A stretch of 64,000 nt of DNA, from positions 372,001-436,000 of the forward strand of contig NZ_FNOH01000006.1 in assembly GCF_900106535.1 (NCBI RefSeq), read 5' to 3'. The translations under genes and the position numbers were made by a program. Position 1 is the stretch's first letter. Each line of letters begins with the position of its first letter. The stretch comes from Myxococcus xanthus. GTDB lineage: Bacteria; Myxococcota; Myxococcia; Myxococcales; Myxococcaceae. Below the pieces are notes generated by a model, which saw only the letters and a list, made by a program, of their open reading frames with translations, had not been told where the DNA came from and ran no database searches. Shown here piece after piece: positions 1 through 64,000 of this stretch.

Positions 1-1
1 C

Positions 2-127
2 CTGGCCATGACCGCCGAGCATCAGTCCGAGGGCCTGTGGCTGGCCGCCGAGGCCTGGCCCGGGCTCATGGACCTGCTCCAGGTGGTGTTTGGCACGGAA
101 CTTCCGCGGACGCCCCCCGGCGCCTAG
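2..127 (+). CDS. C-terminal fragment of a gene running in from the left
   Basis: An open frame enters the window at its left edge and stops at TAG 125-127. The last 41 residues are visible (ending TELPRTPPGA) and include a WLAAEAW stretch. The frame has the G/C-rich third positions of its neighbours, which supports it being real coding sequence. Too little is present to assign a family, and no function is proposed. Confidence 0.5.
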   Translation: MAMTAEHQSEGLWLAAEAWPGLMDLLQVVFGTELPRTPPGA

Positions 128-478
128 CGGGCAGGCCAGGAAGCCAGCCCCTGGCTGCTCCTTGTTCCGGGAGGGCGGGGGGCCCAGTGGTGTCCAGGAA
201 TGTGCCCTCCAGGGCGCTCCCCAGGGGCCGCGGGCGCCCCCACATTGAAGGAACGTCCGACGGTGAAGGGGCGTCAGACGATTTTCGGGGCGTGGTGCCA
301 CGAGTCAAGGGGCTGGAATTCTTCGGTTCTACGCCACGTTTCCTTCACGCGGCGAACAGCCGGTGGAGATTCGGGGCCTTCCACATTCGACATTGGCCCC
401 TCGACAGGCTAGAGGCTGCCTGTCTCGCTCTATGGGACGGGCTGCGGTCTCGCGCCGCACGCAGAAAGAAGAAGAAAC
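128..478 (+). other. intergenic region and cold-shock gene leader
   Basis: About 350 bases lie between the tail of the first gene and the cold-shock gene. A short inverted repeat (AGCCAG, 142-147; CTGGCT, 151-156) just after the first stop could be a weak terminator. The rest probably holds the promoter and a long untranslated leader, which is usual for cold-shock genes, but I see no convincing -35/-10 pair and no conserved protein in it. The purine-rich run at about 462-476 serves as the ribosome binding site. Confidence 0.35.
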
Positions 479-685
479 ATGGCAACTGGCACCGTGAAAT
501 GGTTCAACGACGCGAAGGGCTTTGGCTTTATCGCCCAGGACGACGGTGGGGCCGACGTGTTCTGCCACCACACCGCCATCCAGACGGATGGCTTCCGTAC
601 CCTGGCCGAAGGCCAGAAGGTGGAGTTCGAGACCCGGAAGGGCCCCAAGGGCCTCCAGGCCGAGAACGTCCGCGTCGTCGGCTGA
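479..685 (+). CDS. CspA-family cold-shock protein
   Basis: This is a 68-residue single cold-shock domain, the normal length of the CspA family. It starts [15 protein letters not shown], containing the RNP1 motif (KGFGFI, residues about 13-18), followed by RNP2-like VFCHH at about 29-33, where the usual VFVHF is changed at two positions. Such proteins bind single-stranded RNA and DNA in the cytoplasm and melt RNA secondary structure, in cold shock or in general growth control. A purine-rich AGAAGAAGAAAC precedes the ATG. The gene appears monocistronic: a hairpin with a T-rich tail follows 22 bases after the stop. Which of the several csp paralogues usual in myxobacteria this is cannot be told. 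Confidence 0.95.
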
Positions 686-706
686 GAGCTCAGGCTCAGC
701 ACCATC

Positions 707-745
707 AGCCCGGTCTCCTCACTGCGAGGCCGGGCTTTTGTTTTC
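707..745 (+). terminator. rho-independent terminator after the cold-shock gene
   Basis: The stem AGCCCGG (707-713) pairs with CCGGGCT (730-736) around a 16-base loop, and is followed directly by TTTGTTTT. It sits between the cold-shock gene and the next small gene, so it should end the csp transcript. Confidence 0.8.
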
Positions 746-760
746 AGCGAGGGAGGCTCA

Positions 761-943
761 ATGCAAGGCAGATCCACGAAGCGCCAGAAAGAGCAGGCGC
801 GCAAGCAGCACCAGCAGGAGAAGAACGCGAAGCGCGAGGAGCGCAAGAAGGTCAAGTCCGAGCGCGGGCCGCGTCAGCCGGGTGAGGTCGACCCCGATAT
901 CGCGGACATCATCCCCGGTCCCCAGCCGCCGCTGGAGATTTGA
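761..943 (+). CDS. small highly charged hypothetical protein
   Basis: This encodes 60 residues. Residues 1-38 are almost entirely basic, Gln and Glu (KRQKEQARKQHQQEKNAK), predicted to form one long charged helix, and the tail is acidic and Pro-rich (DPDIADIIPGPQPPLEI). GAGGGAGG 7 bases upstream is a good ribosome binding site, which supports translation. The gene follows the csp terminator, so it either has its own promoter or depends on read-through. The basic helix could bind nucleic acid, but this is inference from composition only; no family is recognised. Confidence 0.65.
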   Translation: MQGRSTKRQKEQARKQHQQEKNAKREERKKVKSERGPRQPGEVDPDIADIIPGPQPPLEI

Positions 944-1081
944 GCCCAGTATCGTGCCGCCTGGGCTTGCCACGCAGTCAGTGGTGCCCAGGGCAACCTT
1001 CCGGGACGGCGCCCCCGCCCCCGGGAGGACGCAGTAGCCACTTCCCCTCACGTCAACGCAGCCAGCGCTCCTGGGCCGCCT

Positions 1082-1744
1082 TCACGGTCCGGCGGCGCGC
1101 AGCACCTCGGCGCGGGTGATGTGGTCCAGGCGGAAGTGGCGGCGCTCCCCGGTGGTGAGGTCCTCCCCGTCGACGCGTGTCTCGTGCCGGTTCATGATGA
1201 CGGACATCACCCGCACGTCGCGGACCGTCTCCAGGAAGTTGCTGTCGACGTAGGTGATGCGCAACGGCTGCTGCTCGAACCACGCCCGCTCCAATGCTTC
1301 CCGGACGGGCTTCTTGCTCGGCAGTGACGGCACGCCGATGAACGCCAACTCCCTCAGCCGGGTGAGCAGCTCGCGCTGGGCGGAGGTGGAGAGCGCCGCG
1401 CGCACCTTGTCCAGCGCCGACTCCAGCGTGCCCGCGAAGGGCATCAGCCGCATGTCGATGGCGAAGCGCCCCAGCGCGACGACGAGCGCTGCCTCGCGCG
1501 CGGTGAAGTTCACCGGCGGCAGGCTGTAGCTGCGATCCAACGCGTAGCCACCGCCACGGCCGCGCTCGGCGGACACCGGCATCGACGAGGCACGCAGGGA
1601 ATCCAGGTCCCGGTAGATGGTCCGCACCGTGACGCCGAACCGCTCGGCGAGCACTTCCGCCGTGACACCGGTACGGCGGCCCCGGAGGTATTCGGCGAGG
1701 GCGAAGAGACGCTCGGTGCGCTGCATGGAGAGGAAACCTGACAT
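1082..1744 (-). CDS. WYL-domain transcriptional regulator (DeoR/HTH_11 type)
   Basis: This is a 220-residue regulator of the helix-turn-helix plus WYL class. Residues about 7-60 form an HTH_11 winged helix (RFGVTVRTIYRDLDSLRAS) with the typical TIYRDLDxL recognition segment and a GGGYALD wing. The C-terminal half is a WYL-like ligand-binding domain (LRITYVDSN), ending in a typical LDHITRAEVL strand. The chosen ATG (MSGFLSMQRT) has GGGAGGAG about 12 bases upstream; a second ATG six codons in is possible, and a longer frame would run into the polymerase gene. It is divergent from the family B polymerase, with 120 bases between the two starts, and may control it, itself, or both. WYL proteins often sense nucleic-acid or nucleotide ligands. 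Confidence 0.85.
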   Translation of the reverse strand: MSGFLSMQRTERLFALAEYLRGRRTGVTAEVLAERFGVTVRTIYRDLDSLRASSMPVSAERGRGGGYALDRSYSLPPVNFTAREAALVVALGRFAIDMRLMPFAGTLESALDKVRAALSTSAQRELLTRLRELAFIGVPSLPSKKPVREALERAWFEQQPLRITYVDSNFLETVRDVRVMSVIMNRHETRVDGEDLTTGERRHFRLDHITRAEVLRAAGP

Positions 1745-1864
1745 ACCACTGTCACTCTCCTCCCTCAAGATGACGTGATGTCCCTGGAGCAACGTGCCTT
1801 GCATCCCACGCCGCGAGCGGCTTGCATCGCGCGCGTTCGCGGCACTTCCGCCCGGAGGGACTCC

Positions 1865-4279
1865 ATGGAGGACGAGTGGCTCTGGGGCTGGGACCCCACG
1901 CCGGGCATCGTCTCCGTGTGGGCGGAGCCCGACGGCCGCGCCTTCGTCTGGCGCCGCGTCCCCAAGACGGGGGAGCTGCTTCGCGAGGACGTGCGCTTCC
2001 GCCCGTGGTTGCTGCTCGCGTCCCTGGAGGACCTGGCGCACCTGGGGCCTCGGCTGCGTCCGGAGTCGGATGGCCCCGCGCGCTACCGGGTGACGTGGCA
2101 GGAACTCGAAGGGCCCGGTGCGTTGCGCTACCTGGTCCGCGGAGATGACGGCCGCGCGCTCACCAGCGCGGTGCTGGAAGGCGCGTCACGCCGCCTGGGC
2201 CAGCCGGTGAGTCACCTGAAGGAGCTGGGCGCGAACACGGTGCTCGCGCTGCCTCCGGAGGAGCAGTACCTCACGATGTCGGGCCGCACGTATTTCCGCG
2301 ACCTCGCCTTCGATGCGCTGCGCCGCATGCAGTTCGACCTGGAGACCACCGGGTTGGACCCGGCGCATCACCGCGTCTTCCTGGTGGCGCTGCGAGGCCC
2401 GGACGGCGCGACGGAGACACTCGAAGCCCAGGGGGATGACGACTCGGCGGAGGCGGACCTGCTCTACCACCTGGCGGAGCGCGTGCGCGCCTGGGACCCC
2501 GACGTCATCGAGAACCACAACCTGCACGGCTTCGACCTGCCGTTCCTCGCGCGGCGAGCCAGGCACCTGGGGGTGTCATTGGCGCTGGGCCGCGCGGGGG
2601 CACCGGGCTTGCGGCACCGCCCGTCCGCCAGGGGGGCCGCGCTGGGACGGCCCGTGCCCGGCGCGCCTCCGGATGCGATGCGCCGTGCGCGCTACACCGT
2701 GCCCGGCCGTGAGTTCATCGACACGCTGGACGCGGTGCTGCGGCATGACTTCTCCACGAGGGATTTGCCGGGCCATGGCCTCAAGGCCGTCGCGAAGCAC
2801 CTGGGCCTGGCGGGGCCCGAGCGCGAGCACATCCCCGGTGCCCGCGTATATGACGTCTTCCGCACGGACCCGGCGCGCGTGCGGCGCTATGCGCGTGATG
2901 ACGTGACGGAGGCGGGCGGCCTCGCGAGGCTGCTCGGGGGCGCGGCCTTTGCGCTCGCACGCATGGCGCCCCGCCGCTACGAGCGGCTGGCGGACGCGGG
3001 GCCGGCCACCGGCGTGTTGGACCCGCTGCTCGTCCGGGCCTATCTCCGGGAGGGCGCGGCGCTGCCCGCGCACCAGGAGGGGGATGGCACGCCGCACAGC
3101 GGCGCGGCGCTCCACCTGTTCGCCACGGGCGTGGCCCGGCGCATCGTGAAGGCGGACGTCGCCAGCCTCTATCCCTCCCTGATGCGCCAGTACCGGATTG
3201 GCCCCAAGCGGGACAGGCTGGGCGTGCTGCTGGCGTTGGTGGACCGCCTGGTGGACCAGCGGCTGGCGGCGAAGGGCAGGGCGCGTGCCGCGGCGCCTGG
3301 CTCGCAGGAGCGCTTCACGAACGAGGCGCTGTCGGCGGCGATGAAAATCGTCGTCAACTCCGCCTACGGCTATCTGGGCGCGGTGGGGCTCACGCGCTTC
3401 TCGGACGTGCACGCGGCCAACGAGGTGACGCGCCAGGGCCGCGAGGTGCTGGGCCTCCTCTGCCGGGAGCTGGCTCGCCGGGGCGTCACGCTGCTGGAGG
3501 CGGACACCGACGGCGTGTACTTCGCCGTCCCGGAGGACTGGCGGGAGGCCGACGAGCGCCGGGTCGTCTCGGAGGTCGCCGCGCTGCTGCCGCCCCGCGT
3601 GCAACTGGAGTTCGACGGGCGCTACGCCGCCATGCTGTCGCACGAACCGAAGAACTACGCGCTCCAGCCGTATGACGGACCGCTGGTGCTCCGGGGCGTG
3701 GCCTTCCGCTCCAGCCGCGCGGAGCCCTTCGGAGAGGCCTTCCTGCGCCGCGCGTTGCGCTGTCTCCTGGCGGAAGACATCCCGGGCGTTCGTGAGGTGT
3801 ACGTCGCGACGGTGATGGCCCTGCGCCGCCGGGAGCTGCCCACGCCGGAGGTCTGCGCGCACGTCCGCCTGACGAAGACGGGCGCCCAGTACCTCGCCCT
3901 CCGGCCCCGCCGGCGCGAGCTCCCCTACGAGGCCATGCTGGCCAGCGGCCGGAAGGAATGGCCTTTGGGTGAGCAGGTCCGCGTCTACCGCGCCGTGGGA
4001 GGCCGGGCGGGCCTGCTCCCCATTCCGGAGGCGGATGACCCGGGCACGGCGCGGCCCCTGTCACGCGAGGAGGACCCGCGCGACTACGACGTGGAGTACT
4101 ACGTGCGGCTCCTGCGTGAGACGTTCGCCGCGCGACTGGTGCGCGCGCTGACGCCAGAGGACTTCCGGACCGTGTTCGACGACCCTGGCCAGCCCTCCCT
4201 CTTCGCGCCCTCGCTCGAGGACGCGAAGCCCATTCTCACGGTGCTGACGGAGCCGGCGGCCGCCCTGGAAGGGGCGTAG
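1865..4279 (+). CDS. polB: family B DNA polymerase (Pol II type)
   Basis: The 804-residue protein is close in length to E. coli Pol II (783). The 3'-5' exonuclease is intact: Exo I FDLETTG (about 158), Exo II NHNLHGFDLPF (about 216) and Exo III YARDDVTEA (about 341). The polymerase core follows with motif A KADVASLYPS (about 429), motif B KIVVNSAYGY (about 493) and motif C EADTDGVYF (about 546), then a KNYAL motif. All metal ligands are present, so it should be an active proofreading polymerase, in the family used for replication restart and lesion bypass. I chose the ATG at 1865 because CGGAGGG lies just upstream; an in-frame ATG 30 codons earlier lacks a site and overlaps the WYL promoter region. 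The symbol is by family, not proven orthology. Confidence 0.92.
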   Translation: MEDEWLWGWDPTPGIVSVWAEPDGRAFVWRRVPKTGELLREDVRFRPWLLLASLEDLAHLGPRLRPESDGPARYRVTWQELEGPGALRYLVRGDDGRALTSAVLEGASRRLGQPVSHLKELGANTVLALPPEEQYLTMSGRTYFRDLAFDALRRMQFDLETTGLDPAHHRVFLVALRGPDGATETLEAQGDDDSAEADLLYHLAERVRAWDPDVIENHNLHGFDLPFLARRARHLGVSLALGRAGAPGLRHRPSARGAALGRPVPGAPPDAMRRARYTVPGREFIDTLDAVLRHDFSTRDLPGHGLKAVAKHLGLAGPEREHIPGARVYDVFRTDPARVRRYARDDVTEAGGLARLLGGAAFALARMAPRRYERLADAGPATGVLDPLLVRAYLREGAALPAHQEGDGTPHSGAALHLFATGVARRIVKADVASLYPSLMRQYRIGPKRDRLGVLLALVDRLVDQRLAAKGRARAAAPGSQERFTNEALSAAMKIVVNSAYGYLGAVGLTRFSDVHAANEVTRQGREVLGLLCRELARRGVTLLEADTDGVYFAVPEDWREADERRVVSEVAALLPPRVQLEFDGRYAAMLSHEPKNYALQPYDGPLVLRGVAFRSSRAEPFGEAFLRRALRCLLAEDIPGVREVYVATVMALRRRELPTPEVCAHVRLTKTGAQYLALRPRRRELPYEAMLASGRKEWPLGEQVRVYRAVGGRAGLLPIPEADDPGTARPLSREEDPRDYDVEYYVRLLRETFAARLVRALTPEDFRTVFDDPGQPSLFAPSLEDAKPILTVLTEPAAALEGA

Positions 4280-4295
4280 CCGCGCGCGCGACGGC

Positions 4296-5180
4296 TCAGG
4301 ACACCCCGGCGTGCGTTTGGGCAGCGACGGGGGACTGCTGCGGCGCCAGGGCGGTGCGCTGCAGCCAGCCCGCGAGTCCCAGGAGCACCAGGCCCGACGT
4401 GCGCAGCGTACGGAGCAACTCCGCGTTCTGCGCCGCGTCTCCGGGCAGCAGGGGCCCCAGCCACACGCGGGCGTCGTAGAAGAGCCACATGGCGCCAGAG
4501 ACGCCCATGGCCCACCACACCCAGGCCAGCCGTCCGCCGCGCAGCATGTACGCGACGCCCAGGATGGGGGCCACCAGCAGGATGGTCGTCATGTCGGCCA
4601 GCGTCGACGCCAGGCTGATGACGGCGGACATGGTGCTGATGGCGTCCGTGCCCAGGTGGCGGACCTCGGTGGCCAGCACGGGCACGCCCACGGCCAGCGC
4701 GGCCACGGCCGTTCCCACCCACAGCGCGTTGGAGCGGACGCTGGACGGCGGCTGGAGTCCGGACTGCCGGTACGTCATCGCCAGCAGGATGAGCGCGTAC
4801 GTCGTGCTGACGTTCGCCAGCACGACGACGAGCATGCGGACGGGCAGCAGCGGTGACTGGGTGAAGGGCACGTCCGGCACCGCGTGGAGCCAGTAGCTGC
4901 GCAGCGCGGTGCTGACCAGCGACAGGAGCGCGCCCGCGGCCAGGCCGCCCCACACCTTGCGCAGGTAGTCGCCCTGGGCGAACGAACGGGCCGCCGCCAG
5001 CGTCCCGAGCACGGCCAGCACGCCGCTGCCCCAACCGGCGACGTCATGCACGAGCGAGAGCGAACGCGGCGCGTCCAGCGCGGAGGCCGCCGCGAAGGCG
5101 TGCGCCAACTGGAGCACGAGCACCGCGCCGAACCAGGGCACGATGCTTCCGGCCGCACGGCCCGTCGACTGAGTACTCAT
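4296..5180 (-). CDS. multi-pass membrane protein, unknown function
   Basis: The 294-residue protein has about eight hydrophobic segments (for example WFGAVLVLQLAHAFAAAS near the N-terminus and a GVPVLATEV-flanked segment mid-protein) joined by short loops, with a hydrophilic tail. No catalytic motif is seen, and the arrangement suggests an inner-membrane protein of the DUF/permease-like kind. Its ATG overlaps the stop of the upstream gene (ATGA, 5177-5180), so the two are translationally coupled. It converges on the polymerase gene with only 16 bases between stops. Confidence 0.8.
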   Translation of the reverse strand: MSTQSTGRAAGSIVPWFGAVLVLQLAHAFAAASALDAPRSLSLVHDVAGWGSGVLAVLGTLAAARSFAQGDYLRKVWGGLAAGALLSLVSTALRSYWLHAVPDVPFTQSPLLPVRMLVVVLANVSTTYALILLAMTYRQSGLQPPSSVRSNALWVGTAVAALAVGVPVLATEVRHLGTDAISTMSAVISLASTLADMTTILLVAPILGVAYMLRGGRLAWVWWAMGVSGAMWLFYDARVWLGPLLPGDAAQNAELLRTLRTSGLVLLGLAGWLQRTALAPQQSPVAAQTHAGVS

Positions 5181-5497
5181 CGCAGCTTCTCCAAGGAGGC
5201 GGAAATCTCCGCCAGGATGACCTTCGCGTGCAGGGCGCCGATGAAGGTGTTCAGCATGGGCTTGAGGCCTTCGAGCAACTGCGGGAGGTCTTCTCGCTTG
5301 AGCTGCTCGGGGGGCCGCTTGAGGGTCCGCAGGGCGGCGGTCTGGATGGCCATCTTCGCGGTGAACCCGCCAAGGAGCGGTTCCAGGTGTCGCACGAGCG
5401 TGTCGTGCCAGCCGGCGGGGGAGGTCTGGGAGGTCGAAGGGAGAATCGCGCCACCTCCTGGTGGAAACCTGGAGCGTAGGCAGATTCCAGCCCGCAC
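5177..5497 (-). CDS. small helical hypothetical protein, coupled to membrane protein
   Basis: This encodes up to 106 residues; the well-ordered part begins about WHDTLVRHLEPLLGGFTAK and is amphipathic-helical to the end (ILAEISASLEKLR). No family is recognised. It is the first gene of a two-gene operon and ends within the start codon of the membrane protein. The start is uncertain: the outermost in-frame GTG (5497) has no ribosome binding site, whereas a perfect AGGAGG sits 7 bases before an in-frame ATT at 5446. The first 17 residues are therefore doubtful. Confidence 0.6.
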   Translation of the reverse strand: MRAGICLRSRFPPGGGAILPSTSQTSPAGWHDTLVRHLEPLLGGFTAKMAIQTAALRTLKRPPEQLKREDLPQLLEGLKPMLNTFIGALHAKVILAEISASLEKLR

Positions 5498-5673
5498 ACG
5501 AGGGGCACACCCTGTCTGGCCATGCGGAATCCCTCTCGTTATGCAGGTTTTTCTTTGAGAACATGGAGTTGAGCCGGGCCCGGCGGGCGGGAGCTGCCGT
5601 GCTGACTGTTTTTCCCGGAGGTGACGCGCCGGCGTCGCCCCCTAGAATGCGCCGGCTCGTTCCGCGAGACCCC

Positions 5674-6297
5674 ATGAACGCCCCACATCTTCGTGATGCC
5701 CCGTCGCCCTCCGTGACAGCCGTCCCCCGTCCGCATGCCGTTCGAGCGCCCGCGCCGCGGAGATACTGGGACTGGCTCAAGATGGGGCTGGGGGCCCTGC
5801 TGGCCCTGTGGGGGGCGAACCTCGTCTTCGTCGGCGCGCTGGGCGTGATGGTGGGCGCCGTGCAAAGCGTCTCTCCGGACGAGGGGAAGACGACCTCGGA
5901 TGGCGTGGGCATCCTGCTGGTAGCGGCGGTGTTCGTCGCCGTGGGCCGCTTCGCGTGGAAGAAGGGGCTGTCTCCCTTCCGGACCGCGCGCCGCCACGAG
6001 CAGTTGCTGGGCTTCATCCGCGCGCAGACGCGCATCCGCGTCAGTGACGTGGCCTCGCAGTTCCGGCTCCCGGAGGAGGAGGTCGCGGCGATGCTCACCA
6101 CGCTCATCGCCCGTCACGAGGTGGACCTCGTCTACCTCGCCGACTCGCGTGTTTACCTTCACCGCGAAGCTTTGGAGCGGGGGAAGAACGTGGCCTTGCG
6201 TTGTCCTTCGTGTGATGCCCCCGTGAGTGCGGAGGCCGTCCAGCCGGGGGACAAGGTGGATTGCTCCTACTGCGCCGCGCCATTCCTCGTGACGTAG
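5674..6297 (+). CDS. membrane protein with winged-helix-like and zinc-ribbon segments
   Basis: The 207-residue protein has, after a Pro/Arg-rich N-terminus, two membrane segments (about residues 32-58, MGLGALLALWGANLVFVGAL, and 72-88), a short helical domain that reads like a DNA- or protein-binding winged helix (RIRVSDVASQFRLPEEEVAAML), and a C-terminal zinc ribbon with CPSC and CSYC pairs 18 residues apart. The layout is that of a small membrane-anchored protein with a cytoplasmic sensor-like tail. The ATG at 5674 gives the best fit to the domain plan; an upstream in-frame ATG at 5647 directly follows a stop codon in another frame and is less likely. Function unknown. Confidence 0.75.
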   Translation: MNAPHLRDAPSPSVTAVPRPHAVRAPAPRRYWDWLKMGLGALLALWGANLVFVGALGVMVGAVQSVSPDEGKTTSDGVGILLVAAVFVAVGRFAWKKGLSPFRTARRHEQLLGFIRAQTRIRVSDVASQFRLPEEEVAAMLTTLIARHEVDLVYLADSRVYLHREALERGKNVALRCPSCDAPVSAEAVQPGDKVDCSYCAAPFLVT

Positions 6298-6424
6298 GAC
6301 AACAGACCTTCCCTTTCGGTGCGTTCGGGTTGCCGGGACCCTGAATCTTTGGCAATCGGAAGGCGCACAGCGCCGTAGTGGCTCCGTCATTCGACGAGAT
6401 GCCAGGTCATCCAGGGGAGGTCCG

Positions 6425-7861
6425 ATGAGGAAAGTATTCGGAGCGGTAGCACTGGCCGCGTTCACCGGCTGCGCGACCACGCAGGAAGCCCAGAAGCCGG
6501 AGACACCGCCCGCCGTCGAAGCGGCGAAGGTGGAAGCTCCCGCCGAACAGCCGAAGCTTCAGGTCCCCGTGGATTACTACAAGCTCGACAACGGCTTGAA
6601 GGTGGTCCTCTCGCGCGACAGCTCGGCGCCCAAGGCCGTCGTCGCCGTCTATTACAACATCGGCTTCCGCATCGAGCCGAAGGACCGCACCGGGTTCGCG
6701 CACCTGTTCGAGCACATGATGTTCCAGGGCTCGACGAACCTCGGGAAGATGGAGTTCATCCGCCTCATCCAGAAGAACGGCGGCGTGCTCAACGGCTCCA
6801 CCCGCTTCGACTTCACCAACTACTTTGAAGTCATCCCCTCCAACGCGCTGGAGCCCATCCTCTGGGCTGAGGCCGACCGCATGCGCGGGCTCGACGTGAC
6901 GGAGGAGAACCTGAAGAACCAGCAGGGCGTGGTGACGAACGAGGTGAAGGTCAACGTCCTCAACCAGCCTTATGGCGGCTTCCCGTGGCTGGACATGCCG
7001 CAGGTGGCGAACACCAACTGGTACAACGCCCACAACTTCTACGGCGACTTGAAGGACCTGGAGGCCGCCTCGCTGGAGGACGTGCGCGCCTTCTTCAAGA
7101 CGTACTACGCGCCCAGCAACGCCGCGCTGGTCATCGTCGGTGACTTCGAGCCGGAGCAGGTGAAGGGCTGGATTCAGAAGTACTTCGGGCCGCTGCCCAC
7201 CGTGGCGCAGCCGTCGAAGCCGGACATCTCCGAGCCCCGCCAGACGAAGGAGAAGCGCCACGACAAGCAGGACAAGCTGGCGCAGCGTCCGGCGCTCGCG
7301 GTGGGCTACCACATGCCCGACGTGGGCACGCCCGAGTACTTCGCCATGGCGCTGGTCGACGAGGTCCTCCTGCAAGGCAACGATAGCGCGCTCTACCAGC
7401 AGCTCGTGCAGAAGAAGGGCCTGACGGGCGAGGTCTCCGGCGGGGTGAACCAGCTGGGCAACCACTGGAACTACAACGGCCCCATGCAGTGGACCGCGTA
7501 CCTGTTCCATGACGCGGACACGACGACGGAGACCCTCCTCGCGGAGATCGACGGCGTGGTGGCGCAGCTGCAGAATCAGCCCATCGACGCGGCGACGCTG
7601 GAGCGGGCGCGGGTGAAGGCGCGCTCGGGGCTGTACGGGCAGTTGGAGGGCTTCCTCGGCTTCGGCCGCGCGGACCTGCTGGCGTCCTTCGCGCTCTTCT
7701 TCGACGACCCGGCGCGCATCAACCGGCTGGAGACGGAGCTGATGAAGGTGACGCCGGAGCTCATCCAGAAGACGGCGAAGGAGTATCTGCGCCGTGAGAA
7801 CCGCACCGTGTTGACGGTGACGCCCGCCACGGCGCCCGCCACCAAGACGCAGGCCCCCTGA
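6425..7861 (+). CDS. M16 zinc metallopeptidase, active subunit, lipoprotein
   Basis: The 478-residue protein has a lipoprotein signal ending FTGCATT (Cys 17 or so), then an acidic/Pro linker and an M16 (insulinase/processing-peptidase) pair of domains. The inverted zinc motif HxxEH is intact as HLFEH (residues 93-97), and the third ligand Glu lies in TNEVKV at residue 173, 75 residues on, as the family requires. It should cleave peptides in the periplasm or at the outer membrane. A good site (GGGGAGGT) precedes the ATG. The next gene, 12 bases downstream, encodes a second M16 protein without the zinc motif, so this is probably the catalytic half of a heterodimer, as in MPP beta/alpha. Confidence 0.93.
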   Translation: MRKVFGAVALAAFTGCATTQEAQKPETPPAVEAAKVEAPAEQPKLQVPVDYYKLDNGLKVVLSRDSSAPKAVVAVYYNIGFRIEPKDRTGFAHLFEHMMFQGSTNLGKMEFIRLIQKNGGVLNGSTRFDFTNYFEVIPSNALEPILWAEADRMRGLDVTEENLKNQQGVVTNEVKVNVLNQPYGGFPWLDMPQVANTNWYNAHNFYGDLKDLEAASLEDVRAFFKTYYAPSNAALVIVGDFEPEQVKGWIQKYFGPLPTVAQPSKPDISEPRQTKEKRHDKQDKLAQRPALAVGYHMPDVGTPEYFAMALVDEVLLQGNDSALYQQLVQKKGLTGEVSGGVNQLGNHWNYNGPMQWTAYLFHDADTTTETLLAEIDGVVAQLQNQPIDAATLERARVKARSGLYGQLEGFLGFGRADLLASFALFFDDPARINRLETELMKVTPELIQKTAKEYLRRENRTVLTVTPATAPATKTQAP

Positions 7862-7873
7862 GGACACGCACCC

Positions 7874-9295
7874 ATGACCACGCACTCAATTCGCACCCGC
7901 CTTGTCGCGCCCGCGCTGATGGTGCTCGGGATGCTGTCCACGCCTGCCTTCGCGGCCGCTCCCGCCTCGGCGCCCACCAAGGAAGCGCCTCCGGCCGCCG
8001 CCGCGCCCAAGCCCTTCAAAGTCCCCGTCCGCACGGAGTTCACGCTCGACAACGGGCTGGAAGTCTCGCTGCTGCCCTACGGCGACATGCCGAAGGTCGC
8101 CATCCAACTGGCCATCGACACCGGCAACATCCACGAGAAGGCCACGGAGACGTGGCTGGCGGACCTGACGGGAAAGCTGCTGTCGGAGGGCACCACCACC
8201 CGTTCCGCGGAGCAGCTTGCCCAGGCGGCCGCGCAGCTGGGTGGTTCGCTCAACATCGGCACGACGATGGACCAGACCTATGTCGGTCTGGAGGTCCTCT
8301 CCGAGTCGGCGCCGGACGCCGTGGCCCTCATCGCGGACGTCATCCAGAACCCGGCCTTCCCGCCGGCGGAGGTCGAGCGCGTCAAGGGCGACCTCGTGCG
8401 GGAGATGGCCATCTACAAGAGCCGGCCGGGTACGCTCGCCGACGAGCGGCTGCTCCAGTCGCTCTACGGTGACCACCCGTATGGCCGCTACTTCCCGCCG
8501 GAGGCCCAGCTCAAGGGCTACACGCCGGAGGCCGTCCGCGCGCACTACGACGCCAACATCGGCGCGGCCCGGGCGCGGCTGTACGTCGTCGGCCGGTTCG
8601 AGCCGGCGCCGGTGGAAAAGGCCATCCGGGACGCGTTCACCGGCTGGAAGGCCGGCGCGGCGCGCCTCCGGAACGTGCCCAAGCAGAAGGTGGCGAAGGC
8701 GGTCCAGTTCATCGACCGCCCCGGCTCGGTGCAGTCCACGGTGCGCGTGGCGGTGAAGGGCCTGCCGCCCTCCAGCCCGGACTACGTCAAGCAGACGGTG
8801 ATGAACACGCTGCTCGGTGGCTACTTCAGCTCGCGCATCACCGCGAACATCCGCGAGGCGAAGGGCTACACGTATTCGCCCTACAGCGATGTGTCCACGC
8901 ACCTGGAGGACGCCTACTGGGTGCAGAACGCGGACGTGACGACGGCCGTCACGGGCGAGTCGCTGAAGGAGATCCTCAAGGAGGTGGCCACCCTGCGCAA
9001 GACGCCGCCGCCCGCGGACGAGCTGAGCGCTGTCCAGAGCTATCTGGCGGGCTCCTTCCTGCTCCAGAACTCGTCGCGCAGCGGCATCATCTACCAGCTC
9101 CGCTTCGTGGACCTGCACGGCCTGCCTGATTCGTATCTGCAGAACTACGTGCAGTCGGTGATGGCCGTCACGCCGGAGCAGGTGCAGCAGCTGGCCGCGA
9201 AGATGCTGACGCGTGAGGCGATGACCTTCATCGTCGTGGGCGACCAGAAGTTGGTGGCGCCGCAGCTGAAGGTCGTATCCCCCGCGCTGAAGTGA
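7874..9295 (+). CDS. M16 peptidase homologue, inactive partner subunit
   Basis: The 473-residue protein has an N-terminal signal peptide (hydrophobic VAPALMVLGML, cleavage after AFA) and two M16 domains. Where the active partner has HLFEH, this one reads WLADLTGK, so zinc ligands are missing. The C-terminal M16 region keeps the substrate-binding RxxxY features (GKGYTYSPYSDV-like segment near 330). It follows the active subunit by 12 bases and surely is cotranscribed. By analogy to the alpha subunit of mitochondrial processing peptidase, it would bind substrates for the first subunit. That pairing is inference from gene order and motif loss. Confidence 0.92.
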   Translation: MTTHSIRTRLVAPALMVLGMLSTPAFAAAPASAPTKEAPPAAAAPKPFKVPVRTEFTLDNGLEVSLLPYGDMPKVAIQLAIDTGNIHEKATETWLADLTGKLLSEGTTTRSAEQLAQAAAQLGGSLNIGTTMDQTYVGLEVLSESAPDAVALIADVIQNPAFPPAEVERVKGDLVREMAIYKSRPGTLADERLLQSLYGDHPYGRYFPPEAQLKGYTPEAVRAHYDANIGAARARLYVVGRFEPAPVEKAIRDAFTGWKAGAARLRNVPKQKVAKAVQFIDRPGSVQSTVRVAVKGLPPSSPDYVKQTVMNTLLGGYFSSRITANIREAKGYTYSPYSDVSTHLEDAYWVQNADVTTAVTGESLKEILKEVATLRKTPPPADELSAVQSYLAGSFLLQNSSRSGIIYQLRFVDLHGLPDSYLQNYVQSVMAVTPEQVQQLAAKMLTREAMTFIVVGDQKLVAPQLKVVSPALK

Positions 9296-9305
9296 GTCCT
9301 GGGAG

Positions 9306-9332
9306 GGCGGAGGCCACACCTGGGCCTCCGCC
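9306..9332. terminator. hairpin between the M16 operon and the SUKH-like gene
   Basis: GGCGGAGGCC (9306-9315) pairs perfectly with GGCCTCCGCC (9323-9332) around a 7-base loop. It lies between two convergent genes and has no U-run, so it is probably a bidirectional terminator or transcript-end structure. Confidence 0.6.
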
Positions 9333-9349
9333 TTCCTCCCACGGTGTCC

Positions 9350-10003
9350 CTACTCGGGGCGGGCTGTGACGCCGTCCGGGTAGAGCGACTCGGGGGCGAG
9401 CTGGCACGTGTGCCGGACGTAGTGCTCGAGCCAATCCAGGAACGTCGTGAAGGTGGCGCCGTGCGCCGTCTGCTGTTCGGCCCAGACGAACTGCCCCGAG
9501 TCCTGGAGCTGGGCCCACGTCAGGTCTCCCATGTGGTTGAGGACGATGACGGGGGCCGTCAACGCACCTCCGCTCGCCGCGACACACCACTGAGCGTCCC
9601 GGGGCAGCACGTCACACGTCGCGAGGGCGTAGAGGTGCGTGGTGGACAGGGGGCGATTGCCCAGCGTCACGTCCGTGGGAATGCGGACCCAGCGCGTTTC
9701 TTCCAGCACCTCGTCCGGTGAGTACACCCGGAAGTTGGCGGGCAGGGGCGTCCAGGCGCCGCCATCATCCCAGTCGCGGAACTCGACGCGCGCGAAGGCG
9801 CAGCGCCGCCAGAATTCGCGGAGCCCCGCGGGCAGCACGGGCCTTCCGTTGGACGACGGGATGCCGAGCAGCTCCGGCACCAGGTCGATGTCTTCGTCCG
9901 GTACGGGAGGGCCCAGGACGAGCCTTCCTCCAAATCCCTTCGCCCAGGCCTCCACGCTCTCCAGTAGCTCCCGGTAACGCGATTGCAGCGCCTGCTCGTG
10001 CAT
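9350..10003 (-). CDS. SMI1/KNR4 (SUKH)-like protein
   Basis: The 217-residue protein has a SUKH-like core: an acidic helical lead-in, the LPAGLREFWRRCAFARVEF segment corresponding to the LPxxYxxFL...NG signature, and a Trp-rich C-terminal half (WAEQQTAHGATF). SUKH proteins mostly act as immunity proteins against contact-dependent or polymorphic toxins in the cytoplasm. The match is by pattern and weaker than for the gene at 10720. The start ATG at 10003 follows the first plausible family start; a longer frame to 10318 has no supporting homology. It stands convergent to the M16 operon and divergent from the next gene. Confidence 0.7.
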   Translation of the reverse strand: MHEQALQSRYRELLESVEAWAKGFGGRLVLGPPVPDEDIDLVPELLGIPSSNGRPVLPAGLREFWRRCAFARVEFRDWDDGGAWTPLPANFRVYSPDEVLEETRWVRIPTDVTLGNRPLSTTHLYALATCDVLPRDAQWCVAASGGALTAPVIVLNHMGDLTWAQLQDSGQFVWAEQQTAHGATFTTFLDWLEHYVRHTCQLAPESLYPDGVTARPE

Positions 10004-10064
10004 GGGCCGCAGCCTACGTCTGGAGCATTGAGAGTCCAGGTTCACCGTGCCTTGATGCGCGGCC

Positions 10065-10676
10065 ATGTCCCTGCTCGATGACTTGCTCAAGAAAGGCTCG
10101 CTCCACACGCCCTGCGGCACGGCGGCGCGGCGGGCCGCGCTCAAGGCGAAGCTGACGAACTCCGGCGCCACGGAGGTGGTGTCCGGAGACTTGAAGCTCT
10201 CCGAGGGGGATGACCGCGTCCTGGAAGCGTCACGCGTCGTGGTGAAGGGGAACCTGGTCCTGGAGGACCAGTCCCGGCTGCTCGTCGCGGGTGACCTGGA
10301 GGTGGAGGGCAGCATCATCCACGAGGGCTTCGACTACGCGCTGCTCTTCACGGGCGGCGCGCTCTCCGCGAAGAACCTGCTCTTCCACGGTGAACTGGTG
10401 TCGCTGGGCCCCATCACCGTGCAGCAGGTGGCGTGGACCTACTACAACGACTACTCGACCTACTCGGATTCCCTGAAGGCGAGAATCGTCGTGGCGGCTG
10501 ACCGCTTCGACGCGGTGGATGACGTGCAGGCGGACCACCACTTCAATGGACACCCCAGTGACATTCGTGAGGCGCTGGCGAAGCAGCTGAGCGCGGACGT
10601 GGTGGACGCCGACGGCGACTGGTCCTACGAAGAAATCGCGAAGCACCTTCTTCGCGGGCGAGCCCTGCTTCGCTGA
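10065..10676 (+). CDS. beta-solenoid-like hypothetical protein
   Basis: The 203-residue protein has a short helical cap, then a run of strands of the form VVVKGNLVLEDQSRLLV and GDLEVEGSIIHEG, which looks like a short beta-solenoid similar to the polymer-forming (bactofilin-like) fold. The C-terminal third is helical and acidic. A Cys at residue 17 is the only one. It lacks a signal peptide, so it is probably cytosolic. It lies between two SUKH-like genes, and proteins of this type occur in immunity-gene clusters, but a role in toxin neutralisation here is inference. The ribosome binding site is weak, and the ATG is the first in the frame. Confidence 0.7.
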   Translation: MSLLDDLLKKGSLHTPCGTAARRAALKAKLTNSGATEVVSGDLKLSEGDDRVLEASRVVVKGNLVLEDQSRLLVAGDLEVEGSIIHEGFDYALLFTGGALSAKNLLFHGELVSLGPITVQQVAWTYYNDYSTYSDSLKARIVVAADRFDAVDDVQADHHFNGHPSDIREALAKQLSADVVDADGDWSYEEIAKHLLRGRALLR

Positions 10677-10719
10677 AGGGGCTTGGCGGGGCACACGGAT
10701 TCGCTAGCGTGCGCGCATC

Positions 10720-11268
10720 ATGGCCAATACGTCGAATGAGAATGCGGTGGCGGAAGCAGTGAAGCGGCTCAAGTCCCTGGCGGAGGAGATCGAGGACATG
10801 AGCATCGAGTTCTCCACGCCCGTGACTGCCGACGAGGTGGCGCAGCTGGAGAAGAAGTTCAAGCTGAAGCTGCCTCCCAGCTACGTGCACTTCATCAGCA
10901 CCTACGGCACCTTCAAGGTGCTGCACGGTGGGCGGGAGCTCATCGGCATGGAGGAGCCGGGCTTCCTGCGTGCGGCGGCGCCGGACCCGTCGGACGCGGT
11001 CAACGGTGACGACCCGGAGGTGGAGGAGGCCATCAACCAGGCCCTGTTCTTCCAGCGCGCGGATGACGACGCGGTGGACAACTTCTGGTGCTTCAACCCG
11101 CGCGACGTCACGCCGGAAGGCGAGCTGGGCGTCGTGGGCTACTACCACGACGAGGCCTTCGACCTTTCCCCGCGCCTGGGAACGGAGGACGCCGAGCACT
11201 TCCGGGATTTCTCGGCGCACATCGTCAGGGTCATCGACGCGCTCATCGAGAACTTCGCGGAAGCGTAA
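10720..11268 (+). CDS. SMI1/KNR4 (SUKH) family protein
   Basis: The 182-residue protein is a clear SUKH-family member: FSTPVTADEVAQLEKKFKLKLPPSYVHFISTYGTF carries the LPxxYxxFxxxxGxF signature (about residues 30-70), written here in two parts: LEKKFKLKLPPSYV then HFISTYGTF. The protein ends in an acidic helix. No signal peptide or membrane segment is seen. SUKH proteins neutralise nuclease or deaminase toxins, or have housekeeping scaffold roles. No toxin gene lies beside it, so the target is unknown. It is 43 bases downstream of the beta-solenoid gene on the same strand and likely shares its transcript. Confidence 0.85.
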   Translation: MANTSNENAVAEAVKRLKSLAEEIEDMSIEFSTPVTADEVAQLEKKFKLKLPPSYVHFISTYGTFKVLHGGRELIGMEEPGFLRAAAPDPSDAVNGDDPEVEEAINQALFFQRADDDAVDNFWCFNPRDVTPEGELGVVGYYHDEAFDLSPRLGTEDAEHFRDFSAHIVRVIDALIENFAEA

Positions 11269-11277
11269 GGCGCGGCG

Positions 11278-11303
11278 GAAGCCCGTGTTGCTGCACGGGC
11301 TTC
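11278..11303. terminator. terminator hairpin after the SUKH gene
   Basis: GAAGCCCGTG (11278-11287) pairs with CACGGGCTTC (11294-11303), ten perfect base pairs around a 6-base loop, between two convergent genes. No long U-run is present. Confidence 0.6.
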
Positions 11304-11319
11304 GTCGAGGCTCCGTGAC

Positions 11320-11814
11320 TCAGAGGCAGTTGCCCAGACCTTCGTAGAGGGGGGTCTGGGTGCGCGGCAGCGTGGCGTAGAGCGGAGACGTGCCCGCGAG
11401 CGCTGTCAGGAACTCCTGAATCGTGGTGCGCGGGGCGACAGGCACCTGGCAGGCCCAGGTCCGCGCATCCACCGTCACCGAACCCGTCGCCGGGTCGACT
11501 TCCTCGTTGCTGGCGGCGAAGACCCAGACGCACTGGCCCATCCGGCCCGTCAGGGCATTCACGGAGCAGCGGAAGCGCAGCGACTCGATGTTGCTGTATT
11601 CGCCCTCGCAGAACGTGTCGCCGCAGATGTCATCGAAGTTCTGCTTCAGCGAGGCCCGGAGCTGGTACCACGCCTCGATGTCCGCCTTCGACGTCAGGTA
11701 GGCGGAGACGTCCACATACGAGTTGGCGATGGTGTCCCCGGACGCCAGGGCAGACATCGGCGCAAGAAAAGACAGACTCAGGGCGGCAATGGAAAACGGG
11801 GAGGAGAGGGGCAT
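11320..11814 (-). CDS. secreted Cys-containing hypothetical protein
   Basis: The 164-residue protein begins with a Sec signal (hydrophobic SIAALSLSFLAPMSALA, residues about 6-23, cleavage near ALA-SG). The mature part has six cysteines in pairs (ICGDTFC, RCSVN, QCVW, ACQV, GNCL), suggesting a small disulfide-bonded periplasmic or extracellular domain. Length and arrangement recall lineage-specific myxobacterial secreted proteins; no enzyme motif is visible. It is transcribed alone, convergent to the SUKH gene. Confidence 0.7.
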   Translation of the reverse strand: MPLSSPFSIAALSLSFLAPMSALASGDTIANSYVDVSAYLTSKADIEAWYQLRASLKQNFDDICGDTFCEGEYSNIESLRFRCSVNALTGRMGQCVWVFAASNEEVDPATGSVTVDARTWACQVPVAPRTTIQEFLTALAGTSPLYATLPRTQTPLYEGLGNCL

Positions 11815-11983
11815 GCGGCCTATTTAGTCCTTCCTCCACGTTTGCGAATCCACCCCCCATGGGCTGACACGGAGTTTTGACTGCACTCCGATAGGAATTC
11901 TCCAATCCTGGCACCCCGGCCGAAGCCCAGACCTTGTGGGCCAGGGCCTCGGCCGGGGGAGGGCCGCCTCAGTCCTTCTTCAG

Positions 11984-12178
11984 CTAGAGGAGCTCCCAGC
12001 CGCCGTCCGGATGGAGATTCATCGGGTTCGCGGTGCCGACGTCGAGCGCCTTCTTGCCGCTCACCAGCGTGCGAACGCCGTCATTCATGTCGTTGCCCAA
12101 GCCCCTCAGCGATTCGGCCACCGCGCTCTTTCTGCCCCCAGGTGCTGCCCTGGTGCTCGCGATGCCCGCTGTAGACAG
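11984..12178 (-). pseudogene. C-terminal fragment of a disrupted gene
   Basis: A minus-strand frame reads sensibly to its stop (AVAESLRGLGNDMNDG, then GWELL and TAG at 11984-11986), with normal codon use, but it is closed upstream by an in-frame TGA (12179-12181) and holds no likely start codon. A second minus-strand frame just upstream (AAHDGGVTVYSGH) also reads like protein, so a frameshift or small deletion near 12150-12180 probably broke the gene. No family is recognised. The rest of 11815-12443 contains no other convincing gene. Confidence 0.4.
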
Positions 12179-12443
12179 TCACGCCTCCATCGTGGGCAGC
12201 CATGAGCAATCGGGGTGCCGTTCCAAAGGTGTCGGTGGGAAGATTCGTGTCCCCGTCGCGGGGGCAGGCGAGCACGGCGCTCGCGCCCCCGGGAACAGGT
12301 GTCATGGTGTCTCGTCAATGCCCGTGCGTGTCGGCAGTGGCCGTCGCTTCTCACGGGGGGCGTTTTGACGCCCCAGGTAGGGCACTTCTTGTGGAGTCAT
12401 GGGCCGCGCTGCGTGCACAGCGCGGTCCCTTGCCCTCTCCGGG

Positions 12444-14363
12444 TCATGGCAGGAAGGCGTTCTTCACCGCGTCGAGCAGCGGATTGGCGCCAGTCTGTGG
12501 GTCGGTGCATCCCTGGTTGATGGTCCAGATGATGGTGCCACCGTATCCGTTGTCATGGGCGAAGGCGCCCTTGGCGGCAATGGTTTGCGGTGAGTCATAC
12601 GAAATCCACCGCACCGTGCCGTCCTCCACGGGGACGTCGAAGGTGACGTAGCTGGCCTTCGCCGCCTCGTCCCAGTGGTAGACGCCCGTCGCCGACAACT
12701 GGAGAATCTTGCTGTATGTGAAGGAATTGTCGCTGCCCACGTAGTCAGACCAGTCCGTGTACGGCTGATACGGGCCGGTGATGTTCCGCCACGCCATGCC
12801 ATAGAACGGGATGCCCATGCCCAGCTTGTTCTTGGGGATGCCCGCGTTGGCCCAGGCGCTGAGGCTGGAGGAGACGGACGTGGGGTGGTTGCCCGCCTCG
12901 CCCGTGAGCGCGGAGGTGTACCAGGACAGCCAGCCGCCCCAGGGGCCCGTCATCTCGTAGGTCATCACGTTCATCTGGTCCAGGTAGGGGACCAGGTTGG
13001 TGAACCACGGGTCCGCATCCTCGGGGAAGTTGCTGTTGACCCAGCCGATGGGCATGGTGAGCAGCATCTGCGGCCGGGCCGCGCGCAGCGCCTGTATCAG
13101 CGCGAGCAACGCCGGCTTGTCCACCTGTTCCACCGGCTCCCAGTCGATATCCAGGCCGTCATAGCCAAAGGTATCCATCGCGTTGAGCAGGTTCTGGACG
13201 AACTGGGCGCGGTTCGCGTTGGACGCCGCGCCCACCCAGCCGTCGTGCTCACCCGCGCCGCCCACCATGATGATGGCCTTGCGTCCGGCTGCGTGCGCCC
13301 GCGTGGACAGTGTCCGCGCGATGGCCGGGCCATTCGAGTTGTCGAACTGGGTGTTCACGGTCCCATCCGGATTGGGAGTGACGCGGCCAACGAGGATGTG
13401 CGTGAGCGCGGAGAAGTCCACCTTCTCCGGCGGGTACATGTCGGCGTTCCAGCCGGTGTAGTAGCCCGACACCCACGTGCCGCTCGGCGGCGGGGGCGTG
13501 TTCGGGACGGTGACGGTGGCCACCGCCGATTTCGTGGGATCCGCCTGGCTCGTCGCGACCACGTGGTAGGTGCCCGCGATGGCCGGAGCGGTGTACAGGC
13601 CCGCCGGCGTGACGGTGCCTCCCGCCGCGCCCTCCTGCACGGACCACGTCACCGCCGTGTTGGTGCTGCCCGTCACCGTGGCAGTGAAGGCCTGCGTCCC
13701 CCCGGCCGGAACCGTGGCGGAGGTGGGGGTGATGGCCACCTCCACGGGCGGAGGCGGCGTGGCCATGCCACGCACGCCCAGCTCGTCGAAGTAGAGCGTG
13801 GGCAGGCTCAGTCCCAGGCCTTCCTGGAGAACCAGGCCCGTCAGCCGTGCTCCCTGTGGCGCCAGGAGGGAGATGGGAACGGTGCACGTCACCCAGGTGT
13901 TGGCGCGGATGCGGCCTCCGGTGCAGTACGGCCCCAGCTCGGTGCCAGGCGTGAAGGCGCCATTCACCACGGCCCGGGTCAGCACCACCGCGTTGTTGCC
14001 GCCCGTCCCGCCATGCACGCGCAGGGTGAGCGTCATGCCCGCGTTCGAGGTGATCGGCGATGTATTGAAATACAGCGCCTCCCAGGCGCGCATCGTCACG
14101 GAGATGGAGTAGCGCCCCACTGCGACAGGGGAGGTGTTGGTGAGCGAGTGGGGGGCCCAGGAGTAGTCCTGCCACGGTGCTTCCATGGCATCGCGGTAGA
14201 TCCAACTCGTCGTGACGGGGACCAGCTCGGGGGGCTCGCCTCCGTCCCCGCCAACCACTGCCGCGGGAGGCCTTGCTTCCGCCTGGGCGGCCCAGGCCGC
14301 GCTGCCACCAGAAGCCAGGACCATGGCCATCCATGAAACCAACAATACGACCAACCGGTTCAT
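12444..14363 (-). CDS. secreted GH18 chitinase with Ig-like domain
   Basis: The 639-residue secreted enzyme has a Sec signal (MVLASGGSAAWA-type, first ~30 residues), an N-terminal carbohydrate-binding-like beta domain (about 60-200), a BIG2-type Ig-like domain (TPTSATVPAGGTQAF), a Pro-rich linker and a GH18 catalytic barrel from about residue 290. The catalytic signature DGLDIDWEP is intact, with the acid Glu at about residue 409. It should hydrolyse chitin or related GlcNAc polymers outside the cell, fitting predation on fungi. AGGAG 6-7 bases upstream supports the ATG at 14363. A seven-copy tetranucleotide repeat lies 31-58 bases upstream of the start. Confidence 0.94.
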   Translation of the reverse strand: MNRLVVLLVSWMAMVLASGGSAAWAAQAEARPPAAVVGGDGGEPPELVPVTTSWIYRDAMEAPWQDYSWAPHSLTNTSPVAVGRYSISVTMRAWEALYFNTSPITSNAGMTLTLRVHGGTGGNNAVVLTRAVVNGAFTPGTELGPYCTGGRIRANTWVTCTVPISLLAPQGARLTGLVLQEGLGLSLPTLYFDELGVRGMATPPPPVEVAITPTSATVPAGGTQAFTATVTGSTNTAVTWSVQEGAAGGTVTPAGLYTAPAIAGTYHVVATSQADPTKSAVATVTVPNTPPPPSGTWVSGYYTGWNADMYPPEKVDFSALTHILVGRVTPNPDGTVNTQFDNSNGPAIARTLSTRAHAAGRKAIIMVGGAGEHDGWVGAASNANRAQFVQNLLNAMDTFGYDGLDIDWEPVEQVDKPALLALIQALRAARPQMLLTMPIGWVNSNFPEDADPWFTNLVPYLDQMNVMTYEMTGPWGGWLSWYTSALTGEAGNHPTSVSSSLSAWANAGIPKNKLGMGIPFYGMAWRNITGPYQPYTDWSDYVGSDNSFTYSKILQLSATGVYHWDEAAKASYVTFDVPVEDGTVRWISYDSPQTIAAKGAFAHDNGYGGTIIWTINQGCTDPQTGANPLLDAVKNAFLP

Positions 14364-14393
14364 TCGCTTCTCCTGTCGAGGCCCGATGGGATT

Positions 14394-14421
14394 ACTCACT
14401 CACTCACTCACTCACTCACTC
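14394..14421. repeat. tetranucleotide repeat (7 x ACTC) in the chitinase leader
   Basis: Seven perfect copies of ACTC (GAGT on the coding strand) fill 28 bases, 31-58 bases upstream of the chitinase ATG. Because the unit is not a multiple of three it cannot be coding: TGA recurs in each frame. It occupies the place of promoter spacer or 5' leader, where slippage would change spacing. Confidence 0.9.
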
Positions 14422-14743
14422 GCGGTGAGCCGTGCTACACGGTTTCGTTGCCTGACTGAGATTGACGGGCCTCGAGCAACCTGGGGGAGGAGCCCTGCAT
14501 GGCAAAGCCCTCCCCAAGGTCGCCTCAATCACTGTCGATGCAACAGTTGAAGCATGTTTGTCTGTGGGATGTCTCGGAATCTGCATCCGAGCGCCGAACA
14601 GGCGCCTCGCGGGACCAGGGAGGCGGTGACATTCCCTCAGTCGGCCCAGCGCAGCGACTGCTTTCGAACAGGGCCACGCGAGGTCGCCTCGTTCCGGGAT
14701 GTATTGATGGTGAGTTGTATTTGTATGTCTATTGCTGCCAACG

Positions 14744-14787
14744 GCCCGGGTGGCCAGCGCGTGGGCGCGCCTTCTGGCCACCCGGGC
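14744..14787 (-). terminator. strong hairpin after the beta-helix lipoprotein gene
   Basis: GCCCGGGTGGCCAG (14774-14787 as complement, 14744-14757) forms fourteen perfect pairs with a 16-base loop, seven bases beyond the minus-strand stop at 14794. There is no long U-run, but the stem is very stable and sits where the lipoprotein transcript should end. The remaining region 14422-14743 shows no convincing gene. Confidence 0.65.
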
Positions 14788-14793
14788 ATCCCG

Positions 14794-16305
14794 TCAGTGT
14801 TGCAGCTCCAGCCGTAGGGCGCCGGCGGGCGGTGGCGCCGATTCCAGGGGGATGAAGACCTGCTGCGTCTGGCCTTGTGTCCAGTCCGAATTCCAGACGA
14901 AGACGGTGACGCTGCCCGGCGTGGGGGCTCGGAAGTAGAAGCGGCCCTGAGCCTGGGGGTTCCCCAGGTCGAGCGTCGTCACCGCGGGGCCCGCGCAGGC
15001 GGGGTCGGCGTAGAACTGGATGCCGGGGGAGGCCGGACCCGCTGAGGTGATGTTGAAGCCCGTCGTGGTGGGAACGACCAGGTTCCCGCTCACGTCCTGG
15101 GTCTGGACGATGAGCGGGCCGGAGCAGAGGCCCACGGGGACCTGCCGAGGCGGATTGAGGAAGGCGAGGCTTGCTGCCGGACCCGCGAGCACATCCACGG
15201 CGAAGGTGGAGCCGGGGAGGGTGGCCGGGTCATACCCCGCGCCGGTGATGATGTTGGAGTGAATGACATTGCCCGTTCCCAGGTCCGAGATTCCGGCCTG
15301 GTAGACGTAGCCATTCGTCACCCCGTCGAAGTGGAGCACGTTGTCCACGACCTGGATGTTCGTCAGCACCGCCGGAGGGCTTTGATCCGCGTTGCCCTGG
15401 GACAGGTAGACGCCGATGTCGTTGTTGAAAAGTTGGTTGCCTTGAATGAGGACGTCCGTGGACAGCGGGCCTCCGTACATCGGCCCTCCGTAGACGAGGA
15501 TGCCGCTGGCGACGCCCTCGCCGGTGTAGGAGTGCCCGGAGATGAGGTTGTTGACAATGCTTCCGGTGGCCCCGAGCCCGACCTGGATGCCAGACTGGGC
15601 GACGTTGCCGATGGGCCCCGAGCCCACCACCCGGTTGTTGGTGATGTCCACCACGACATCGCCAACCGCCACGACGCCGGCCTTCTGGTATCCCAGCAGG
15701 AGATTGTTCTGGACACCGACGTGTTGCGTCGGGCTCAACGGGCCCTGGTTGCGAATCAGGATGCCGGTGCCCTCCTGGCAGCCTCCGGTTCCGTCTCCCT
15801 GGCGGATGTTGAAAATCTGGGTGTTGATGACGGAGCCCGTCGCATTGTCGAACCGGATGCCCACGAGCGCGTCATCCCCCGTGTCGCAGACGTCCGTGAG
15901 CCCTTTCAACATGAGCCTGAGGTTCATGTAGAACGCGCTGCTGCCGCAGTTGCGCGCGATGGGGCCCTTGAAATGGTCTCCAGGGGGGTCCAGCGCGATG
16001 ATGAAGTGCCCAGCCCCATCCAGGAGGTACCCATCCGGAATGCGCAGGGTGGAGTAGGTGGCGCAGTTGCCCGCCAGCGTCAGAACGTTTCCGTTCTGGA
16101 AGACAGGGCAGGGAATGTACCCGCAGGTGGGGTCCTGGAAGCCCTCTTGGGGGGATTCCGTGCTCAGCGCTGCCGTGTGGACGTCCTCACTGGGGCTGTT
16201 GTGGACTTCTTCGTGACTGGGTTCCTCGCCCGAGCACCCCACCACTGGCAGTGACAGGGTTCCAACCAGAAGACTTCCGAAACATCGCCATCGATTTCGA
16301 CTCAT
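14794..16305 (-). CDS. beta-helix repeat lipoprotein
   Basis: The 503-residue protein has a lipoprotein signal ending SLPVVGC, then a short acidic linker, and a right-handed parallel beta-helix region (about residues 60-370) built of repeats such as DVLIQGNQLFNNDIGVYLSQ and DITNNRVVGSG, the PbH1 pattern seen in polysaccharide lyases and CBM-bearing surface proteins. The C-terminal 120 residues form beta-sandwich-like strands. No catalytic signature stands out. AGAGAGGAG 6 bases upstream supports the ATG. It is the shorter paralogue of the divergent gene at 16762. A carbohydrate-binding or -degrading surface role is inference. Confidence 0.85.
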   Translation of the reverse strand: MSRNRWRCFGSLLVGTLSLPVVGCSGEEPSHEEVHNSPSEDVHTAALSTESPQEGFQDPTCGYIPCPVFQNGNVLTLAGNCATYSTLRIPDGYLLDGAGHFIIALDPPGDHFKGPIARNCGSSAFYMNLRLMLKGLTDVCDTGDDALVGIRFDNATGSVINTQIFNIRQGDGTGGCQEGTGILIRNQGPLSPTQHVGVQNNLLLGYQKAGVVAVGDVVVDITNNRVVGSGPIGNVAQSGIQVGLGATGSIVNNLISGHSYTGEGVASGILVYGGPMYGGPLSTDVLIQGNQLFNNDIGVYLSQGNADQSPPAVLTNIQVVDNVLHFDGVTNGYVYQAGISDLGTGNVIHSNIITGAGYDPATLPGSTFAVDVLAGPAASLAFLNPPRQVPVGLCSGPLIVQTQDVSGNLVVPTTTGFNITSAGPASPGIQFYADPACAGPAVTTLDLGNPQAQGRFYFRAPTPGSVTVFVWNSDWTQGQTQQVFIPLESAPPPAGALRLELQH

Positions 16306-16761
16306 GAACGCTCCTCTCTCTGAGCGGGTGCTCAGTGAGAGGGACTCGATAGTGTGAAGTCGTGCAGCGTCATATGGACTCCACGGATGGCGATGGCGCT
16401 GGATGTGGATAGTCGCCCCTGCCCGGGTCCAGGTGAGATGTCCAGGAGGTGGTGGATGTGATTGGCGCGCGACGGAACGCGGGTGGGGCAAAGGTAGGAT
16501 GGCGCCCCGGGAACCGCGCGCCGGGCCAGGGCGTGGCGCTGGGGGCGGGCCTTCAGTCGGGCCGCTCGAGCATGGGGGACAGGCCCTGGCAACGCTTGAC
16601 GCGGTGCCGCGAGCGTCCACGTCGCGCAGTTGACGGGAGGGTGCCCCGCAGGGGGGCTCCCTGGAAGGTCCGCTGACGCGTTGCATGGGAGGCAGGGGCC
16701 TCGCGCCGCCGGGAGGCTCCCGGTAACGTTTCGAATACCATTCCCGCCGGAGGATGCCGTC
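16306..16761. other. divergent promoter region of two paralogous lipoproteins
   Basis: These 456 bases lie between the starts of two head-to-head beta-helix lipoprotein genes. Several frames are open, as expected at this GC content, but none resembles a protein, and I see no clear promoter motif or inverted repeat. Both promoters are presumably here. Confidence 0.5.
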
Positions 16762-19362
16762 ATGACGTTCTTGGACACGCAGAACCCCTGGCGCCTCGCG
16801 GGCGTGTTGTTGCTACTCGTCACGGCGGGGTGTCACCTGGATGACCCGCAGCCCATCCAACTGGAGCCCTCCGCGTCGGCGCGGGTGGTGGTGGTGCTGC
16901 CACGCACGCTGACGCCCGGGCCCGTCACGGAGGTCCGTGCCACGCTCAGACCCGTGGGAGGAGAAGAAGCGGGCGCGGTGCTCTCTGGCGGCGACGGCCT
17001 GTGGCAGGGGCTGGTGCGGCGGATTGCCTCTGGACGAGCGGCTGAGGCGAGCGCGACCGTCCGAGGTGATGGCGGTGAGGTGCTGGCGCACATCGACGTC
17101 CCGAACGTGGTGATAGGTGCGCACCGGACGGCGCTGGTCGTCCTGGTCCCGCGAGCCCCCGTCTCCGGCGTTCCCGGAGCGCCGTTCATTGACGCGGTAG
17201 TGGGCTCGTTGGCGGAGGTCCGGCCCGAAGGGCAGGTGGCGCTGCGCGCGGTGGCGGAGGCCGCGTCCGGGGATGGGGCGCTCACGTATGCCTGGCGGGC
17301 CTCGGCTGGAAGCTTCAGCGACGCCAGCGCCGTGGCGCCCGTCTGGACGGCGCCAGAGGCGTCCGGCTTCGTGACCTTGACGCTCCTGGTGACGAACGCG
17401 GTGGGCCAGGGGGCCACGCTGGACTTCCCCGTGCGAGTGGCCCGGGACCATGGCTTCGGAGCGGACAGCGTGGCCGCCTTCAATCGCTGGCCGTTGATGG
17501 TGGAGCTGGGCTCCCTCCCTTCTGGCGAGGTCCAGTATGGCGACTCCCTGCAACTCCAGGCGGAAGGCCGGGACGAAGACGGAGACACGCTCACCTACGC
17601 ATGGACGGCCAGTTGCGAAGGCACCTTCGATGACGCGAGCGCGCGGTCGCCTCGCTTCACGCCGTCCACGCCGCCCTCGGGAGCCTGTGGCGCGTGCCAG
17701 TTCCACGTCACGATGCGGGATGGCCGAGGCGGTGAGCACGTCGGCTTGGTGGACGTATGTGTGGTGCAGCGGCTGCCGCCCATCATCGTCTCCACGGCCC
17801 AATCTCGGACGGAGGCCGTGAGCGCGGAGCCCGTCCTGCTCCAGGCGGTGGCGGAGGACCCGCGCGGCGAGGCTCTCACCTTCCAGTGGTCCGCGAACAC
17901 CGGCCTCCTGGGAACCGCCACCCAGGACGGGACGCGGAGCGAGGTGCCCTGGTCCGCGCTGTCCTGTATCCCGGCGGGTGTGGAGCCCTCCGTGCGGCTC
18001 ACCGTCACGAATGTCTCGGGGATGAGCGCGACGCACGTGTTCCGGATTCGGTGGGATGACCGGCGCTGTGGGGCGTTTCCTCCCTGCTCCGCCCGGTGGG
18101 AGAACGACCGCGTGACGTTGACGGCGGACTGCACGACGGAGGGCACGCTGTACATCCCGGACGGAGTCACCTTCGACGGCGCCGGGCACGTGGTGACTGC
18201 GGTGGACCCCGAAGGCGGCCGCTTCCAGGGTGCCGTGCTTCGCAACCGGGGAGACACGGCCCACGTCCACGACGTGACGGTGGCGGCGCGCGGCCTGTCG
18301 GACCTGGCGTGTGATGCGGGCGAGGCCGGCTTGAGTGGCATCCGATTCATCGGGGCGAGCGGTTCCATCACCGATAGCGAAGTGCGCGCGCTGCACCAGG
18401 GCGCGGGCGAGAGCGGTTGCCAGGAGGGCGTGGCCATCGAGGTACGAAACGCCCAGGACGCGTCCCGCGTGGTTCAGGTGGAGGTCCTGCGCAACCACGC
18501 CGTGGGCTACCAGAAGGGGGGCATCGTGGCCTCGGGCCGGGTGGACGTGGCCGTGGAGGGCAACGTGGTGGAGGGCGGCGGTCCGTCGGCCGTCATCGCC
18601 AGGAATGGCATCCAGTTGAGCTTCGGCGCCACGGGACAGGTGCTGGGCAACCGCGTCACCGGCAACGTCTATACGGGGACCGGCTATGTGGCGGCCGGCA
18701 TCCTCGTCGCGGGTGGGGCCTACTACGGCGGCCCGGTGTGCGAGGACGTCCTCATCCAGGGCAACACGCTGGAGGCGAACGACATTGGCATCGACCTGTC
18801 GCAAGCGGAGGCGGACGGCGGGCCGCTGGCGCAATCCTCACGGTTGCTCGTGGTGGAGAACACGTTGAGCCACGGCGTGGTGGCGAACGGCGTGCCGTAC
18901 CAGGCGGCCATCTCGGACCTGGGCGGGGCCAACGTCATCAGCCGCAACCGCATCAGTGGCGCGGGCTATGCCAGGGAGACCCTGCCGGGCTCCACGTTCG
19001 ACGTGGACGTGGTGGCGGCTGCGGCGGCGCAGGTGGCCTTCCTGACACCCCAGCAAGACGTGGCGGCGGGCGCGTGCTCCGAGGCGTTGGTGGTGCAGAG
19101 TCAGGACGCCATGGGCAATCTGTCCGCCCTGGCTTCGTCCCTGCTGGTGGTGGAGGCACAGGGGAATGTTGGCGGGGTGACCTTCTTCCGGGACGCGGCG
19201 TGTACGCAGGCCCTGGTGCCTCTGAATGGCAGCGGCGCCATGGACCTGGAGGGACCGCAGCAGGAAGCGGTGTTCTATTTCCGCGCGGAACAGTCAGGAG
19301 CCCTGGAGGTACGGGTTCGAGGCGACGGGGTGAGTGCCTCCCAGATGCACGTGGTGCGGTAG
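16762..19362 (+). CDS. large beta-helix lipoprotein with Ig/PKD-like repeats
   Basis: The 866-residue protein has a lipoprotein signal ending VTAGC (Cys about 23). Residues about 130-430 hold PKD/Ig-like repeats (LTYAWRASAGSFSDASA and LTYAWTASCEGTFDDAS). From about 440 it carries a beta-helix domain closely matching the neighbour at 14794: shared blocks include SGCQEG/GGCQEG, GYQKGGIVA, DVLIQGN, NDIGIDLSQ, AISDLG and LPGSTFDVDV. GGAGGA 8-9 bases upstream fixes the ATG at 16762. Surface-exposed location is likely. The two genes arose by duplication with gain or loss of the PKD-like module. Confidence 0.85.
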   Translation: MTFLDTQNPWRLAGVLLLLVTAGCHLDDPQPIQLEPSASARVVVVLPRTLTPGPVTEVRATLRPVGGEEAGAVLSGGDGLWQGLVRRIASGRAAEASATVRGDGGEVLAHIDVPNVVIGAHRTALVVLVPRAPVSGVPGAPFIDAVVGSLAEVRPEGQVALRAVAEAASGDGALTYAWRASAGSFSDASAVAPVWTAPEASGFVTLTLLVTNAVGQGATLDFPVRVARDHGFGADSVAAFNRWPLMVELGSLPSGEVQYGDSLQLQAEGRDEDGDTLTYAWTASCEGTFDDASARSPRFTPSTPPSGACGACQFHVTMRDGRGGEHVGLVDVCVVQRLPPIIVSTAQSRTEAVSAEPVLLQAVAEDPRGEALTFQWSANTGLLGTATQDGTRSEVPWSALSCIPAGVEPSVRLTVTNVSGMSATHVFRIRWDDRRCGAFPPCSARWENDRVTLTADCTTEGTLYIPDGVTFDGAGHVVTAVDPEGGRFQGAVLRNRGDTAHVHDVTVAARGLSDLACDAGEAGLSGIRFIGASGSITDSEVRALHQGAGESGCQEGVAIEVRNAQDASRVVQVEVLRNHAVGYQKGGIVASGRVDVAVEGNVVEGGGPSAVIARNGIQLSFGATGQVLGNRVTGNVYTGTGYVAAGILVAGGAYYGGPVCEDVLIQGNTLEANDIGIDLSQAEADGGPLAQSSRLLVVENTLSHGVVANGVPYQAAISDLGGANVISRNRISGAGYARETLPGSTFDVDVVAAAAAQVAFLTPQQDVAAGACSEALVVQSQDAMGNLSALASSLLVVEAQGNVGGVTFFRDAACTQALVPLNGSGAMDLEGPQQEAVFYFRAEQSGALEVRVRGDGVSASQMHVVR

Positions 19363-19403
19363 ACGGGACGGGGTGCGTCGAGGTCTACTTCCACTGGTTC
19401 GTC

Positions 19404-20033
19404 ATGACTCCGACTCCCTTCGGGCCCGCATACACCCTCCAGACAGCACGAACCCTGCTCCGCTGCTGGTCACCCGCTGACGCCGCGCGTGCGCTCCGCG
19501 CCATCGACGCCAGCCTCGACCACCTGCGCCCCTGGTTGGACTGGGCGCGGCACTACCCCATCAGCGTGGAGCAGCAGGCCGCCGTCCTGCGGCGCTTTCG
19601 CGGGAGCTTCGACCTGGGACAGGACTTCACCTATGCCGTGTTCGACCGGGGTGGGACGGAGGTCCTGGGCGGCTGCGGGCTGCATCCTCGTGTGGGCGAG
19701 GGGGGCCGGGAGATAGGGTATTGGATTGCGGCCCAGCACGCCGGTCAGGGGCTCGCGACCGAAGTGGCGGCGGCGCTCGTCCGGGTCGCGTTCGAACTGG
19801 ATGGCCTGCGCCGGGTGGAGATTCACTGCGACCCGCTCAACGTGCCGAGCGCCGCGGTGGCCCGCAAGCTGGGCTTTACCCACGAAGGCACCTTGCGACA
19901 GCGCCTCCAGGCCGCTGACGGCTCGTGGCGCGACGTCATGCTCTGGACCCTCCTGGCGGAGGACTACCGGGCCAGCCCCGCCGCCGCGAGCGACCTGGAA
20001 GCGTTCGACGTGCTGGGGCAGAAGCTGCTGTAG
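19404..20033 (+). CDS. GNAT acetyltransferase, RimJ/RimL type
   Basis: The 209-residue protein is a GNAT fold with the RimJ/RimL plan: TARTLLRCWSPADA near the N-terminus, the acetyl-CoA loop IAAQHAGQGLATEVAAALV (motif A, about 110-130) and motif B with NVPSAAVARKLGFTHEGTLRQR. It would transfer acetyl from acetyl-CoA to the N-terminus of a protein or to a small-molecule amine. Substrate cannot be told. A good ribosome binding site is not visible, so the ATG at 19404 is chosen by family fit. It is tail-to-tail with a small lipoprotein gene 10 bases away. Confidence 0.9.
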   Translation: MTPTPFGPAYTLQTARTLLRCWSPADAARALRAIDASLDHLRPWLDWARHYPISVEQQAAVLRRFRGSFDLGQDFTYAVFDRGGTEVLGGCGLHPRVGEGGREIGYWIAAQHAGQGLATEVAAALVRVAFELDGLRRVEIHCDPLNVPSAAVARKLGFTHEGTLRQRLQAADGSWRDVMLWTLLAEDYRASPAAASDLEAFDVLGQKLL

Positions 20034-20042
20034 TCCCTCTGC

Positions 20043-20225
20043 TCAGGGGGCCTTGTCCTCGCGCTCCGGCGCTCCTTCCAGCGGTTCATTCGCGGGCTGG
20101 CGAATCAAGACGCCCACCCTCGTGTTCCGGGGCGAGCCCAGGTCGACAGGGCCTCCTGGGATGCCCAACTGCACGTAGCTGCAGCCGAACAGCGCGAAGA
20201 GCGGAATGATGGCCAGACGGCGCAT
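20043..20225 (-). CDS. small lipoprotein
   Basis: The 60-residue protein is a lipoprotein with a signal ending LFALFGC (Cys 14). The short mature part (SYVQLGIPGGPVDLGSPRN) has no known domain. ACGGAGGT 7 bases upstream of the ATG is a strong ribosome binding site and fixes the start. It ends 10 bases from the acetyltransferase stop. Confidence 0.7.
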   Translation of the reverse strand: MRRLAIIPLFALFGCSYVQLGIPGGPVDLGSPRNTRVGVLIRQPANEPLEGAPEREDKAP

Positions 20226-20355
20226 GGGCGGACCTCCGTGAGCGACGGGCCCATTCAACCGCGTGCCGCGTGTGGGATTCCAGGGCCGAGTGGAGGGCGT
20301 GTCGAGCGGCACACGGGGCCCACGCCGGGCGAGGTCAGATTCGACGGGGGCTACG

Positions 20356-22323
20356 TCATTCCCACGGATGATGCGAGCACGCTGGGGCGCCGCGACAAGA
20401 ACCTGGTCGTCCGCATGCAGAACCTCGTCGGAGGCGTCTCTTCCGGCCCGACGGCTCGCGCAGGTACCAGGGCGTGTTGATGACGACGATGTGGGGCCCT
20501 CCGCGAACCAGGAGCATCATCTTCAACAGCGTGGCGGTGTGGCTGGGGATGATGAAGTGGTGCCATCGGCGCTCGACGAGCTCTGGCACCAGCACCGCGA
20601 TGAACCGGCCCGGATGCTCCGCGGCGAGCTTCCGGACGTAGCCCAGCAACGGGTCCACGACCTGGCGGTAGGTCGGCACGAGCACGTCCAGTCGTGGCAC
20701 CGGCCGTCCGGCCTTCCGAAGGGGCGCGGCCACCTGCCACTCCCAGCGCTGCACCAATTGCTCCTGGGCGTCCGGTTGTCCTCGGACCTGCACGGCGTAC
20801 ACATCCGGGGACATGGACAGGGCCAGCCGCAGGCCCTTCTGCGCCACCCGGTCCAGGCGCCGGAGGGGCACCACCACCACGGGCGCGGCGAGCGGCTGCA
20901 CGGGAATGGGGTGGGGCGTCTCGGTGGCGGCGTGGATGCGCTCGGCGTGGCGCCGCGAGGTCCGGAGCAGCACGTAGGTCAGGGGAATGAAGACGACGGT
21001 CAGCCAGGCGCCCTCCTCGAACTTGGCCGTCGCCACCACGGCCAGCGCCAGGGCGGTGCAGGCCGCGCCCACGCCATTCACCCACTGGAACCTCCGCGCG
21101 CCGCGTCCGCTCATGCGCCGCCAGTGCATGACCATGCCGAGCTGGGACAAGGTGAAGGCGGACAGCGCCCCCACCGCGAACAGTGGGATGAGGTGGTCCG
21201 TCACGCCGTTGAACAGGACCAGAAGCACGGCGGCCAGCAGGGACAGGGTGACGATGCCCGTGGAATACACGAGGCGCTGGCCCACGTGGGCGAAGGCCGG
21301 AGGCAGGTTGCTGTCGAGCGCCAGCGCGCGGCACAGGCGGGGGAAGTCCGCGAAGCTCGTGTTGGCGGACAGGCAGAGCACACAGACGATGGCCGCCAGC
21401 GCCACGTAGTAGAAGACGCCGCGCCCGGTGATGGCGGCCACGACCTGGGACAGCACGCTCTGGTAGCCGGCCTGGCCCGGCGCGGTCGCGCCAATGTCAT
21501 AGGCGTGGCTCATCCACGCCACGCCGCAGAGCAGCATCACCAGGATGCTCACGATGCCCAGCAACGTCCGGCGCGCGTTGCGCACGCGGGGTTCGCGGAA
21601 GATGGGCACGCCGTTGCTGACGGCCTCGATGCCCGTCATCGCCGTGCAGCCGTTCGCGAAGGCATGCATCAACAGCCAGAGGCTCGCCATGGCCGTGCTC
21701 TCCGGGAGCCGGGGCGGGGCGACGACGGGCACGGGGCTGCCATTGGACGTGAGCACCTTCCAGATGCCGATGAGCAGGGTGATGCCCAGGCAGCCGACGA
21801 ACAGGTAGGTCGGTAGCAGGAAGGCCGAGCCCGCGGTGCGGATGCCTCGCAGGTTCACGACCATGATGAAGCCGAGCAGCAGCAGGCACAGGAGCAGGGT
21901 GTGGGGAAACAGGCTGGGGATGGCGGAGACGAGCGCGCCCACGCCGGCGGAAATGGCCACCGCGACGTTGAGTACGTAATCCAACGCCAGCGCGGAGGCC
22001 GCGAGCAGCGCGGGCCTCACGCCCAGGTTGGCGCGGGCCACGGAGAACGAGCCGCCGCCGTCGGGATACGCGGCGATGGTCTGCCGGTAGGAGAACTGCA
22101 CCACGAGCAGCAGCGCGACGATGATGCCGGTGAGCAGGCCGATGTACCGCGGCCCGGCGCTGCCCAGCACGAGCATGGCGGTGAGCGCGGCCTCGGGCCC
22201 GTAGGCCGCGGAGGCCAACGCGTCCAGCCCGAGCACGGGGATGCCTGTCAGCGGACCAATCCTCTCCTCTTCCGCTCGCTCGTTCGGAATGGGCCTGCCG
22301 AACAGGACCCGCCACAAGGACAT
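20356..22323 (-). CDS. KimA-type potassium importer (APC superfamily)
   Basis: The 655-residue protein fits the KimA/YdaO class of APC-superfamily K+ importers. It starts with the characteristic EERIGPLTGIPVLGLDALAS segment, has about 12-13 membrane segments to about residue 450, and a cytoplasmic C-terminal domain (MSPDVYAVQVRG, HTATLLKMMLLVRGGPHIVVIN) resembling the USP-like fold of KimA. These proteins import K+ with high affinity using the proton gradient and in Bacillus are controlled by c-di-AMP. The final 20 residues are Arg/Gly-rich and unlike the family. It has no close partner gene; regulation by c-di-AMP here is unproven. Confidence 0.88.
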   Translation of the reverse strand: MSLWRVLFGRPIPNERAEEERIGPLTGIPVLGLDALASAAYGPEAALTAMLVLGSAGPRYIGLLTGIIVALLLVVQFSYRQTIAAYPDGGGSFSVARANLGVRPALLAASALALDYVLNVAVAISAGVGALVSAIPSLFPHTLLLCLLLLGFIMVVNLRGIRTAGSAFLLPTYLFVGCLGITLLIGIWKVLTSNGSPVPVVAPPRLPESTAMASLWLLMHAFANGCTAMTGIEAVSNGVPIFREPRVRNARRTLLGIVSILVMLLCGVAWMSHAYDIGATAPGQAGYQSVLSQVVAAITGRGVFYYVALAAIVCVLCLSANTSFADFPRLCRALALDSNLPPAFAHVGQRLVYSTGIVTLSLLAAVLLVLFNGVTDHLIPLFAVGALSAFTLSQLGMVMHWRRMSGRGARRFQWVNGVGAACTALALAVVATAKFEEGAWLTVVFIPLTYVLLRTSRRHAERIHAATETPHPIPVQPLAAPVVVVPLRRLDRVAQKGLRLALSMSPDVYAVQVRGQPDAQEQLVQRWEWQVAAPLRKAGRPVPRLDVLVPTYRQVVDPLLGYVRKLAAEHPGRFIAVLVPELVERRWHHFIIPSHTATLLKMMLLVRGGPHIVVINTPWYLREPSGRKRRLRRGSACGRPGSCRGAPACSHHPWE

Positions 22324-22451
22324 GCCTGAAAGGTAGTGCCGCGTCTCCGGGGGCTTCGACAGGCGACGGGCCTTGCGCCCGGCCTTACTTGGAAAGTTCC
22401 TGCGTGCTGCGCACCCTCGTCATGGATTCCCCCCTGCATCACGGAGGCGCC

Positions 22452-22547
22452 ATGACCCCGTCCGAGTTGACGGCCGAGCAGCTTCAACACCTGGTGCATT
22501 CGCTGGGTGACTGGTTTCACGACATCTCGTCAACGTGCGTGACGTAG
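22452..22547 (+). pseudogene. 5' fragment of a methyltransferase-like gene
   Basis: A strong start (CACGGAGG, then ATG at 22452) opens a 31-residue frame MTPSELTAEQLQHLV...SLGDWFHDI, which reads like the N-terminus of a class I SAM methyltransferase of the sugar-modification type, whose sequence continues with a NLGGVRTAP-like segment. Here the frame breaks after WFHDI and stops at TAG 22545. The next bases continue, in another frame, into the C-terminal half of an epimerase. This is best read as a deletion junction near 22515-22525. Confidence 0.55.
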
Positions 22548-22888
22548 CGAACGCCTGCGCGCTGGCGCTCGACGCGCGGGGGGCGGACTCGCACGTCCTC
22601 AACGTGGGCAGTGGACAGTCCATCACCGTGAATGAAGTGGCCCTGACGCTCGCGGAGGTGATGGGCCGCCTTGGCCTCCGCCCCGCGGTGACGGGTCGCT
22701 ATCGCATGGGCGACATCCGTCACTGCTTCGCGGACATCTCCCTGGCGTGTGAGTTGCTGGGGTACGCACCCCGGGTTTCCTTCCACGACGGGCTCGCGGA
22801 GCTGTCGTCGTGGCTCGAGGACCAGGTGGCGACGGACCGCGTGGCGGAGGCGCGCGCGGAACTCGAGACGCGAGGGCTGACCGTATGA
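22511..22888 (+). pseudogene. 3' half of an NAD-dependent sugar epimerase
   Basis: The frame open from about 22511 reads LVNVRDVANACALAL, the typical mid-protein block of extended SDR nucleotide-sugar epimerases, followed by HVLNVGSGQSITVNEVA and a C-terminal domain to TGA 22886-22888. The N-terminal NAD-binding half (GxxGxxG and the catalytic YxxxK) is missing. It could only be translated from an internal GTG at 22535. Its stop overlaps the start of the next epimerase (ATGA), so it was once the upstream gene of that operon. Confidence 0.6.
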
Positions 22889-23985
22889 GCGCGGCGGAAC
22901 CTTGGAAGGTGGAGGGGGGCAGGACGGTCATCTTCGGCGGCGCCGGCTTCATCGGCTCCAACCTGGCGGACCACTACCTGTCCGCGGGGCGGACCGTGCG
23001 CGTCGTCGATAACCTGACGCGCCCCGGGGTGGTGCACAACCTGCGTTGGCTCCAGGCCCGGCATGGCGCCCGGCTGGAGGTGGTGACGGCGGACGTACGG
23101 GACGCCCATGCGGTGAAGCAATCCGTCGTTGGCGCCAGCGAGGTCTTCCACTTCGCGGCCCAGGGGGCTGTCACCACCAGCCTGGAGACGCCCGTCACCG
23201 ACTTCGAGGTCAACGCGGGCGGCACCCTGAACGTGCTGGAGGCGCTGCGCGCCATGGAGCGGCCTGCCTCGCTCGTCTTCACCTCCACCAACAAGGTCTA
23301 CGGTTGCACGCCGGGCGTGGAGTTCGTCCAGAAGCCCAGCCGCTACGCGCCTCGGGACGCGGGCCTGCGCGGTCACGGCGTGGGGGAGGACTGCCCGGTG
23401 GACTTCGAGAGCCCCGATGGCTGCTCCAAGGGCGCGGCGGACCAGTACGTGCTCGACTACGCGCGGGCTTACGGGCTGAGGACGGTGGTGTTCCGGATGA
23501 GCTGCATCTACGGCCCCCGGCAGTTCGGCACCGAGGACCAGGGCTGGGTGGCGCACTTCCTCCTGTGCATGCTCGAAGGCCGGCCCCTCACGCTCTACGG
23601 AGATGGCAAGCAGGTACGCGACATCCTCGATGTGGGGGACCTGGTGCGCGCGCTCGGCCTGGCGCAGCAGCACATCGGACGGCTCAAGGGGCAGGCCTTC
23701 AACATTGGCGGCGGCCCGTCGCGGACAGTGAGCCTGTTGGACTTGCTGGGGCTCATCTCTCAGCGCACCGGTCTGCGGCCCGCGCTCCAGTTCGAGGATG
23801 GGCGGACGGGGGACCCGCGCTACTACGTCTCCGACCCCCGCAAGTTCCAGGCAGCCACGGGGTGGGCGCCCCAGGTGGGAATCGCCGAGGGCGTGGACCG
23901 GCTCCACGACTGGCTGCGGACCCTGATGCTCGAGCGGCCAGTGGCGTCCGGGCAGGGAGGGGCGCGTGAAGTCCTCGTAGGCTAG
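22885..23985 (+). CDS. CDP-paratose 2-epimerase-like SDR enzyme
   Basis: The 366-residue extended SDR starts with an NAD-binding GGAGFIGSN motif (about 18-26) and has FAAQGAVTTS, the Ser-rich TSTNKVYG block and the GCSKGAADQYVLDYAR segment typical of CDP-paratose/CDP-tyvelose 2-epimerases. These interconvert CDP-activated deoxysugars for O-antigen or exopolysaccharide. One oddity is critical: the YxxxK site should read SPYGCSK, but here it is SPDGCSK, with Asp (GAT) in place of the catalytic Tyr. If the reading is right the enzyme would be inactive or altered. It is translationally coupled to the truncated epimerase upstream, suggesting a locus in decay. Confidence 0.85.
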   Translation: MSAAEPWKVEGGRTVIFGGAGFIGSNLADHYLSAGRTVRVVDNLTRPGVVHNLRWLQARHGARLEVVTADVRDAHAVKQSVVGASEVFHFAAQGAVTTSLETPVTDFEVNAGGTLNVLEALRAMERPASLVFTSTNKVYGCTPGVEFVQKPSRYAPRDAGLRGHGVGEDCPVDFESPDGCSKGAADQYVLDYARAYGLRTVVFRMSCIYGPRQFGTEDQGWVAHFLLCMLEGRPLTLYGDGKQVRDILDVGDLVRALGLAQQHIGRLKGQAFNIGGGPSRTVSLLDLLGLISQRTGLRPALQFEDGRTGDPRYYVSDPRKFQAATGWAPQVGIAEGVDRLHDWLRTLMLERPVASGQGGAREVLVG

Positions 23986-23991
23986 AGGGCG

Positions 23992-24075
23992 CGCCGTCCG
24001 CCGTGTGCTGACGTGCTCGACCCGCGGCTCGCCTGGAGCGAGGGCGTCACCTACATCGGCATCGGGCGCGACTGA
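23992..24075 (+). pseudogene. short coding-like remnant after the epimerase
   Basis: In the same frame after the epimerase stop, a stretch reads CADVLDPRLAWSEGVTYIGIGRD and ends at TGA 24073-24075. This looks like the C-terminus of a lost enzyme rather than random sequence, but it is only about 25 residues and no family can be named with confidence. It may be another deletion scar like the one at 22.5 kb. Confidence 0.25.
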
Positions 24076-24132
24076 CGCACGGCTCCAAGTGGCTCTGGCG
24101 TGCTTGGGGTGCTATCCCCACGCATCGCCCCG

Positions 24133-26205
24133 ATGAGCACCGACGCCCCGACTGCCGCCGCGCCCCCCGATGTCTTTCAAAGGCGTCTCGATGGACTGCT
24201 CATCGTGGCGCTCGTCGTCTGGGGATTGGCCCAACTGGCGCCTCACCTGGCGCACCCGGCCATCTACATCTGGGACGAGGCGATGCACCAGGCCGCCGCG
24301 CGCGGCACGCACGAAACCTTCTTCACGCCGCACATCTACAAGGACCCGGTCTTCCCCGCGGACCCGCGCCACTGGTGGGCCGCGCACGTGTGGATGCACA
24401 AGCCCACGGGGCCCTTCTGGTTCGGCGCGTTGATGATGCACGTGGTGGGCGTGACGCCGCTGGCGTTGCGGCTGGCCTCGCTCCTGGGGCACCTGGCCGC
24501 GGCGGTGTCCATCTACCTCATCGCGCGCAGGCCCGCCGGGCGCTTCTGGGCCGTGCTGGGGGCGGCGGGCTTCCTCGCCATGCCCTTTGGCTGGCAGCTC
24601 GTCCAGGGGCGCATCTTCGGCGATGTGACGGATTGCACCCTGACGGGCTGCAACGCCGTCGCGGTGGCGCTCCTGTTCCACGCCACGCGCCAGGGCTCCT
24701 GGCGGTGGGGGCTGGCGGCAGGGGCGGCCGTGGGGCTGGGCTTCCTTTGCAAGACGGGGCTCGCGCTGACGCCCCTGGGCATCGCGGCGACGCTGTGGGC
24801 GCTCGGCCGGCTGCGCTTCTGTCCGGGGCCGAGGTTCAGCACGGTGGTGGCCATGGTGGGCATGGCCGTGCTCCTGGCCGCGCCGTGGAGCTTCTACTCC
24901 GCATGGCGCTGGCCGGAGCTGCATGACTTGGAGGCGCGGGTGACGCGCGCCCACCTCTTCGCCGACCCGACGGTGGACGTGGGGCCCTGGCACCGGCCGG
25001 TGGATGCCCTCTTGAATGAGGTCAACACCCAGAGCCTGGCGCCGCTGCCCGCGGTGTTGCCGCTGCTCGCCTTCGTGTGGCTGCTGGTGCGCGCGGTGCG
25101 CCGGCGGGAGCTGGAGGTGGTGGGGCTCGCGTTGTGGGTGGGGGCCACCTGGCTCGTGTTGTCACTGAGCGTGGTGAAGGTCCCCGCCATTGCCTGGGGC
25201 GCGGTGCCCGCCGTCCTGGCCGCATTGGCCATCGCGGGCGCGGATGCCCGGCGCCACCCTGCGCTCGCGGCGGCGCTCCTGGCGGCGGTCGCCACGCCGT
25301 GGTTCGTCAAGCACCTGCCGGTGCTCGGTGCTGTCCGCGCCGTGCTCCCCACGGTGCTGGTGCAGACGCGCGCCCGGCCCGGGCTCGCCGAGGGGCTGGT
25401 CGTGGCCGCCGCGGCGGCGCTGCTCGTCGCGCTCGTGTGCTGGCGCCTGCCGCGGAAGCTGTCCTGGGCGCCCCTGGGGCTGGGGCTCCTGGCCTCGGGC
25501 GTGCTCGCGTGGCTGCTGGCCGTCACCTTTCCGGTGGCGAAGGCAGACTACCAGGCCAGGCATCTGGATGACCTGTACGTCACCTACTCCCGCGAGGTGG
25601 GGCGCGCGCTCGACCAGCAGACGCCGGCGCGCAGTGTCCTCTTCCTCGCGCAGGACTCGGACGTGCCCGGCTCCATGGAGTACCTGAGCCTCATGTTCTG
25701 GAGCAACCGCATGGCGTACCGGCGGCCGCCCGACGTCGTGAGTGCTCGCAAGCACGGCTATCACCCCTACCTCGTCTCGCCGCTCGCGGAGCACTACGCC
25801 CCCGTTCCCGGTGTGCCTCCGGATGCCGCGCTGCGAGCCTATGACCTGGAGGCACCCCGGTCCGAACCCGCGCCACTGCCTGATGGGGTCATGCCGCTGG
25901 CCTTCCGTGAGAAGGACATGGAGGTGCTGGGCGTCGCGGCGGGCCACGCGGGTGGGGGCCGTGACCGGTATGCCTTCTACGTCCGCGCCCAGGGCGTGCC
26001 TCGCGCGCTGCGCGTCGTCTTCCACGGACCGGGCGGAAGCGTGGAGCGCATGCTGGAGCCCGGCGCCGCGCTGCGGCAGCCCGCCACGCTGCGGCGCGCC
26101 AACTGGTTCATCGTGCCCGTGCTGGGGCCTCCCAGCGCCGGCGTGACGCATCTGGAACTGGGCGCCAACGGCCAGCGGGTGACGTTCTCCCGCCCGGGCG
26201 CCTGA
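24133..26205 (+). CDS. GT39-type glycosyltransferase (ArnT/PMT-like)
   Basis: The 690-residue membrane enzyme has about 11-12 hydrophobic segments in the N-terminal two-thirds and a soluble periplasmic C-terminal part. The first periplasmic loop carries the GT-C family acidic motif IYIWDEAMHQAAARG (Asp 48, Glu 49), as in lipid-linked mannosyl- and arabinosyl-transferases. It would transfer a sugar from a polyprenyl-phosphate donor to a lipid or protein in the periplasm. The ATG at 24133 is chosen over an upstream GTG because the family starts close to the first membrane segment. It follows the sugar-nucleotide genes but is separated by about 150 bases. Confidence 0.82.
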   Translation: MSTDAPTAAAPPDVFQRRLDGLLIVALVVWGLAQLAPHLAHPAIYIWDEAMHQAAARGTHETFFTPHIYKDPVFPADPRHWWAAHVWMHKPTGPFWFGALMMHVVGVTPLALRLASLLGHLAAAVSIYLIARRPAGRFWAVLGAAGFLAMPFGWQLVQGRIFGDVTDCTLTGCNAVAVALLFHATRQGSWRWGLAAGAAVGLGFLCKTGLALTPLGIAATLWALGRLRFCPGPRFSTVVAMVGMAVLLAAPWSFYSAWRWPELHDLEARVTRAHLFADPTVDVGPWHRPVDALLNEVNTQSLAPLPAVLPLLAFVWLLVRAVRRRELEVVGLALWVGATWLVLSLSVVKVPAIAWGAVPAVLAALAIAGADARRHPALAAALLAAVATPWFVKHLPVLGAVRAVLPTVLVQTRARPGLAEGLVVAAAAALLVALVCWRLPRKLSWAPLGLGLLASGVLAWLLAVTFPVAKADYQARHLDDLYVTYSREVGRALDQQTPARSVLFLAQDSDVPGSMEYLSLMFWSNRMAYRRPPDVVSARKHGYHPYLVSPLAEHYAPVPGVPPDAALRAYDLEAPRSEPAPLPDGVMPLAFREKDMEVLGVAAGHAGGGRDRYAFYVRAQGVPRALRVVFHGPGGSVERMLEPGAALRQPATLRRANWFIVPVLGPPSAGVTHLELGANGQRVTFSRPGA

Positions 26206-26556
26206 GGAAAAAGCGTCGCAACGCCCCGCGGGGCCAATGCCTGTCGGGTGCAGGGAACTTCACTGCCGAGGCATCTCGCGGGACATGGGAAGCGTTCGCC
26301 CAGGTCAGCAGGGCGTGCGGACGGTCGCGGGTGGGGCAATTACCCTCCTCCCAGAGCCCCGATGTTGCTTCATGTCCGCCGGCGCGGTCCCCACTGTGGG
26401 ATGTGATTTTCCATTCGACGGGAGGAAGGGCGTAACACCTACCTCCCATGGGGAATCCTTGTGTCAGGGGCTTGTCGCCCCGCGTCTTCCCAGACGTGGC
26501 ACAAACGGTGAAATCCGCCGCGTCCGAGCCTGGTGCTCATGAACGAGGTCGGAACA
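26206..26556. other. intergenic region
   Basis: This 351-base region separates the glycosyltransferase from the exported-protein operon. It holds a GC-palindrome (GCCCC-GGGGC core at about 26223-26234) just after the glycosyltransferase stop, which might end its transcript, and presumably the promoter of the next operon. No convincing gene or operator was seen. Confidence 0.5.
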
Positions 26557-27492
26557 ATGCGGATGAAGCAGAAGAAGCAGTGGGTTTCCGCGGTATGTGC
26601 GGTGGTGGTCGGCGGGAGCGGAGTCGCGAATGCCCACGACCTGATTTGCGAAAAGAAGGTCAATGGCGAGTCGGTGGTGGTGGCGGATGATTATCCCTAC
26701 ACCGCGAACTACACCTTCAAGGTCACCAACGTCCACCCGACGTTGCCGTCCATCTTGTTGACGGCGACCGATGACGTGCTGTCGAGCGAGGGCTTCACGT
26801 TCTCGCCGCCGCCGCCGGTGAGCATTCCTGTCAATGGTTCGCTGACGTCGGACTTCGCGCTGCATATCGGCAGCTATGACGAGTGCGTGACCATTGCCGC
26901 GCAGGATGGCGTGGCGGACAACCACATCGACAACACGTTCACGGTGACGTTCGACTTGGGCTCCGCCATGTGCTCGGCGCGCCTGACGTGTGAGCGGGAA
27001 GAGCCGCCTCCCGTCGAGTGCACCGGCCCGACGCGGACGCTCGGCTTCTACAAGAACCGTATCCTGACGGTCACGCAGTGCCTGGCGCAGGGGCCCATCG
27101 ACCTGGGCGCCATCGGGACCATCACCACGCTGCCCGCCGCGGAAGGCATCCTGTGGGGCAGCCCGGCCATGTACCCGGCGGGAGGGATGCGCAGCCAGCT
27201 GGACCGGCTCCGCTTCCTGCTCGCGCGCCAGACGCTGGTGGGCATCTGCAACCAGCGCCTGTTCGGCGCGACGCCCGACCCGACGTCGCTCCTGACGGAT
27301 GCGGTTGCGGCCCTGAACACCACCCAGTGCGATGTCATCTCGGGCCTCATCGACCCCGTGGACGCCTTCAACAACGGTTGCGACTCGCTCCCGCTCCCGC
27401 CCGGCTTCATCCCCGGTCCGTCGACGCCCCAGGCCGCTGAGGCGATCGCCGTCGACCCGACCTCCAACTCCGGCCAGAGCTGCTCGCCCTGA
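26557..27492 (+). CDS. exported protein with a TQGFW-like domain
   Basis: The 311-residue protein has a Sec signal (AVCAVVVGGSGVANA, cleavage before HD). The first mature domain (about 30-160) is beta-rich with a CEKKV and ECVTIAA cysteine pair. The second begins CTGPTRTLGFYKNR, a version of the TQGFWxxH motif found in bacterial exported and cell-surface proteins, and contains four further cysteines. A GAGGTCGG site 6 bases upstream supports the ATG at 26557 over an earlier one. The lipoprotein gene 53 bases downstream probably belongs to the same operon. Surface or extracellular location is predicted; function unknown. Confidence 0.75.
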   Translation: MRMKQKKQWVSAVCAVVVGGSGVANAHDLICEKKVNGESVVVADDYPYTANYTFKVTNVHPTLPSILLTATDDVLSSEGFTFSPPPPVSIPVNGSLTSDFALHIGSYDECVTIAAQDGVADNHIDNTFTVTFDLGSAMCSARLTCEREEPPPVECTGPTRTLGFYKNRILTVTQCLAQGPIDLGAIGTITTLPAAEGILWGSPAMYPAGGMRSQLDRLRFLLARQTLVGICNQRLFGATPDPTSLLTDAVAALNTTQCDVISGLIDPVDAFNNGCDSLPLPPGFIPGPSTPQAAEAIAVDPTSNSGQSCSP

Positions 27493-27545
27493 GCCGTTCC
27501 CAACTCACTCCAAGACACCCTTCAAATCTCAAGGAAAGACACGCC

Positions 27546-28091
27546 ATGAAGAAGACCATGTTGTCCACGTGTGTTTGCGCGGCCCTCGCCCTGACAGCCT
27601 GCGGTGGGGGCAGTGATCGGCTCGACTCCGTCCAGGGCGAGCCACCCGCTCCGTCCGGTCCGGTCCAGACGGAGGATGGGCAGCGCTTCGAGCTGCGGCT
27701 CCGCGGCTCGGCGGCGGAAGGCTACGACAAGCTGGAGCTCCCCATCGGTGCTGTTCGCGTCACCGCGAATGGGGCTCCGCTCAAGGTGGAGTTGGTGCAA
27801 GACAGCGCGGATGTGGCCCGTGCCGACCATGCGCACCTGGTGGCCTACTTCTACGTGCCGGAAGGCGCGGATCGCGTCCGCGTGACGCTCCAACTGGAGG
27901 GGCTCGGCGGCTATGCCCGGGCGGAGGGCTCCGGCTTCGTCGACGCCAGCGTCGCCCCGGTGACCTTCGAGGCGCCCGTGCACGAACTGGCGCTGCGTGG
28001 CCGCGCGGTGGTGCAGCTCGATGTGGCTCGCTCCATCATGGACATGGGGAGCCACCGCCTGCTGCTCCCGAACGGCGTCGTCAACTACTGA
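27546..28091 (+). CDS. lipoprotein, operon partner of the exported protein
   Basis: The 181-residue protein has a signal ending ALTACGGG (Cys about 20). The mature part is a single beta-rich domain (FELRLRGSAAEGYDKLELPI, VHELALRGRAVVQLDV) resembling DUF4382-like beta-sandwich lipoproteins in general plan only. It is 53 bases downstream of the secreted protein, with AAGGAAAG upstream of the ATG. The two may form a surface pair. No catalytic residue stands out. Confidence 0.72.
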   Translation: MKKTMLSTCVCAALALTACGGGSDRLDSVQGEPPAPSGPVQTEDGQRFELRLRGSAAEGYDKLELPIGAVRVTANGAPLKVELVQDSADVARADHAHLVAYFYVPEGADRVRVTLQLEGLGGYARAEGSGFVDASVAPVTFEAPVHELALRGRAVVQLDVARSIMDMGSHRLLLPNGVVNY

Positions 28092-28131
28092 GTCACGACA
28101 CCCCACCCAGCCACCCCACCTGCAGAATCGC

Positions 28132-28177
28132 TTGACTGGCCGCGTCTCACGCCACATATGAAGTGGCATGAGACGCG
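28132..28177 (+). promoter_or_regulatory. promoter and large inverted repeat at the Rrf2 gene
   Basis: Arms CGCGTCTCACGCCAC (28141-28155) and GTGGCATGAGACGCG (28163-28177) are reverse complements with one mismatch and a 7-base AT-rich spacer. The right arm contains the ATG of the Rrf2-type regulator (28168). A -35-like TTGACT (28132-28137) and a -10-like TATGAA (28157-28162) flank or fill it, so transcription would begin at or near the ATG. This fits an autoregulatory operator and possibly a leaderless mRNA. Confidence 0.65.
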
Positions 28178-28623
28178 ACAGTCGGCTCTCCGTCGCCTTG
28201 CATGTCCTCCTTCACATGGAGGACATGGGCCCCGTGGTGACGTCAGAGGCGATGGGGCGGCTGCTGAAGGCCAATCCCGTGGTGGTCCGGCGGACAATGG
28301 CCGGACTTCGGGAGGCAGGCATCCTCACCTCGGTGAAGGGGCACGGGGGAGGATGGTCGCTGGCGCGCACGCTCGACACCGTGACGTTGGGGGACGTGTA
28401 CGAAGCGCTCGGAACACCGGGGCTCTTCAGTATCGGTCCCCATGATGAAAGTCCGGGCTGTCTCGTGGAGCAGGCCGTCAATGATGCGCTGGGAAAGGCG
28501 CTGGACCAGGCCGCGGCGCTGCTCATGCAACACCTTCGAAGCACGTCCGTGGCGGACCTGGGACGCGGCGTTCGCCGCCGTCACGCTCGTGCCGCGAAGC
28601 GGCGCGTCAAGCCTCGTGCCTGA
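28168..28623 (+). CDS. Rrf2-family transcriptional regulator
   Basis: The 151-residue protein has an N-terminal winged helix typical of Rrf2 (RLSVALHVLLHM, then VVVRRTMAGLREAGILTSVKGHGGGW), with the VxGxGGGW wing. Only one Cys (SPGCLVEQ) is present in the region where IscR-like members have three, so it is more like the cluster-free YwnA/CymR-type regulators. The C-terminal tail is Arg/Lys-rich. It probably represses its own gene through the inverted repeat over its start, and perhaps the epoxide hydrolase 54 bases downstream. Confidence 0.88.
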   Translation: MRRDSRLSVALHVLLHMEDMGPVVTSEAMGRLLKANPVVVRRTMAGLREAGILTSVKGHGGGWSLARTLDTVTLGDVYEALGTPGLFSIGPHDESPGCLVEQAVNDALGKALDQAAALLMQHLRSTSVADLGRGVRRRHARAAKRRVKPRA

Positions 28624-28677
28624 CGCGCCTGGCGCGATTGTGCGCCCCCACCGTACCGTCACCTCTGGAGCACACCC

Positions 28678-29634
28678 ATGGCTGACATCACGCATCGAAC
28701 CGTAAAGACGAATGGCATCAACCTGCACCTCGCGGAGGCGGGTTCAGGGCCGCTCGTGTTGCTCCTGCATGGTTGGCCGGAGTCCTGGTACTCGTGGCGC
28801 CATCAGCTTCCGGCGTTGGCGGCGGCGGGGTACCACGCGGTGGCCCCAGACGTCCGTGGCTACGGCCAGAGCGACAAGCCGGAGGCCATCGAGGCGTACA
28901 GCATGAAGCAGTTGGTGGGTGATGCGGTTGGCCTGCTGGATGCGCTGGGGGAGAGGACGGCCATCGTCATCGGCCACGACTGGGGCTCGGCGATTGCCTG
29001 GAACTGTGCCGCCCTGCATCCCGACCGCTTCCGCGCGGTGGTGGGAATGAGCGTTCCCCATCTGGGGCGCGCGCCCATGCCGCCCATGCAGTTGTTTCAG
29101 CGCATGTTCGGTGAGAAGTGGTTCTACATCCTCTACTTCCAGGAGCCCGGCGTGGCCGAGGCCGAGTTCGAGGCGGACGTCCCGAGGACGGTCCGGGCGA
29201 TTCTCACGGGCACCCCCGGCTTCGATGTGACGAATCCCGCCGTGCTGGCGAAGAAGAAGGGGGAAGGCTTCCTCGCGAGGCTCGACGTACCTGAGACGTT
29301 GCCCGGCTGGCTCACCGAGGCGGACGTCGCGTACTTCGCGAAGGAGCTCGCCGGCAGTGGATTCCGGGGCGGGCTCAATCGCTACCGCAACATGGACCGG
29401 GACTGGCACGAACTGCCGGAGCTGGCGACGGCGGTCATCTCGCAGCCGGCCCTCTACATCGTCGGAGAGAAGGACCCGGTGCGTGCCTTCTCTCCCGTTG
29501 ACCCGATGAAGGCCCTGGTGCCGAACCTGGCCGACATCCACGTCATTCCCGGCGCGGGTCATTGGGTTCAGCAGGAGCACGCCGCCGAGGTGAATGCCGC
29601 GCTGCTGGCCTTCCTGAAGAAGCTGCCGGCCTGA
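28678..29634 (+). CDS. epoxide-hydrolase-type alpha/beta hydrolase
   Basis: The 318-residue enzyme carries the soluble epoxide hydrolase signature: the oxyanion HGWPESWYSWR, the nucleophile elbow GHDWGS with Asp 101, cap-domain residues including RYRNMDRDW (ring-opening Tyr), and catalytic His about 295 (GAGHW). The acid is expected in GEKDPVRAF. It hydrolyses epoxides to diols in the cytoplasm. Its start at 28678 follows GGAG and lies 54 bases after an Rrf2 regulator that probably controls it. A truncated GFA-family gene follows directly. Confidence 0.93.
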   Translation: MADITHRTVKTNGINLHLAEAGSGPLVLLLHGWPESWYSWRHQLPALAAAGYHAVAPDVRGYGQSDKPEAIEAYSMKQLVGDAVGLLDALGERTAIVIGHDWGSAIAWNCAALHPDRFRAVVGMSVPHLGRAPMPPMQLFQRMFGEKWFYILYFQEPGVAEAEFEADVPRTVRAILTGTPGFDVTNPAVLAKKKGEGFLARLDVPETLPGWLTEADVAYFAKELAGSGFRGGLNRYRNMDRDWHELPELATAVISQPALYIVGEKDPVRAFSPVDPMKALVPNLADIHVIPGAGHWVQQEHAAEVNAALLAFLKKLPA

Positions 29635-29644
29635 GCCGCGCCCT

Positions 29645-29900
29645 CCATATGTTTTCGGCACGCGGACCGCGGAGTTCCACACCTGTGGCCGGTGCGGCGT
29701 CGTTCCCGTGGTGACCAGCCTCATCGACGGCCAGCTCTACGCGGTCGTCAATGTCCACGCGTTCGAGGGTAGCGGCCCGGCGCGGATTCTCCGCAGCTCG
29801 GGCCGCTTCGACGACGAGGATGCCGCGGCGCGGCTCGCGCGCCGGAAGCGCAACTGGATTGCCAACGCGGAGATTCCGGAGTCGCCGCGTCCCTGCGCGT
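29645..29900 (+). pseudogene. C-terminal half of a GFA-family gene
   Basis: From just after the hydrolase stop the frame reads FGTRTAEFHTCGRCGVVPVV, then DGQLYAVVNVHAFEG and ARRKRNWIANAE, matching the C-terminal half of the glutathione-dependent formaldehyde-activating (GFA) fold with its CxxC zinc pair. The N-terminal half, including the first cysteines, is absent, and no start codon precedes it except an internal GTG (29708). The frame runs on without a stop into the YhhN gene. It is a relic or unusual read-through segment. Confidence 0.55.
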
Positions 29901-29932
29901 CACGGCCGGGCGGCCGGGGTATGGTGCCGCCC

Positions 29933-30637
29933 ATGCGCAGCGCGTCTGGCAGTGCGACGAAGTTCCTCGCGGCGGTGGGGGTCGCGGGGGCGGTGGGGTA
30001 CCTCCTCGCGCTGGACGTGGTCCGTGCGGACGTCCGGGTGGCCGCGAAGGCGCTGCCCATGCTCTGTTTACTCCTGTGGCAGTGGCCGCCGCTCGGACGC
30101 TACGGGCGGTGGATATTCGCCGGCCTGGCGCTGTCGCTGCTGGGAGACGTGCTGCTGGACGTGGGGCCAGGGCTGTTCCTCCCGGGCCTGGGGGCCTTCC
30201 TGCTGGCGCACGTGAGCTACGTCGCCGCGTACGTCACGGTGTCACGCCAGCCGCGGTGGGGCAGGGCGCTGCCCTTCGTGTTCCTGGCGGTGGGGGCCAG
30301 CGTCTTTCTCTGGTCTCACCTGGGTGAGATGGCGCTCCCGGTGACGGCCTACGTCGCCGTCATCTGTGCGATGACATGGCGTGCGTGGGCCATGCTGGGG
30401 AGCCCGGGGCTTTCGCGTCGCGCGCAGGGGTTCGCGCTCGCGGGGGCGCTGCTATTCGCCGTCAGTGACGGACTGCTGGCGCTCAAGCTCTTCGTACGCC
30501 CGCTGCCGGGCTCCGGCTACGCCATCATGCTGTGTTACTGGGCCGCGCAGTGGTGCATCGCCGTCTCCGCGCGCGAGCCCCGCCAGTCTGGCGCGTCGCG
30601 AACCCTTCAGGCCGAAGGGGTGGGCTCCAGCGCCTGA
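29933..30637 (+). CDS. YhhN-family membrane protein (lysoplasmalogenase-like)
   Basis: The 234-residue protein has about eight hydrophobic segments ([49 protein letters not shown] and so on) and the conserved LLGDVLL and GxxxFxxAHxxY features of YhhN, whose mammalian member TMEM86 is a lysoplasmalogenase. It may cleave or process ether-linked lysolipids, interesting given the ether-lipid genes 30 kb away. The start is uncertain: ATG 29921 and ATG 29933 are both possible and neither has a clear ribosome binding site. Its 3' end overlaps the convergent macro-domain gene by 31 bases. Confidence 0.8.
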
Positions 30638-31140
30638 CGTGCGCGTTGGTACACGTCGAGGTCCCTGTCGCTGAACAGCACCACGGTGACGCGCTGGAGG
30701 GTCGGCATGCGCTGGAGCGCGGCCAGAATCTCGCGCAAGGCGATTCGCGCCGCCCGCTCGATGGGGTACCCATAGGCGCCCGTGGAGATGGACGGGAAGG
30801 CGATGGTGCCAAGGCCGTGCTGTTCCATCAGGGAGAAGGCCCGCCGGTAGCAGCGCGCGAGCACGGTCTCCTCGCCGCTGCTTCCTCCTTGCCACACGGG
30901 CCCCACGGCATGGATGACGTGTTTGGCGGGAAGGGCATGGCCTCCGGTGATGCGAGCTTCTCCCGGAGGGCAACGGCCCAGGGTTCGGCATTCGGCCAGA
31001 AGCCCGGGGCCGGCCGCTCGGTGGATGGCCCCGTCGACGCCTCCGCCTCCCAACAGTGTGGAGTTGGCTGCGTTCACAATCGCATCCGCTTGGACCTGGG
31101 TGATGTCTCCCCGCGTCAGCACCAATCGCTCATCGCTCAT
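30607..31140 (-). CDS. macro-domain protein (ADP-ribose deacetylase type)
   Basis: The 177-residue protein is a MacroD-type macrodomain: [34 protein letters not shown] carries the [18 protein letters not shown] signature (quoted here as two blocks: [15 protein letters not shown] and [14 protein letters not shown]), and later [15 protein letters not shown] matches the ADP-ribose-binding loop. It removes O-acetyl-ADP-ribose or mono-ADP-ribose in the cytoplasm. AGAGGGGA upstream supports the start. Its last 31 bases overlap the 3' end of the YhhN gene on the other strand. Confidence 0.93.
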
Positions 31141-31217
31141 GTCATCCCCTCTGTCGGGTTCAAATCCTGGCGCAGGTTCCGTGTCGGGGCAGCGGGACGT
31201 CGGTCTATCCTGCGCTC

Positions 31218-31751
31218 ATGTCCAATCCACTCCGAGACACGCTCCTGGGGCAACTCGACATCGCCTGGGCACTCACCCTCTATCACCTGGAGGGATTGAC
31301 CACGGAGGATTGCCTGCGCCGTCCCGCGTCCGTGGGCCTCCATGCCCAGCAGGGTCCGGATGGAAAGTGGCATGTCGAGTGGCCCGAGCATGAAGGTTAC
31401 GACCTGGGGCCGGCGAGTGTGGCCTGGCTCACGTGGCACCTGGGGTTCTGGTGGTCCATGGTTCACAACCACTCGTTCGGGGATGCCACCCTGACGCGGG
31501 AGCAGGTGGAGTGGCCGGGTACCGCGGACGCCGTGCGCGACTTGATTTCGCGGCGGTACACGGAGTGGCGCGCCGCCATCGAGCAACTCAGCGACGAGGA
31601 CCTCCGCTCCACGGAGCGCACGCGTTGGCCGCTGCAAGGCAAGCCCTTCGGAGACATCGTGGCCTGGGTCAACCTGGAGTTGATGAAGAACGCGGCGGAG
31701 ATTGGCTACGCGCGCTTCGTCCTGGCCGTTGCGCCCCGGCCGCCAGGGTAA
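31218..31751 (+). CDS. DinB-family protein
   Basis: The 177-residue helical protein has the DinB/YfiT plan: a first helix with YHLEGLTTEDC and a histidine, a WLTWHLGFWWSMVHNHSF block with two to three putative metal His residues (about 74-86), and a C-terminal RFVLAVAPR. DinB-type proteins use a His-bound metal in small-molecule transfer reactions, often of mycothiol- or bacillithiol-type thiols, but the substrate here is unknown. It is divergent from the macro-domain gene. Confidence 0.8.
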   Translation: MSNPLRDTLLGQLDIAWALTLYHLEGLTTEDCLRRPASVGLHAQQGPDGKWHVEWPEHEGYDLGPASVAWLTWHLGFWWSMVHNHSFGDATLTREQVEWPGTADAVRDLISRRYTEWRAAIEQLSDEDLRSTERTRWPLQGKPFGDIVAWVNLELMKNAAEIGYARFVLAVAPRPPG

Positions 31752-31795
31752 CGCGTTGCATGGTACGCGGAGGCCCCCTGAATCGCGGGCGCCCG

Positions 31796-32521
31796 CTACG
31801 GCTTCTGGGCGTCCACGACCTCGACGTTGCGGAAGTTCTCGCAGGGTTGCTTGAGGCCCAGCACGTACTTCATCGAGCTCAGCTCCAGCTTCAGCTTGGC
31901 CCAGAGCTTGCGCGGAAGGCTCGGGCGCACGGGCTCGGGCGCCGCGAGGACGAACGCGTTCAGGTCCAGGTAGTGCGTCGCCGTGCGCCCCATGCCCTCG
32001 AAGTCGTGCTCCAGTCCCTGGGTGAGCTGGCGGAGCTCCGGCGCGAGCCCCTGGTGCACGGCGTCGGTCATCAGGACGTACTCCGTGACGGGGACGTCGT
32101 TCTTCAGCATCCGGTGCACCAGGATGACGTCCACGCCCGCCAGCTCGGTGAGGTGCTTCACGCGCTGGAAGGCGACCTCACCGGCGTGGGCCACGAACTT
32201 GAGCGTCAGGGAGCTGACCTGCATGCAGCCGTCGCACTTGCACATGCGGTCGGCGATGAACTGCTCTCGCCGTGAAACGAAGGCGCGGCGGATGTCCGCG
32301 ACCATCCGGGCGAAGGCGGGAAAATCGTCGCCCACGGCATAGAAGAACGCCGCGTCTCCTTCGAGCTTTGCGAGCTTGAGTGGGCCCGAGGCATCAATGA
32401 CGGCCTCGAGCAACTGCGCCACCGTCTCCTGCGCGTGCGCGAGGCTGAAGCGGTGGTGACTCATGAAGCGGGTGTATCCGCCGATATCCGCGATGAGCAG
32501 AAGCGCCTTCTCGATCGCCAT
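31796..32521 (-). CDS. DUF2652 protein with a cyclase-like fold
   Basis: The 241-residue protein starts LLIADIGGYTRFM, the first metal-binding strand of class III nucleotide cyclases, followed by KLEGDAAFFY with the second aspartate. The DUF2652 family is built on this fold and most members may lack true cyclase activity. A Cys-rich CKCDGCMQV insertion at about residue 90-98 is unusual and could bind metal. The rest is helical. Activity is not predicted with confidence. Confidence 0.8.
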   Translation of the reverse strand: MAIEKALLLIADIGGYTRFMSHHRFSLAHAQETVAQLLEAVIDASGPLKLAKLEGDAAFFYAVGDDFPAFARMVADIRRAFVSRREQFIADRMCKCDGCMQVSSLTLKFVAHAGEVAFQRVKHLTELAGVDVILVHRMLKNDVPVTEYVLMTDAVHQGLAPELRQLTQGLEHDFEGMGRTATHYLDLNAFVLAAPEPVRPSLPRKLWAKLKLELSSMKYVLGLKQPCENFRNVEVVDAQKP

Positions 32522-32543
32522 GCGGCGGCCACCCTAACACAGT

Positions 32544-32650
32544 GTCCGGAAGTTGACGCGAGCAAGATGCTGAAGCCCGTCCATCCGGAGCGGCTCGCGC
32601 GGACGCTGGCGCGGCTTACGGTCCGGGAGCAGGGAAGGCCCGGGCCCGCG
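32544..32650 (+). pseudogene. receiver-domain C-terminal fragment
   Basis: Between two divergently placed genes, a plus-strand stretch reads EVDASKMLKPVHPERLARTLARL, matching the last strand-helix of response-regulator receiver domains with the conserved Lys-Pro. No upstream receiver sequence is present; the frame is blocked by the start of the DUF2652 gene on the other strand. It reads as a remnant of a histidine kinase or response regulator. The rest of 32522-32871 shows nothing else recognisable. Confidence 0.35.
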
Positions 32651-32871
32651 CCCCGGCCGACTCCAGGGCGGGGCGGGTGTCGTGTTCCCAGCGATCGATT
32701 TCAGCAATGCGGGTTTCTGGCAGGGGTGTGTTGCCAGGAATTGCCATTCAATTCTATCTCACGCTCGCTCATCTAGACCGAATGGGTGCACGAGGGCTTC
32801 TCCGCTGGAGTCTGGGTGCGTGTGTCTTCACTTGTCGCACGTCCAGTCGCACGACCAAAGGGAGCCGGTTG

Positions 32872-34443
32872 ATGAACGTCATCAAGACGCCTGAGGTAGC
32901 CACGAAGGAAGGCAAGGTGCAGGGCCTGGTCGAAGGGAAGATTTCTGTCTTCAGGGGCATTCCCTACGCGATGCCTCCCACGGGAGCGCTGCGCTGGAAG
33001 GCGCCCGAGCGCGCCACTCCATGGCCCGGTGTCCGCGAGGCCTTCAACTTCGGCTTCTCCGCGTACCAGTCCCGTCAGGCCTGCATCGAGGCCGGCGGTG
33101 GCGACCCCGGTGAGATGCACGAGGATTGTCTCTTCCTCAATGTGTGGACGCCCAAGCTGGATGCGGGCGCGAAGCTGCCCGTGGTGTTCTGGATTCACGG
33201 CGGCGCCTTCGTCATCGGCTCGGGCCGTCTGCCGCCCTATGAAGGGATTCATTTGGCGTCGCGCGACGTGGTGCTGGTGACCTTCAACTACCGCCTGGGG
33301 CACCTGGGCTTCTTCATGCATCCGGCGCTGGAGAAGGAGAATCCGGGTGGGCCCGCGAACTTCGGCCTGCTGGACCAGGTGCTGGCGCTGGAATGGGTGC
33401 GCGACAACATCGCGCGGTTCGGCGGCGACCCCGGCAATGTCACGGTGATGGGACAGTCGGCGGGCGCCAAGAGCGTCCTGTCGCTCTTCACGTCGCCGCA
33501 GGTGCGGGAGAAGAACCTCTTCCGCCGGGGCGTGGCCATGAGCGCGTACGTGCTCCAGGAGAAGCCCCTGGCGGACGCGCGGCTGGCCGGCATGGCCTTC
33601 GCGTGGAGGAACGGGCTGGACCGGCTGCTGGCCACCATGAAGGACCTGCGCGAGCTGGGGCCGGAGAAGTTCTGGATGCTCCCCGCGGACACCGCGAACG
33701 CGCCCAGTCCCATCTACGGAGACTCCGTCCTTCCCGAGCCTATCCGCGAGACCTTCGCGCGCGGAGAGCAACTCTCCCTGCCGCTCATCCTCGGCAGCAC
33801 GAGTGACGACTCCAGCGTGGTGTCCTCGTTCGGAATCGACCCCGCCACCATCCTTGAACGCCTGGGCGCCTTCGCCGAGTCCATCCGCCAGCTCTACCCC
33901 GACGTGGACGATGACCGGGAGATTGGCCGGCGGATGTGTCGCGACTTCGTCTTCACGGTCATGCCCCGCTTGCTGGCCACCCGCCACGCGGAGCGCGGCG
34001 CCGCGGTGTGGCGCTACTACTTCGAGTACCGCGCGAAGATGCTTGCCCCTCGGCAGCGTCTGGGTGTGCCTCACGGGGGCGAGGTGCCCTACTTCCTGGA
34101 GACGGCCGCGGACGTGCCGCCCACCGGAGCGTTGTTCACGGAGGAGGACGGGACGTTCATGCGTCACCTGGTGGATTCACTGGTCCAGTTCGCGCGCACG
34201 GGCGCGCCCGGGCCCGTGGCCCAGGTGAGCTGGGAGGGGCACACGGAGACGCAAGACAGGCTGCTGAGGCTGGATGGCTCACCGCAGGGGGTGACGGACT
34301 TCGAGCGAGACATCCTGCAAGCCGCCGAAAACCTCATGCCCTTCCTGGACAGCCTCGCCAAGCCGCCTCCGCCGAAGCTGCCACGCGCCACCTCGGCCGC
34401 GGCCACCGCGAGCAGCAACACGCGGCAGGAAGGCCGCCCGTAG
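32872..34443 (+). CDS. type B carboxylesterase
   Basis: The 523-residue esterase has an N-terminal IPYAMPPTGALRWKAPE block and EDCLFLNVW, both family hallmarks, and the nucleophile motif VMGQSAGAKS with Ser 196. The catalytic His is likely His 401 in GVPHGGEVPYF, and the acid lies in the GSTSDDSS region. It hydrolyses carboxylic esters. No signal peptide is seen from this start (GGGAGCC upstream), so it is probably cytosolic; a 65-codon upstream extension is not supported. It is followed by a terminator-like hairpin. Confidence 0.92.
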   Translation: MNVIKTPEVATKEGKVQGLVEGKISVFRGIPYAMPPTGALRWKAPERATPWPGVREAFNFGFSAYQSRQACIEAGGGDPGEMHEDCLFLNVWTPKLDAGAKLPVVFWIHGGAFVIGSGRLPPYEGIHLASRDVVLVTFNYRLGHLGFFMHPALEKENPGGPANFGLLDQVLALEWVRDNIARFGGDPGNVTVMGQSAGAKSVLSLFTSPQVREKNLFRRGVAMSAYVLQEKPLADARLAGMAFAWRNGLDRLLATMKDLRELGPEKFWMLPADTANAPSPIYGDSVLPEPIRETFARGEQLSLPLILGSTSDDSSVVSSFGIDPATILERLGAFAESIRQLYPDVDDDREIGRRMCRDFVFTVMPRLLATRHAERGAAVWRYYFEYRAKMLAPRQRLGVPHGGEVPYFLETAADVPPTGALFTEEDGTFMRHLVDSLVQFARTGAPGPVAQVSWEGHTETQDRLLRLDGSPQGVTDFERDILQAAENLMPFLDSLAKPPPPKLPRATSAAATASSNTRQEGRP

Positions 34444-34459
34444 TCAGGGGTGTGACGGA

Positions 34460-34489
34460 CCCGGTGGTGTGTCGCATCACACCGCCGGG
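34460..34489 (+). terminator. hairpin after the carboxylesterase gene
   Basis: CCCGGTGGTGTG (34460-34471) pairs with CACACCGCCGGG (34478-34489), twelve pairs with one G-U, around a 6-base loop. It lies just after the stop and likely ends the transcript, although no U-run follows. Confidence 0.55.
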
Positions 34490-34742
34490 CTGCTTCATGT
34501 CGCCGTCGTCACTTCGGCCCGCGGCTCCAATGACAAGTCATCAACGCTCCGCCCCATTCCAAAGTGTGGCGGAGATGTAATGAAACAGGCATGTCGCAAA
34601 ACGTGAGCGCCTCCGAAAGCGGTAGCGCTTCATCCGGGGCGGGGCTGGTAGATGGGGAAGATCGTGTGTTACGGTTTTTTAAGCGTGGGTCGGCTAGTCG
34701 TGCTTTGCCGTTTCACGTCTTCCCCAGATACCCGAGGTCTCC

Positions 34743-35876
34743 ATGATGTCAGTGAAGGTCATGCGGCGGTGGTCGACAGTTGGCGCGATGTCGTTGCTGG
34801 TCGGTTGCGGTCCGGAGATGGTCGAGGAGCAGGCGGAGTCGGTGGCGCCGGCGACCATCGAGCAGGACATCGTCGGTGGCACCACCACGACCATCAATGA
34901 GAATCCGTGGCAGGTGTCCCTGCGGTACGGCGGCCACTGGTGCGGTGGCTCCATCCTCAACAAGGATTGGATTCTGACCGCGGCGCACTGTGTGGATGGC
35001 TACGCCGTCACCAGCATCGTGGCGGGCTCCACCTCGAGCACGAGCACGAGCACGGGCCAGACGCGCAACGTGGCGCAGACCATCATTCATGAAGATTACG
35101 GCGCTTCCGGCAACGACGTTGCCCTGCTCCGTCTGGCCACGTCGCTGGACCTCAATGGCACCACCGTCGCGGCCATTCCCCGCATCTCGGCGGCGGATGC
35201 CGCGAGCGGCGCCACCGACCCGGCCGTGGTCGCGCGCGTGACGGGCTGGGGTGCGACCTCCTCCGGTGGTTCGGGGTCCGCCACCCTGCGCACGGTGGAC
35301 GTCAACGTGATTTCGAACACGGAGGCGCAGCAAAGCTACCCCAATGAGTACATTGGCCCGGATCAGATTGGCGCCAAGGCGCCGGGCAAGGACTCGTGCC
35401 AGGGCGACAGCGGTGGTCCGCTCACCGTCAATCACAATGGCACCCGCAAGCTCGCGGGCGTCGTGAGCTGGGGCTACGGCTGCGCCGACGCGCGCTACCC
35501 GGGTATGTACGCGCGCGTGTCGTACTTCGAGAGCTGGATCGACTCCAAGCTCAGTGGGACGACCCCGCCGCCCGGCACCACGCTGCTGACCCAGACGAAC
35601 CTGTCCGGCTCGTCCAGCACCTGGAAGCACTTCGCCATCACGGTCCCCAGCGGCACGACGTCGCTCAAGGTGGTGCAGTCGGGGGGCTCGGGTGACGCGG
35701 ACCTCTATGTGCGCAGCGGCTCGCAGCCCACCACCAGCGCCTACAACTGCCGGCCCTATCTGGCCGGCAACGAGGAGACCTGCTCCTTCTCCAACCCCCA
35801 GGCTGGCACCTGGTACGTGTCCGTGCGCGGCTATTCGTCCTACTCGGGCGTGTCCGTGACGGCCACGATTCCGTAA
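34743..35876 (+). CDS. trypsin-like serine protease lipoprotein with PPC domain
   Basis: The 377-residue protein has a lipoprotein-type signal ending SLLVGCGP and a short propeptide, then the activation site DIVGGTTTT (Ile about 43). The chymotrypsin-fold triad is complete: His 82 (TAAHC), Asp 125 (GNDVALL) and Ser 223 (GDSGGP). Residues about 285-377 form a PPC (prepeptidase C-terminal) beta-sandwich of the kind cleaved off or used for secretion in predatory and extracellular proteases. It is expected at the cell surface or outside. A strong hairpin follows its stop. Confidence 0.94.
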
Positions 35877-35912
35877 TCACGCGCAGGCTCGCGGGTGACG
35901 TCCCGTTGAAAC

Positions 35913-35939
35913 CCCCAGGCCCCATGGACGGGCCTGGGG
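35913..35939. terminator. bidirectional terminator between convergent genes
   Basis: CCCCAGGCCC (35913-35922) pairs with GGGCCTGGGG (35930-35939), ten GC-rich pairs around a 7-base loop, 16 bases before the next gene's stop and 37 after the protease stop. Confidence 0.7.
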
Positions 35940-35954
35940 TGCTTCAAGGCTGGC

Positions 35955-36983
35955 TCACTCCGACCAGTGCTGCTCCGACAGGATGCGGTATCCGGTCACC
36001 GTGTCGACGTAGAACTTGACCTGGATGCCGCCCCACGGGCCCTTCCCGTAGCTGATGAAGCAGCCCTTGAAGGTGCGCCCGGCGGTGCGCGCCTGCAGCT
36101 CCGCCAGACCGTCGGTGTAGAGCGTCTCCGGCAGCGGCTCGTTGCGGTCCGCGTAGTCGACCGTGCTCTTGATCTCGTTGTAGACCTCGGTGCCCGTGGC
36201 CAGCTCGGGACGGACAGTCCAGACCTGACCCGCGGGGAAGAGGCTGGGGTCGATGCCGAAGCACTGCGCGCTCTTGAATTCGCCATTGCCGTGAGCGCCG
36301 TCAATCACGTCCTGGATGTCGAAGTCCTGGCTCAGGCGGGACGTCCACAGGCTCTCCTCCTGCGCGTTGATCACGGCGATGAGCGCCGTCAGGGCGTAGC
36401 CCTGCGTGGCCGCGTTGCGGAGGTTGCGCAGGCTGACCGTGCCGATGCCAGTCACCTCGGAGATGGCCTGCGCCGACGTGAAGGGCCGCAGGTTGAGGAG
36501 GTTCGTTGCGCCGTTCCAAGCGTACGGCAGGACGGCGTACAACGCGCTGCTGTCGATGGTGTTCACCAGGTTGACCAGGGCCGCCGCGTCATCGGTGGAG
36601 AGCGCGAGCTCGTCCAGGATGCCGGCGCAGGTGCTGGTGATGTAGCCCAGCGCGCGGGCGCCACCCTCGATTTGAGTCAGGCGCACCGGGCCGACACCCC
36701 GGACCGCGGACACCTGCGCCAACGTGGAGAAGGGCGCCGTCGCGCGGTAGCCGACGAGGTTCTGGGCGACGTCACTGGGGAGATAGGCGTCCAGCGTGGA
36801 CAGAGACGCCGTGTTGACGAAGGTGAGCAGGCCCTGACACTCCGGGGCCACGTCCACGTCCGTGGTGGTGAGCGGCGCGTCCTGGTGCTCCGTGGACGAA
36901 GAAGACGGCTCGGACTCGGAGCCGGTGGGACCACATCCGACCATCAGGCTCGCGGAGAGAAGGGCTGGAACTAGACGACGCAT
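35955..36983 (-). CDS. lipoprotein with helix-hairpin-helix motifs
   Basis: The 342-residue protein has a signal ending SLMVGCGPTG and an acidic, Ser-rich linker. Two stretches match helix-hairpin-helix motifs: LAQVSAVRGVGPVRLTQIEGG (about 95-115, where VRGVGPVRL is the hairpin) and AISEVTGIGTVSLRNLRNAA (about 165-185). These motifs usually bind DNA without sequence preference, as in the competence protein ComEA. The C-terminal 120 residues form an extra domain with several aromatic residues. AGGAGG 7 bases upstream fixes the ATG. DNA binding at the cell surface is an inference. Confidence 0.8.
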   Translation of the reverse strand: MRRLVPALLSASLMVGCGPTGSESEPSSSSTEHQDAPLTTTDVDVAPECQGLLTFVNTASLSTLDAYLPSDVAQNLVGYRATAPFSTLAQVSAVRGVGPVRLTQIEGGARALGYITSTCAGILDELALSTDDAAALVNLVNTIDSSALYAVLPYAWNGATNLLNLRPFTSAQAISEVTGIGTVSLRNLRNAATQGYALTALIAVINAQEESLWTSRLSQDFDIQDVIDGAHGNGEFKSAQCFGIDPSLFPAGQVWTVRPELATGTEVYNEIKSTVDYADRNEPLPETLYTDGLAELQARTAGRTFKGCFISYGKGPWGGIQVKFYVDTVTGYRILSEQHWSE

Positions 36984-37149
36984 CGAGGATTCCTCCTGGG
37001 GGTACGGCGGGGGAGGAGGCTCCATACACCAGGCCCCTGACTCGCCCAGCATCCTTGGATTGCGGGCTGCTGACTTCGCTCATGGGCCGGGTTATGCCGC
37101 GTCCACCAGCCCGCTCGAAATGTCATGGTGCTGGAGGGAGGCGACGCGC

Positions 37150-37539
37150 GTGTCGAACCGGTCCGAAGAAGTCGAACGATTCATGCAGGAGCTCGAACAC
37201 GCCCGGAAGGACGAAGTCGAAAGCCTGCGCACCGCCATCCTGGCCGCCCATCCAGGCATCGCGGAGCGCATCAAGTGGAACGCGCCAAGCTTCTGCTTCA
37301 AGGACGATGACCGGGTGACATTCAAGCTGAAGCCCAAGGACTGCGTTCAGCTCATCTTCCACCGGGGCGCGAAGGTGAAGGCGACGCAAGGCTTCTCCTT
37401 CGACGACACCAGCGGCCTGCTGCAGTGGGCCGCCCCGGACCGAGCCATCGTCACGCTTCGCGACCTGGCGGAGGTGAAGGCGAAGAAGAAGGCGCTGTGC
37501 CAGGTCGTGGTCCAGTGGATGGAAGCGACCTCGCAGTGA
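37150..37539 (+). CDS. DUF1801 (YdhG-like) protein
   Basis: The 129-residue protein starts at GTG with GGAGGGAGG 8 bases upstream. It matches the DUF1801 plan: an N-terminal helix (EEVERFMQELEHARKDEVESLRTAI), a conserved IKWNAPSFCFKDDDRVTF core and a C-terminal ADVKAKK-type helix. The family is common in bacteria, cytosolic and of unknown role; the WNAPSF core may form a ligand pocket. An internal ATG 11 codons in is less likely. Confidence 0.85.
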   Translation: MSNRSEEVERFMQELEHARKDEVESLRTAILAAHPGIAERIKWNAPSFCFKDDDRVTFKLKPKDCVQLIFHRGAKVKATQGFSFDDTSGLLQWAAPDRAIVTLRDLAEVKAKKKALCQVVVQWMEATSQ

Positions 37540-37653
37540 GCGCTCAGGTATCGAGGGCCACCTGACGCGGGGGCGTCCATGCAGCGCCCGGAAGCCCGCC
37601 GTGTTCCTCGGTTCAATCCGCCGTGCTACGCGTGAAGTCGCCTGGCGCTTCGC

Positions 37654-38556
37654 TCAAGTACGTACATCACGCACGAGTCCCAGCCGACAAAGCCCTCGGA
37701 TGACCCACCACCCCAGGTCCAGCTCGTGTGCCTTCTGGCCCATGCGTGCGGAGCCTGGGAAGGCGTGGTGGTTGTTGTGGAAGCCCTCGCCGAACGACAG
37801 CACGCCAAGCACCCAGATGTTCGTACCGCTCTCCGCCGCGCCCGGCAGGGCGTAGCGCCGCTCTCCCCAGACATGGGCCGCGTAGCCCACGGCCCAGTGT
37901 CCGAGGATGCCGGCGGCCGTGCGGGCGCAAACGCAGAGGGCCACGGCCTCGGGGCCCAGCACCGCGAGCACCACCCCCGTCAGCCCGAGCACGTGGAGCG
38001 GCCAGGTGCGCTCCAGGAAGCACAGCCACGGGTCCGTCAATACGTCTGGAGGAAGCCGCGCCAGGGCCCGGTCATCCGCGGGCTCGAAGCGCAGGTGCAG
38101 GTTCCAGCCGAAGTCGCGGGCCATCGAGTGCTCATAGGCGAAGTAGGGCGGACAGTCGGGACGGTTCTGCCAGTAGTCGCGCACCGCATGCAGGCGTGCC
38201 CACGACAGGGGACCGCCGAGCCCGCTCAGCACGAACAGGTACGCGAGCACGCCGCGTGTGAGAGGGCCCGCCTCGTAGGTGCGGTGGATGACGCCGCGAT
38301 GCAGGCCCACCGAGTGTCCCAGGCAGAGCGTCGCGAAGGTGAGCAGGAGCGACACCACCACCGTGGTGGGCGTCGCCGCCGCGAGCCCCACGGTGACACC
38401 GGGGATGAGCATGCCCCAGAGCCACAGCGTCCGCGCCGCATCGAAGCGCAAGCGGCCCACCTCGGGAGGCACCAGGGATGCGGTGCTCGCGCGCGGCTCG
38501 CCTGTGCCTTTCCCGTTCAGGGAGACCTCGGCATGTCCCAGCGTCGCGGTATTCAT
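37654..38556 (-). CDS. membrane fatty-acid desaturase-like protein
   Basis: The 300-residue protein has four or more membrane segments and two of the three histidine boxes of acyl-lipid/acyl-CoA desaturases: GHSVGLHRGVIHR (box 1) and EGFHNNHHAF (box 3). Where box 2 usually reads HRxHH, this one reads RLHAVRDYWQN, keeping only one His, a variant seen in some bacterial members. It would introduce a double bond into fatty acids, although the missing histidines may lower or change activity. Its ATG overlaps the TetR regulator's stop (ATGA), so the two form a coupled operon. Confidence 0.82.
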   Translation of the reverse strand: MNTATLGHAEVSLNGKGTGEPRASTASLVPPEVGRLRFDAARTLWLWGMLIPGVTVGLAAATPTTVVVSLLLTFATLCLGHSVGLHRGVIHRTYEAGPLTRGVLAYLFVLSGLGGPLSWARLHAVRDYWQNRPDCPPYFAYEHSMARDFGWNLHLRFEPADDRALARLPPDVLTDPWLCFLERTWPLHVLGLTGVVLAVLGPEAVALCVCARTAAGILGHWAVGYAAHVWGERRYALPGAAESGTNIWVLGVLSFGEGFHNNHHAFPGSARMGQKAHELDLGWWVIRGLCRLGLVRDVRT

Positions 38557-39302
38557 CGCGTCACCTCTTCCGCCTGGGCACGCGCCGGTTCGCCGAAGAG
38601 CGCCTGCCGGCAGAGGGCGTCCGCGCCCAGGACCATGCTTCCGGCACCAGGCAGCCGGAGCAGGAGCGATGCAGGGGGCAGTAGGCCCGCCAGCATCGAC
38701 ACCAGGCCCTCGGTGGCGCGCTGACGTGGGCTCTTGTCGAGCAGCCACCACAGCACCACGGCCAGATGCGCGACGTAGAGCAACCGGCCCAGTGCATGGG
38801 CCACCGTGGCGTTGCTCGGGACGTCCGTGGCGCCCGCGACGGCGTCTTCAAAGACGGCCTGGACCCGCTGCCGGGAGAACGCCGTCTGCGGCGCGAACAG
38901 GCCGTCCTCTTCTCCGCCCACGAGCACGGGAATCAGCGCCTTGAGCACCTCGTGGTGCGGCCCGAGCACGCCAAGGCTTGCCCGGAGCGCGAACAGGAAG
39001 CGCTCCCGCCAGGAGCCGGCGGGCAACGCCTCGGCGCGCGCCGCATACGCCGAGGACAACTCGTCGTACAGCGCCAGGACGATGGCGCGCTTGCTGGGAA
39101 AGTACCGGTACAGCAGGCCAACGCTCACCCCCGCCTCCTTGGCGATGTCCCGCAGATGGGTGGCCTCGTAGCCCCGCGCGGAGATGAACCCCAGCGCGGT
39201 CGCATACAGCCGCTGGCGCGTCTCGTGGCCCTGCTCCGTCCGGCCCCGGGGGCGTCCCCGCTTGGGCCCGCCCGTCGCTCCGGCCTTGTTCCGCGTCGCC
39301 AT
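38553..39302 (-). CDS. TetR-family repressor of the desaturase operon
   Basis: The 249-residue protein starts with a basic stretch (KRGRPRGRTEQ) and a TetR helix-turn-helix (LYATALGFISARGYEATHLRDIAKEAGVSVGLLYRYF, given in two parts here: ARGYEATHLRDIAKEAG and VSVGLLYRYF). The C-terminal two-thirds form a ligand-binding domain rich in Leu. It is the first gene of an operon with the desaturase and overlaps it by four bases. A 22-bp operator lies 17-38 bases upstream of its ATG. It probably senses a fatty-acid-related ligand and represses the operon. Confidence 0.92.
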   Translation of the reverse strand: MATRNKAGATGGPKRGRPRGRTEQGHETRQRLYATALGFISARGYEATHLRDIAKEAGVSVGLLYRYFPSKRAIVLALYDELSSAYAARAEALPAGSWRERFLFALRASLGVLGPHHEVLKALIPVLVGGEEDGLFAPQTAFSRQRVQAVFEDAVAGATDVPSNATVAHALGRLLYVAHLAVVLWWLLDKSPRQRATEGLVSMLAGLLPPASLLLRLPGAGSMVLGADALCRQALFGEPARAQAEEVTR

Positions 39303-39318
39303 GGCCTCCCCCCTTCTT

Positions 39319-39340
39319 TTCGGTGAACCTGTTCACTGAA
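39319..39340 (-). promoter_or_regulatory. palindromic operator of the TetR-desaturase operon
   Basis: TTCGGTGAAC (39319-39328) and GTTCACTGAA (39331-39340) form inverted repeats with one mismatch and a 2-base centre. The site is 17-38 bases upstream of the repressor ATG, overlapping the expected promoter, and is of the length typical for TetR dimers. Autorepression is inferred. Confidence 0.7.
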
Positions 39341-39566
39341 ATGATGCCTGGAGTGAAGGGCGGGCGCAAGCGGGGACACCCTCAAGGTCTGGCGAGCGGT
39401 GCTCGACGAGGAATTCACCGATGAAAAAGTGGGCTGTTGCCAACGTGGTGGCCGCGCAGCTCGCGCCCAGCACGGCCATCGACACCGGTCCGGACGTCAC
39501 GGGCCGCGCGGCGAACGGGTTTTCGCTCCCTCGTCCGTCGTCAACGCACCGGTGGGGCCATTGCAT
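39333..39566 (-). CDS. doubtful small membrane-protein ORF
   Basis: A 77-codon minus-strand frame has a hydrophobic stretch SMAVLGASCAATTLATAHFFIGEF but no good ribosome binding site, and it overlaps the TetR operator. It may be the remnant of a membrane protein. The remaining stretch to 39898 presumably holds the promoter of the Cys-rich lipoprotein gene; a GGGGGGAGGG run at about 39655-39664 and CT-rich tracts are visible, but no clear element. Confidence 0.25.
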   Translation of the reverse strand: MQWPHRCVDDGRGSENPFAARPVTSGPVSMAVLGASCAATTLATAHFFIGEFLVEHRSPDLEGVPACARPSLQASFQ

Positions 39567-39898
39567 GCCCCTGGAAACGCGCGTCTTCGGAGGGGGATTG
39601 GGGGCGGGGGGAAGGTGCGCCCCTTGGCCCACGTCCGCGCCATCCCGCATTCTTGGGGGGAGGGAATCCGGAATGCCGCCGCGTCATAGATTGAGGCTTT
39701 GAGAGGGGCTGATGTCATTTCATGCTCCAGTCGGGAAGTCGCAGCGGACTGGAGGCTTCTGCACGGAGCTTGTCTGTCTTGTTTGATTTGGAATGACGCA
39801 GGGGTGAAGCGGGAACGTCTGGAACCTCGATTCGGTCCAATAGACAGGAGGCCGGTGGCTCGCGGCCTTTTTGTCTGGATTGAGCCTGGGAGGATTCC

Positions 39899-40213
39899 AT
39901 GAAGAATGGCCATGGACGTTGGTTCGCGTGGATTGCTGGCGTGGTGCTGTTGGTGGGATGCGGCCCCGCCGATGGAGAGGCACCACAGCCGGGCGAACCG
40001 GTCGAGGAGGAATCCTCTCCGCCAGGGATTCCCGCCGAGTATCTCGGTGAGGGCGAGGTCGAGAGTTCCGCCATCTGTTGCAACGTCAAGTGCAGCGGGA
40101 CCTGGTACGGGCCCTTTCCCTCCATCAAGTATGACCTGTGCGCGAAGTACGGAAGGTACTACTGCCCGCAGAAGAAGCTCACCTATCAAGGGCACGCCTG
40201 GCGGAACTGCTAG
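39899..40213 (+). CDS. Cys-rich mini-lipoprotein 1
   Basis: The 104-residue protein has a lipoprotein signal (GVVLLVGCGPADGE), an acidic Pro/Glu linker and a compact C-terminal domain of about 47 residues with six Cys: ICCNVKC, then C at YDLCAK, YYCPQ, and final RNC. AGGATTCC, 5 bases upstream, is a good site. It is a tandem paralogue of the next gene, aligning over the whole Cys domain. Predicted location: outer membrane or surface. Confidence 0.75.
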   Translation: MKNGHGRWFAWIAGVVLLVGCGPADGEAPQPGEPVEEESSPPGIPAEYLGEGEVESSAICCNVKCSGTWYGPFPSIKYDLCAKYGRYYCPQKKLTYQGHAWRNC

Positions 40214-40251
40214 CCATTGTCAGTGTGCAAGGACACGTGAGGGCTGAAACC

Positions 40252-40572
40252 ATGAGAAATCAAATGAAGAGCACGTTGCCGCTGTGGATGGGGGCGCTGT
40301 TGGCTGTGGGGTGTGGTGGCCCGCTGCCCGAGGAGTCGCAGGAGCCGCAGGAGTCCATCGCCATTCCAGAGCAGTACCTGGAACAGGCGGACCCCAGCAC
40401 CGAGGATGGAACGGTCAGCGCCCTCAAGGCCTGCTGCTTCATCCGGTGCTCCGATAAGGTCTGGAGAGGTCCCTATCCCAATGTCGTGTATGGCAACTGC
40501 CGCAACCACGGAAAGTACCAGTGCGCGAAGCGGGGGCTGGGCTATGCGGGTGCGGATTGGAAGGACTGCTAG
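40252..40572 (+). CDS. Cys-rich mini-lipoprotein 2
   Basis: The 106-residue protein has a lipoprotein signal (LLAVGCGGPLPE), an acidic linker and the same six-Cys domain as its neighbour: ACCFIRC, GNCRN, YQCAK, WKDC. The spacing of cysteines and the Tyr/Trp positions (Y-x-G-K/R-Y-x-C and G-x-x-W) agree with the first copy. A start at ATG 40264 is also possible. It likely lies in one transcript with the first copy (38-base gap). No function is known. Confidence 0.75.
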   Translation: MRNQMKSTLPLWMGALLAVGCGGPLPEESQEPQESIAIPEQYLEQADPSTEDGTVSALKACCFIRCSDKVWRGPYPNVVYGNCRNHGKYQCAKRGLGYAGADWKDC

Positions 40573-40641
40573 CACGTAGGTCGCGGGGCCTCTCTCTGCC
40601 TCAGCAGAGAGGGGAGAGAGGCTTCCGCGGGTTCCTGATGC

Positions 40642-43107
40642 TCAGGGTATGTGGAGCTTCAGGACGTACAAGAAGTCCCGCTCGGTGCGGCCCCGTCCCA
40701 GGACGAGCCCGTCCTTCAGGATGAGAGTCTCTTCCATCGCATCCTGGAAGTGGGCCCGGGGCGTGGTGTCTCGTTGCAGGTGGAAGGTGACCGGGCCTTC
40801 GCCCAGCGTCTCCCAGTAGCGCTGGGACACGAAGTCGTCCGTGGTGACGCTTCCATCGAGCTCCGTGCGCAGTTCGCCCGTGGCGAGGTCGAAGACGCGC
40901 GTGTGCATGTCTTCGGCCAGGGTGACGAGCACCTCGCTGCTCAGCGCGATGGAGAAGGGCAGGGACGGGTGGGGAAGCTCATGCAGGCGTGCGCCTGTCC
41001 GCACATCGAAGACCCGCACGCACTCATCCATGCTGGAGGCCGCCACGCGCGTGCCGTCCGCGGAGAGTCCCAGGGCGATGACGGGCTCCTGGCTCACCGT
41101 CAGGACCTGTTGGGCGCCGGTGGGGAGCGTGATGAGCACGAGCTCTCCCGACGCTCGGCCCACGACGATGACGGGCGCGCTGGCCGCCGCGGCATAGGCG
41201 GGGGAAGGCTCGACCACCGCTTCGGTGTTGACGATGACCTTGCCGCCCCGGACCTCGTGGACGTACACGCGTTCGCTGGCCGCATGTCCCGACACGACAC
41301 AGGTGCCATCCGGCGTGAAGTCCACCCAGGTGATGGGACCTCCAGGTCCGCGCAGCCTGTGCAGCAAGGTGCCGTCCGCCACGCGCCAGAGGTGCACCGC
41401 GCCCTCTTCGATGGCGGCCGCCAGCAGCTTCCCGTCGGGAGAGAAGGCAATCGGAAGTTTGTTGACGAGGAGCGTCTGGGCCTTCGCGGCCTGTTCGCCA
41501 GGGGGCGCCAGCAGGGTGCGCACGGGGGCGAGGCTCCGTGCGTCGAGCAGCAGGATGCCCAGCCGGTAGCGCCGCTCGTGTGAGGACAGCTCGGGTTGGG
41601 CCAGCCATGCGCCGTCGGGACTGACCTGCCAGGTCTGCGCGTAGGCCGCCGGAGAGCCGGGAGGCAGTGCCGTGGCCTGCCCCTGTGAATCGATGACGCG
41701 CGTCTCCGAGTGCAGGCGTGTAATGCCCCATGCCCCTTCGGCATGTCCCCACAGGTTCATGACGCGGTCCTGTTCGGCCAGGAGGGTAGGGCTGGGGTCC
41801 GCATCCAGGTCGCGGACATGCGTGCGCCCATTCGCCGCGGTCAGCGCGAAGCGCTTGCCGGACGGAAGGAAGGCGGCGCCGCGCTCACGGCCGTCGGAAG
41901 GGTAGGGATGCGCCCGGAGCACCTCTCCGTTCCTCGCGTCGAGCAGCTCCACCCGGTTGAAGGCGAGTGCGCCCAGCCGTGCGCCTTCGAGCCAGGCGAC
42001 CTGGGAATAGGGACCCTGGCCCAGCGCCCCGGGCACGCGCGTCCAGCCTGCCGTCTCCACCCGGATGAGGCCGTCCATGGAGGTCAGCACGAGCCAATCG
42101 CCATCCGGGCTGAAGGCCACGGACGAGACGGAGGTGGTGCTGCGGATGTGGGCGGTCTGCGTGCCTGTCTCCAGGTCCCAGATGCGCACCGTATCGTCCG
42201 ACGCGCCTGACGCCAGCCACCGGCCTGAGGGGTGGAAGGCGACCGTCAACACGGACTGTTCGTGCCCTTCGAGCGTGCGCACCTCCCGGCCCGAGGTCAC
42301 GTCGAACAGCCGCACCCGCCACCCGAGGTTCGCCGCGGCGAGCCAGCGGCCGTCCGGACTGAAGGCCACCGACGTCACCTGGCCCTCCTGGCGTGTCATG
42401 GCGTGGAGGAGCTCGCCCGTCTCGACGTCCCAGATGCGCGCGTCGTGGTCGCGTGAGCCGGATGCCAGCCGCGTCCCGTCCGGGCTCCAAGCGACACTGC
42501 GCACTTCGCCCTCGTGCCCCGCCAGTTGGCGGATGAGTGTCCCGGTGGCCACGTCCCAGATGCGGACGTTCCGCTCGTCCTCCCAGGAGCCCGTGGCGAG
42601 CCAGTCGCCCGAAGGACTGAAGGCCGCGCACAACACCTGGGCGCCGTGCCGCAGGACCTGGTCATTGCCTTCCAGTGCTCCGGGCAGGGGCCGCAGGGAT
42701 TCGACCCAGGACGTGCCCTCCCGCGCGGTCCACTGTCCCCTCCAGTGCTCCGCGAGCTTCCACAGGTGCGCTTCCGCGTGGCTCCAGGGCCCCGCGTCCG
42801 TGGGCGCGAAGTGCGCAGCCGTGTCTGGGGCGTCGAACCAGCGCAGGCGGTTGTAGAGGCATTGGAAGAGCGTCTCGGGGTGCGCCCGGAGAAGCGCCGC
42901 GTCGAGCGCGAGCGCGCGCCGGAGCACCTGCAAGGTCCTGGGGCCGACCGACAGGCTTTCGCTCTTGAGGATGCGTGTGTCCGGGGGCGTCCCGGCGAGC
43001 ACCTCGTCGAAGGTGGCCAGGAGCGCATCCAGGCCACGCTCCGCCAGGAGCCCCTCAAGGGTGGTGAGTTCGGTCAGCGATTCGAGGGACGGAGAGGTGT
43101 GGGGCAT
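40642..43107 (-). CDS. WD40-repeat protein
   Basis: The 821-residue protein has an N-terminal helical domain (RTLQVLRRALALDAALLRAHPETLF) resembling the linker region that precedes WD40 repeats in NB-ARC/NACHT-type proteins, but no nucleotide-binding domain is present. From about residue 160 it has around 12-14 WD40 repeats with typical ends such as VRIWDVATGTL, ARIWDVETGEL and VRIWDLETGTQ; the middle repeats are degenerate. It is a soluble scaffold with two possible propellers. A weak hairpin lies downstream (40592-40612). Function unknown; it is convergent with the Cys-rich lipoproteins. Confidence 0.88.
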   Translation of the reverse strand: MPHTSPSLESLTELTTLEGLLAERGLDALLATFDEVLAGTPPDTRILKSESLSVGPRTLQVLRRALALDAALLRAHPETLFQCLYNRLRWFDAPDTAAHFAPTDAGPWSHAEAHLWKLAEHWRGQWTAREGTSWVESLRPLPGALEGNDQVLRHGAQVLCAAFSPSGDWLATGSWEDERNVRIWDVATGTLIRQLAGHEGEVRSVAWSPDGTRLASGSRDHDARIWDVETGELLHAMTRQEGQVTSVAFSPDGRWLAAANLGWRVRLFDVTSGREVRTLEGHEQSVLTVAFHPSGRWLASGASDDTVRIWDLETGTQTAHIRSTTSVSSVAFSPDGDWLVLTSMDGLIRVETAGWTRVPGALGQGPYSQVAWLEGARLGALAFNRVELLDARNGEVLRAHPYPSDGRERGAAFLPSGKRFALTAANGRTHVRDLDADPSPTLLAEQDRVMNLWGHAEGAWGITRLHSETRVIDSQGQATALPPGSPAAYAQTWQVSPDGAWLAQPELSSHERRYRLGILLLDARSLAPVRTLLAPPGEQAAKAQTLLVNKLPIAFSPDGKLLAAAIEEGAVHLWRVADGTLLHRLRGPGGPITWVDFTPDGTCVVSGHAASERVYVHEVRGGKVIVNTEAVVEPSPAYAAAASAPVIVVGRASGELVLITLPTGAQQVLTVSQEPVIALGLSADGTRVAASSMDECVRVFDVRTGARLHELPHPSLPFSIALSSEVLVTLAEDMHTRVFDLATGELRTELDGSVTTDDFVSQRYWETLGEGPVTFHLQRDTTPRAHFQDAMEETLILKDGLVLGRGRTERDFLYVLKLHIP

Positions 43108-43144
43108 TCGCGTCTCGGGTCGTTTGGGCCGACCCTACACCGTG

Positions 43145-43310
43145 TCAGGTGCCGCGTTCGGCAAGCCTCGCGAGTTGTTTCGTGAAGGCGCCCCACCCGT
43201 CGTAGAAGCCCAGCTTCTCGTGCCTGGCCCGGTCGGCGTTGTCCTTGAGGAACTGATGGCGGATGCCTTGGAGGAAGCCTCCGCGCTCGCTAAGAAGGCC
43301 GGGCCGCCAG
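43145..43310 (-). pseudogene. C-terminal remnant of an SRPBCC-family gene
   Basis: The minus strand reads QFLKDNADRARHEKLGFYDGWGAFTKQ and then QLARLAERGT to TGA 43145-43147, a block typical of the last helix of SRPBCC/AHSA1-like proteins (HExxGFxxGWG). Upstream sequence loses the family pattern and runs into the mazF gene on the other strand. An intact gene would need about 300 more bases, so it was truncated at about 43290-43340. Confidence 0.55.
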
Positions 43311-43341
43311 ACCGGAGGCAGGCACAGGAGACCCCGAGGGC

Positions 43342-43710
43342 ATGCCCCCCGAGCGAATCAACCGCGGTGATGTGTTCTGGGTGGAGCCCGACGACTCACG
43401 AGGCCCGGTCCCCAGCTATTCGCACCCCCACGTGGTGGTTCAGGACGACGTCTTCAATCACTCACGCATCACGACGGTGGTCGTGTGTGCGCTGACGTCG
43501 AACCTGCACCGGGCCAGCGAGCCGGGGAACGTGCTGCTCGAAGTGGGAGAGGGAAACCTCCCCAAGCAGAGCGTCGTCGTCGTGTCGCAGGTGTCCTCGG
43601 TCGACAAGGCGCGTCTGGGAGAGCGAATCGGGGCGCTGTCGGACGCGCGGGTGGAACAGATTCTTGCCGGCCTGCGCTTCCAGCAGGTGTCGTTCTTCGC
43701 GAGGCCGTGA
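43342..43710 (+). CDS. MazF/PemK-type endoribonuclease toxin, solitary
   Basis: The 122-residue protein has the MazF/PemK core: GDVFWVEPDDSRG at the start, HPHVVVQDDVFN and TTVVVCALTSN mid-protein (the region that holds the conserved Thr/Ser near the active-site Arg), and a C-terminal helix. Such toxins cleave mRNA at specific sequences. No antitoxin gene precedes or follows it: the upstream bases hold only a truncated SRPBCC gene. This matches the solitary MazF-mx of Myxococcus xanthus, which from memory is about the same length and in which MrpC acts as antitoxin and activator. No canonical MrpC site (GTGTC-N8-GACAC) was seen upstream. A clear terminator follows. Confidence 0.88.
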   Translation: MPPERINRGDVFWVEPDDSRGPVPSYSHPHVVVQDDVFNHSRITTVVVCALTSNLHRASEPGNVLLEVGEGNLPKQSVVVVSQVSSVDKARLGERIGALSDARVEQILAGLRFQQVSFFARP

Positions 43711-43732
43711 AGCCCCGGTGAGTGGGCTTGGA

Positions 43733-43767
43733 AACCCCTCGTGATTTCGAGGGGTTCTGTCGTTTTT
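43733..43767 (+). terminator. rho-independent terminator after mazF
   Basis: AACCCCTCG (43733-43741) pairs perfectly with CGAGGGGTT (43748-43756) around a 6-base loop, followed by CTGTCGTTTTT. It isolates mazF from the sigma/anti-sigma operon. Confidence 0.85.
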
Positions 43768-43834
43768 CGAAAAAGAAGTGCCTGCCGTGAAGGGATTTCT
43801 TCCTCGCGCCTCTGAGCTGGCGGAAGGAGGAGGG

Positions 43835-44509
43835 ATGACCTCGAAGAGTTGCGATGGATATCAGCTCGCGCTCGAGATGAGCCGCCACGGTGCTCTCGAC
43901 GTGCGGGAGAAAGAGGAAGCGGAGCAGCATGCCGCGACGTGTCCGGAGTGCCAGCGGGCCCTCGCACTTTCGGCGGAGATGGACCAGGCGCTTGGCGGCG
44001 TGAGCATTCCGGCGCCGCGCTACGCGGAAGTCTCGCGGGCGCTCGCGAAGGACCGCTTCTGGCTGAAATACGGCCCGTGGGCCGCGCTCGGGTCCTTCGT
44101 GGGGCAGGGCGTGTTCCTGGGCCCTCTGTTCGCACCGGAGGCGCCCCTGCGGTTGTGGGCCATTGTCTCGGCGGTCGGAGTGCTCTTCGCTGGCGGGCTC
44201 GTCTTGACCCTGCGCGGCCTTCAACGGCGGGCCATCGAAGCGGCCAGTGTCGGCGTGGACGCGTGGATGGCGCAGCGGCGGGCTCGCATCGACACGGAGC
44301 TCAAGGACCTGACCACCCTCCTGTGGCTCTTCCCGGCGATGACGGTCGCGATGGCGGGGACTGCGTTTCTGATGCGCGACAAGGGGCTCCCGGGAGTCGT
44401 CACCCTGCTGTTTGCCGCGGGAGTGAACCTGGGCATGACGGTCTACCTCGCTCGGACGCGCAGGCCGCGACTGCTGCGCGAGCGCGCCGAACTCGAGGTC
44501 GCACCGTGA
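43835..44509 (+). CDS. anti-sigma factor with zinc-finger N-terminus
   Basis: The 224-residue protein has an N-terminal ZAS-like domain: a His and HAATCPECQ give the HxxxCxxC zinc site of anti-sigma factors (about residues 30-45). Four hydrophobic segments follow (GSFVGQGVFLGPLF and two near the C-terminus), so it is membrane-anchored, with a cytosolic N-terminus. GGAGGAGGG 3 bases before the ATG supports the start. Its stop overlaps the GTG of the sigma gene by three bases, giving tight coupling and roughly equal synthesis of both proteins. Confidence 0.82.
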   Translation: MTSKSCDGYQLALEMSRHGALDVREKEEAEQHAATCPECQRALALSAEMDQALGGVSIPAPRYAEVSRALAKDRFWLKYGPWAALGSFVGQGVFLGPLFAPEAPLRLWAIVSAVGVLFAGGLVLTLRGLQRRAIEAASVGVDAWMAQRRARIDTELKDLTTLLWLFPAMTVAMAGTAFLMRDKGLPGVVTLLFAAGVNLGMTVYLARTRRPRLLRERAELEVAP

Positions 44510-45069
44510 CGCCGCGCGTGCCATTCGATGAAGAGGCCCTCCGGGCCGCCGTGGTGTCGGGCGACGCCGCCGCGCGAGAGGATGTCATGCGCCACCTGTA
44601 CGAGGCGCTCAGCGGGAAGCTGTACGTGCTCTGCCATGGAATCACCCGGGACCCGAGTGATGCCCAGGACGCCGTCCAGGAGACGTTCCTCTCGATTCAA
44701 CGGGCCCTGCCGCAGTTCCGGGGGGATGCGCAGCTGTCGACGTGGGCGTATCGCATCGCGGTGCGGGCCGCCGTGGCCGCGAAGACGCGGCGCGAGCGTC
44801 ACCGTGGCGACGCGGTCGACATCGAGATGGCGGACCCTCGGGCGGGTATCGAGGAGACCTTCGAGACGCGGGAGCGGAGGCGCAGACTCGAGGTGGCGAT
44901 GAGGACGCTCTCGCTGGAGCACCGCACCGTGCTGTCGCTCTTCGCCGTGGAAGGCCTGTCACACGCCCAGATTGCCAGCGTCCTCGGGATTCCCGAGGGC
45001 ACCGCGTGGTCGCGCTTGCACCTGGCTCGCAAGCGGCTGGCGGCGGCGCTCGAATCCACCGCCCCATAG
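44506..45069 (+). CDS. ECF-type sigma factor
   Basis: The 187-residue protein has the two sigma-70 domains of the ECF class: region 2 with DAQDAVQETFLSIQRALPQF and a linker, and region 4 (LSLEHRTVLSLFAVEGLS, then IASVLGIPEGTAWSRLHLARKRL) ending in a typical DNA-recognition helix. It starts at GTG inside the anti-sigma stop (GTGA), an unusual order with the anti-sigma gene first. It would direct RNA polymerase to a stress or envelope regulon; its own promoter is not evident. A small membrane peptide gene and a lipoprotein gene follow and may be part of the regulon. Confidence 0.92.
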   Translation: MTPRVPFDEEALRAAVVSGDAAAREDVMRHLYEALSGKLYVLCHGITRDPSDAQDAVQETFLSIQRALPQFRGDAQLSTWAYRIAVRAAVAAKTRRERHRGDAVDIEMADPRAGIEETFETRERRRRLEVAMRTLSLEHRTVLSLFAVEGLSHAQIASVLGIPEGTAWSRLHLARKRLAAALESTAP

Positions 45070-45135
45070 CCTGGGGCGCTCCATCCGCGTTGTCGTTCAA
45101 CCCCGCGGTCTCATGGCCGCGGAGGGGAGAGGGTC

Positions 45136-45270
45136 ATGTCCAATGTCTATCTGAACTTCGAGGCGTCGCGCTTCTTCGAGGCCTTGGCGCTCGTGCTGGT
45201 CCTCACGCTCACCCACGGAGCGGGTGCCTGCGCAATAGCCTGTCTGTTTTTCCATGGGGCTGAAGCGTAA
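45136..45270 (+). CDS. 44-residue membrane peptide
   Basis: A 44-codon frame follows the sigma gene by 66 bases with GGGAGAGGG, 5-6 bases upstream, as a ribosome binding site. It has one hydrophobic helix (ALALVLVLTLTHGAG) and a tail ACAIACLFFHGAEA with two Cys. It is too short for usual gene callers but has good coding signals. It ends 9 bases before the next lipoprotein gene. The role is unknown; it could be part of the sigma operon. Confidence 0.55.
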   Translation: MSNVYLNFEASRFFEALALVLVLTLTHGAGACAIACLFFHGAEA

Positions 45271-45279
45271 GCTGTTCTG

Positions 45280-45660
45280 ATGAAGGTGAACTCCCGGGGA
45301 TACTTGGCGTCGCTCGCCGTCATGACCTTGAGCAGCGTGGCCTGCGGTGATGTCGACCCTGAAGAGGCCGTGACGATATCGCAGGGGGTCTATGGGATGA
45401 CCTCCTATGTCAATGACGTGTGTTCTTCTGGGTGTGAGCGCGAGCCGCGGTCGATGACCTTGCTGGTCAAGTCACTGCCCCAGGACATGGACGTGGTTTC
45501 CGTGACATCGAACAAGGATGGCTTCTACGAAGCCTCGCTGGTCCTGGGGGACTATCGAATCTGCACGACGTTCGGGCGTTGCACGGACTTCTCGGTGGGC
45601 ATCAATGAAGTGGTTCGCCTTGACTACGAGATGTCGGTGGGGCCGGGGTGGTCGAGGTAG
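45280..45660 (+). CDS. small lipoprotein with Cys pairs
   Basis: The 126-residue protein has a lipoprotein signal ending SVACGD (Cys about 22) and a mature domain with two Cys pairs (DVCSSGCE and RICTTFGRC). The C-terminal half is beta-rich. It lies just after the 44-residue peptide and may be cotranscribed with the sigma operon. The ribosome binding site is weak. No domain is recognised. Confidence 0.65.
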   Translation: MKVNSRGYLASLAVMTLSSVACGDVDPEEAVTISQGVYGMTSYVNDVCSSGCEREPRSMTLLVKSLPQDMDVVSVTSNKDGFYEASLVLGDYRICTTFGRCTDFSVGINEVVRLDYEMSVGPGWSR

Positions 45661-45788
45661 TAGCCCACCGCGCCCCGCGGAATGGGGCGCTGGCTTGGTG
45701 GCCCACGATGACATCCTGAGCAGAGCGCAGCCGAGGGCCGGCGGCGGCGGGTCCCTTCCGGCTGGACCCTCGGCGTCAGCCGTGATTC

Positions 45789-47285
45789 ATGAGTGGCTTC
45801 GGTCTCGCGCTCCAGCGCCTGCCGCCGCCCATGCACTCCGCCGCCGAGCCGACAGTCCCCCGCTTCTGGCCCTTCATGTTCACCCTGTTTGTCGGGTCGT
45901 TCATGTCGGTGCTGAGCTCCAGCACGATCACCATCGCCATTCCCGAGCTCCAGCGGCACTTCGGGGCGGAGCTGTCCTCCGTGCAGTGGACCCTGACGGG
46001 CTTCATGCTCGCCATGGGAACGAGCGCCCCGCTCACTGGCTATCTGGGTGGACGCTTCAGCTTCAAGTGGGTGTACGTGGCCAGCCTGGTGGCCTTCCTC
46101 GTGGCCTCCGTGCTGTGTGGGGTGGCCTGGGACACGCGCTCACTGGTGGCCTTCCGGTTCGTCCAGGGGGCGTTCTGTGGCGCCATCATGCCGGTGACGA
46201 TGACGCTCATCTATCAGTTGCTGCCGCGTGAACGGCAGGCGCTGGCCGCGAGCCTCTGGACCCTGTCCTCCATGCTCGCCCCCGCCTTCGGCCCCACGCT
46301 GGCGGGCTGGCTGATGACGCTGGGCAACTGGCGGTGGTTGTTCTTCATGAACGTGCCGCTGGGCCTCGCCGCCGTGGCGATGGCGGTGCGGGCCGTTCCC
46401 TACTACCGCCTGGAGGTTCCGAAGGCGTTCGACTTCCCCGGGCTGCTCACCGTCATCACCGGAACGCTGGCGCTGCTGATCGCCTTGAGTCAGGGACGGG
46501 CCTGGGGATGGACGGATTCGAAGACGGTGTCGCTGGCCGTGCTGGGGACGGTGTCACTCGTCTACTTCGTCGTCCGCCAACTGAGGACGCATGCGCCGCT
46601 GCTCGACTTGCGGGTGCTGGCCAACGGCCGCTACGTGGTGACGTTGCTCATCTCGAGCATCATCACCATCAGCCTCTATTCGGGCGCGTTCCTCATCCCG
46701 TTGTTCCTCCAGGAAATCCAGGGTGTGACGCCGCTGAAGACGGGGTTGATTCTTCTCCCGGCCTCCCTGTCCATGGCGCTCCTGATGCCCCTGGTCGGAC
46801 GCATGTACGGCAAGCTCGGGCCGAGCACGCTCATGACGGCGGGCGTCCTGTTGATTGCGGGTGGCACATATGCCTTGAGCCGCCTGACGCCGGACGTCTC
46901 CCACACCTACGTGCTGATGTGGATGCTGGTCCGGAACGTGGGCATCTCGCTCTCCATCATGCCGGCCAGCAACGCGGGCATGGAGCAGCTCTCCCGGGAG
47001 CTGAGTGGCCACGCCTCGTCTATCAGCAACTGGCTGCGAAACGTGTTCGGGGCCTTCTCGATTGCCATCTTCACGTCGCTCCTCTCCAGCTTCGCGGCCC
47101 GGGAGGCGCAGGTGCTCGCGCGGGAGGGGATGACGGAGCGTCGTGACATCGAGTTGCTCTCATTCGTGACGGGCATCAACCAGGTGTACCTGGTGGCGAC
47201 TGTCATCGCCCTGGTGGCCGTGCCCTTGAGTCTGATGGTCCGGAAGTACGTGAGCGGGCTGGAAGCCTCCCGGGGCGCTCGCTAG
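45789..47285 (+). CDS. MFS drug exporter, DHA2/EmrB type
   Basis: The 498-residue transporter has 14 membrane segments, as in DHA2-family exporters such as EmrB. Motif C-like features appear in WTLSSMLAPAFGPTLAGWL and motif D near STITIAIPELQ, including the IPxLQ end of segment 1. These pumps export hydrophobic drugs with proton antiport. The first 14 residues are uncertain: ATG 45831 gives a start nearer segment 1, and no good ribosome binding site exists for either. No regulator gene is adjacent. Confidence 0.85.
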   Translation: MSGFGLALQRLPPPMHSAAEPTVPRFWPFMFTLFVGSFMSVLSSSTITIAIPELQRHFGAELSSVQWTLTGFMLAMGTSAPLTGYLGGRFSFKWVYVASLVAFLVASVLCGVAWDTRSLVAFRFVQGAFCGAIMPVTMTLIYQLLPRERQALAASLWTLSSMLAPAFGPTLAGWLMTLGNWRWLFFMNVPLGLAAVAMAVRAVPYYRLEVPKAFDFPGLLTVITGTLALLIALSQGRAWGWTDSKTVSLAVLGTVSLVYFVVRQLRTHAPLLDLRVLANGRYVVTLLISSIITISLYSGAFLIPLFLQEIQGVTPLKTGLILLPASLSMALLMPLVGRMYGKLGPSTLMTAGVLLIAGGTYALSRLTPDVSHTYVLMWMLVRNVGISLSIMPASNAGMEQLSRELSGHASSISNWLRNVFGAFSIAIFTSLLSSFAAREAQVLAREGMTERRDIELLSFVTGINQVYLVATVIALVAVPLSLMVRKYVSGLEASRGAR

Positions 47286-47399
47286 CGGGCGCGGCGGCTT
47301 TCACGCACCTGGGGCCACCAGTCCCGAGATGTCGCGTGTGATTCGCCCTTCCTGGATGGACGTGTAGCCGCCCACGGTTCCGGTTACGCTGTGCTTTGC

Positions 47400-48104
47400 A
47401 TGAAGTACGCCTTCGTTTTCGCCATGGCTGCCGTGTTGATTGCCTTCCTGGCCCTGCGACTGGGCGGCGTCGCGTGGCTTCTGTTGTGGCCTGGGGTGAG
47501 CTTCATCCTGGTGGCACTCGCCTACGCTGGACTGGGCGAACACGCTTTCGGCAAGCGCGTGGACGGGCGGATGCAGCCCTGGGCAATCATCTTGCTCCTG
47601 CCTTATCTCTTGCTGACATGGGGCGCCTGGCATCTGGTTCGATGGCTGTCGCGAGAGCGTGCGTTCGACGAAGTGGTGCCAGGCGTTTTCATTGGAAGAC
47701 GCTTGTTGGCGGGAGAGCTTCCCGACGGCATCGTGACCGTGCTCGATCTGACGTCTGAGTTCGTCGAACCGGAAGGAATTCGTCGCGCGGGCCGGTATGT
47801 CTCCCTGCCCATCCTTGATGCTTCGATTCTGCCCGTAGCGAGAGTGACCCCTGTCCTGCGTGAGCTGGCTGTCGGACCTGATGCGCTCTACATCCACTGT
47901 GCGCAAGGGCATGGACGCACCGGGATGATTGCGGCCGCGCTCCTCATTGCCCGAGGTGATGCGTTGGATGCGTCGACCGCGCTCTCGATGGTGCAGCGCG
48001 CGCGGCCCGCGGTGCGACTCTCTGCGACGCAATCGCGGGCCCTTGCGGAGCTGGCCACGGCGCTTCTCGCGGCGCGGCAGGGCGCTGGCGCTGCTCTCCC
48101 CTGA
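47400..48104 (+). CDS. membrane-anchored dual-specificity phosphatase-like protein
   Basis: The 234-residue protein has two to three N-terminal membrane segments (FVFAMAAVLIAFLALRL, AWLLLWPGVSFIL, WAIILLLPYLLLTWGAWHL), then a cytoplasmic PTP/DSP domain with LDLTSEFVEP, the Asp-containing VSLPILDAS, and the active-site loop HCAQGHGRTGM, a complete CxxxxxR with the Cys nucleophile. It may dephosphorylate proteins or phospholipids, like bacterial PTPMT1-type enzymes. A start three codons earlier is possible. Confidence 0.85.
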   Translation: MKYAFVFAMAAVLIAFLALRLGGVAWLLLWPGVSFILVALAYAGLGEHAFGKRVDGRMQPWAIILLLPYLLLTWGAWHLVRWLSRERAFDEVVPGVFIGRRLLAGELPDGIVTVLDLTSEFVEPEGIRRAGRYVSLPILDASILPVARVTPVLRELAVGPDALYIHCAQGHGRTGMIAAALLIARGDALDASTALSMVQRARPAVRLSATQSRALAELATALLAARQGAGAALP

Positions 48105-48237
48105 GTTGACCGATTTGACGGGCGCAAATCCAATGGCGGTGACGGTGCCGGCGACGGCCTCGGCGCTGGCGGCCCTGCTGGTCCGCCTGGCGCCGCGTGC
48201 CCGCGTGGCCCACTGACGCGAGTGGCGCATGGGCGCA

Positions 48238-49083
48238 TCACGTCGCGCTTTGTGCTCCCGCGCGTCCCAGCCGCTGAGCGAAGAAGGCGAGGATTTCGTC
48301 TCGCGCCGCGCGAGTGGGCTCTCCCTCCGCGTCGATGAGATGGGCCGTCACGACGCTGTGGGCGCACCCGACGACTTCCGCGAAGAAGGGGGGCGGCGTC
48401 GGGTTCGCGGCGGACGTAGGCAGCACTCGGGGAACGAAGCGCTTTCCGAGCGCGGCCGTATATGCCTGGAATCGCTGCGCCGTGCAGAATCGGTCTCCCT
48501 CGAACCGATAGGCGAGCACCGTCAGGTCGTCACGTTCGAGGCGCTCCTTCACGGCGGCAAGCTCGTCAGGCGCCAGTTGAATCGCGCCGGTGTCGCTCAG
48601 GGGCAGCGACGGCTGACACATGACGGGAGCGAGCATCGCGGGTTCGAGCATCATGGAGAGCGCGAAGTTCCCCGTGAAGCACATCCCAATCGCGCCGACC
48701 CCCGGACCGCCACACTCCTCATGTGCGAGGCGTGCCAGGGCACGCAGCCACTGCGTCACGGGGCTCGACTCATTCGCCGCGAACGCTCGGAACTCCGCGC
48801 TCACGCAGGCGCGTTGCATGATGGCACGCCCCTCCTCCGCGCGAGGGTAGGCACCGTCCCTGCCGAAGAGGGAAGGCATGTAGACAGTGAAGCCCGCGTC
48901 GCGGACCCAACGCGCGAAGCGGGCGACGTGCGGGCTGATGCCTGGCATCTCGGCCATGACGATGACGGCGGGGCCGTGGCCGGCGACGTAGACCGTTCGC
49001 ATGGCGTCGTTGAGGGTGAGGGGCCGCCGGGTGAAGTCATCGAGAGGGTCGTCGGCCGTGGAGTCAGGTGTGGATGGGCGCAT
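48238..49083 (-). CDS. dienelactone hydrolase-family protein
   Basis: The 281-residue protein has the alpha/beta fold of dienelactone hydrolases: TVYVAGHGPAVIVMAEMPGI, the nucleophile loop GAIGMCFTGNFAL with Cys in place of Ser, and catalytic His in VGCAHSVVT. The acid is likely in the DRFC region. Many members act on small lactones or esters of unknown nature. Homologous proteins begin close to DDPLDDFTRRP, favouring ATG 49083; an upstream ATG at 49107 has a ribosome-binding sequence only adjacent. It is divergent from a GlxA-type regulator, with shared inverted repeats between them. Confidence 0.85.
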   Translation of the reverse strand: MRPSTPDSTADDPLDDFTRRPLTLNDAMRTVYVAGHGPAVIVMAEMPGISPHVARFARWVRDAGFTVYMPSLFGRDGAYPRAEEGRAIMQRACVSAEFRAFAANESSPVTQWLRALARLAHEECGGPGVGAIGMCFTGNFALSMMLEPAMLAPVMCQPSLPLSDTGAIQLAPDELAAVKERLERDDLTVLAYRFEGDRFCTAQRFQAYTAALGKRFVPRVLPTSAANPTPPPFFAEVVGCAHSVVTAHLIDAEGEPTRAARDEILAFFAQRLGRAGAQSAT

Positions 49084-49117
49084 GCCTGGACGATGCGGGA
49101 AGTCCATCCTCCGCGGC

Positions 49118-49158
49118 CAGTGGCGAGATTGACAATGAACGGGCTATTCTTGCCACTG
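49118..49158. promoter_or_regulatory. inverted repeat operator between hydrolase and GlxA-type genes
   Basis: CAGTGGCGAGA (49118-49128) and TCTTGCCACTG (49148-49158) are inverted repeats with one mismatch, with centres 30 bp apart, about three helical turns. A consensus-like TTGACA (49129-49134) lies between them. Such paired sites are typical of looping AraC/GlxA-type regulators. Regulation of both divergent genes is inferred. Confidence 0.6.
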
Positions 49159-50189
49159 TGATTACGCATGTGGTGTTCGATGGCGTGGCAGAGGGCTCGC
49201 TGGGCGTGGGGCTCGATGTGGTCGACACGGCCGCGCGACTCGTCGAGGCAGGGCTCGCCTCGGTTCCCCGGGGTGCCCAGGTCTTGCGTCAGCGGGTGGT
49301 GTCGCTCGATGGTCAGCCGGTGCGCTCGGGCACGGGACGCACCGTCTCCGTGGACGGCGCGCTGAGCCTCCGAAGTGTGAAGGCTGGAGACGTGTTGCTG
49401 GTCCCTGGGCTCTCCGCGGCCAGCGAGCGCGCCATCGAACAGTTGCTCTCTCGGGCCGATGCGGCGCGTGGCATCACGTTGCTCGCGCGTGTGGCGGCGA
49501 AGGGCGCCATGGTCGCGGCCTCGTGCTCCGCGACCTTCGTCCTCGCGGCGTCCGGCCTCCTCGCGGGGCGGAGCGCGACGACGACCTGGTGGCTCGTCCC
49601 TTCGTTCGTGCGTCGCTTCCCCGAGGTCGCCCTCCAGCCGGACCGGATGGTTGTCGAGAGCGACGGCGTCCTCACCGCGGGCTCGGCCTTCGCGCATGCG
49701 GACCTGGTGCTGGCCATCGTCGCGCGGGTCGCGAGCCCATCACTCGCGCACCTGGTGGCCCGCTACCTCGTGCTCGACGAGCGTGTCTCACAGGCCAGGT
49801 ACATGGTGATGGAGCACCTCCGCGTCTCGGACCCAGCGCTTCGTGCCGTGGAGCAATTCGTCGCCGCGAATCTGGGCCGGCAACTGACGCTCGATGAACT
49901 CGCCCGGGCCGGTGCCACCTCCTCGCGCACGCTCGCGCGGCGGGTGCAGGCGGGGCTGGGCATGACGCCGCTCGAGTTCGTGCAGCGGGTGCGCGTGGCT
50001 CACGCCTCCCACCTGCTCGAGACGACCCATGCGTCGGTCGAAGATGTCGCTGCCCGGGTGGGGTATGCCGACACCGCTGCGTTCCGCCGCGTGTTCCGGC
50101 GGTACGTCGGAGAGACGCCACGAGGAAGGCGCGGCAACTCGCGCTCCCGGCGCTCACCGCTGAACGCGCGCGATTCACCGGCGCCATGA
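49158..50189 (+). CDS. GlxA-like DJ-1/AraC transcriptional regulator
   Basis: The 343-residue regulator begins with a DJ-1/PfpI-type amidotransferase-like domain (VITHVVFDGVAEGSLGVGL; Cys in VAASCSATFVLA at the nucleophile-elbow position, about residue 120), then a two-HTH AraC domain (TLDELARAGATSSRTLARRVQAGL and VEDVAARVGYADTAAFRRVFRRY). It starts at GTG 49158, near a possible leaderless or poorly positioned start; the upstream 30 codons are less likely. It probably controls the divergent dienelactone hydrolase. Confidence 0.88.
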   Translation: MITHVVFDGVAEGSLGVGLDVVDTAARLVEAGLASVPRGAQVLRQRVVSLDGQPVRSGTGRTVSVDGALSLRSVKAGDVLLVPGLSAASERAIEQLLSRADAARGITLLARVAAKGAMVAASCSATFVLAASGLLAGRSATTTWWLVPSFVRRFPEVALQPDRMVVESDGVLTAGSAFAHADLVLAIVARVASPSLAHLVARYLVLDERVSQARYMVMEHLRVSDPALRAVEQFVAANLGRQLTLDELARAGATSSRTLARRVQAGLGMTPLEFVQRVRVAHASHLLETTHASVEDVAARVGYADTAAFRRVFRRYVGETPRGRRGNSRSRRSPLNARDSPAP

Positions 50190-50293
50190 GGGCTTTCGCA
50201 GAGATGTCTTGCCCCAGCGCAGCGGGGCTGGCAGCGCAAACGCAGACGCCCCTTTGACCTTCCCGTCAACGGTGCGCTAATAGCTGCCAGACA

Positions 50294-53200
50294 ATGAACT
50301 CAAGAATAAGCAGTATGACTGGGGTATGGGCAGCGGTGCTTGGCGCGCTCTTGCTCACGGGATGCACGAAGGATGGCACGCCGGAAGCCGGCACGGGGGC
50401 CGCGCTGCGGGCTGTGACCTCGCCGGTGACTGTGTCAGAGGCGGTGGCCATCACCAGCCAAGGCATGACGCAGAACGGCTCGGCACATCGCAATCAGGTG
50501 CTGCTCGGGGTGTTCCAGACCGAGGACTATGAGGTTCAGGCCTTGTTGCGCTTCCCGCAGACGGGCGTGCCGGCTGGGGCGGTGGTTCAGAGCGCGACGC
50601 TGCGTTTCGCGGTGGAGACCTACACCAGCGACTTCTCGATTCGAGGCGCATATGTGCAGGCGCCCTGGAACCTGGGGGCCAACGGACTGGGATGGCAGTT
50701 CCGCGACGATGGGCTGGAGTGGGACCGGCTGGGGGCGGCCGGGCAGGGGACGGACCTGGTCGCCGGTTCGTCGTTCGAGGTCTCCACGTTTCCGGGCACG
50801 GTGAGCGTGCACGACGTGCCACTCGACGTGGCGGTGGTGCAGTCGTGGGTCGACGACCCGTCGACCAACCAGGGCGTGATGTTGGCGAACTCGAGGATTG
50901 GGAAGGTGGCCAAGGTCTTCACCAGCCTGGCCACCCAGCCGGAGCGTCGGCCGCTCCTCACCATTGAGTACACCGCGCCTGCGCCGCGCAGCGATACCAC
51001 GCCTCCGTCCGTTGCAATCACGGCGCCCGCGGCGGGCGCGACGGTGCAGGGCGTGGTCGGCATCACCGTGGACGCGAGCGACGACGTCGGCGTGGTCGGC
51101 GTGCAGCTGCGCATCGACGGCCGTAACCTCGACTCGACGCAGCTCGACACCCGCCTGTTCCGCAATGGAAACCATGTGTTGACCGCGCACGCGCGCGACG
51201 CCGCTGGCAACCTCACCACCTCGGCGCCGATCCTCGTCACCGTCGCCAACGCTGTTGTCGACACCACGCCTCCCGAGGTGCAGGTGACCGCGCCCGTTGC
51301 GGGAGAGGCGGTCAGTGGTCCCTTCACGGTGCGGATGAGCGCGAGCGACAACGTGGGCGTCACCCGGGTCCACGTCGAGCTCGACGGCGTTCAGGTCGGC
51401 TCGCCGGACATGGCCGCACCCTGGTCGGTGACGCTCGACACCGAGGCGCTCCAGCCCTATGGGCTCAGGCAGTTGACCGCGGTGGCTCGTGATGCCGCTG
51501 GCAATGTCACCGTCTCCGCGCCGGTCTCCGTCAACGTGAGCGCGCCACCTCCCGACGTCACGCCGCCCCAGGTCCAAATCGTCGCGCCCGAGAGCGGCGT
51601 GACGGTGGGCGGTACCCTCCAAGTCAGGGTCGACGCCCATGACAATGTGAGGATTGCGGGCGTGCAGTTGCAGGTGAACGGACAGGACTTCGGGCGCGAA
51701 GACCTCAGCTATCCCTATTGGATCAACGTCTCCACCACCCTGCTGGGGGACGGCACCTTCCCGATGACGGCGGTGGCGCGGGACCGCGCCGGCAACCGGA
51801 CCACCTCGGCGCCAGTCATGTTGACCATCGCCAACGGGCCGCCCGTGGTGCTCGATATCCCGGTGGCGCATCCTCGGGTGTGGTTCACGGCGGACCGGCT
51901 GGCCCGGGCCCAGGCGTACTTCGCGCAGAACCCGTACACGCCCGTCGCGAACGTACAAGCGCCCGAGCAGGCCATCGATGCGGCAATGCACTCGCTGCTC
52001 ACCGGCACCCCGGCGTCGTGCCGCGCCGCGATTGACTGGGCGGTGCGCACCGAGATTCCCATCTCCGAGAACACGGTGTCGAGCGATCCGGCCCGCTGGT
52101 ACGGCGAGGCGGCCATCCTCACCTACGACTGGTGTTTCGCCCACCTGCTTCCGGCGGAGCGCACGCTCCTGATCAACCGGTGGAACGTCGCCATCGAGTC
52201 GCTCAACGACAATCCGTGGGGCGGCATCGGCATGGAGGGCAACAACTACTACACGGGGTACTTCCGCAACTCGCTCCTGTGGGCCATTGCCAGCTGGCAT
52301 GAAAACCAGCCGTTCGCCAACGAGCTCCTGCAGTACGCGATGAAATCACGCTGGGCCTTCTCGCTGCGGCCCTATCTGGATGGGCCGGCGGCGGGTGGCG
52401 CACCGCACGAGGGCTCAACCTACGGCCGCCGGACGTTCGGCTACATGACGGTGCCGTTCACCACGCTGGGCCTGTATGGCCACGACATGTGGAACCAGAC
52501 CGACTACTTCATGGCGTCGGTCTTCTGGTCCATCTACTCGACCACGCCGGGGCCCAGCCGGAGGGGCCAATTCCAGCTGTTCGAGACCTTCCCATTCAAT
52601 GACGACGAGCGCTGGCTGAACCGGTGGAATCCCAGCAACACCGCGCAGACGTTGCTGGGCAGCTACTTCGCCCCGCTCATCGGGGAGTGGTCGGACCAGC
52701 CCATCGCGGGTTATGCCAAGCGCTTCCTGGAGCTCACCGGCCATCCGATTGACGACCGGCTCATCCGGTACGTCTACAGCGACACGCTGGCGGCGGTGCC
52801 GTCTCGTGACCTCGCGGAGCTGCCGCTCGACTACCACGCACCTGGACTGGGCATGGTGTACGCCAAGACGGCGTGGGCGCCCGACGCGACCCTGGTCAAC
52901 CTGCAGTTCGGTGTGACGGCCAACGCGGGCCATGAGCACCGCGACTCCGGCAACTTCCAGGTGTGGCGCGCGGGCGAGTTCCTGACCCGCGAGACGGTGG
53001 GCTACGCCAACTCCATCGTCGGATACGCCGGTGGCGCGGCGGTCGACTGTGCGTCACCCGTGGCGCACAACACGCTTTTGTTCGAGGGGCTGGGCACGGT
53101 CGGCTACTACCACCACGCGCCGCAAATGCTGCGCCTGGAGTCGTCGTCCGTGGCGAGCTACGCCGCGGTCGACCTCACCGGCGTGTATGACTTGAACGCC

Positions 53201-53818
53201 GAGTGGGCCCACCGAGAGGCCGAGGTCGGCAACCCGCACGCGGGACGGGTGGTGCGTGAGACCTTGTTCGTGCGTCCGCTCGACACCCTGATTGTGTTCG
53301 ACCGGCTCGAAAGCGCACGGGATGACGCCTCGGTGGCCAAGACCTTCTTGATTCATTTCCCGGAGCAGCCGGTGCTCATGGGCAACACCTGGTCCGCGAA
53401 CAGTGGCGGGCAGCAGCTGCGGGTCAGCACCCTGGTTCCTGCCAATCCGGTCCGGCGAATCGTCGACGAGCGCGGCCCGGTGCGCGGCGATGGCACCTAC
53501 CCGTACCCGGTGGGCCAGTTCCGTGGAGAGATTGAGACCCACGGGCAGGTGGTGAGTCACTTCCTGAACGTCGTGCAGGCCAAGGATGTGGCCGACAGCT
53601 CGGCGCTGCAGCTCACGCTCGACGAGACGGCGACCGCGTACAGCGTGACGTTGAGTCACCCAACCCGCGGAAGCGCGGTGGTCCGCTTCGAGAAGGGGAT
53701 TGAGAGCACGGGCGGCAGCTTCGGCTACGCCGCCAGCGGCGCGGTTACTCCGGCGCCGCTGCGCGCGGGGGTGCAAGCGATGACGGTCACCCCAAGCGGG
53801 CCGGTGTGGGGACCGTGA
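50294..53818 (+). CDS. heparinase II/III-like polysaccharide lyase lipoprotein
   Basis: The 1174-residue protein has a lipoprotein signal ending LLLTGCTKD, a DNRLRE-type beta domain (about 50-230), three Ig-like domains with TTPPSVAITAPAAGATV, TTPPEVQVTAPVAG and VTPPQVQIVAPESG starts, and a C-terminal (alpha/alpha)-barrel plus beta-sheet of the heparinase II/III type (NAGHEHRDSGNFQVWRAGEFL with the catalytic His pair; NYYTGYFRNS with aromatic Tyr). It should cleave uronic-acid polysaccharides on the surface. A weak ribosome binding site precedes ATG 50294. Length is unusual for the family because of the Ig repeats. Confidence 0.85.
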   Translation: MNSRISSMTGVWAAVLGALLLTGCTKDGTPEAGTGAALRAVTSPVTVSEAVAITSQGMTQNGSAHRNQVLLGVFQTEDYEVQALLRFPQTGVPAGAVVQSATLRFAVETYTSDFSIRGAYVQAPWNLGANGLGWQFRDDGLEWDRLGAAGQGTDLVAGSSFEVSTFPGTVSVHDVPLDVAVVQSWVDDPSTNQGVMLANSRIGKVAKVFTSLATQPERRPLLTIEYTAPAPRSDTTPPSVAITAPAAGATVQGVVGITVDASDDVGVVGVQLRIDGRNLDSTQLDTRLFRNGNHVLTAHARDAAGNLTTSAPILVTVANAVVDTTPPEVQVTAPVAGEAVSGPFTVRMSASDNVGVTRVHVELDGVQVGSPDMAAPWSVTLDTEALQPYGLRQLTAVARDAAGNVTVSAPVSVNVSAPPPDVTPPQVQIVAPESGVTVGGTLQVRVDAHDNVRIAGVQLQVNGQDFGREDLSYPYWINVSTTLLGDGTFPMTAVARDRAGNRTTSAPVMLTIANGPPVVLDIPVAHPRVWFTADRLARAQAYFAQNPYTPVANVQAPEQAIDAAMHSLLTGTPASCRAAIDWAVRTEIPISENTVSSDPARWYGEAAILTYDWCFAHLLPAERTLLINRWNVAIESLNDNPWGGIGMEGNNYYTGYFRNSLLWAIASWHENQPFANELLQYAMKSRWAFSLRPYLDGPAAGGAPHEGSTYGRRTFGYMTVPFTTLGLYGHDMWNQTDYFMASVFWSIYSTTPGPSRRGQFQLFETFPFNDDERWLNRWNPSNTAQTLLGSYFAPLIGEWSDQPIAGYAKRFLELTGHPIDDRLIRYVYSDTLAAVPSRDLAELPLDYHAPGLGMVYAKTAWAPDATLVNLQFGVTANAGHEHRDSGNFQVWRAGEFLTRETVGYANSIVGYAGGAAVDCASPVAHNTLLFEGLGTVGYYHHAPQMLRLESSSVASYAAVDLTGVYDLNAEWAHREAEVGNPHAGRVVRETLFVRPLDTLIVFDRLESARDDASVAKTFLIHFPEQPVLMGNTWSANSGGQQLRVSTLVPANPVRRIVDERGPVRGDGTYPYPVGQFRGEIETHGQVVSHFLNVVQAKDVADSSALQLTLDETATAYSVTLSHPTRGSAVVRFEKGIESTGGSFGYAASGAVTPAPLRAGVQAMTVTPSGPVWGP

Positions 53819-53959
53819 CCGGCTGAGCCTGGCCCGCGAGCGACGACGTACGCCTTCGCGGTGCTCGAGGTCAGCGTGGCGACCGGTCCGTTGCCGGCGA
53901 CATCGACCTGGAGCACCTCTGTCTCTCGCTCGGGGCCCGGCTGCATTCTCGAGCAGCAG

Positions 53960-53992
53960 GGAAGCGGCATTCAGTCAGGAGATGCCGCTTCC
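53960..53992. terminator. hairpin between lyase and small-protein genes
   Basis: GGAAGCGGCAT (53960-53970) pairs with ATGCCGCTTCC (53982-53992), eleven perfect pairs. It covers the last codons of the minus-strand small gene and lies about 140 bases beyond the lyase stop. It can act as terminator for both. Confidence 0.5.
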
Positions 53993-54174
53993 TCGGCTTG
54001 CATCAAGGCTTCCACCTGCCGCTGGATGCCCTGCAGGTGGTCGAGCCTGAGCTTCAGTGCTTCGCGCAGGTCGCGCTCGTCGGTGTGAAGGACCTCGTCA
54101 TGCAACTCCGCGATGCTTTCAGACAGGCACGCGTGGAGGACGTGGATCTGCTGATGGGAGAGCTCCAGGACCAT
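53971..54174 (-). CDS. small coiled-coil hypothetical protein
   Basis: The 67-residue protein is almost wholly helical: HQQIHVLHACLSESIAELHDEVL and LREALKLRLDHLQGIQRQVEAL form likely coiled coils. AGAGAGGTG upstream supports the ATG. No membrane segment or known domain is visible. It is probably a small cytosolic structural or adaptor protein. Confidence 0.7.
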   Translation of the reverse strand: MVLELSHQQIHVLHACLSESIAELHDEVLHTDERDLREALKLRLDHLQGIQRQVEALMQAEEAASPD

Positions 54175-54567
54175 GGGTCACCTCTCTGACAGCGGAACAA
54201 CGGAGACACGCAGCCCTCTCCCCGGGGGCACGGGTGCGAATGCGTGCACGTCAGGCCGCTGAAGCCGGTGCCGCCGCACCTGAGGCCTGTCGCGCAGGCG
54301 GTCGCGGTACACCATGAGTGTAGTGCTTGCCCACCCGCTGGCCAGAGCACTCCCGGGCAGGCAAGGGTGGGGATGGTCGGTTCGCTCCCCCCGAGGTCCG
54401 GCCCGCTGCCAGGAGGCGCGGTGCCGGCGGGGTGGGGACACCAGGTGGCCAGGCTTGCCCTGGCTTCCCTCCAGCGCTCCGGAGCACCGCGCGGCTGATG
54501 GGGCCGCGCGGTGCGAGCTGCCGGGGGGGCGCGGCGCCTCGGCATCCGAGGCGCTGCACCGGTGCGA
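54175..54567. other. intergenic region downstream of hppA
   Basis: These 393 bases have no convincing gene. A perfect hairpin, GCGCCTCGG (54534-54542) with CCGAGGCGC (54546-54554) around a 3-base loop, lies 14 bases after the pyrophosphatase stop, on the minus strand, and is the likely transcript end, although no U-run is present. Confidence 0.55.
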
Positions 54568-56646
<2,079 letters not shown>

Positions 56647-57073
56647 CCAATCCTCCAGAGACGTCCCGGGAGCCTGACCTCGCCGACCGGGTCGCTCGTG
56701 TGCCGCGAAATTTGTACGGAGCGCGTATAGTTGATTTCAGCGCAATCTGGGAGTTTCCTAGGCGCGCCCCAGCAGGTTGGGAGTCCTACCAACGTTCTGG
56801 GCGGGTGCGTTACGGACTCCAGCGCCGGGCCGGCTCTCATGCGGGGCGCGAGTCCGGACGACATGCGGGGTGGGTGGCTGCATCCCCAGGGGCCCCAAGT
56901 GCCCGGACTCACTCGCGATTCTACGAAAGTACGGGCCAGTACGTATTCAAGGCGCCGTCTCCAAGGGGGGCAACGCCCATGGCGCGGCCTTCTCCGAGGG
57001 CACCGTGGGGGCCGTGCGCTCAGGCCGGGGGCGGAGGCGGGGGCTCTGAGCTTCTGTGGTAACGGATCGCGGC
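56647..57073. other. hppA upstream region and possible relic sequence
   Basis: These 427 bases contain the hppA promoter; a locally AT-rich tract (56705-56745, with TATAC on the minus strand) is the likely place. A plus-strand frame just before the next pseudogene (VRIQGAVSKGGNAHGAAF) looks slightly coding-like but has no start or family. No full gene is seen. Confidence 0.35.
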
Positions 57074-57479
57074 ATGAACGCACCGCACCAGTCGAGTCCA
57101 CTCCTCGTCACGGCTTTCAATGGCCTGGTCGCGGCCTATGACCGCATGAACGGCAGTACCGCATGGACGTTCCCCGTTCTTGGCAAATCGGTCCCAGGGA
57201 TGCGCCCGCGTCCCACGCACGTGGAGGTGCTGGATGGGCGCGTGTTCGTGTTCGCGGGCGGCCCCAATGGACGCGAAGCAGCGAACATGGGGATGGGGGC
57301 AGCGACTCGCTCCAACTGCAGATGGGGGGCCATGGCGCGCGGGCACGCGTGTCAGGGGCGCCTTGTGCGTGGTGAATCGCTGTTCGTACGTCATGAGGCT
57401 GTGCCCGGCCGCTCTTCTGGACGAAGCACTCATGGATGACCTCCCGCTGGACCGCTTCGCGCGAGAGGCCAATCCATGA
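57074..57479 (+). pseudogene. disrupted beta-propeller gene
   Basis: ATG 57074 opens a frame LLVTAFNGLVAAYDRMNGSTAW and VEVLDGRVFVFAGG that looks like a PQQ-like or WD40-like propeller repeat, but the pattern dissolves after about residue 70. A different frame then reads LMDDLPLDRFAREANP before a stop at 57477-57479. This suggests a frameshifted or truncated propeller protein. It is low-confidence. Confidence 0.35.
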
Positions 57480-57531
57480 CCATCAATGAGCAACGGCGAC
57501 TGCCTGCCGCATCAAGCCGCGGCGTGGCGGA

Positions 57532-58293
57532 CTACTCGGAGTACTCGTAGCTGTCGACGAGCTGCCAGTTGCGGTTGTAGACGTAGCGCAGGGTGAACCA
57601 GCCGCTGTGGCAGCTGCCCGTGTTGCTGGCCTTGTAGCCATAGACGAAGCCGTTGTGGACGCGGGCCTCGAGGGTCGGGTAGCCGGGGTTCTCACAGGGC
57701 TGGGTGACTCGGACGGCCTGGTAGGCGGCCTCGGCGTAGACCTGCTCCTGGCCCTCGAAGTCGTAGCGGGAGTGGACGCGCTCCGCGGTGAACGTGGCGA
57801 GCTGGCTGGCCTGCTGGGTGTTGGTCTGCGTGAGGAAGGACTGCAGGTGCGCCAGGGTGGTGGCCTCGGAGGTGAGCGTGCCGGTGAGGCGGTGCACGGC
57901 GCCATCGGTGTCGGAGAGCGCCGCGCGGATGGAGGCGATGCCGGCCGGGCCCTGGTAGACGGCGGTGTCGCCCCAGGTGAAGCTGAGGGCGCCGCCAGCG
58001 CTGTAGGCATTGAGCGCGCAAGCGCCGTTGGCACCGGCCGTCTCGACGATGATGATCTTGCGGAGGCGGTGCTCGGGGTTCACGAGCGCGATGCACTCGT
58101 TGCCAGCGACACCGTCGTAGTTGGCGGCCGGGAGCACCGCCTCGACGATGTTGTGGACGCGGAACAAGGGGTCCGTGGCCTGCTGCTCGATGGACTGAAC
58201 CGCATCCGTATCAGTGTCCGTCTCGGGGCCGAGACAGCCAACGGTGAGGGAAGATGCGACGAGGAGGGACGCGAAGCTGAGGGAAGTGCGCAT
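57532..58293 (-). CDS. secreted lipoprotein, unknown function
   Basis: The 253-residue protein has a lipoprotein signal ending SLTVGCLG and an acidic DTDTDAV linker. The mature part has a beta-rich domain with several aromatic residues (SRYDFEGQEQVY, NTGSCHSGWF, NRNWQLVDSYEY) and four Cys. It has no known family. Upstream there is a locally AT-rich region with three palindromes that may regulate it. A second ATG upstream is less likely, because the signal peptide begins here. Confidence 0.75.
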   Translation of the reverse strand: MRTSLSFASLLVASSLTVGCLGPETDTDTDAVQSIEQQATDPLFRVHNIVEAVLPAANYDGVAGNECIALVNPEHRLRKIIIVETAGANGACALNAYSAGGALSFTWGDTAVYQGPAGIASIRAALSDTDGAVHRLTGTLTSEATTLAHLQSFLTQTNTQQASQLATFTAERVHSRYDFEGQEQVYAEAAYQAVRVTQPCENPGYPTLEARVHNGFVYGYKASNTGSCHSGWFTLRYVYNRNWQLVDSYEYSE

Positions 58294-58323
58294 GGTGGCC
58301 GAAGATAGCACGCCAGATTTGCA

Positions 58324-58371
58324 CGTTTTAAACGGTAATAAGTGTTCCGATACGGAAAGGACAGATGTCCT
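58324..58371. promoter_or_regulatory. three adjacent palindromes in an AT-rich stretch
   Basis: Within 48 bases lie CGTTT-T-AAACG (58324-58334), TTCCG-ATA-CGGAA (58345-58357) and AGGACA-GA-TGTCCT (58358-58371). They are 31-78 bases upstream of the minus-strand lipoprotein ATG. The surrounding 58300-58480 is clearly more AT-rich than the rest. They may be regulator sites; no function is known. Confidence 0.45.
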
Positions 58372-58604
58372 GTTGGAGTACGCGGACGGACGCTACATGC
58401 CTCTGCGCATGTGAAAAAGTTCAATGACTGCGTCCGGCTGTCTCCTGTGGATTGATACAAATCTGTTACACAAAATAGCCGGAGGGCTCGATGAAGGCAT
58501 TCGCGGCCCCAGGCAATCGGCTGGCCAACGGAGTCGCTGATGTATGCAGGGCTCCGTGAATTCGCCGAAGGGAGTCACCAGCGTGCTTGCGCGGGTGAAT
58601 CACC

Positions 58605-60146
58605 CTAGAAGTCTCGAATCGAATCCATCACCGACACCAGGGCATCTCGATTGAGCGGCTCGGCGGGAGTTCCTTCCGTGGACCGGAGCTTTTCATCCAC
58701 TGCGTCGAAGATGCCCATCAGCGCGAGATAAATCTGCTCACGCTCCTCGGTGAAGATGAAGGTGTGGCGGGCATCCAGCTTGTTGAAGCCATCGGTGTAG
58801 GCCGTGACGATGGGGGTGAGCGCGGACACGAAGGCGGCGGGGGAGCGGTCTCCTTCGGATACGGCCTTGAGCGCGGCCGACCGTGCCTGGCGGTACAGCG
58901 CCGCGGCCTTCTTCGCCTGGGCTGGACTGATGTTGTCGGCTCCGTCCCAGACGCGAAAGGGGTTGTCCAGGTTCTCCGCCAGCCAGTCGGCCTTGCGCGG
59001 CTGTCGCACCGACAGGTCCAATCCCTCGCGCGCAGCGGCCTTGTAGGCTTTCTTCACCTGGGCGGCGACGTCCGCGGGAATGCTCGTCAACCACAGCATG
59101 CCCAGGTGGGGGAGCTGCTCCGGACCGGGAAACTCGTCGGGTGACATCCCGAACAGGTCGCTCAATGTCAGCATGGCCAGGGCCGGGAGCTTCGCCAGCT
59201 CCTCGGTGTTTCTCAGGTAGCCCGGGGCTCCCCAGATGCGCAGCTCCGTCAGGTTCGGAAAGCGCCGCACGATGCGCGACGCATCCACGTCGCGCGCGGC
59301 CCGCAGATGAAGGCTGTCCAGTGTGTCCAGACCGGACCAGGGCATGTCCGGAGCGCCCAGGGACAAGGTCAGCCAGCGCCCATCCGCCTCGCCGTGAATC
59401 TTCAGCGCCGGGTCCGGCTGGCCGACCAGGGACAGGTCCTCAAGGCCGTCGTTCAGATAGAGCTCGTGGACGCCCGTCACGTCGAGCGTGAGCCGGGACA
59501 GTTGGGCTCCCCGCAGGTCGACTCGGCGCTCACCATGCTTGAGCACCGCTGATTCATAGACAAAGGGGCGGCGCCGGATGAAGTCGAACAGGCCAGGGAT
59601 GGGGGCGTCCGCATTGACAGACGTCAGAATCGGCAGCACCTCGAACACCGTCAAGTCAGGCGCGGCGGCGAGGCGAGCCGTATCCAGCCGCTGCGTCGAG
59701 CGGCGTACCTCCATGTCGCCGACCGTGAACAGCACCTGCTCGTCGGGTGCTGCGACCATCTGCTTGAAGGCGTCGCGCTGCGCCTGGGGGATGGCCTCCC
59801 AGCGGCGCTGACTGTAGAGGGCGCTGCCGGATGGCCAACCGCTGTAGCTGTTGACGTCCTCGACGACGAGGGGCGGCCGGTGGCCCACCCGGGTGAAGCC
59901 GCGAGGAACCTCGGCGGACGCCCAGACGTGGACGCAGTGGTCCTTCCAGAAGAAGAAGTTGAAGTGGGCGGGAGCCATGGCCGCCACCGCGGCGGCGTCG
60001 GGCAGGGAGGGGCCTACCCAATCCAACGCCAGCACACAGGCCAGCTCGTGTTTCCCCTCGACCTTCAGGGCGGTCACCTGGACCGCCGTGTAGGCGTCAA
60101 GCCGAGGGGTGTGGACGACGAAGATGTCTCCTGGCGTGGGCTTCAT
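58605..60146 (-). CDS. Imm26-like/leucine-rich hypothetical protein
   Basis: The 513-residue protein begins GDIFVVHTPRLDAYTAVQV, resembling the Imm26 family of immunity proteins (GDIFxIPL...). The middle, from about 200 to 330, has leucine-rich-repeat-like strands (LSRLTLDVTGVHELYL, LDSLHLRAARDVDAS, FPNLTELRIWGAPG). The C-terminal 130 residues are helical. No signal peptide. It may be a toxin-binding protein or a general interaction scaffold. No clear ribosome binding site precedes the ATG, and 58415-58604 downstream shows no gene. Confidence 0.65.
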   Translation of the reverse strand: MKPTPGDIFVVHTPRLDAYTAVQVTALKVEGKHELACVLALDWVGPSLPDAAAVAAMAPAHFNFFFWKDHCVHVWASAEVPRGFTRVGHRPPLVVEDVNSYSGWPSGSALYSQRRWEAIPQAQRDAFKQMVAAPDEQVLFTVGDMEVRRSTQRLDTARLAAAPDLTVFEVLPILTSVNADAPIPGLFDFIRRRPFVYESAVLKHGERRVDLRGAQLSRLTLDVTGVHELYLNDGLEDLSLVGQPDPALKIHGEADGRWLTLSLGAPDMPWSGLDTLDSLHLRAARDVDASRIVRRFPNLTELRIWGAPGYLRNTEELAKLPALAMLTLSDLFGMSPDEFPGPEQLPHLGMLWLTSIPADVAAQVKKAYKAAAREGLDLSVRQPRKADWLAENLDNPFRVWDGADNISPAQAKKAAALYRQARSAALKAVSEGDRSPAAFVSALTPIVTAYTDGFNKLDARHTFIFTEEREQIYLALMGIFDAVDEKLRSTEGTPAEPLNRDALVSVMDSIRDF

Positions 60147-60259
60147 GGTCGACCGGGTCCGTAAGAGGGTTGGTTCGGACCCAGTCTAGGCCATGTGCCG
60201 CATCGCTCCCTCGTTGTTTGAGGGGGAGGGGCGGCGACGGAGCGCTGCCCCTCCAGAAT

Positions 60260-61225
60260 TCAGCCCGCCAGGGGCGTCTGCCGCGCCTGCGCCTCGCGCA
60301 GCCACGCCACCGTGTCGCTCAGGGTCTGCCGGTGGCTCCGCGGCCGGTAGTCGAGCTCCTCGTGGCTCCACAGAGTCTTGAACCCCCAGTGGCACGTCGA
60401 CATCTCGAGCACCACGGGGTCCGGCAGCTTCTTGAGCGGCACGTGGGCGCCGAGCTTCGCGAGCCCGTCGACGACGAGCGTCGGCACGCCGGGACGGTTC
60501 ACCCGGATGCCGGCGACCTCGCCCACGCGCTCGAAGAAGGTGCGCAGAGGCAGGGTGGTGCCGGACAGGTGGTACGTGTCCCGCCAGTCGGACTTCTTCG
60601 CCAGCACGGCGAGCGCATGCGCCACGTCCCGCACGTCGGTGAAGGCGATGCCCCCCGTGGGGATGAAGGGGAGGCGCCCGTTCAGCACGCGGGCCACGTT
60701 GGTCGTCGAACGGCCCAAGGTGTCCCCGGGGCCGAGGAGCACCGGAGGCCGCACCACCGTCATCTCCACGCCGAGTTGCTTCGCCAGCTTCCGTGACTGT
60801 TGCTCGGCGAGAATCTTCGACAGGTAGTAGGGCCACCGGCCCACGAGCGCCTCGGCGTAGAGGGAGTGCTCGTCCGCCTCGATGGTCGGATGGGAGAAGC
60901 AGCCCACCGTGCCTGACGTCGACACCAGCACCAGCCGGGCGTCGAGCGCCTTCGCGGCGCGCACCATGGCCAGCGAGCTGTCGATGTTGAAGCGCACCAT
61001 CTCGTCGGCGTGCTGCCGGCTGTGGTGGACCATTCCCGCGGAGTGAATCAGCACCTTCACGCCCTGGGCCTGGGACAGCCACGCGTCAGGGTCGAGCGGC
61101 GTGCCCGACACCTGGGCCACCGGGCCCGGCAGCGGTGAGCGAACCAGCGCCACGGCGTCGTCGCCCAGCGTCTCCAGCAGGTTGCGTCCGAGGAACCCGC
61201 TGGCTCCCGTCACGAGTGTCTTCAC
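60260..61225 (-). CDS. SDR reductase/epimerase of the ether-lipid operon
   Basis: The 321-residue extended SDR starts at GTG with TLVTGASGFLGRN (NAD-binding), has LVSTSGTVG and the catalytic YxxxK as RWPYYLSKILAE, and a 3-beta-HSD-like C-terminus. Its start overlaps the ElbD-like stop by four bases (GTGA), so it is the third gene of the agpS-elbD operon. It may reduce a ketone in ether lipid or steroid-like chemistry; the substrate is not known. This is inference from context and fold. Confidence 0.85.
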   Translation of the reverse strand: MKTLVTGASGFLGRNLLETLGDDAVALVRSPLPGPVAQVSGTPLDPDAWLSQAQGVKVLIHSAGMVHHSRQHADEMVRFNIDSSLAMVRAAKALDARLVLVSTSGTVGCFSHPTIEADEHSLYAEALVGRWPYYLSKILAEQQSRKLAKQLGVEMTVVRPPVLLGPGDTLGRSTTNVARVLNGRLPFIPTGGIAFTDVRDVAHALAVLAKKSDWRDTYHLSGTTLPLRTFFERVGEVAGIRVNRPGVPTLVVDGLAKLGAHVPLKKLPDPVVLEMSTCHWGFKTLWSHEELDYRPRSHRQTLSDTVAWLREAQARQTPLAG

Positions 61226-63828
61226 GGCTGCACCCCGCGCCAGGCGCATGCCTCATGGAACTGCGAGAGCTCCGCCGCGTTCGGCCCCCACTCGAAGTTG
61301 TCACCCGCGGGCTTCACGATGTCGCGCGAGACCAGCGCCTGCACCACGCCATCGAGGTGCGGCCGGTGTGTCACCGCCACGGCCTTCAGCTCATCAGGCG
61401 CGCGCACCTTCGTCGCTTCCTGGTAGTCGCGCACGACAGGCTCGAAGAGCGCCTTCACCACGGCGTCGACGCGCGCGTCGCTCAGCTCGGCCAGCGGCGT
61501 GGCGCACCAACGGTAGCGCGACAGGTGGTCCTCCAGCGCGGGGTTGCCGGGCTGCCGGGCCAGCACATCACCGGCGAACCAGTGCTGCCACTGATTCCGG
61601 AGCGAGTGTGCCAGCGCGGGAGACAGGGAGCTGGGGACGGGCAGGTCGCTGTCGAGCACGCGGCCTCCGCGGCGCTCGATGGCCTCGCGCAGCCACGCTT
61701 CATCCACGCCCGGAATCGGGTTCTCGGCGAGGAACGTGCGCAGATGGAAGCTGCTCACCGTGGTGTGACGCTGCAGCTCCGCCATGAGCGTATGGCTCAG
61801 CGCGCGGACGTCGGTGTCCGGGTTGAGCGCCAGCGGCGCGCCACACGACAGATGCACACGGCCCAACTGCACCTGGCCACGCGTCAGCTTCGTGAGCCAC
61901 GACAGCACGCCGGTGAGCGTCATCTTCGGGCGCGGCTTGCCGGACAGTTCCTCCGACAGGGACGCCTCCTCCGGGAGCCGGTCGTAGGAGATGGCGACGG
62001 GCAACACGACGAACTGGCGCTTCGTATTCTGCAGCGCGCGCAACATCCCGCGCTTGGGCGGCAGCATCAGCCGCGCGCGGCTGCGCTGACCCTCGACGAA
62101 GAACATGAGCGAAGCGTTCTTCTCGGTGAGCCGGCGCAGTTCCTCGCCCAGCTCCGGCACCTCGCGGCCCACGCCGCGCTTGATGAAGAAGGCCTGCGAG
62201 TCCTTGAGAATCGGGCCCACCACGGGGATGCGGCCGAACTCCTCCGCGGCGGCGATGTGTGGCATCGAGATGCCCAGCTCCGGGTGCTGGAAGCACAGGT
62301 AGCTAGTCAACAGGAAGTCGAAGTAGCTGCGGTGGGTGGGCGCCAGCACCACCAGCGTGCCGGGGGGCACCTGCGCCATCGCGCGCTCGAACGACGGCCG
62401 GTCGAACGTCACGTCGCTGGTGCAGTGGCGGAACGTCTTGCGCAGCGCATAGCCAAACACCTTGTGCGTGGTGTTGCCCACGCCGCGCTCCTGGACCCAT
62501 GCCCGGTCGCCGCGCGCGTCGTCGTGCTTCGGCCCGGCGAAGGACACCTGGCTCTCATCGCGCGACAGCAGGTAGCGGTACATGCCCTCGTTCACCACGC
62601 GCACGTACTCGAAGGGGTCGAAGCCGGGGACCTCCAACGGCGCGCTGCGCACGAAGTCGAAGGTGTGGTGCGTGAAGTACGCGAAGCCCTCGTTGAGGTA
62701 CTGCACCTTCTCGTCGGCGCGCACCAGCCGGCGGTGGGCCTTGGTCTGGCCGAAGAGCGCGAGCGCCGCCTTCTGCAATTGCACCGGCAGCTCCCGGCGC
62801 ATCAAGTCGGCCGCGTCGAAGCCGTGGTCCTTGCGGCCGACGAACATGTCGGGCGCCTTCACCACGCCGGGGCGGTGCTTGAACCACTCGATGGTCGACG
62901 CCGCGGCCATGTCGATGCGCAGCGCGCGCTGCACACCCATGGTGGCGTGAACGATGGGAACGGCCTGGCCGGGCTTCGGCATGGGGCCGAACACCGAACG
63001 CACGACTTCACTGGCGACCACATCCACTGGCACCACGTCCAGGCGCACCGACGGGTCGGCGTTGAAGGCGCGCACCACGCCCAGGCCGCTGTACAGCAGG
63101 CAGCCCGCGAGCGCCGCCGGGCTGTCGAGCCAGGCCGGGAAGGGCGTGCGGTGGGCCGCCGAGACGATGCTGGGGCGCACGATGACGACGGGCACGTGGC
63201 CACGGCGTTCACAGATGAGGTGCTCGGCGACGCTCTTGGTGAGCGTGTACGTGTTGGGGTGGCCGGTGAGCTCCAACCACTCGCGGCCGTCGCCCTGCGC
63301 CGCCTGGAAGGCCTCGTAGAGCTCCGCGGCGGGCTTCGGCAGGTGCGCCAGCTTCTCTTCGATGGGGCCGGGCCGCCACACGCTGACGTAGGCTGTCGAC
63401 ACGTCGACCATGCCCACCACCTTGGGGCACGTGCGCGCGAGCTCCAGCACCGACAGCGCGCTCCGGATGTTGGCCGAGGTCGCCTGCGCCAGCGGCAGGT
63501 CGAACTCCACGCTGGCGGCGCAGTGCACGACGTGCGTGACGTGCTGGCGCACGGCGTCGGCGTCGGCGGGAGACAGGTCGCAAGCGGGCTGCTCGAGGTC
63601 GCCGCTCACCACCGCGACGCGCTCCGTCCAGCCCGGCTGGAGGCGCGAGAAGCACTCGGCCTGCGCCACCTTCGCGAAGCGCTCCGCCGCCGAATGCACG
63701 CGGCCCTGGCGGTCCTTCGACTCGCGCACCAGCACCGTGACGCGCTCGACGCCCTGCGCGAGCAGCGCCTCCAGCACCACCTTGCCGACAAACCCCGTGA
63801 CGCCGGTGAGAAATACGTGGCGGGACAT
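61222..63828 (-). CDS. ElbD-like fused fatty-acyl reductase and acyltransferase
   Basis: The 868-residue protein is a fusion. Residues 1 to about 350 form a fatty-acyl-CoA reductase (FLTGVTGFVGKVVLEALL, with catalytic Tyr-Lys in NTYTLTKSVAEH and a C-terminal sterile-domain-like helix). Residues about 480-650 form a PlsB-type acyltransferase with HRSYFDFLL (HX4D) and FFVEGQRSRA. It reduces a fatty acyl-thioester to alcohol and likely also acylates glycerol 3-phosphate or DHAP. From memory, ElbD of M. xanthus has this plan and is essential for ether lipids made in development. Its ATG overlaps the agpS stop by one base (TGATG). Confidence 0.88.
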   Translation of the reverse strand: MSRHVFLTGVTGFVGKVVLEALLAQGVERVTVLVRESKDRQGRVHSAAERFAKVAQAECFSRLQPGWTERVAVVSGDLEQPACDLSPADADAVRQHVTHVVHCAASVEFDLPLAQATSANIRSALSVLELARTCPKVVGMVDVSTAYVSVWRPGPIEEKLAHLPKPAAELYEAFQAAQGDGREWLELTGHPNTYTLTKSVAEHLICERRGHVPVVIVRPSIVSAAHRTPFPAWLDSPAALAGCLLYSGLGVVRAFNADPSVRLDVVPVDVVASEVVRSVFGPMPKPGQAVPIVHATMGVQRALRIDMAAASTIEWFKHRPGVVKAPDMFVGRKDHGFDAADLMRRELPVQLQKAALALFGQTKAHRRLVRADEKVQYLNEGFAYFTHHTFDFVRSAPLEVPGFDPFEYVRVVNEGMYRYLLSRDESQVSFAGPKHDDARGDRAWVQERGVGNTTHKVFGYALRKTFRHCTSDVTFDRPSFERAMAQVPPGTLVVLAPTHRSYFDFLLTSYLCFQHPELGISMPHIAAAEEFGRIPVVGPILKDSQAFFIKRGVGREVPELGEELRRLTEKNASLMFFVEGQRSRARLMLPPKRGMLRALQNTKRQFVVLPVAISYDRLPEEASLSEELSGKPRPKMTLTGVLSWLTKLTRGQVQLGRVHLSCGAPLALNPDTDVRALSHTLMAELQRHTTVSSFHLRTFLAENPIPGVDEAWLREAIERRGGRVLDSDLPVPSSLSPALAHSLRNQWQHWFAGDVLARQPGNPALEDHLSRYRWCATPLAELSDARVDAVVKALFEPVVRDYQEATKVRAPDELKAVAVTHRPHLDGVVQALVSRDIVKPAGDNFEWGPNAAELSQFHEACAWRGVQP

Positions 63829-64000
63829 CAGTGCGCCTCCTCATCCGGGGTCAGGGCCACCGGGCCGTTGATTCCGCAGTTCGACGCGCCGAAGACGTTG
63901 TCGGGGTCGATGGCGGCCTTGACCTTGCGGTTGAGGGCCAGTGCGGCCTCCGAGTACACCTCGGGCAGGAAGTCGCGGCGAATCTTCCCGACGCCGTGGT
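63828..64000 (-). CDS. agpS: alkyl-DHAP synthase-like FAD enzyme, C-terminus
   Basis: Only the last 56 residues are in the window. The visible tail (DFLPEVYSEAALALNRKVKAAIDPDNVFG, quoted in two parts: DFLPEVYSEAALALNRK and AAIDPDNVFGASN) matches the C-terminal end of FAD-linked alkyldihydroxyacetonephosphate synthases and related VAO-type oxidases, which make the ether bond of ether lipids by replacing the acyl group of acyl-DHAP with a fatty alcohol. It is the first visible gene of the operon, one base overlapping ElbD. The rest lies beyond the right edge. Confidence 0.7.
   Translation of the reverse strand, partial: HGVGKIRRDFLPEVYSEAALALNRKVKAAIDPDNVFGASNCGINGPVALTPDEEAH

Follow-up and report, generated by a model that had tools for sequence, protein, structure and literature searches.

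Two adjacent genes on the forward strand of a Myxococcus xanthus contig, here called A and B, encode small lipoproteins that constitute a real, conserved and uncatalogued family, larger than the initial annotation of this DNA had described. The pair lies in a stretch of 64,000 nucleotides (the window, to which all coordinates refer unless a locus is named) from a genome of 9.26 Mb, and it exemplifies a wider superfamily whose members formed tandem pairs on more than one occasion. The anatomy of both proteins is well supported, while their function, partner and target are inferred. Tentatively, and with a confidence that stops short of even, we favour a reading in which A and B form an outer-membrane, disulfide-stabilised binding pair, drawn from a Myxococcaceae superfamily with a movable third bridge and repeated tandem pairing.

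Layout and kinship of the two genes

Gene A, the upstream member (39899-40213, + strand), is an open frame for a 104-residue lipoprotein, backed by relatives in Myxococcaceae and by dN/dS. Its signal peptide (39899-39961) carries the lipobox LVGC and ends with the codon of the lipid-modified Cys21, with Gly at +2 and Glu at +7. It is followed by a Cys-free acidic linker of 38 residues and net charge -10 (39962-40075) and by a six-cysteine domain of 45 residues and net charge +6 (40076-40210), delimited with AlphaFold2 and the alignments A3 and A4. After a gap of 38 nt (40214-40251) comes gene B, the downstream member (40252-40572, + strand), which encodes a 106-residue lipoprotein paralogous to A. 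Its signal peptide (40252-40314) has the lipobox AVGC, again with the lipid-modified Cys21 as last codon, +2 Gly and +7 Glu; its linker (40315-40431) has 39 residues, a net charge of -8 and no Cys, and its six-cysteine domain (40432-40569; AlphaFold2 on the B domain alone) has 46 residues and a net charge of +5. The two genes are likely co-transcribed, to judge from this layout, and at all 16 loci where it was measured the gap between genes of A-B type is 7-50 nt, taking the nearest usable start.

The tandem pair had been placed at 39899-40572 by the initial annotation, which proved exact, and both genes do encode lipoproteins with a lipobox and Cys21. It had further claimed that the C-terminal 47 residues align in every Cys. 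The alignment holds, with six of six cysteines matched between the domains across a single one-residue gap and CC-x3-C present in both, but the length does not, the distance from CC to the C-terminus being 45 residues in A and 46 in B. The GxxW...C ending described there is right for the pair, since both proteins end in GxxWxxC, yet only partly so for the family: across 39 distinct A/B-branch domains, picked by a pattern requiring the Cys and the last Trp, the Trp and the final Cys are invariant and the Gly of GxxW is not. Besides the required residues, one Gly is invariant in the 39-domain alignment.

That the pair is a duplicated module is borne out by BLASTP, which aligns A with B at E 4e-18 with 36 of 113 columns identical. 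When the B domain was shuffled with its cysteines fixed, 0 of 20,000 sequences reached the observed A-B score (z 8.4). Gene A is under purifying selection, with dN/dS of 0.03-0.30 in 4/4 comparisons with close relatives; for B the ratio was 0.27-0.36 in three of four such comparisons and 0.69 in the fourth (L009), which has only 7 substitutions behind it. In all eight comparisons nonsynonymous changes per site are fewer than silent ones.

Instead of the unrelated domains or the known characterised family that the initial annotation had named as counter-evidence, we found homologous domains and profile libraries without a family for them, and its view that no known family covers the pair agrees with the lack of a significant match in Pfam, NCBIfam, PHROGs, PADLOC and PDB. 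Pfam and NCBIfam gave nothing above the curated cut-off for A, for B or for five remote members, and only scattered matches (best E 0.0071) for the sets of 31 and 28 rows; PHROGs and PADLOC held no significant entry for the A/B family, and PDB sequence searches with A, A3 and A4 returned no match. LvhB7 (E 0.016 over 12 residues), PHROG 26370 (5/39 members, best E 0.0076) and NCBIfam invert_tail (9/31, best E 0.0081) were taken as chance or signal-peptide matches. The PDB search with A5 gave an antibody match at E 1.2, due to chance, and that with A8 a single match at E 6.2, which was also set aside. A tblastn search of plasmids and phages and two scans of viral contigs found no relative, their matches being chance ones at E 2 or worse.

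Cysteine framework and predicted fold

AlphaFold2 on A (31 rows) predicted the domain as a block with pLDDT 88-97, composed of strands at residues 59-65, 68-73 and 96-103 and a helix at 81-91, in the order strand-strand-helix-strand; residues 20-40 had pLDDT under 50, which suggests that the linker is disordered. The B domain (39 rows) was predicted in the same order with a mean pLDDT of 90.3 and pTM 0.72. The structure prediction proposed in the initial annotation thus yields the same confident fold for both domains, from two runs that are not independent since their input alignments share most rows. Foldseek listed no match at E 0.001 or better (0/13, 0/125 and 0/52 of the matches listed), and the best VIA-align Z scores were 3.4 and 4.2. 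We do not regard this lack of a convincing match as proof of a new fold. The best overlay, among Foldseek's own matches only, was T7 Gp2 (PDB 4llg, 4lk0; Z 4.2, rmsd 2.1, 44 residues), which shows 7% identity and no known shared Cys frame; such a Z is common according to the tool, and the likeness is probably at chance level.

Five residues hold through the alignments, namely the C-x3-C of strand 1, the C-x7-C of the helix and a Trp in the last strand. The core C-x3-C ... C-x7-C is present in 99 of 102 distinct profile hits, the other three being broken frames; these hits were chosen without a Cys pattern, the superfamily profile itself having been built from sequences with such a core. In the A/B branch the spacing CC-x3-C-x(14-20)-C-x7-C-x(14-15)-C fits 39 of 39 domains, with C1 immediately preceding the core and C6 following the Trp at a distance of three residues. 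C1 lies two positions further on in two relatives, so that the same strand face is kept, and in a second branch one extra Cys precedes the core by nine or ten positions and its counterpart directly precedes the Trp.

Of the 102 hits, 93 have a single extra Cys ahead of or within the core and a single one behind it. Three related sequences (L142, L145 and L146) are without C1 and C6, two of them with two further Cys near the end; two (L135 and L247) are of an 8-Cys type that breaks the rule, in which three additional Cys lie close to the core and none follows it; and four are broken frames. An earlier count (both C1 and C6 in 74/77 domains, neither in 3/77) was partly circular, most domains having been picked by patterns that required those Cys. 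The joint presence or absence of C1 and C6 suggests that they bridge each other, leaving C2 and C3 to bridge C4 and C5, and this is suggestive rather than proof because the joint loss was probably one event. Three disulfides with this pairing are what we infer, and the initial annotation's disulfide-bonded module is probably correct, given six domain Cys, Cys-free linkers, a confidently predicted fold and a third Cys couple that is present or absent jointly.

The alternative that the six Cys bind metal is very improbable. AlphaFold cannot distinguish metal sites from disulfides, and the protein is Cys-rich as a metal binder would be, but it is exported into an oxidising compartment, and three relatives lose two of the six Cys together, with four left.

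Within the A/B branch a lipobox Cys was scored by script in 41 of 42 frames, one of them falsely (the A copy of L078, whose frame is broken and whose lipobox is out of frame), and the one frame without it is L089, with a stop in the linker. The linker is Cys-free in 40 of the 41 lipobox frames, the 41st being that same L078 copy. Net charge ranges from -5 to -13 in the linker (40 frames) and from +1 to +6 in the domain (41 frames). A linker motif, IPxxYL, is found in A and B (within 39899-40569, + strand) and in many Myxococcus members, with IPxxYI in the divergent L143 and L144; IPxxYL occurs in 8 of 78 lipobox frames near family loci, all 8 being members of the A/B family, and it was not used because it is missing from several genera.

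Distribution, duplication and the wider superfamily

A scan of genome contigs with A alone returned two Myxococcus loci, the closest named relatives being Myxococcus sp. CA023 (97%) and M. xanthus AM003 (95%), and a Calditrichales match confined to residues 4-28 in the signal peptide. A single-protein search gave matches in 35 of 96 Myxococcaceae genomes, some in signal peptide and linker only. The domain profile A3 detected members in at least 25 of 195 Myxococcota genomes, all of them Myxococcaceae; the A3, A5 and A6 scans scored the best 34-35 candidates per genome, so the genome counts are lower bounds. Ten of the 35 genomes lie outside these 25, their matches (E 1e-4 to 0.009) falling mostly in the signal peptide or linker, and one of the ten, G070, holds a remote member. 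In the profile searches, which covered Myxococcota genomes, the A/B family was seen only in myxobacteria, and its genes are often side-by-side pairs: two adjacent members stand in 17 of the 25 genomes carrying the A/B branch, and 8 are without an intact adjacent pair. Such frequent adjacency is a hint that two unlike copies work together. In the genome of the window only A and B were found by the A5 and A6 scans. Decayed copies occur as well: about 20 C-terminal residues of A are left as a relic beside an intact B in L085, and there is a remnant in L091, a linker stop in L089 and a truncation in L090.

In the trees, the upstream gene of each pair was labelled A and the downstream one B. In the tree of 39 domains, 14 upstream genes of distinct pairs fall on one side of a branch (85/94, not starred), which indicates an early duplication whose gene order has been retained. 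For the 18 B rows two changes are required, and a single B clade is not rejected (p-AU 0.165). A starred group (99/98) of seven A rows in the wider tree is placed among B rows, so that A may be the derived copy; 54 and 58 columns underlie these trees, in which many of the forks are open. An upstream and a downstream type, distinct from each other, have thus long kept their order in different genera. Although tandem duplication is a common event, two distinct copies long retained in a fixed order argue for joint action, and the many singletons argue that pairing is not obligatory.

The neighbourhood in the window, with TetR, desaturase, WD40, MazF and trypsin genes, is common, with gaps, to 6 of 25 loci compared (L009, L010, L071, L074, L085 and L092). 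At the remaining 19 loci different genes surround the family members, and neighbourhoods differ outside close Myxococcus. Several nearby features deserve mention in their own right. At 43342-43710 (+) lies a gene for a MazF/PemK-type toxin of 122 residues (Pfam PemK_toxin, E 1.1e-24) with no evident antitoxin partner beside it, which is probably the developmental MazF of M. xanthus, MXAN_1659. Literature searches, in which the locus tags of A and B were estimated from that of MazF, found no paper on the A/B genes. A trypsin-type lipoprotein with a PPC domain is encoded at 34743-35876 (+; Pfam Trypsin, E 4e-55); by gene order only, it may be the vesicle protease MXAN_1650 described in PMC4158809. 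The segment 39421-39640 (+) looks like the deletion remnant of a gene for a 463-residue lipoprotein without a Pfam match, which is open in G077 (L092:8267-9658) and that the window matches in pieces only. At 45280-45660 (+) a 126-residue lipoprotein with four Cys and no Pfam match is conserved in L009, L074, L085 and L092 and is not a member of the A/B family by profile. In L071 a DDE transposase (10301-11665) stands just downstream of B, in place of the WD40 gene of the window.

Other small Cys-rich lipoproteins also accompany some pairs. Near the pair in G071 there are two frames with other Cys patterns (L073:8238-8498 and 8578-9015), and beside the pair in G059 a small 8-Cys lipoprotein (L078:9107-9391) containing C-x3-C and N-C-x7-C, which may be a remote member (E 0.083). 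The pattern was first noticed by eye and then put to an exploratory test: we counted six Cys-rich small lipoproteins within 1.5 kb of family genes (72 kb; expected 0.82, P 2e-4), compared with 5 in 430.5 kb of more distant sequence and 9 in control regions totalling 796 kb. Roughly half of the controls, and no fewer than one of the six (L079), resemble spurious frames; another of the six is the possible remote member in L078.

The wider superfamily came to light through G033, a weak match of the single-protein search (E 0.0054), which is a lipoprotein with the A/B Cys frame. As a query it brought up further types and also recovered the A genes of three genomes and the singleton of a fourth (E 7e-5 to 3e-4). 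The A4 profile, run on L036 and six further loci, gave E values of 0.028 for L135, 11 for L134 and 24 for L036, and no match reaching E 50 in L136-L139; L134 was retained because of its Cys frame, and its membership was borne out by later searches. Stepwise profiles A5 and A6 matched in at least 34 and at least 42 of 195 Myxococcota genomes. G166 (E 0.005), outside Myxococcaceae, was set aside as a frame with two stops. The superfamily was detected with A6 in at least 41 of 96 Myxococcaceae genomes, leaving 55 without a match at E 0.01, where presence is a lower bound. On the fetched loci A6 produced 258 matches below E 0.01 in real frames and 0 in reversed ones; only this zero is informative, as the loci were fetched for their matches and many overlap.

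Profile-profile comparison suggests that the A/B branch is related to the other branches beyond the Cys frame. With separately built alignments, hhalign gave 93.5% (P 2e-7) for the A/B branch against the second branch, and 93.7% (P 2e-7) against a mixed set of nine divergent members, which had been gathered with the help of the A/B-branch profile. Nulls in which the Cys columns were kept and the rest permuted (30 each) reached at best 18.1% and 5.3%. The second branch against the mixed nine directly was weak (5.6%, P 0.007).

Among 31 loci of the second branch that were read, 19 have two adjacent members, 11 have one and one (L185) holds a broken copy; ten profile matches added late comprise eight single second-branch genes, one of another type and one of the 8-Cys type. 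A single clade of A and the second-branch upstream genes is rejected (p-AU 0.0011), as is a single clade for all second-branch upstream genes (p-AU 0.0018), so that the duplication in the second branch took place separately from that of A and B. The two genes of the L238 pair are nearest relatives (96/90), which may reflect a third duplication or gene conversion. The charge of the second-branch domains ranges from -2 to +3 among the pairs measured, and charge is therefore not a shared principle.

Possible function and known systems

Sorting residues bear on where the proteins may reside. In M. xanthus lipoproteins, according to PMC3222651, Lys at +2 tends to go with the inner membrane and Ala at +7 with the matrix (8 of 12 and 7 of 10). 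A and B have Gly at +2 and Glu at +7, and over 41 rows +2 is Gly in all 41 and +7 is Ala in 3. These residues fit sorting of A and B to the outer membrane under that rule and give the surface location proposed in the initial annotation partial support. The adhesive, antagonistic and signalling roles that it put forward stand as candidates.

In the binding-pair reading, each product would be a compact strand-strand-helix-strand module held at the predicted outer-membrane location by an acidic tether of ~38 residues that is probably disordered. The genes would be an old duplicate pair, most likely co-transcribed, and the products would probably act together on a ligand located at the envelope, whether by forming a heteromer or by each supplying half of a binding unit; A and B show no evident catalytic motif. 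The superfamily frame would be C-x3-C on strand 1, C-x7-C on the helix and the movable third bridge C1-C6, with tandem pairs evolved in more than one branch.

A plainer account, unlikely in our view but of some weight, would give A and B a structural or stress-related role as small lipoproteins in the periplasm or outer membrane, without an outside partner, their two copies serving divided labour or dosage rather than a heteromer. Singletons do occur, one member can decay while the other stays (L085), and the L238 sisters look like a recent pair; the constant order of two distinct types in different genera, the recurrence of pairing in another branch, and the lack of the family from many Myxococcaceae (55/96, as above) speak against it, the last meaning that the family is not essential. 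Slightly less credible is a defensin-like weapon, in which a cationic antimicrobial domain, neutralised by the acidic linker, would be displayed on the outer membrane or on vesicles and act by contact or after cleavage on competitors or prey. The small Cys-rich cationic domain behind an acidic linker in the A/B branch, the patchy distribution with decayed copies, and the fact that myxobacteria do encode defensins (PMC11561630 and PMC8819291) agree with such a role. It is countered by the second branch, which is not cationic, by the purifying selection on A and B, by the neighbourhoods compared, in which no processing, export or immunity gene accompanies the pair, and by the published cis-defensin Cys expression, which fits 0 of 77 domains. 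We regard as improbable a lipid-anchored protease inhibitor shielding the cell's own surface from secreted predation proteases: its size and disulfide-rich make-up would be usual for inhibitors, and the trypsin-type lipoprotein gene lies 4 kb upstream, but that gene is absent beside the pair in other neighbourhoods, no reactive loop can be named, and Kunitz and Kazal spacings fit none of 39 domains.

If the binding-pair reading is right, its genetic prediction is that A and B act together. The defined domain and the predicted disulfide map offer a handle on part of the unannotated small lipoproteins of myxobacteria, and the separate evolution of tandem pairs within one superfamily of small proteins would provide a natural test of how two-part envelope modules arise. 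A bolder extension, which we consider doubtful, is that this superfamily, known to date from Myxococcaceae alone, combines a disulfide framework of its own (the fixed core plus the movable third bridge) with what may be a new small fold and has repeatedly given heteromeric outer-membrane recognition units for cell-cell or predator-prey contacts.

Among known systems, the cis-defensins (CS-alpha-beta; xanthusin-1), as presented in PMC11561630, resemble the predicted A and B modules in being small and Cys-stabilised, with one helix on a sheet, and in occurring in myxobacteria as an exported precursor. Their Cys expression, C-x(2,18)-C-x3-C-x(2,12)-C-x(4,17)-C-x-C in the same source, fits 0/39, 0/29 and 0/9 of the domains studied here, and their order is helix-strand-strand, whereas A and B are predicted as strand-strand-helix-strand and are lipoproteins. 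In beta-defensins CC ends the Cys frame, an arrangement found in 0/39 domains here, where CC opens it. Kunitz and Kazal domains share with A and B a length of about 50 residues and the three disulfides that are putative in A and B, and differ from all 39 A/B-branch domains in the spacing of their Cys. The Sit-type contact toxins of myxobacteria combine a lipoprotein toxin with a cognate immunity gene; the A/B pair has no accompanying non-homologous partner gene in the neighbourhoods compared. With the outer-membrane lipoproteins of Myxococcus listed in PMC3222651, A and B share the lipobox and the sorting residues of that class.
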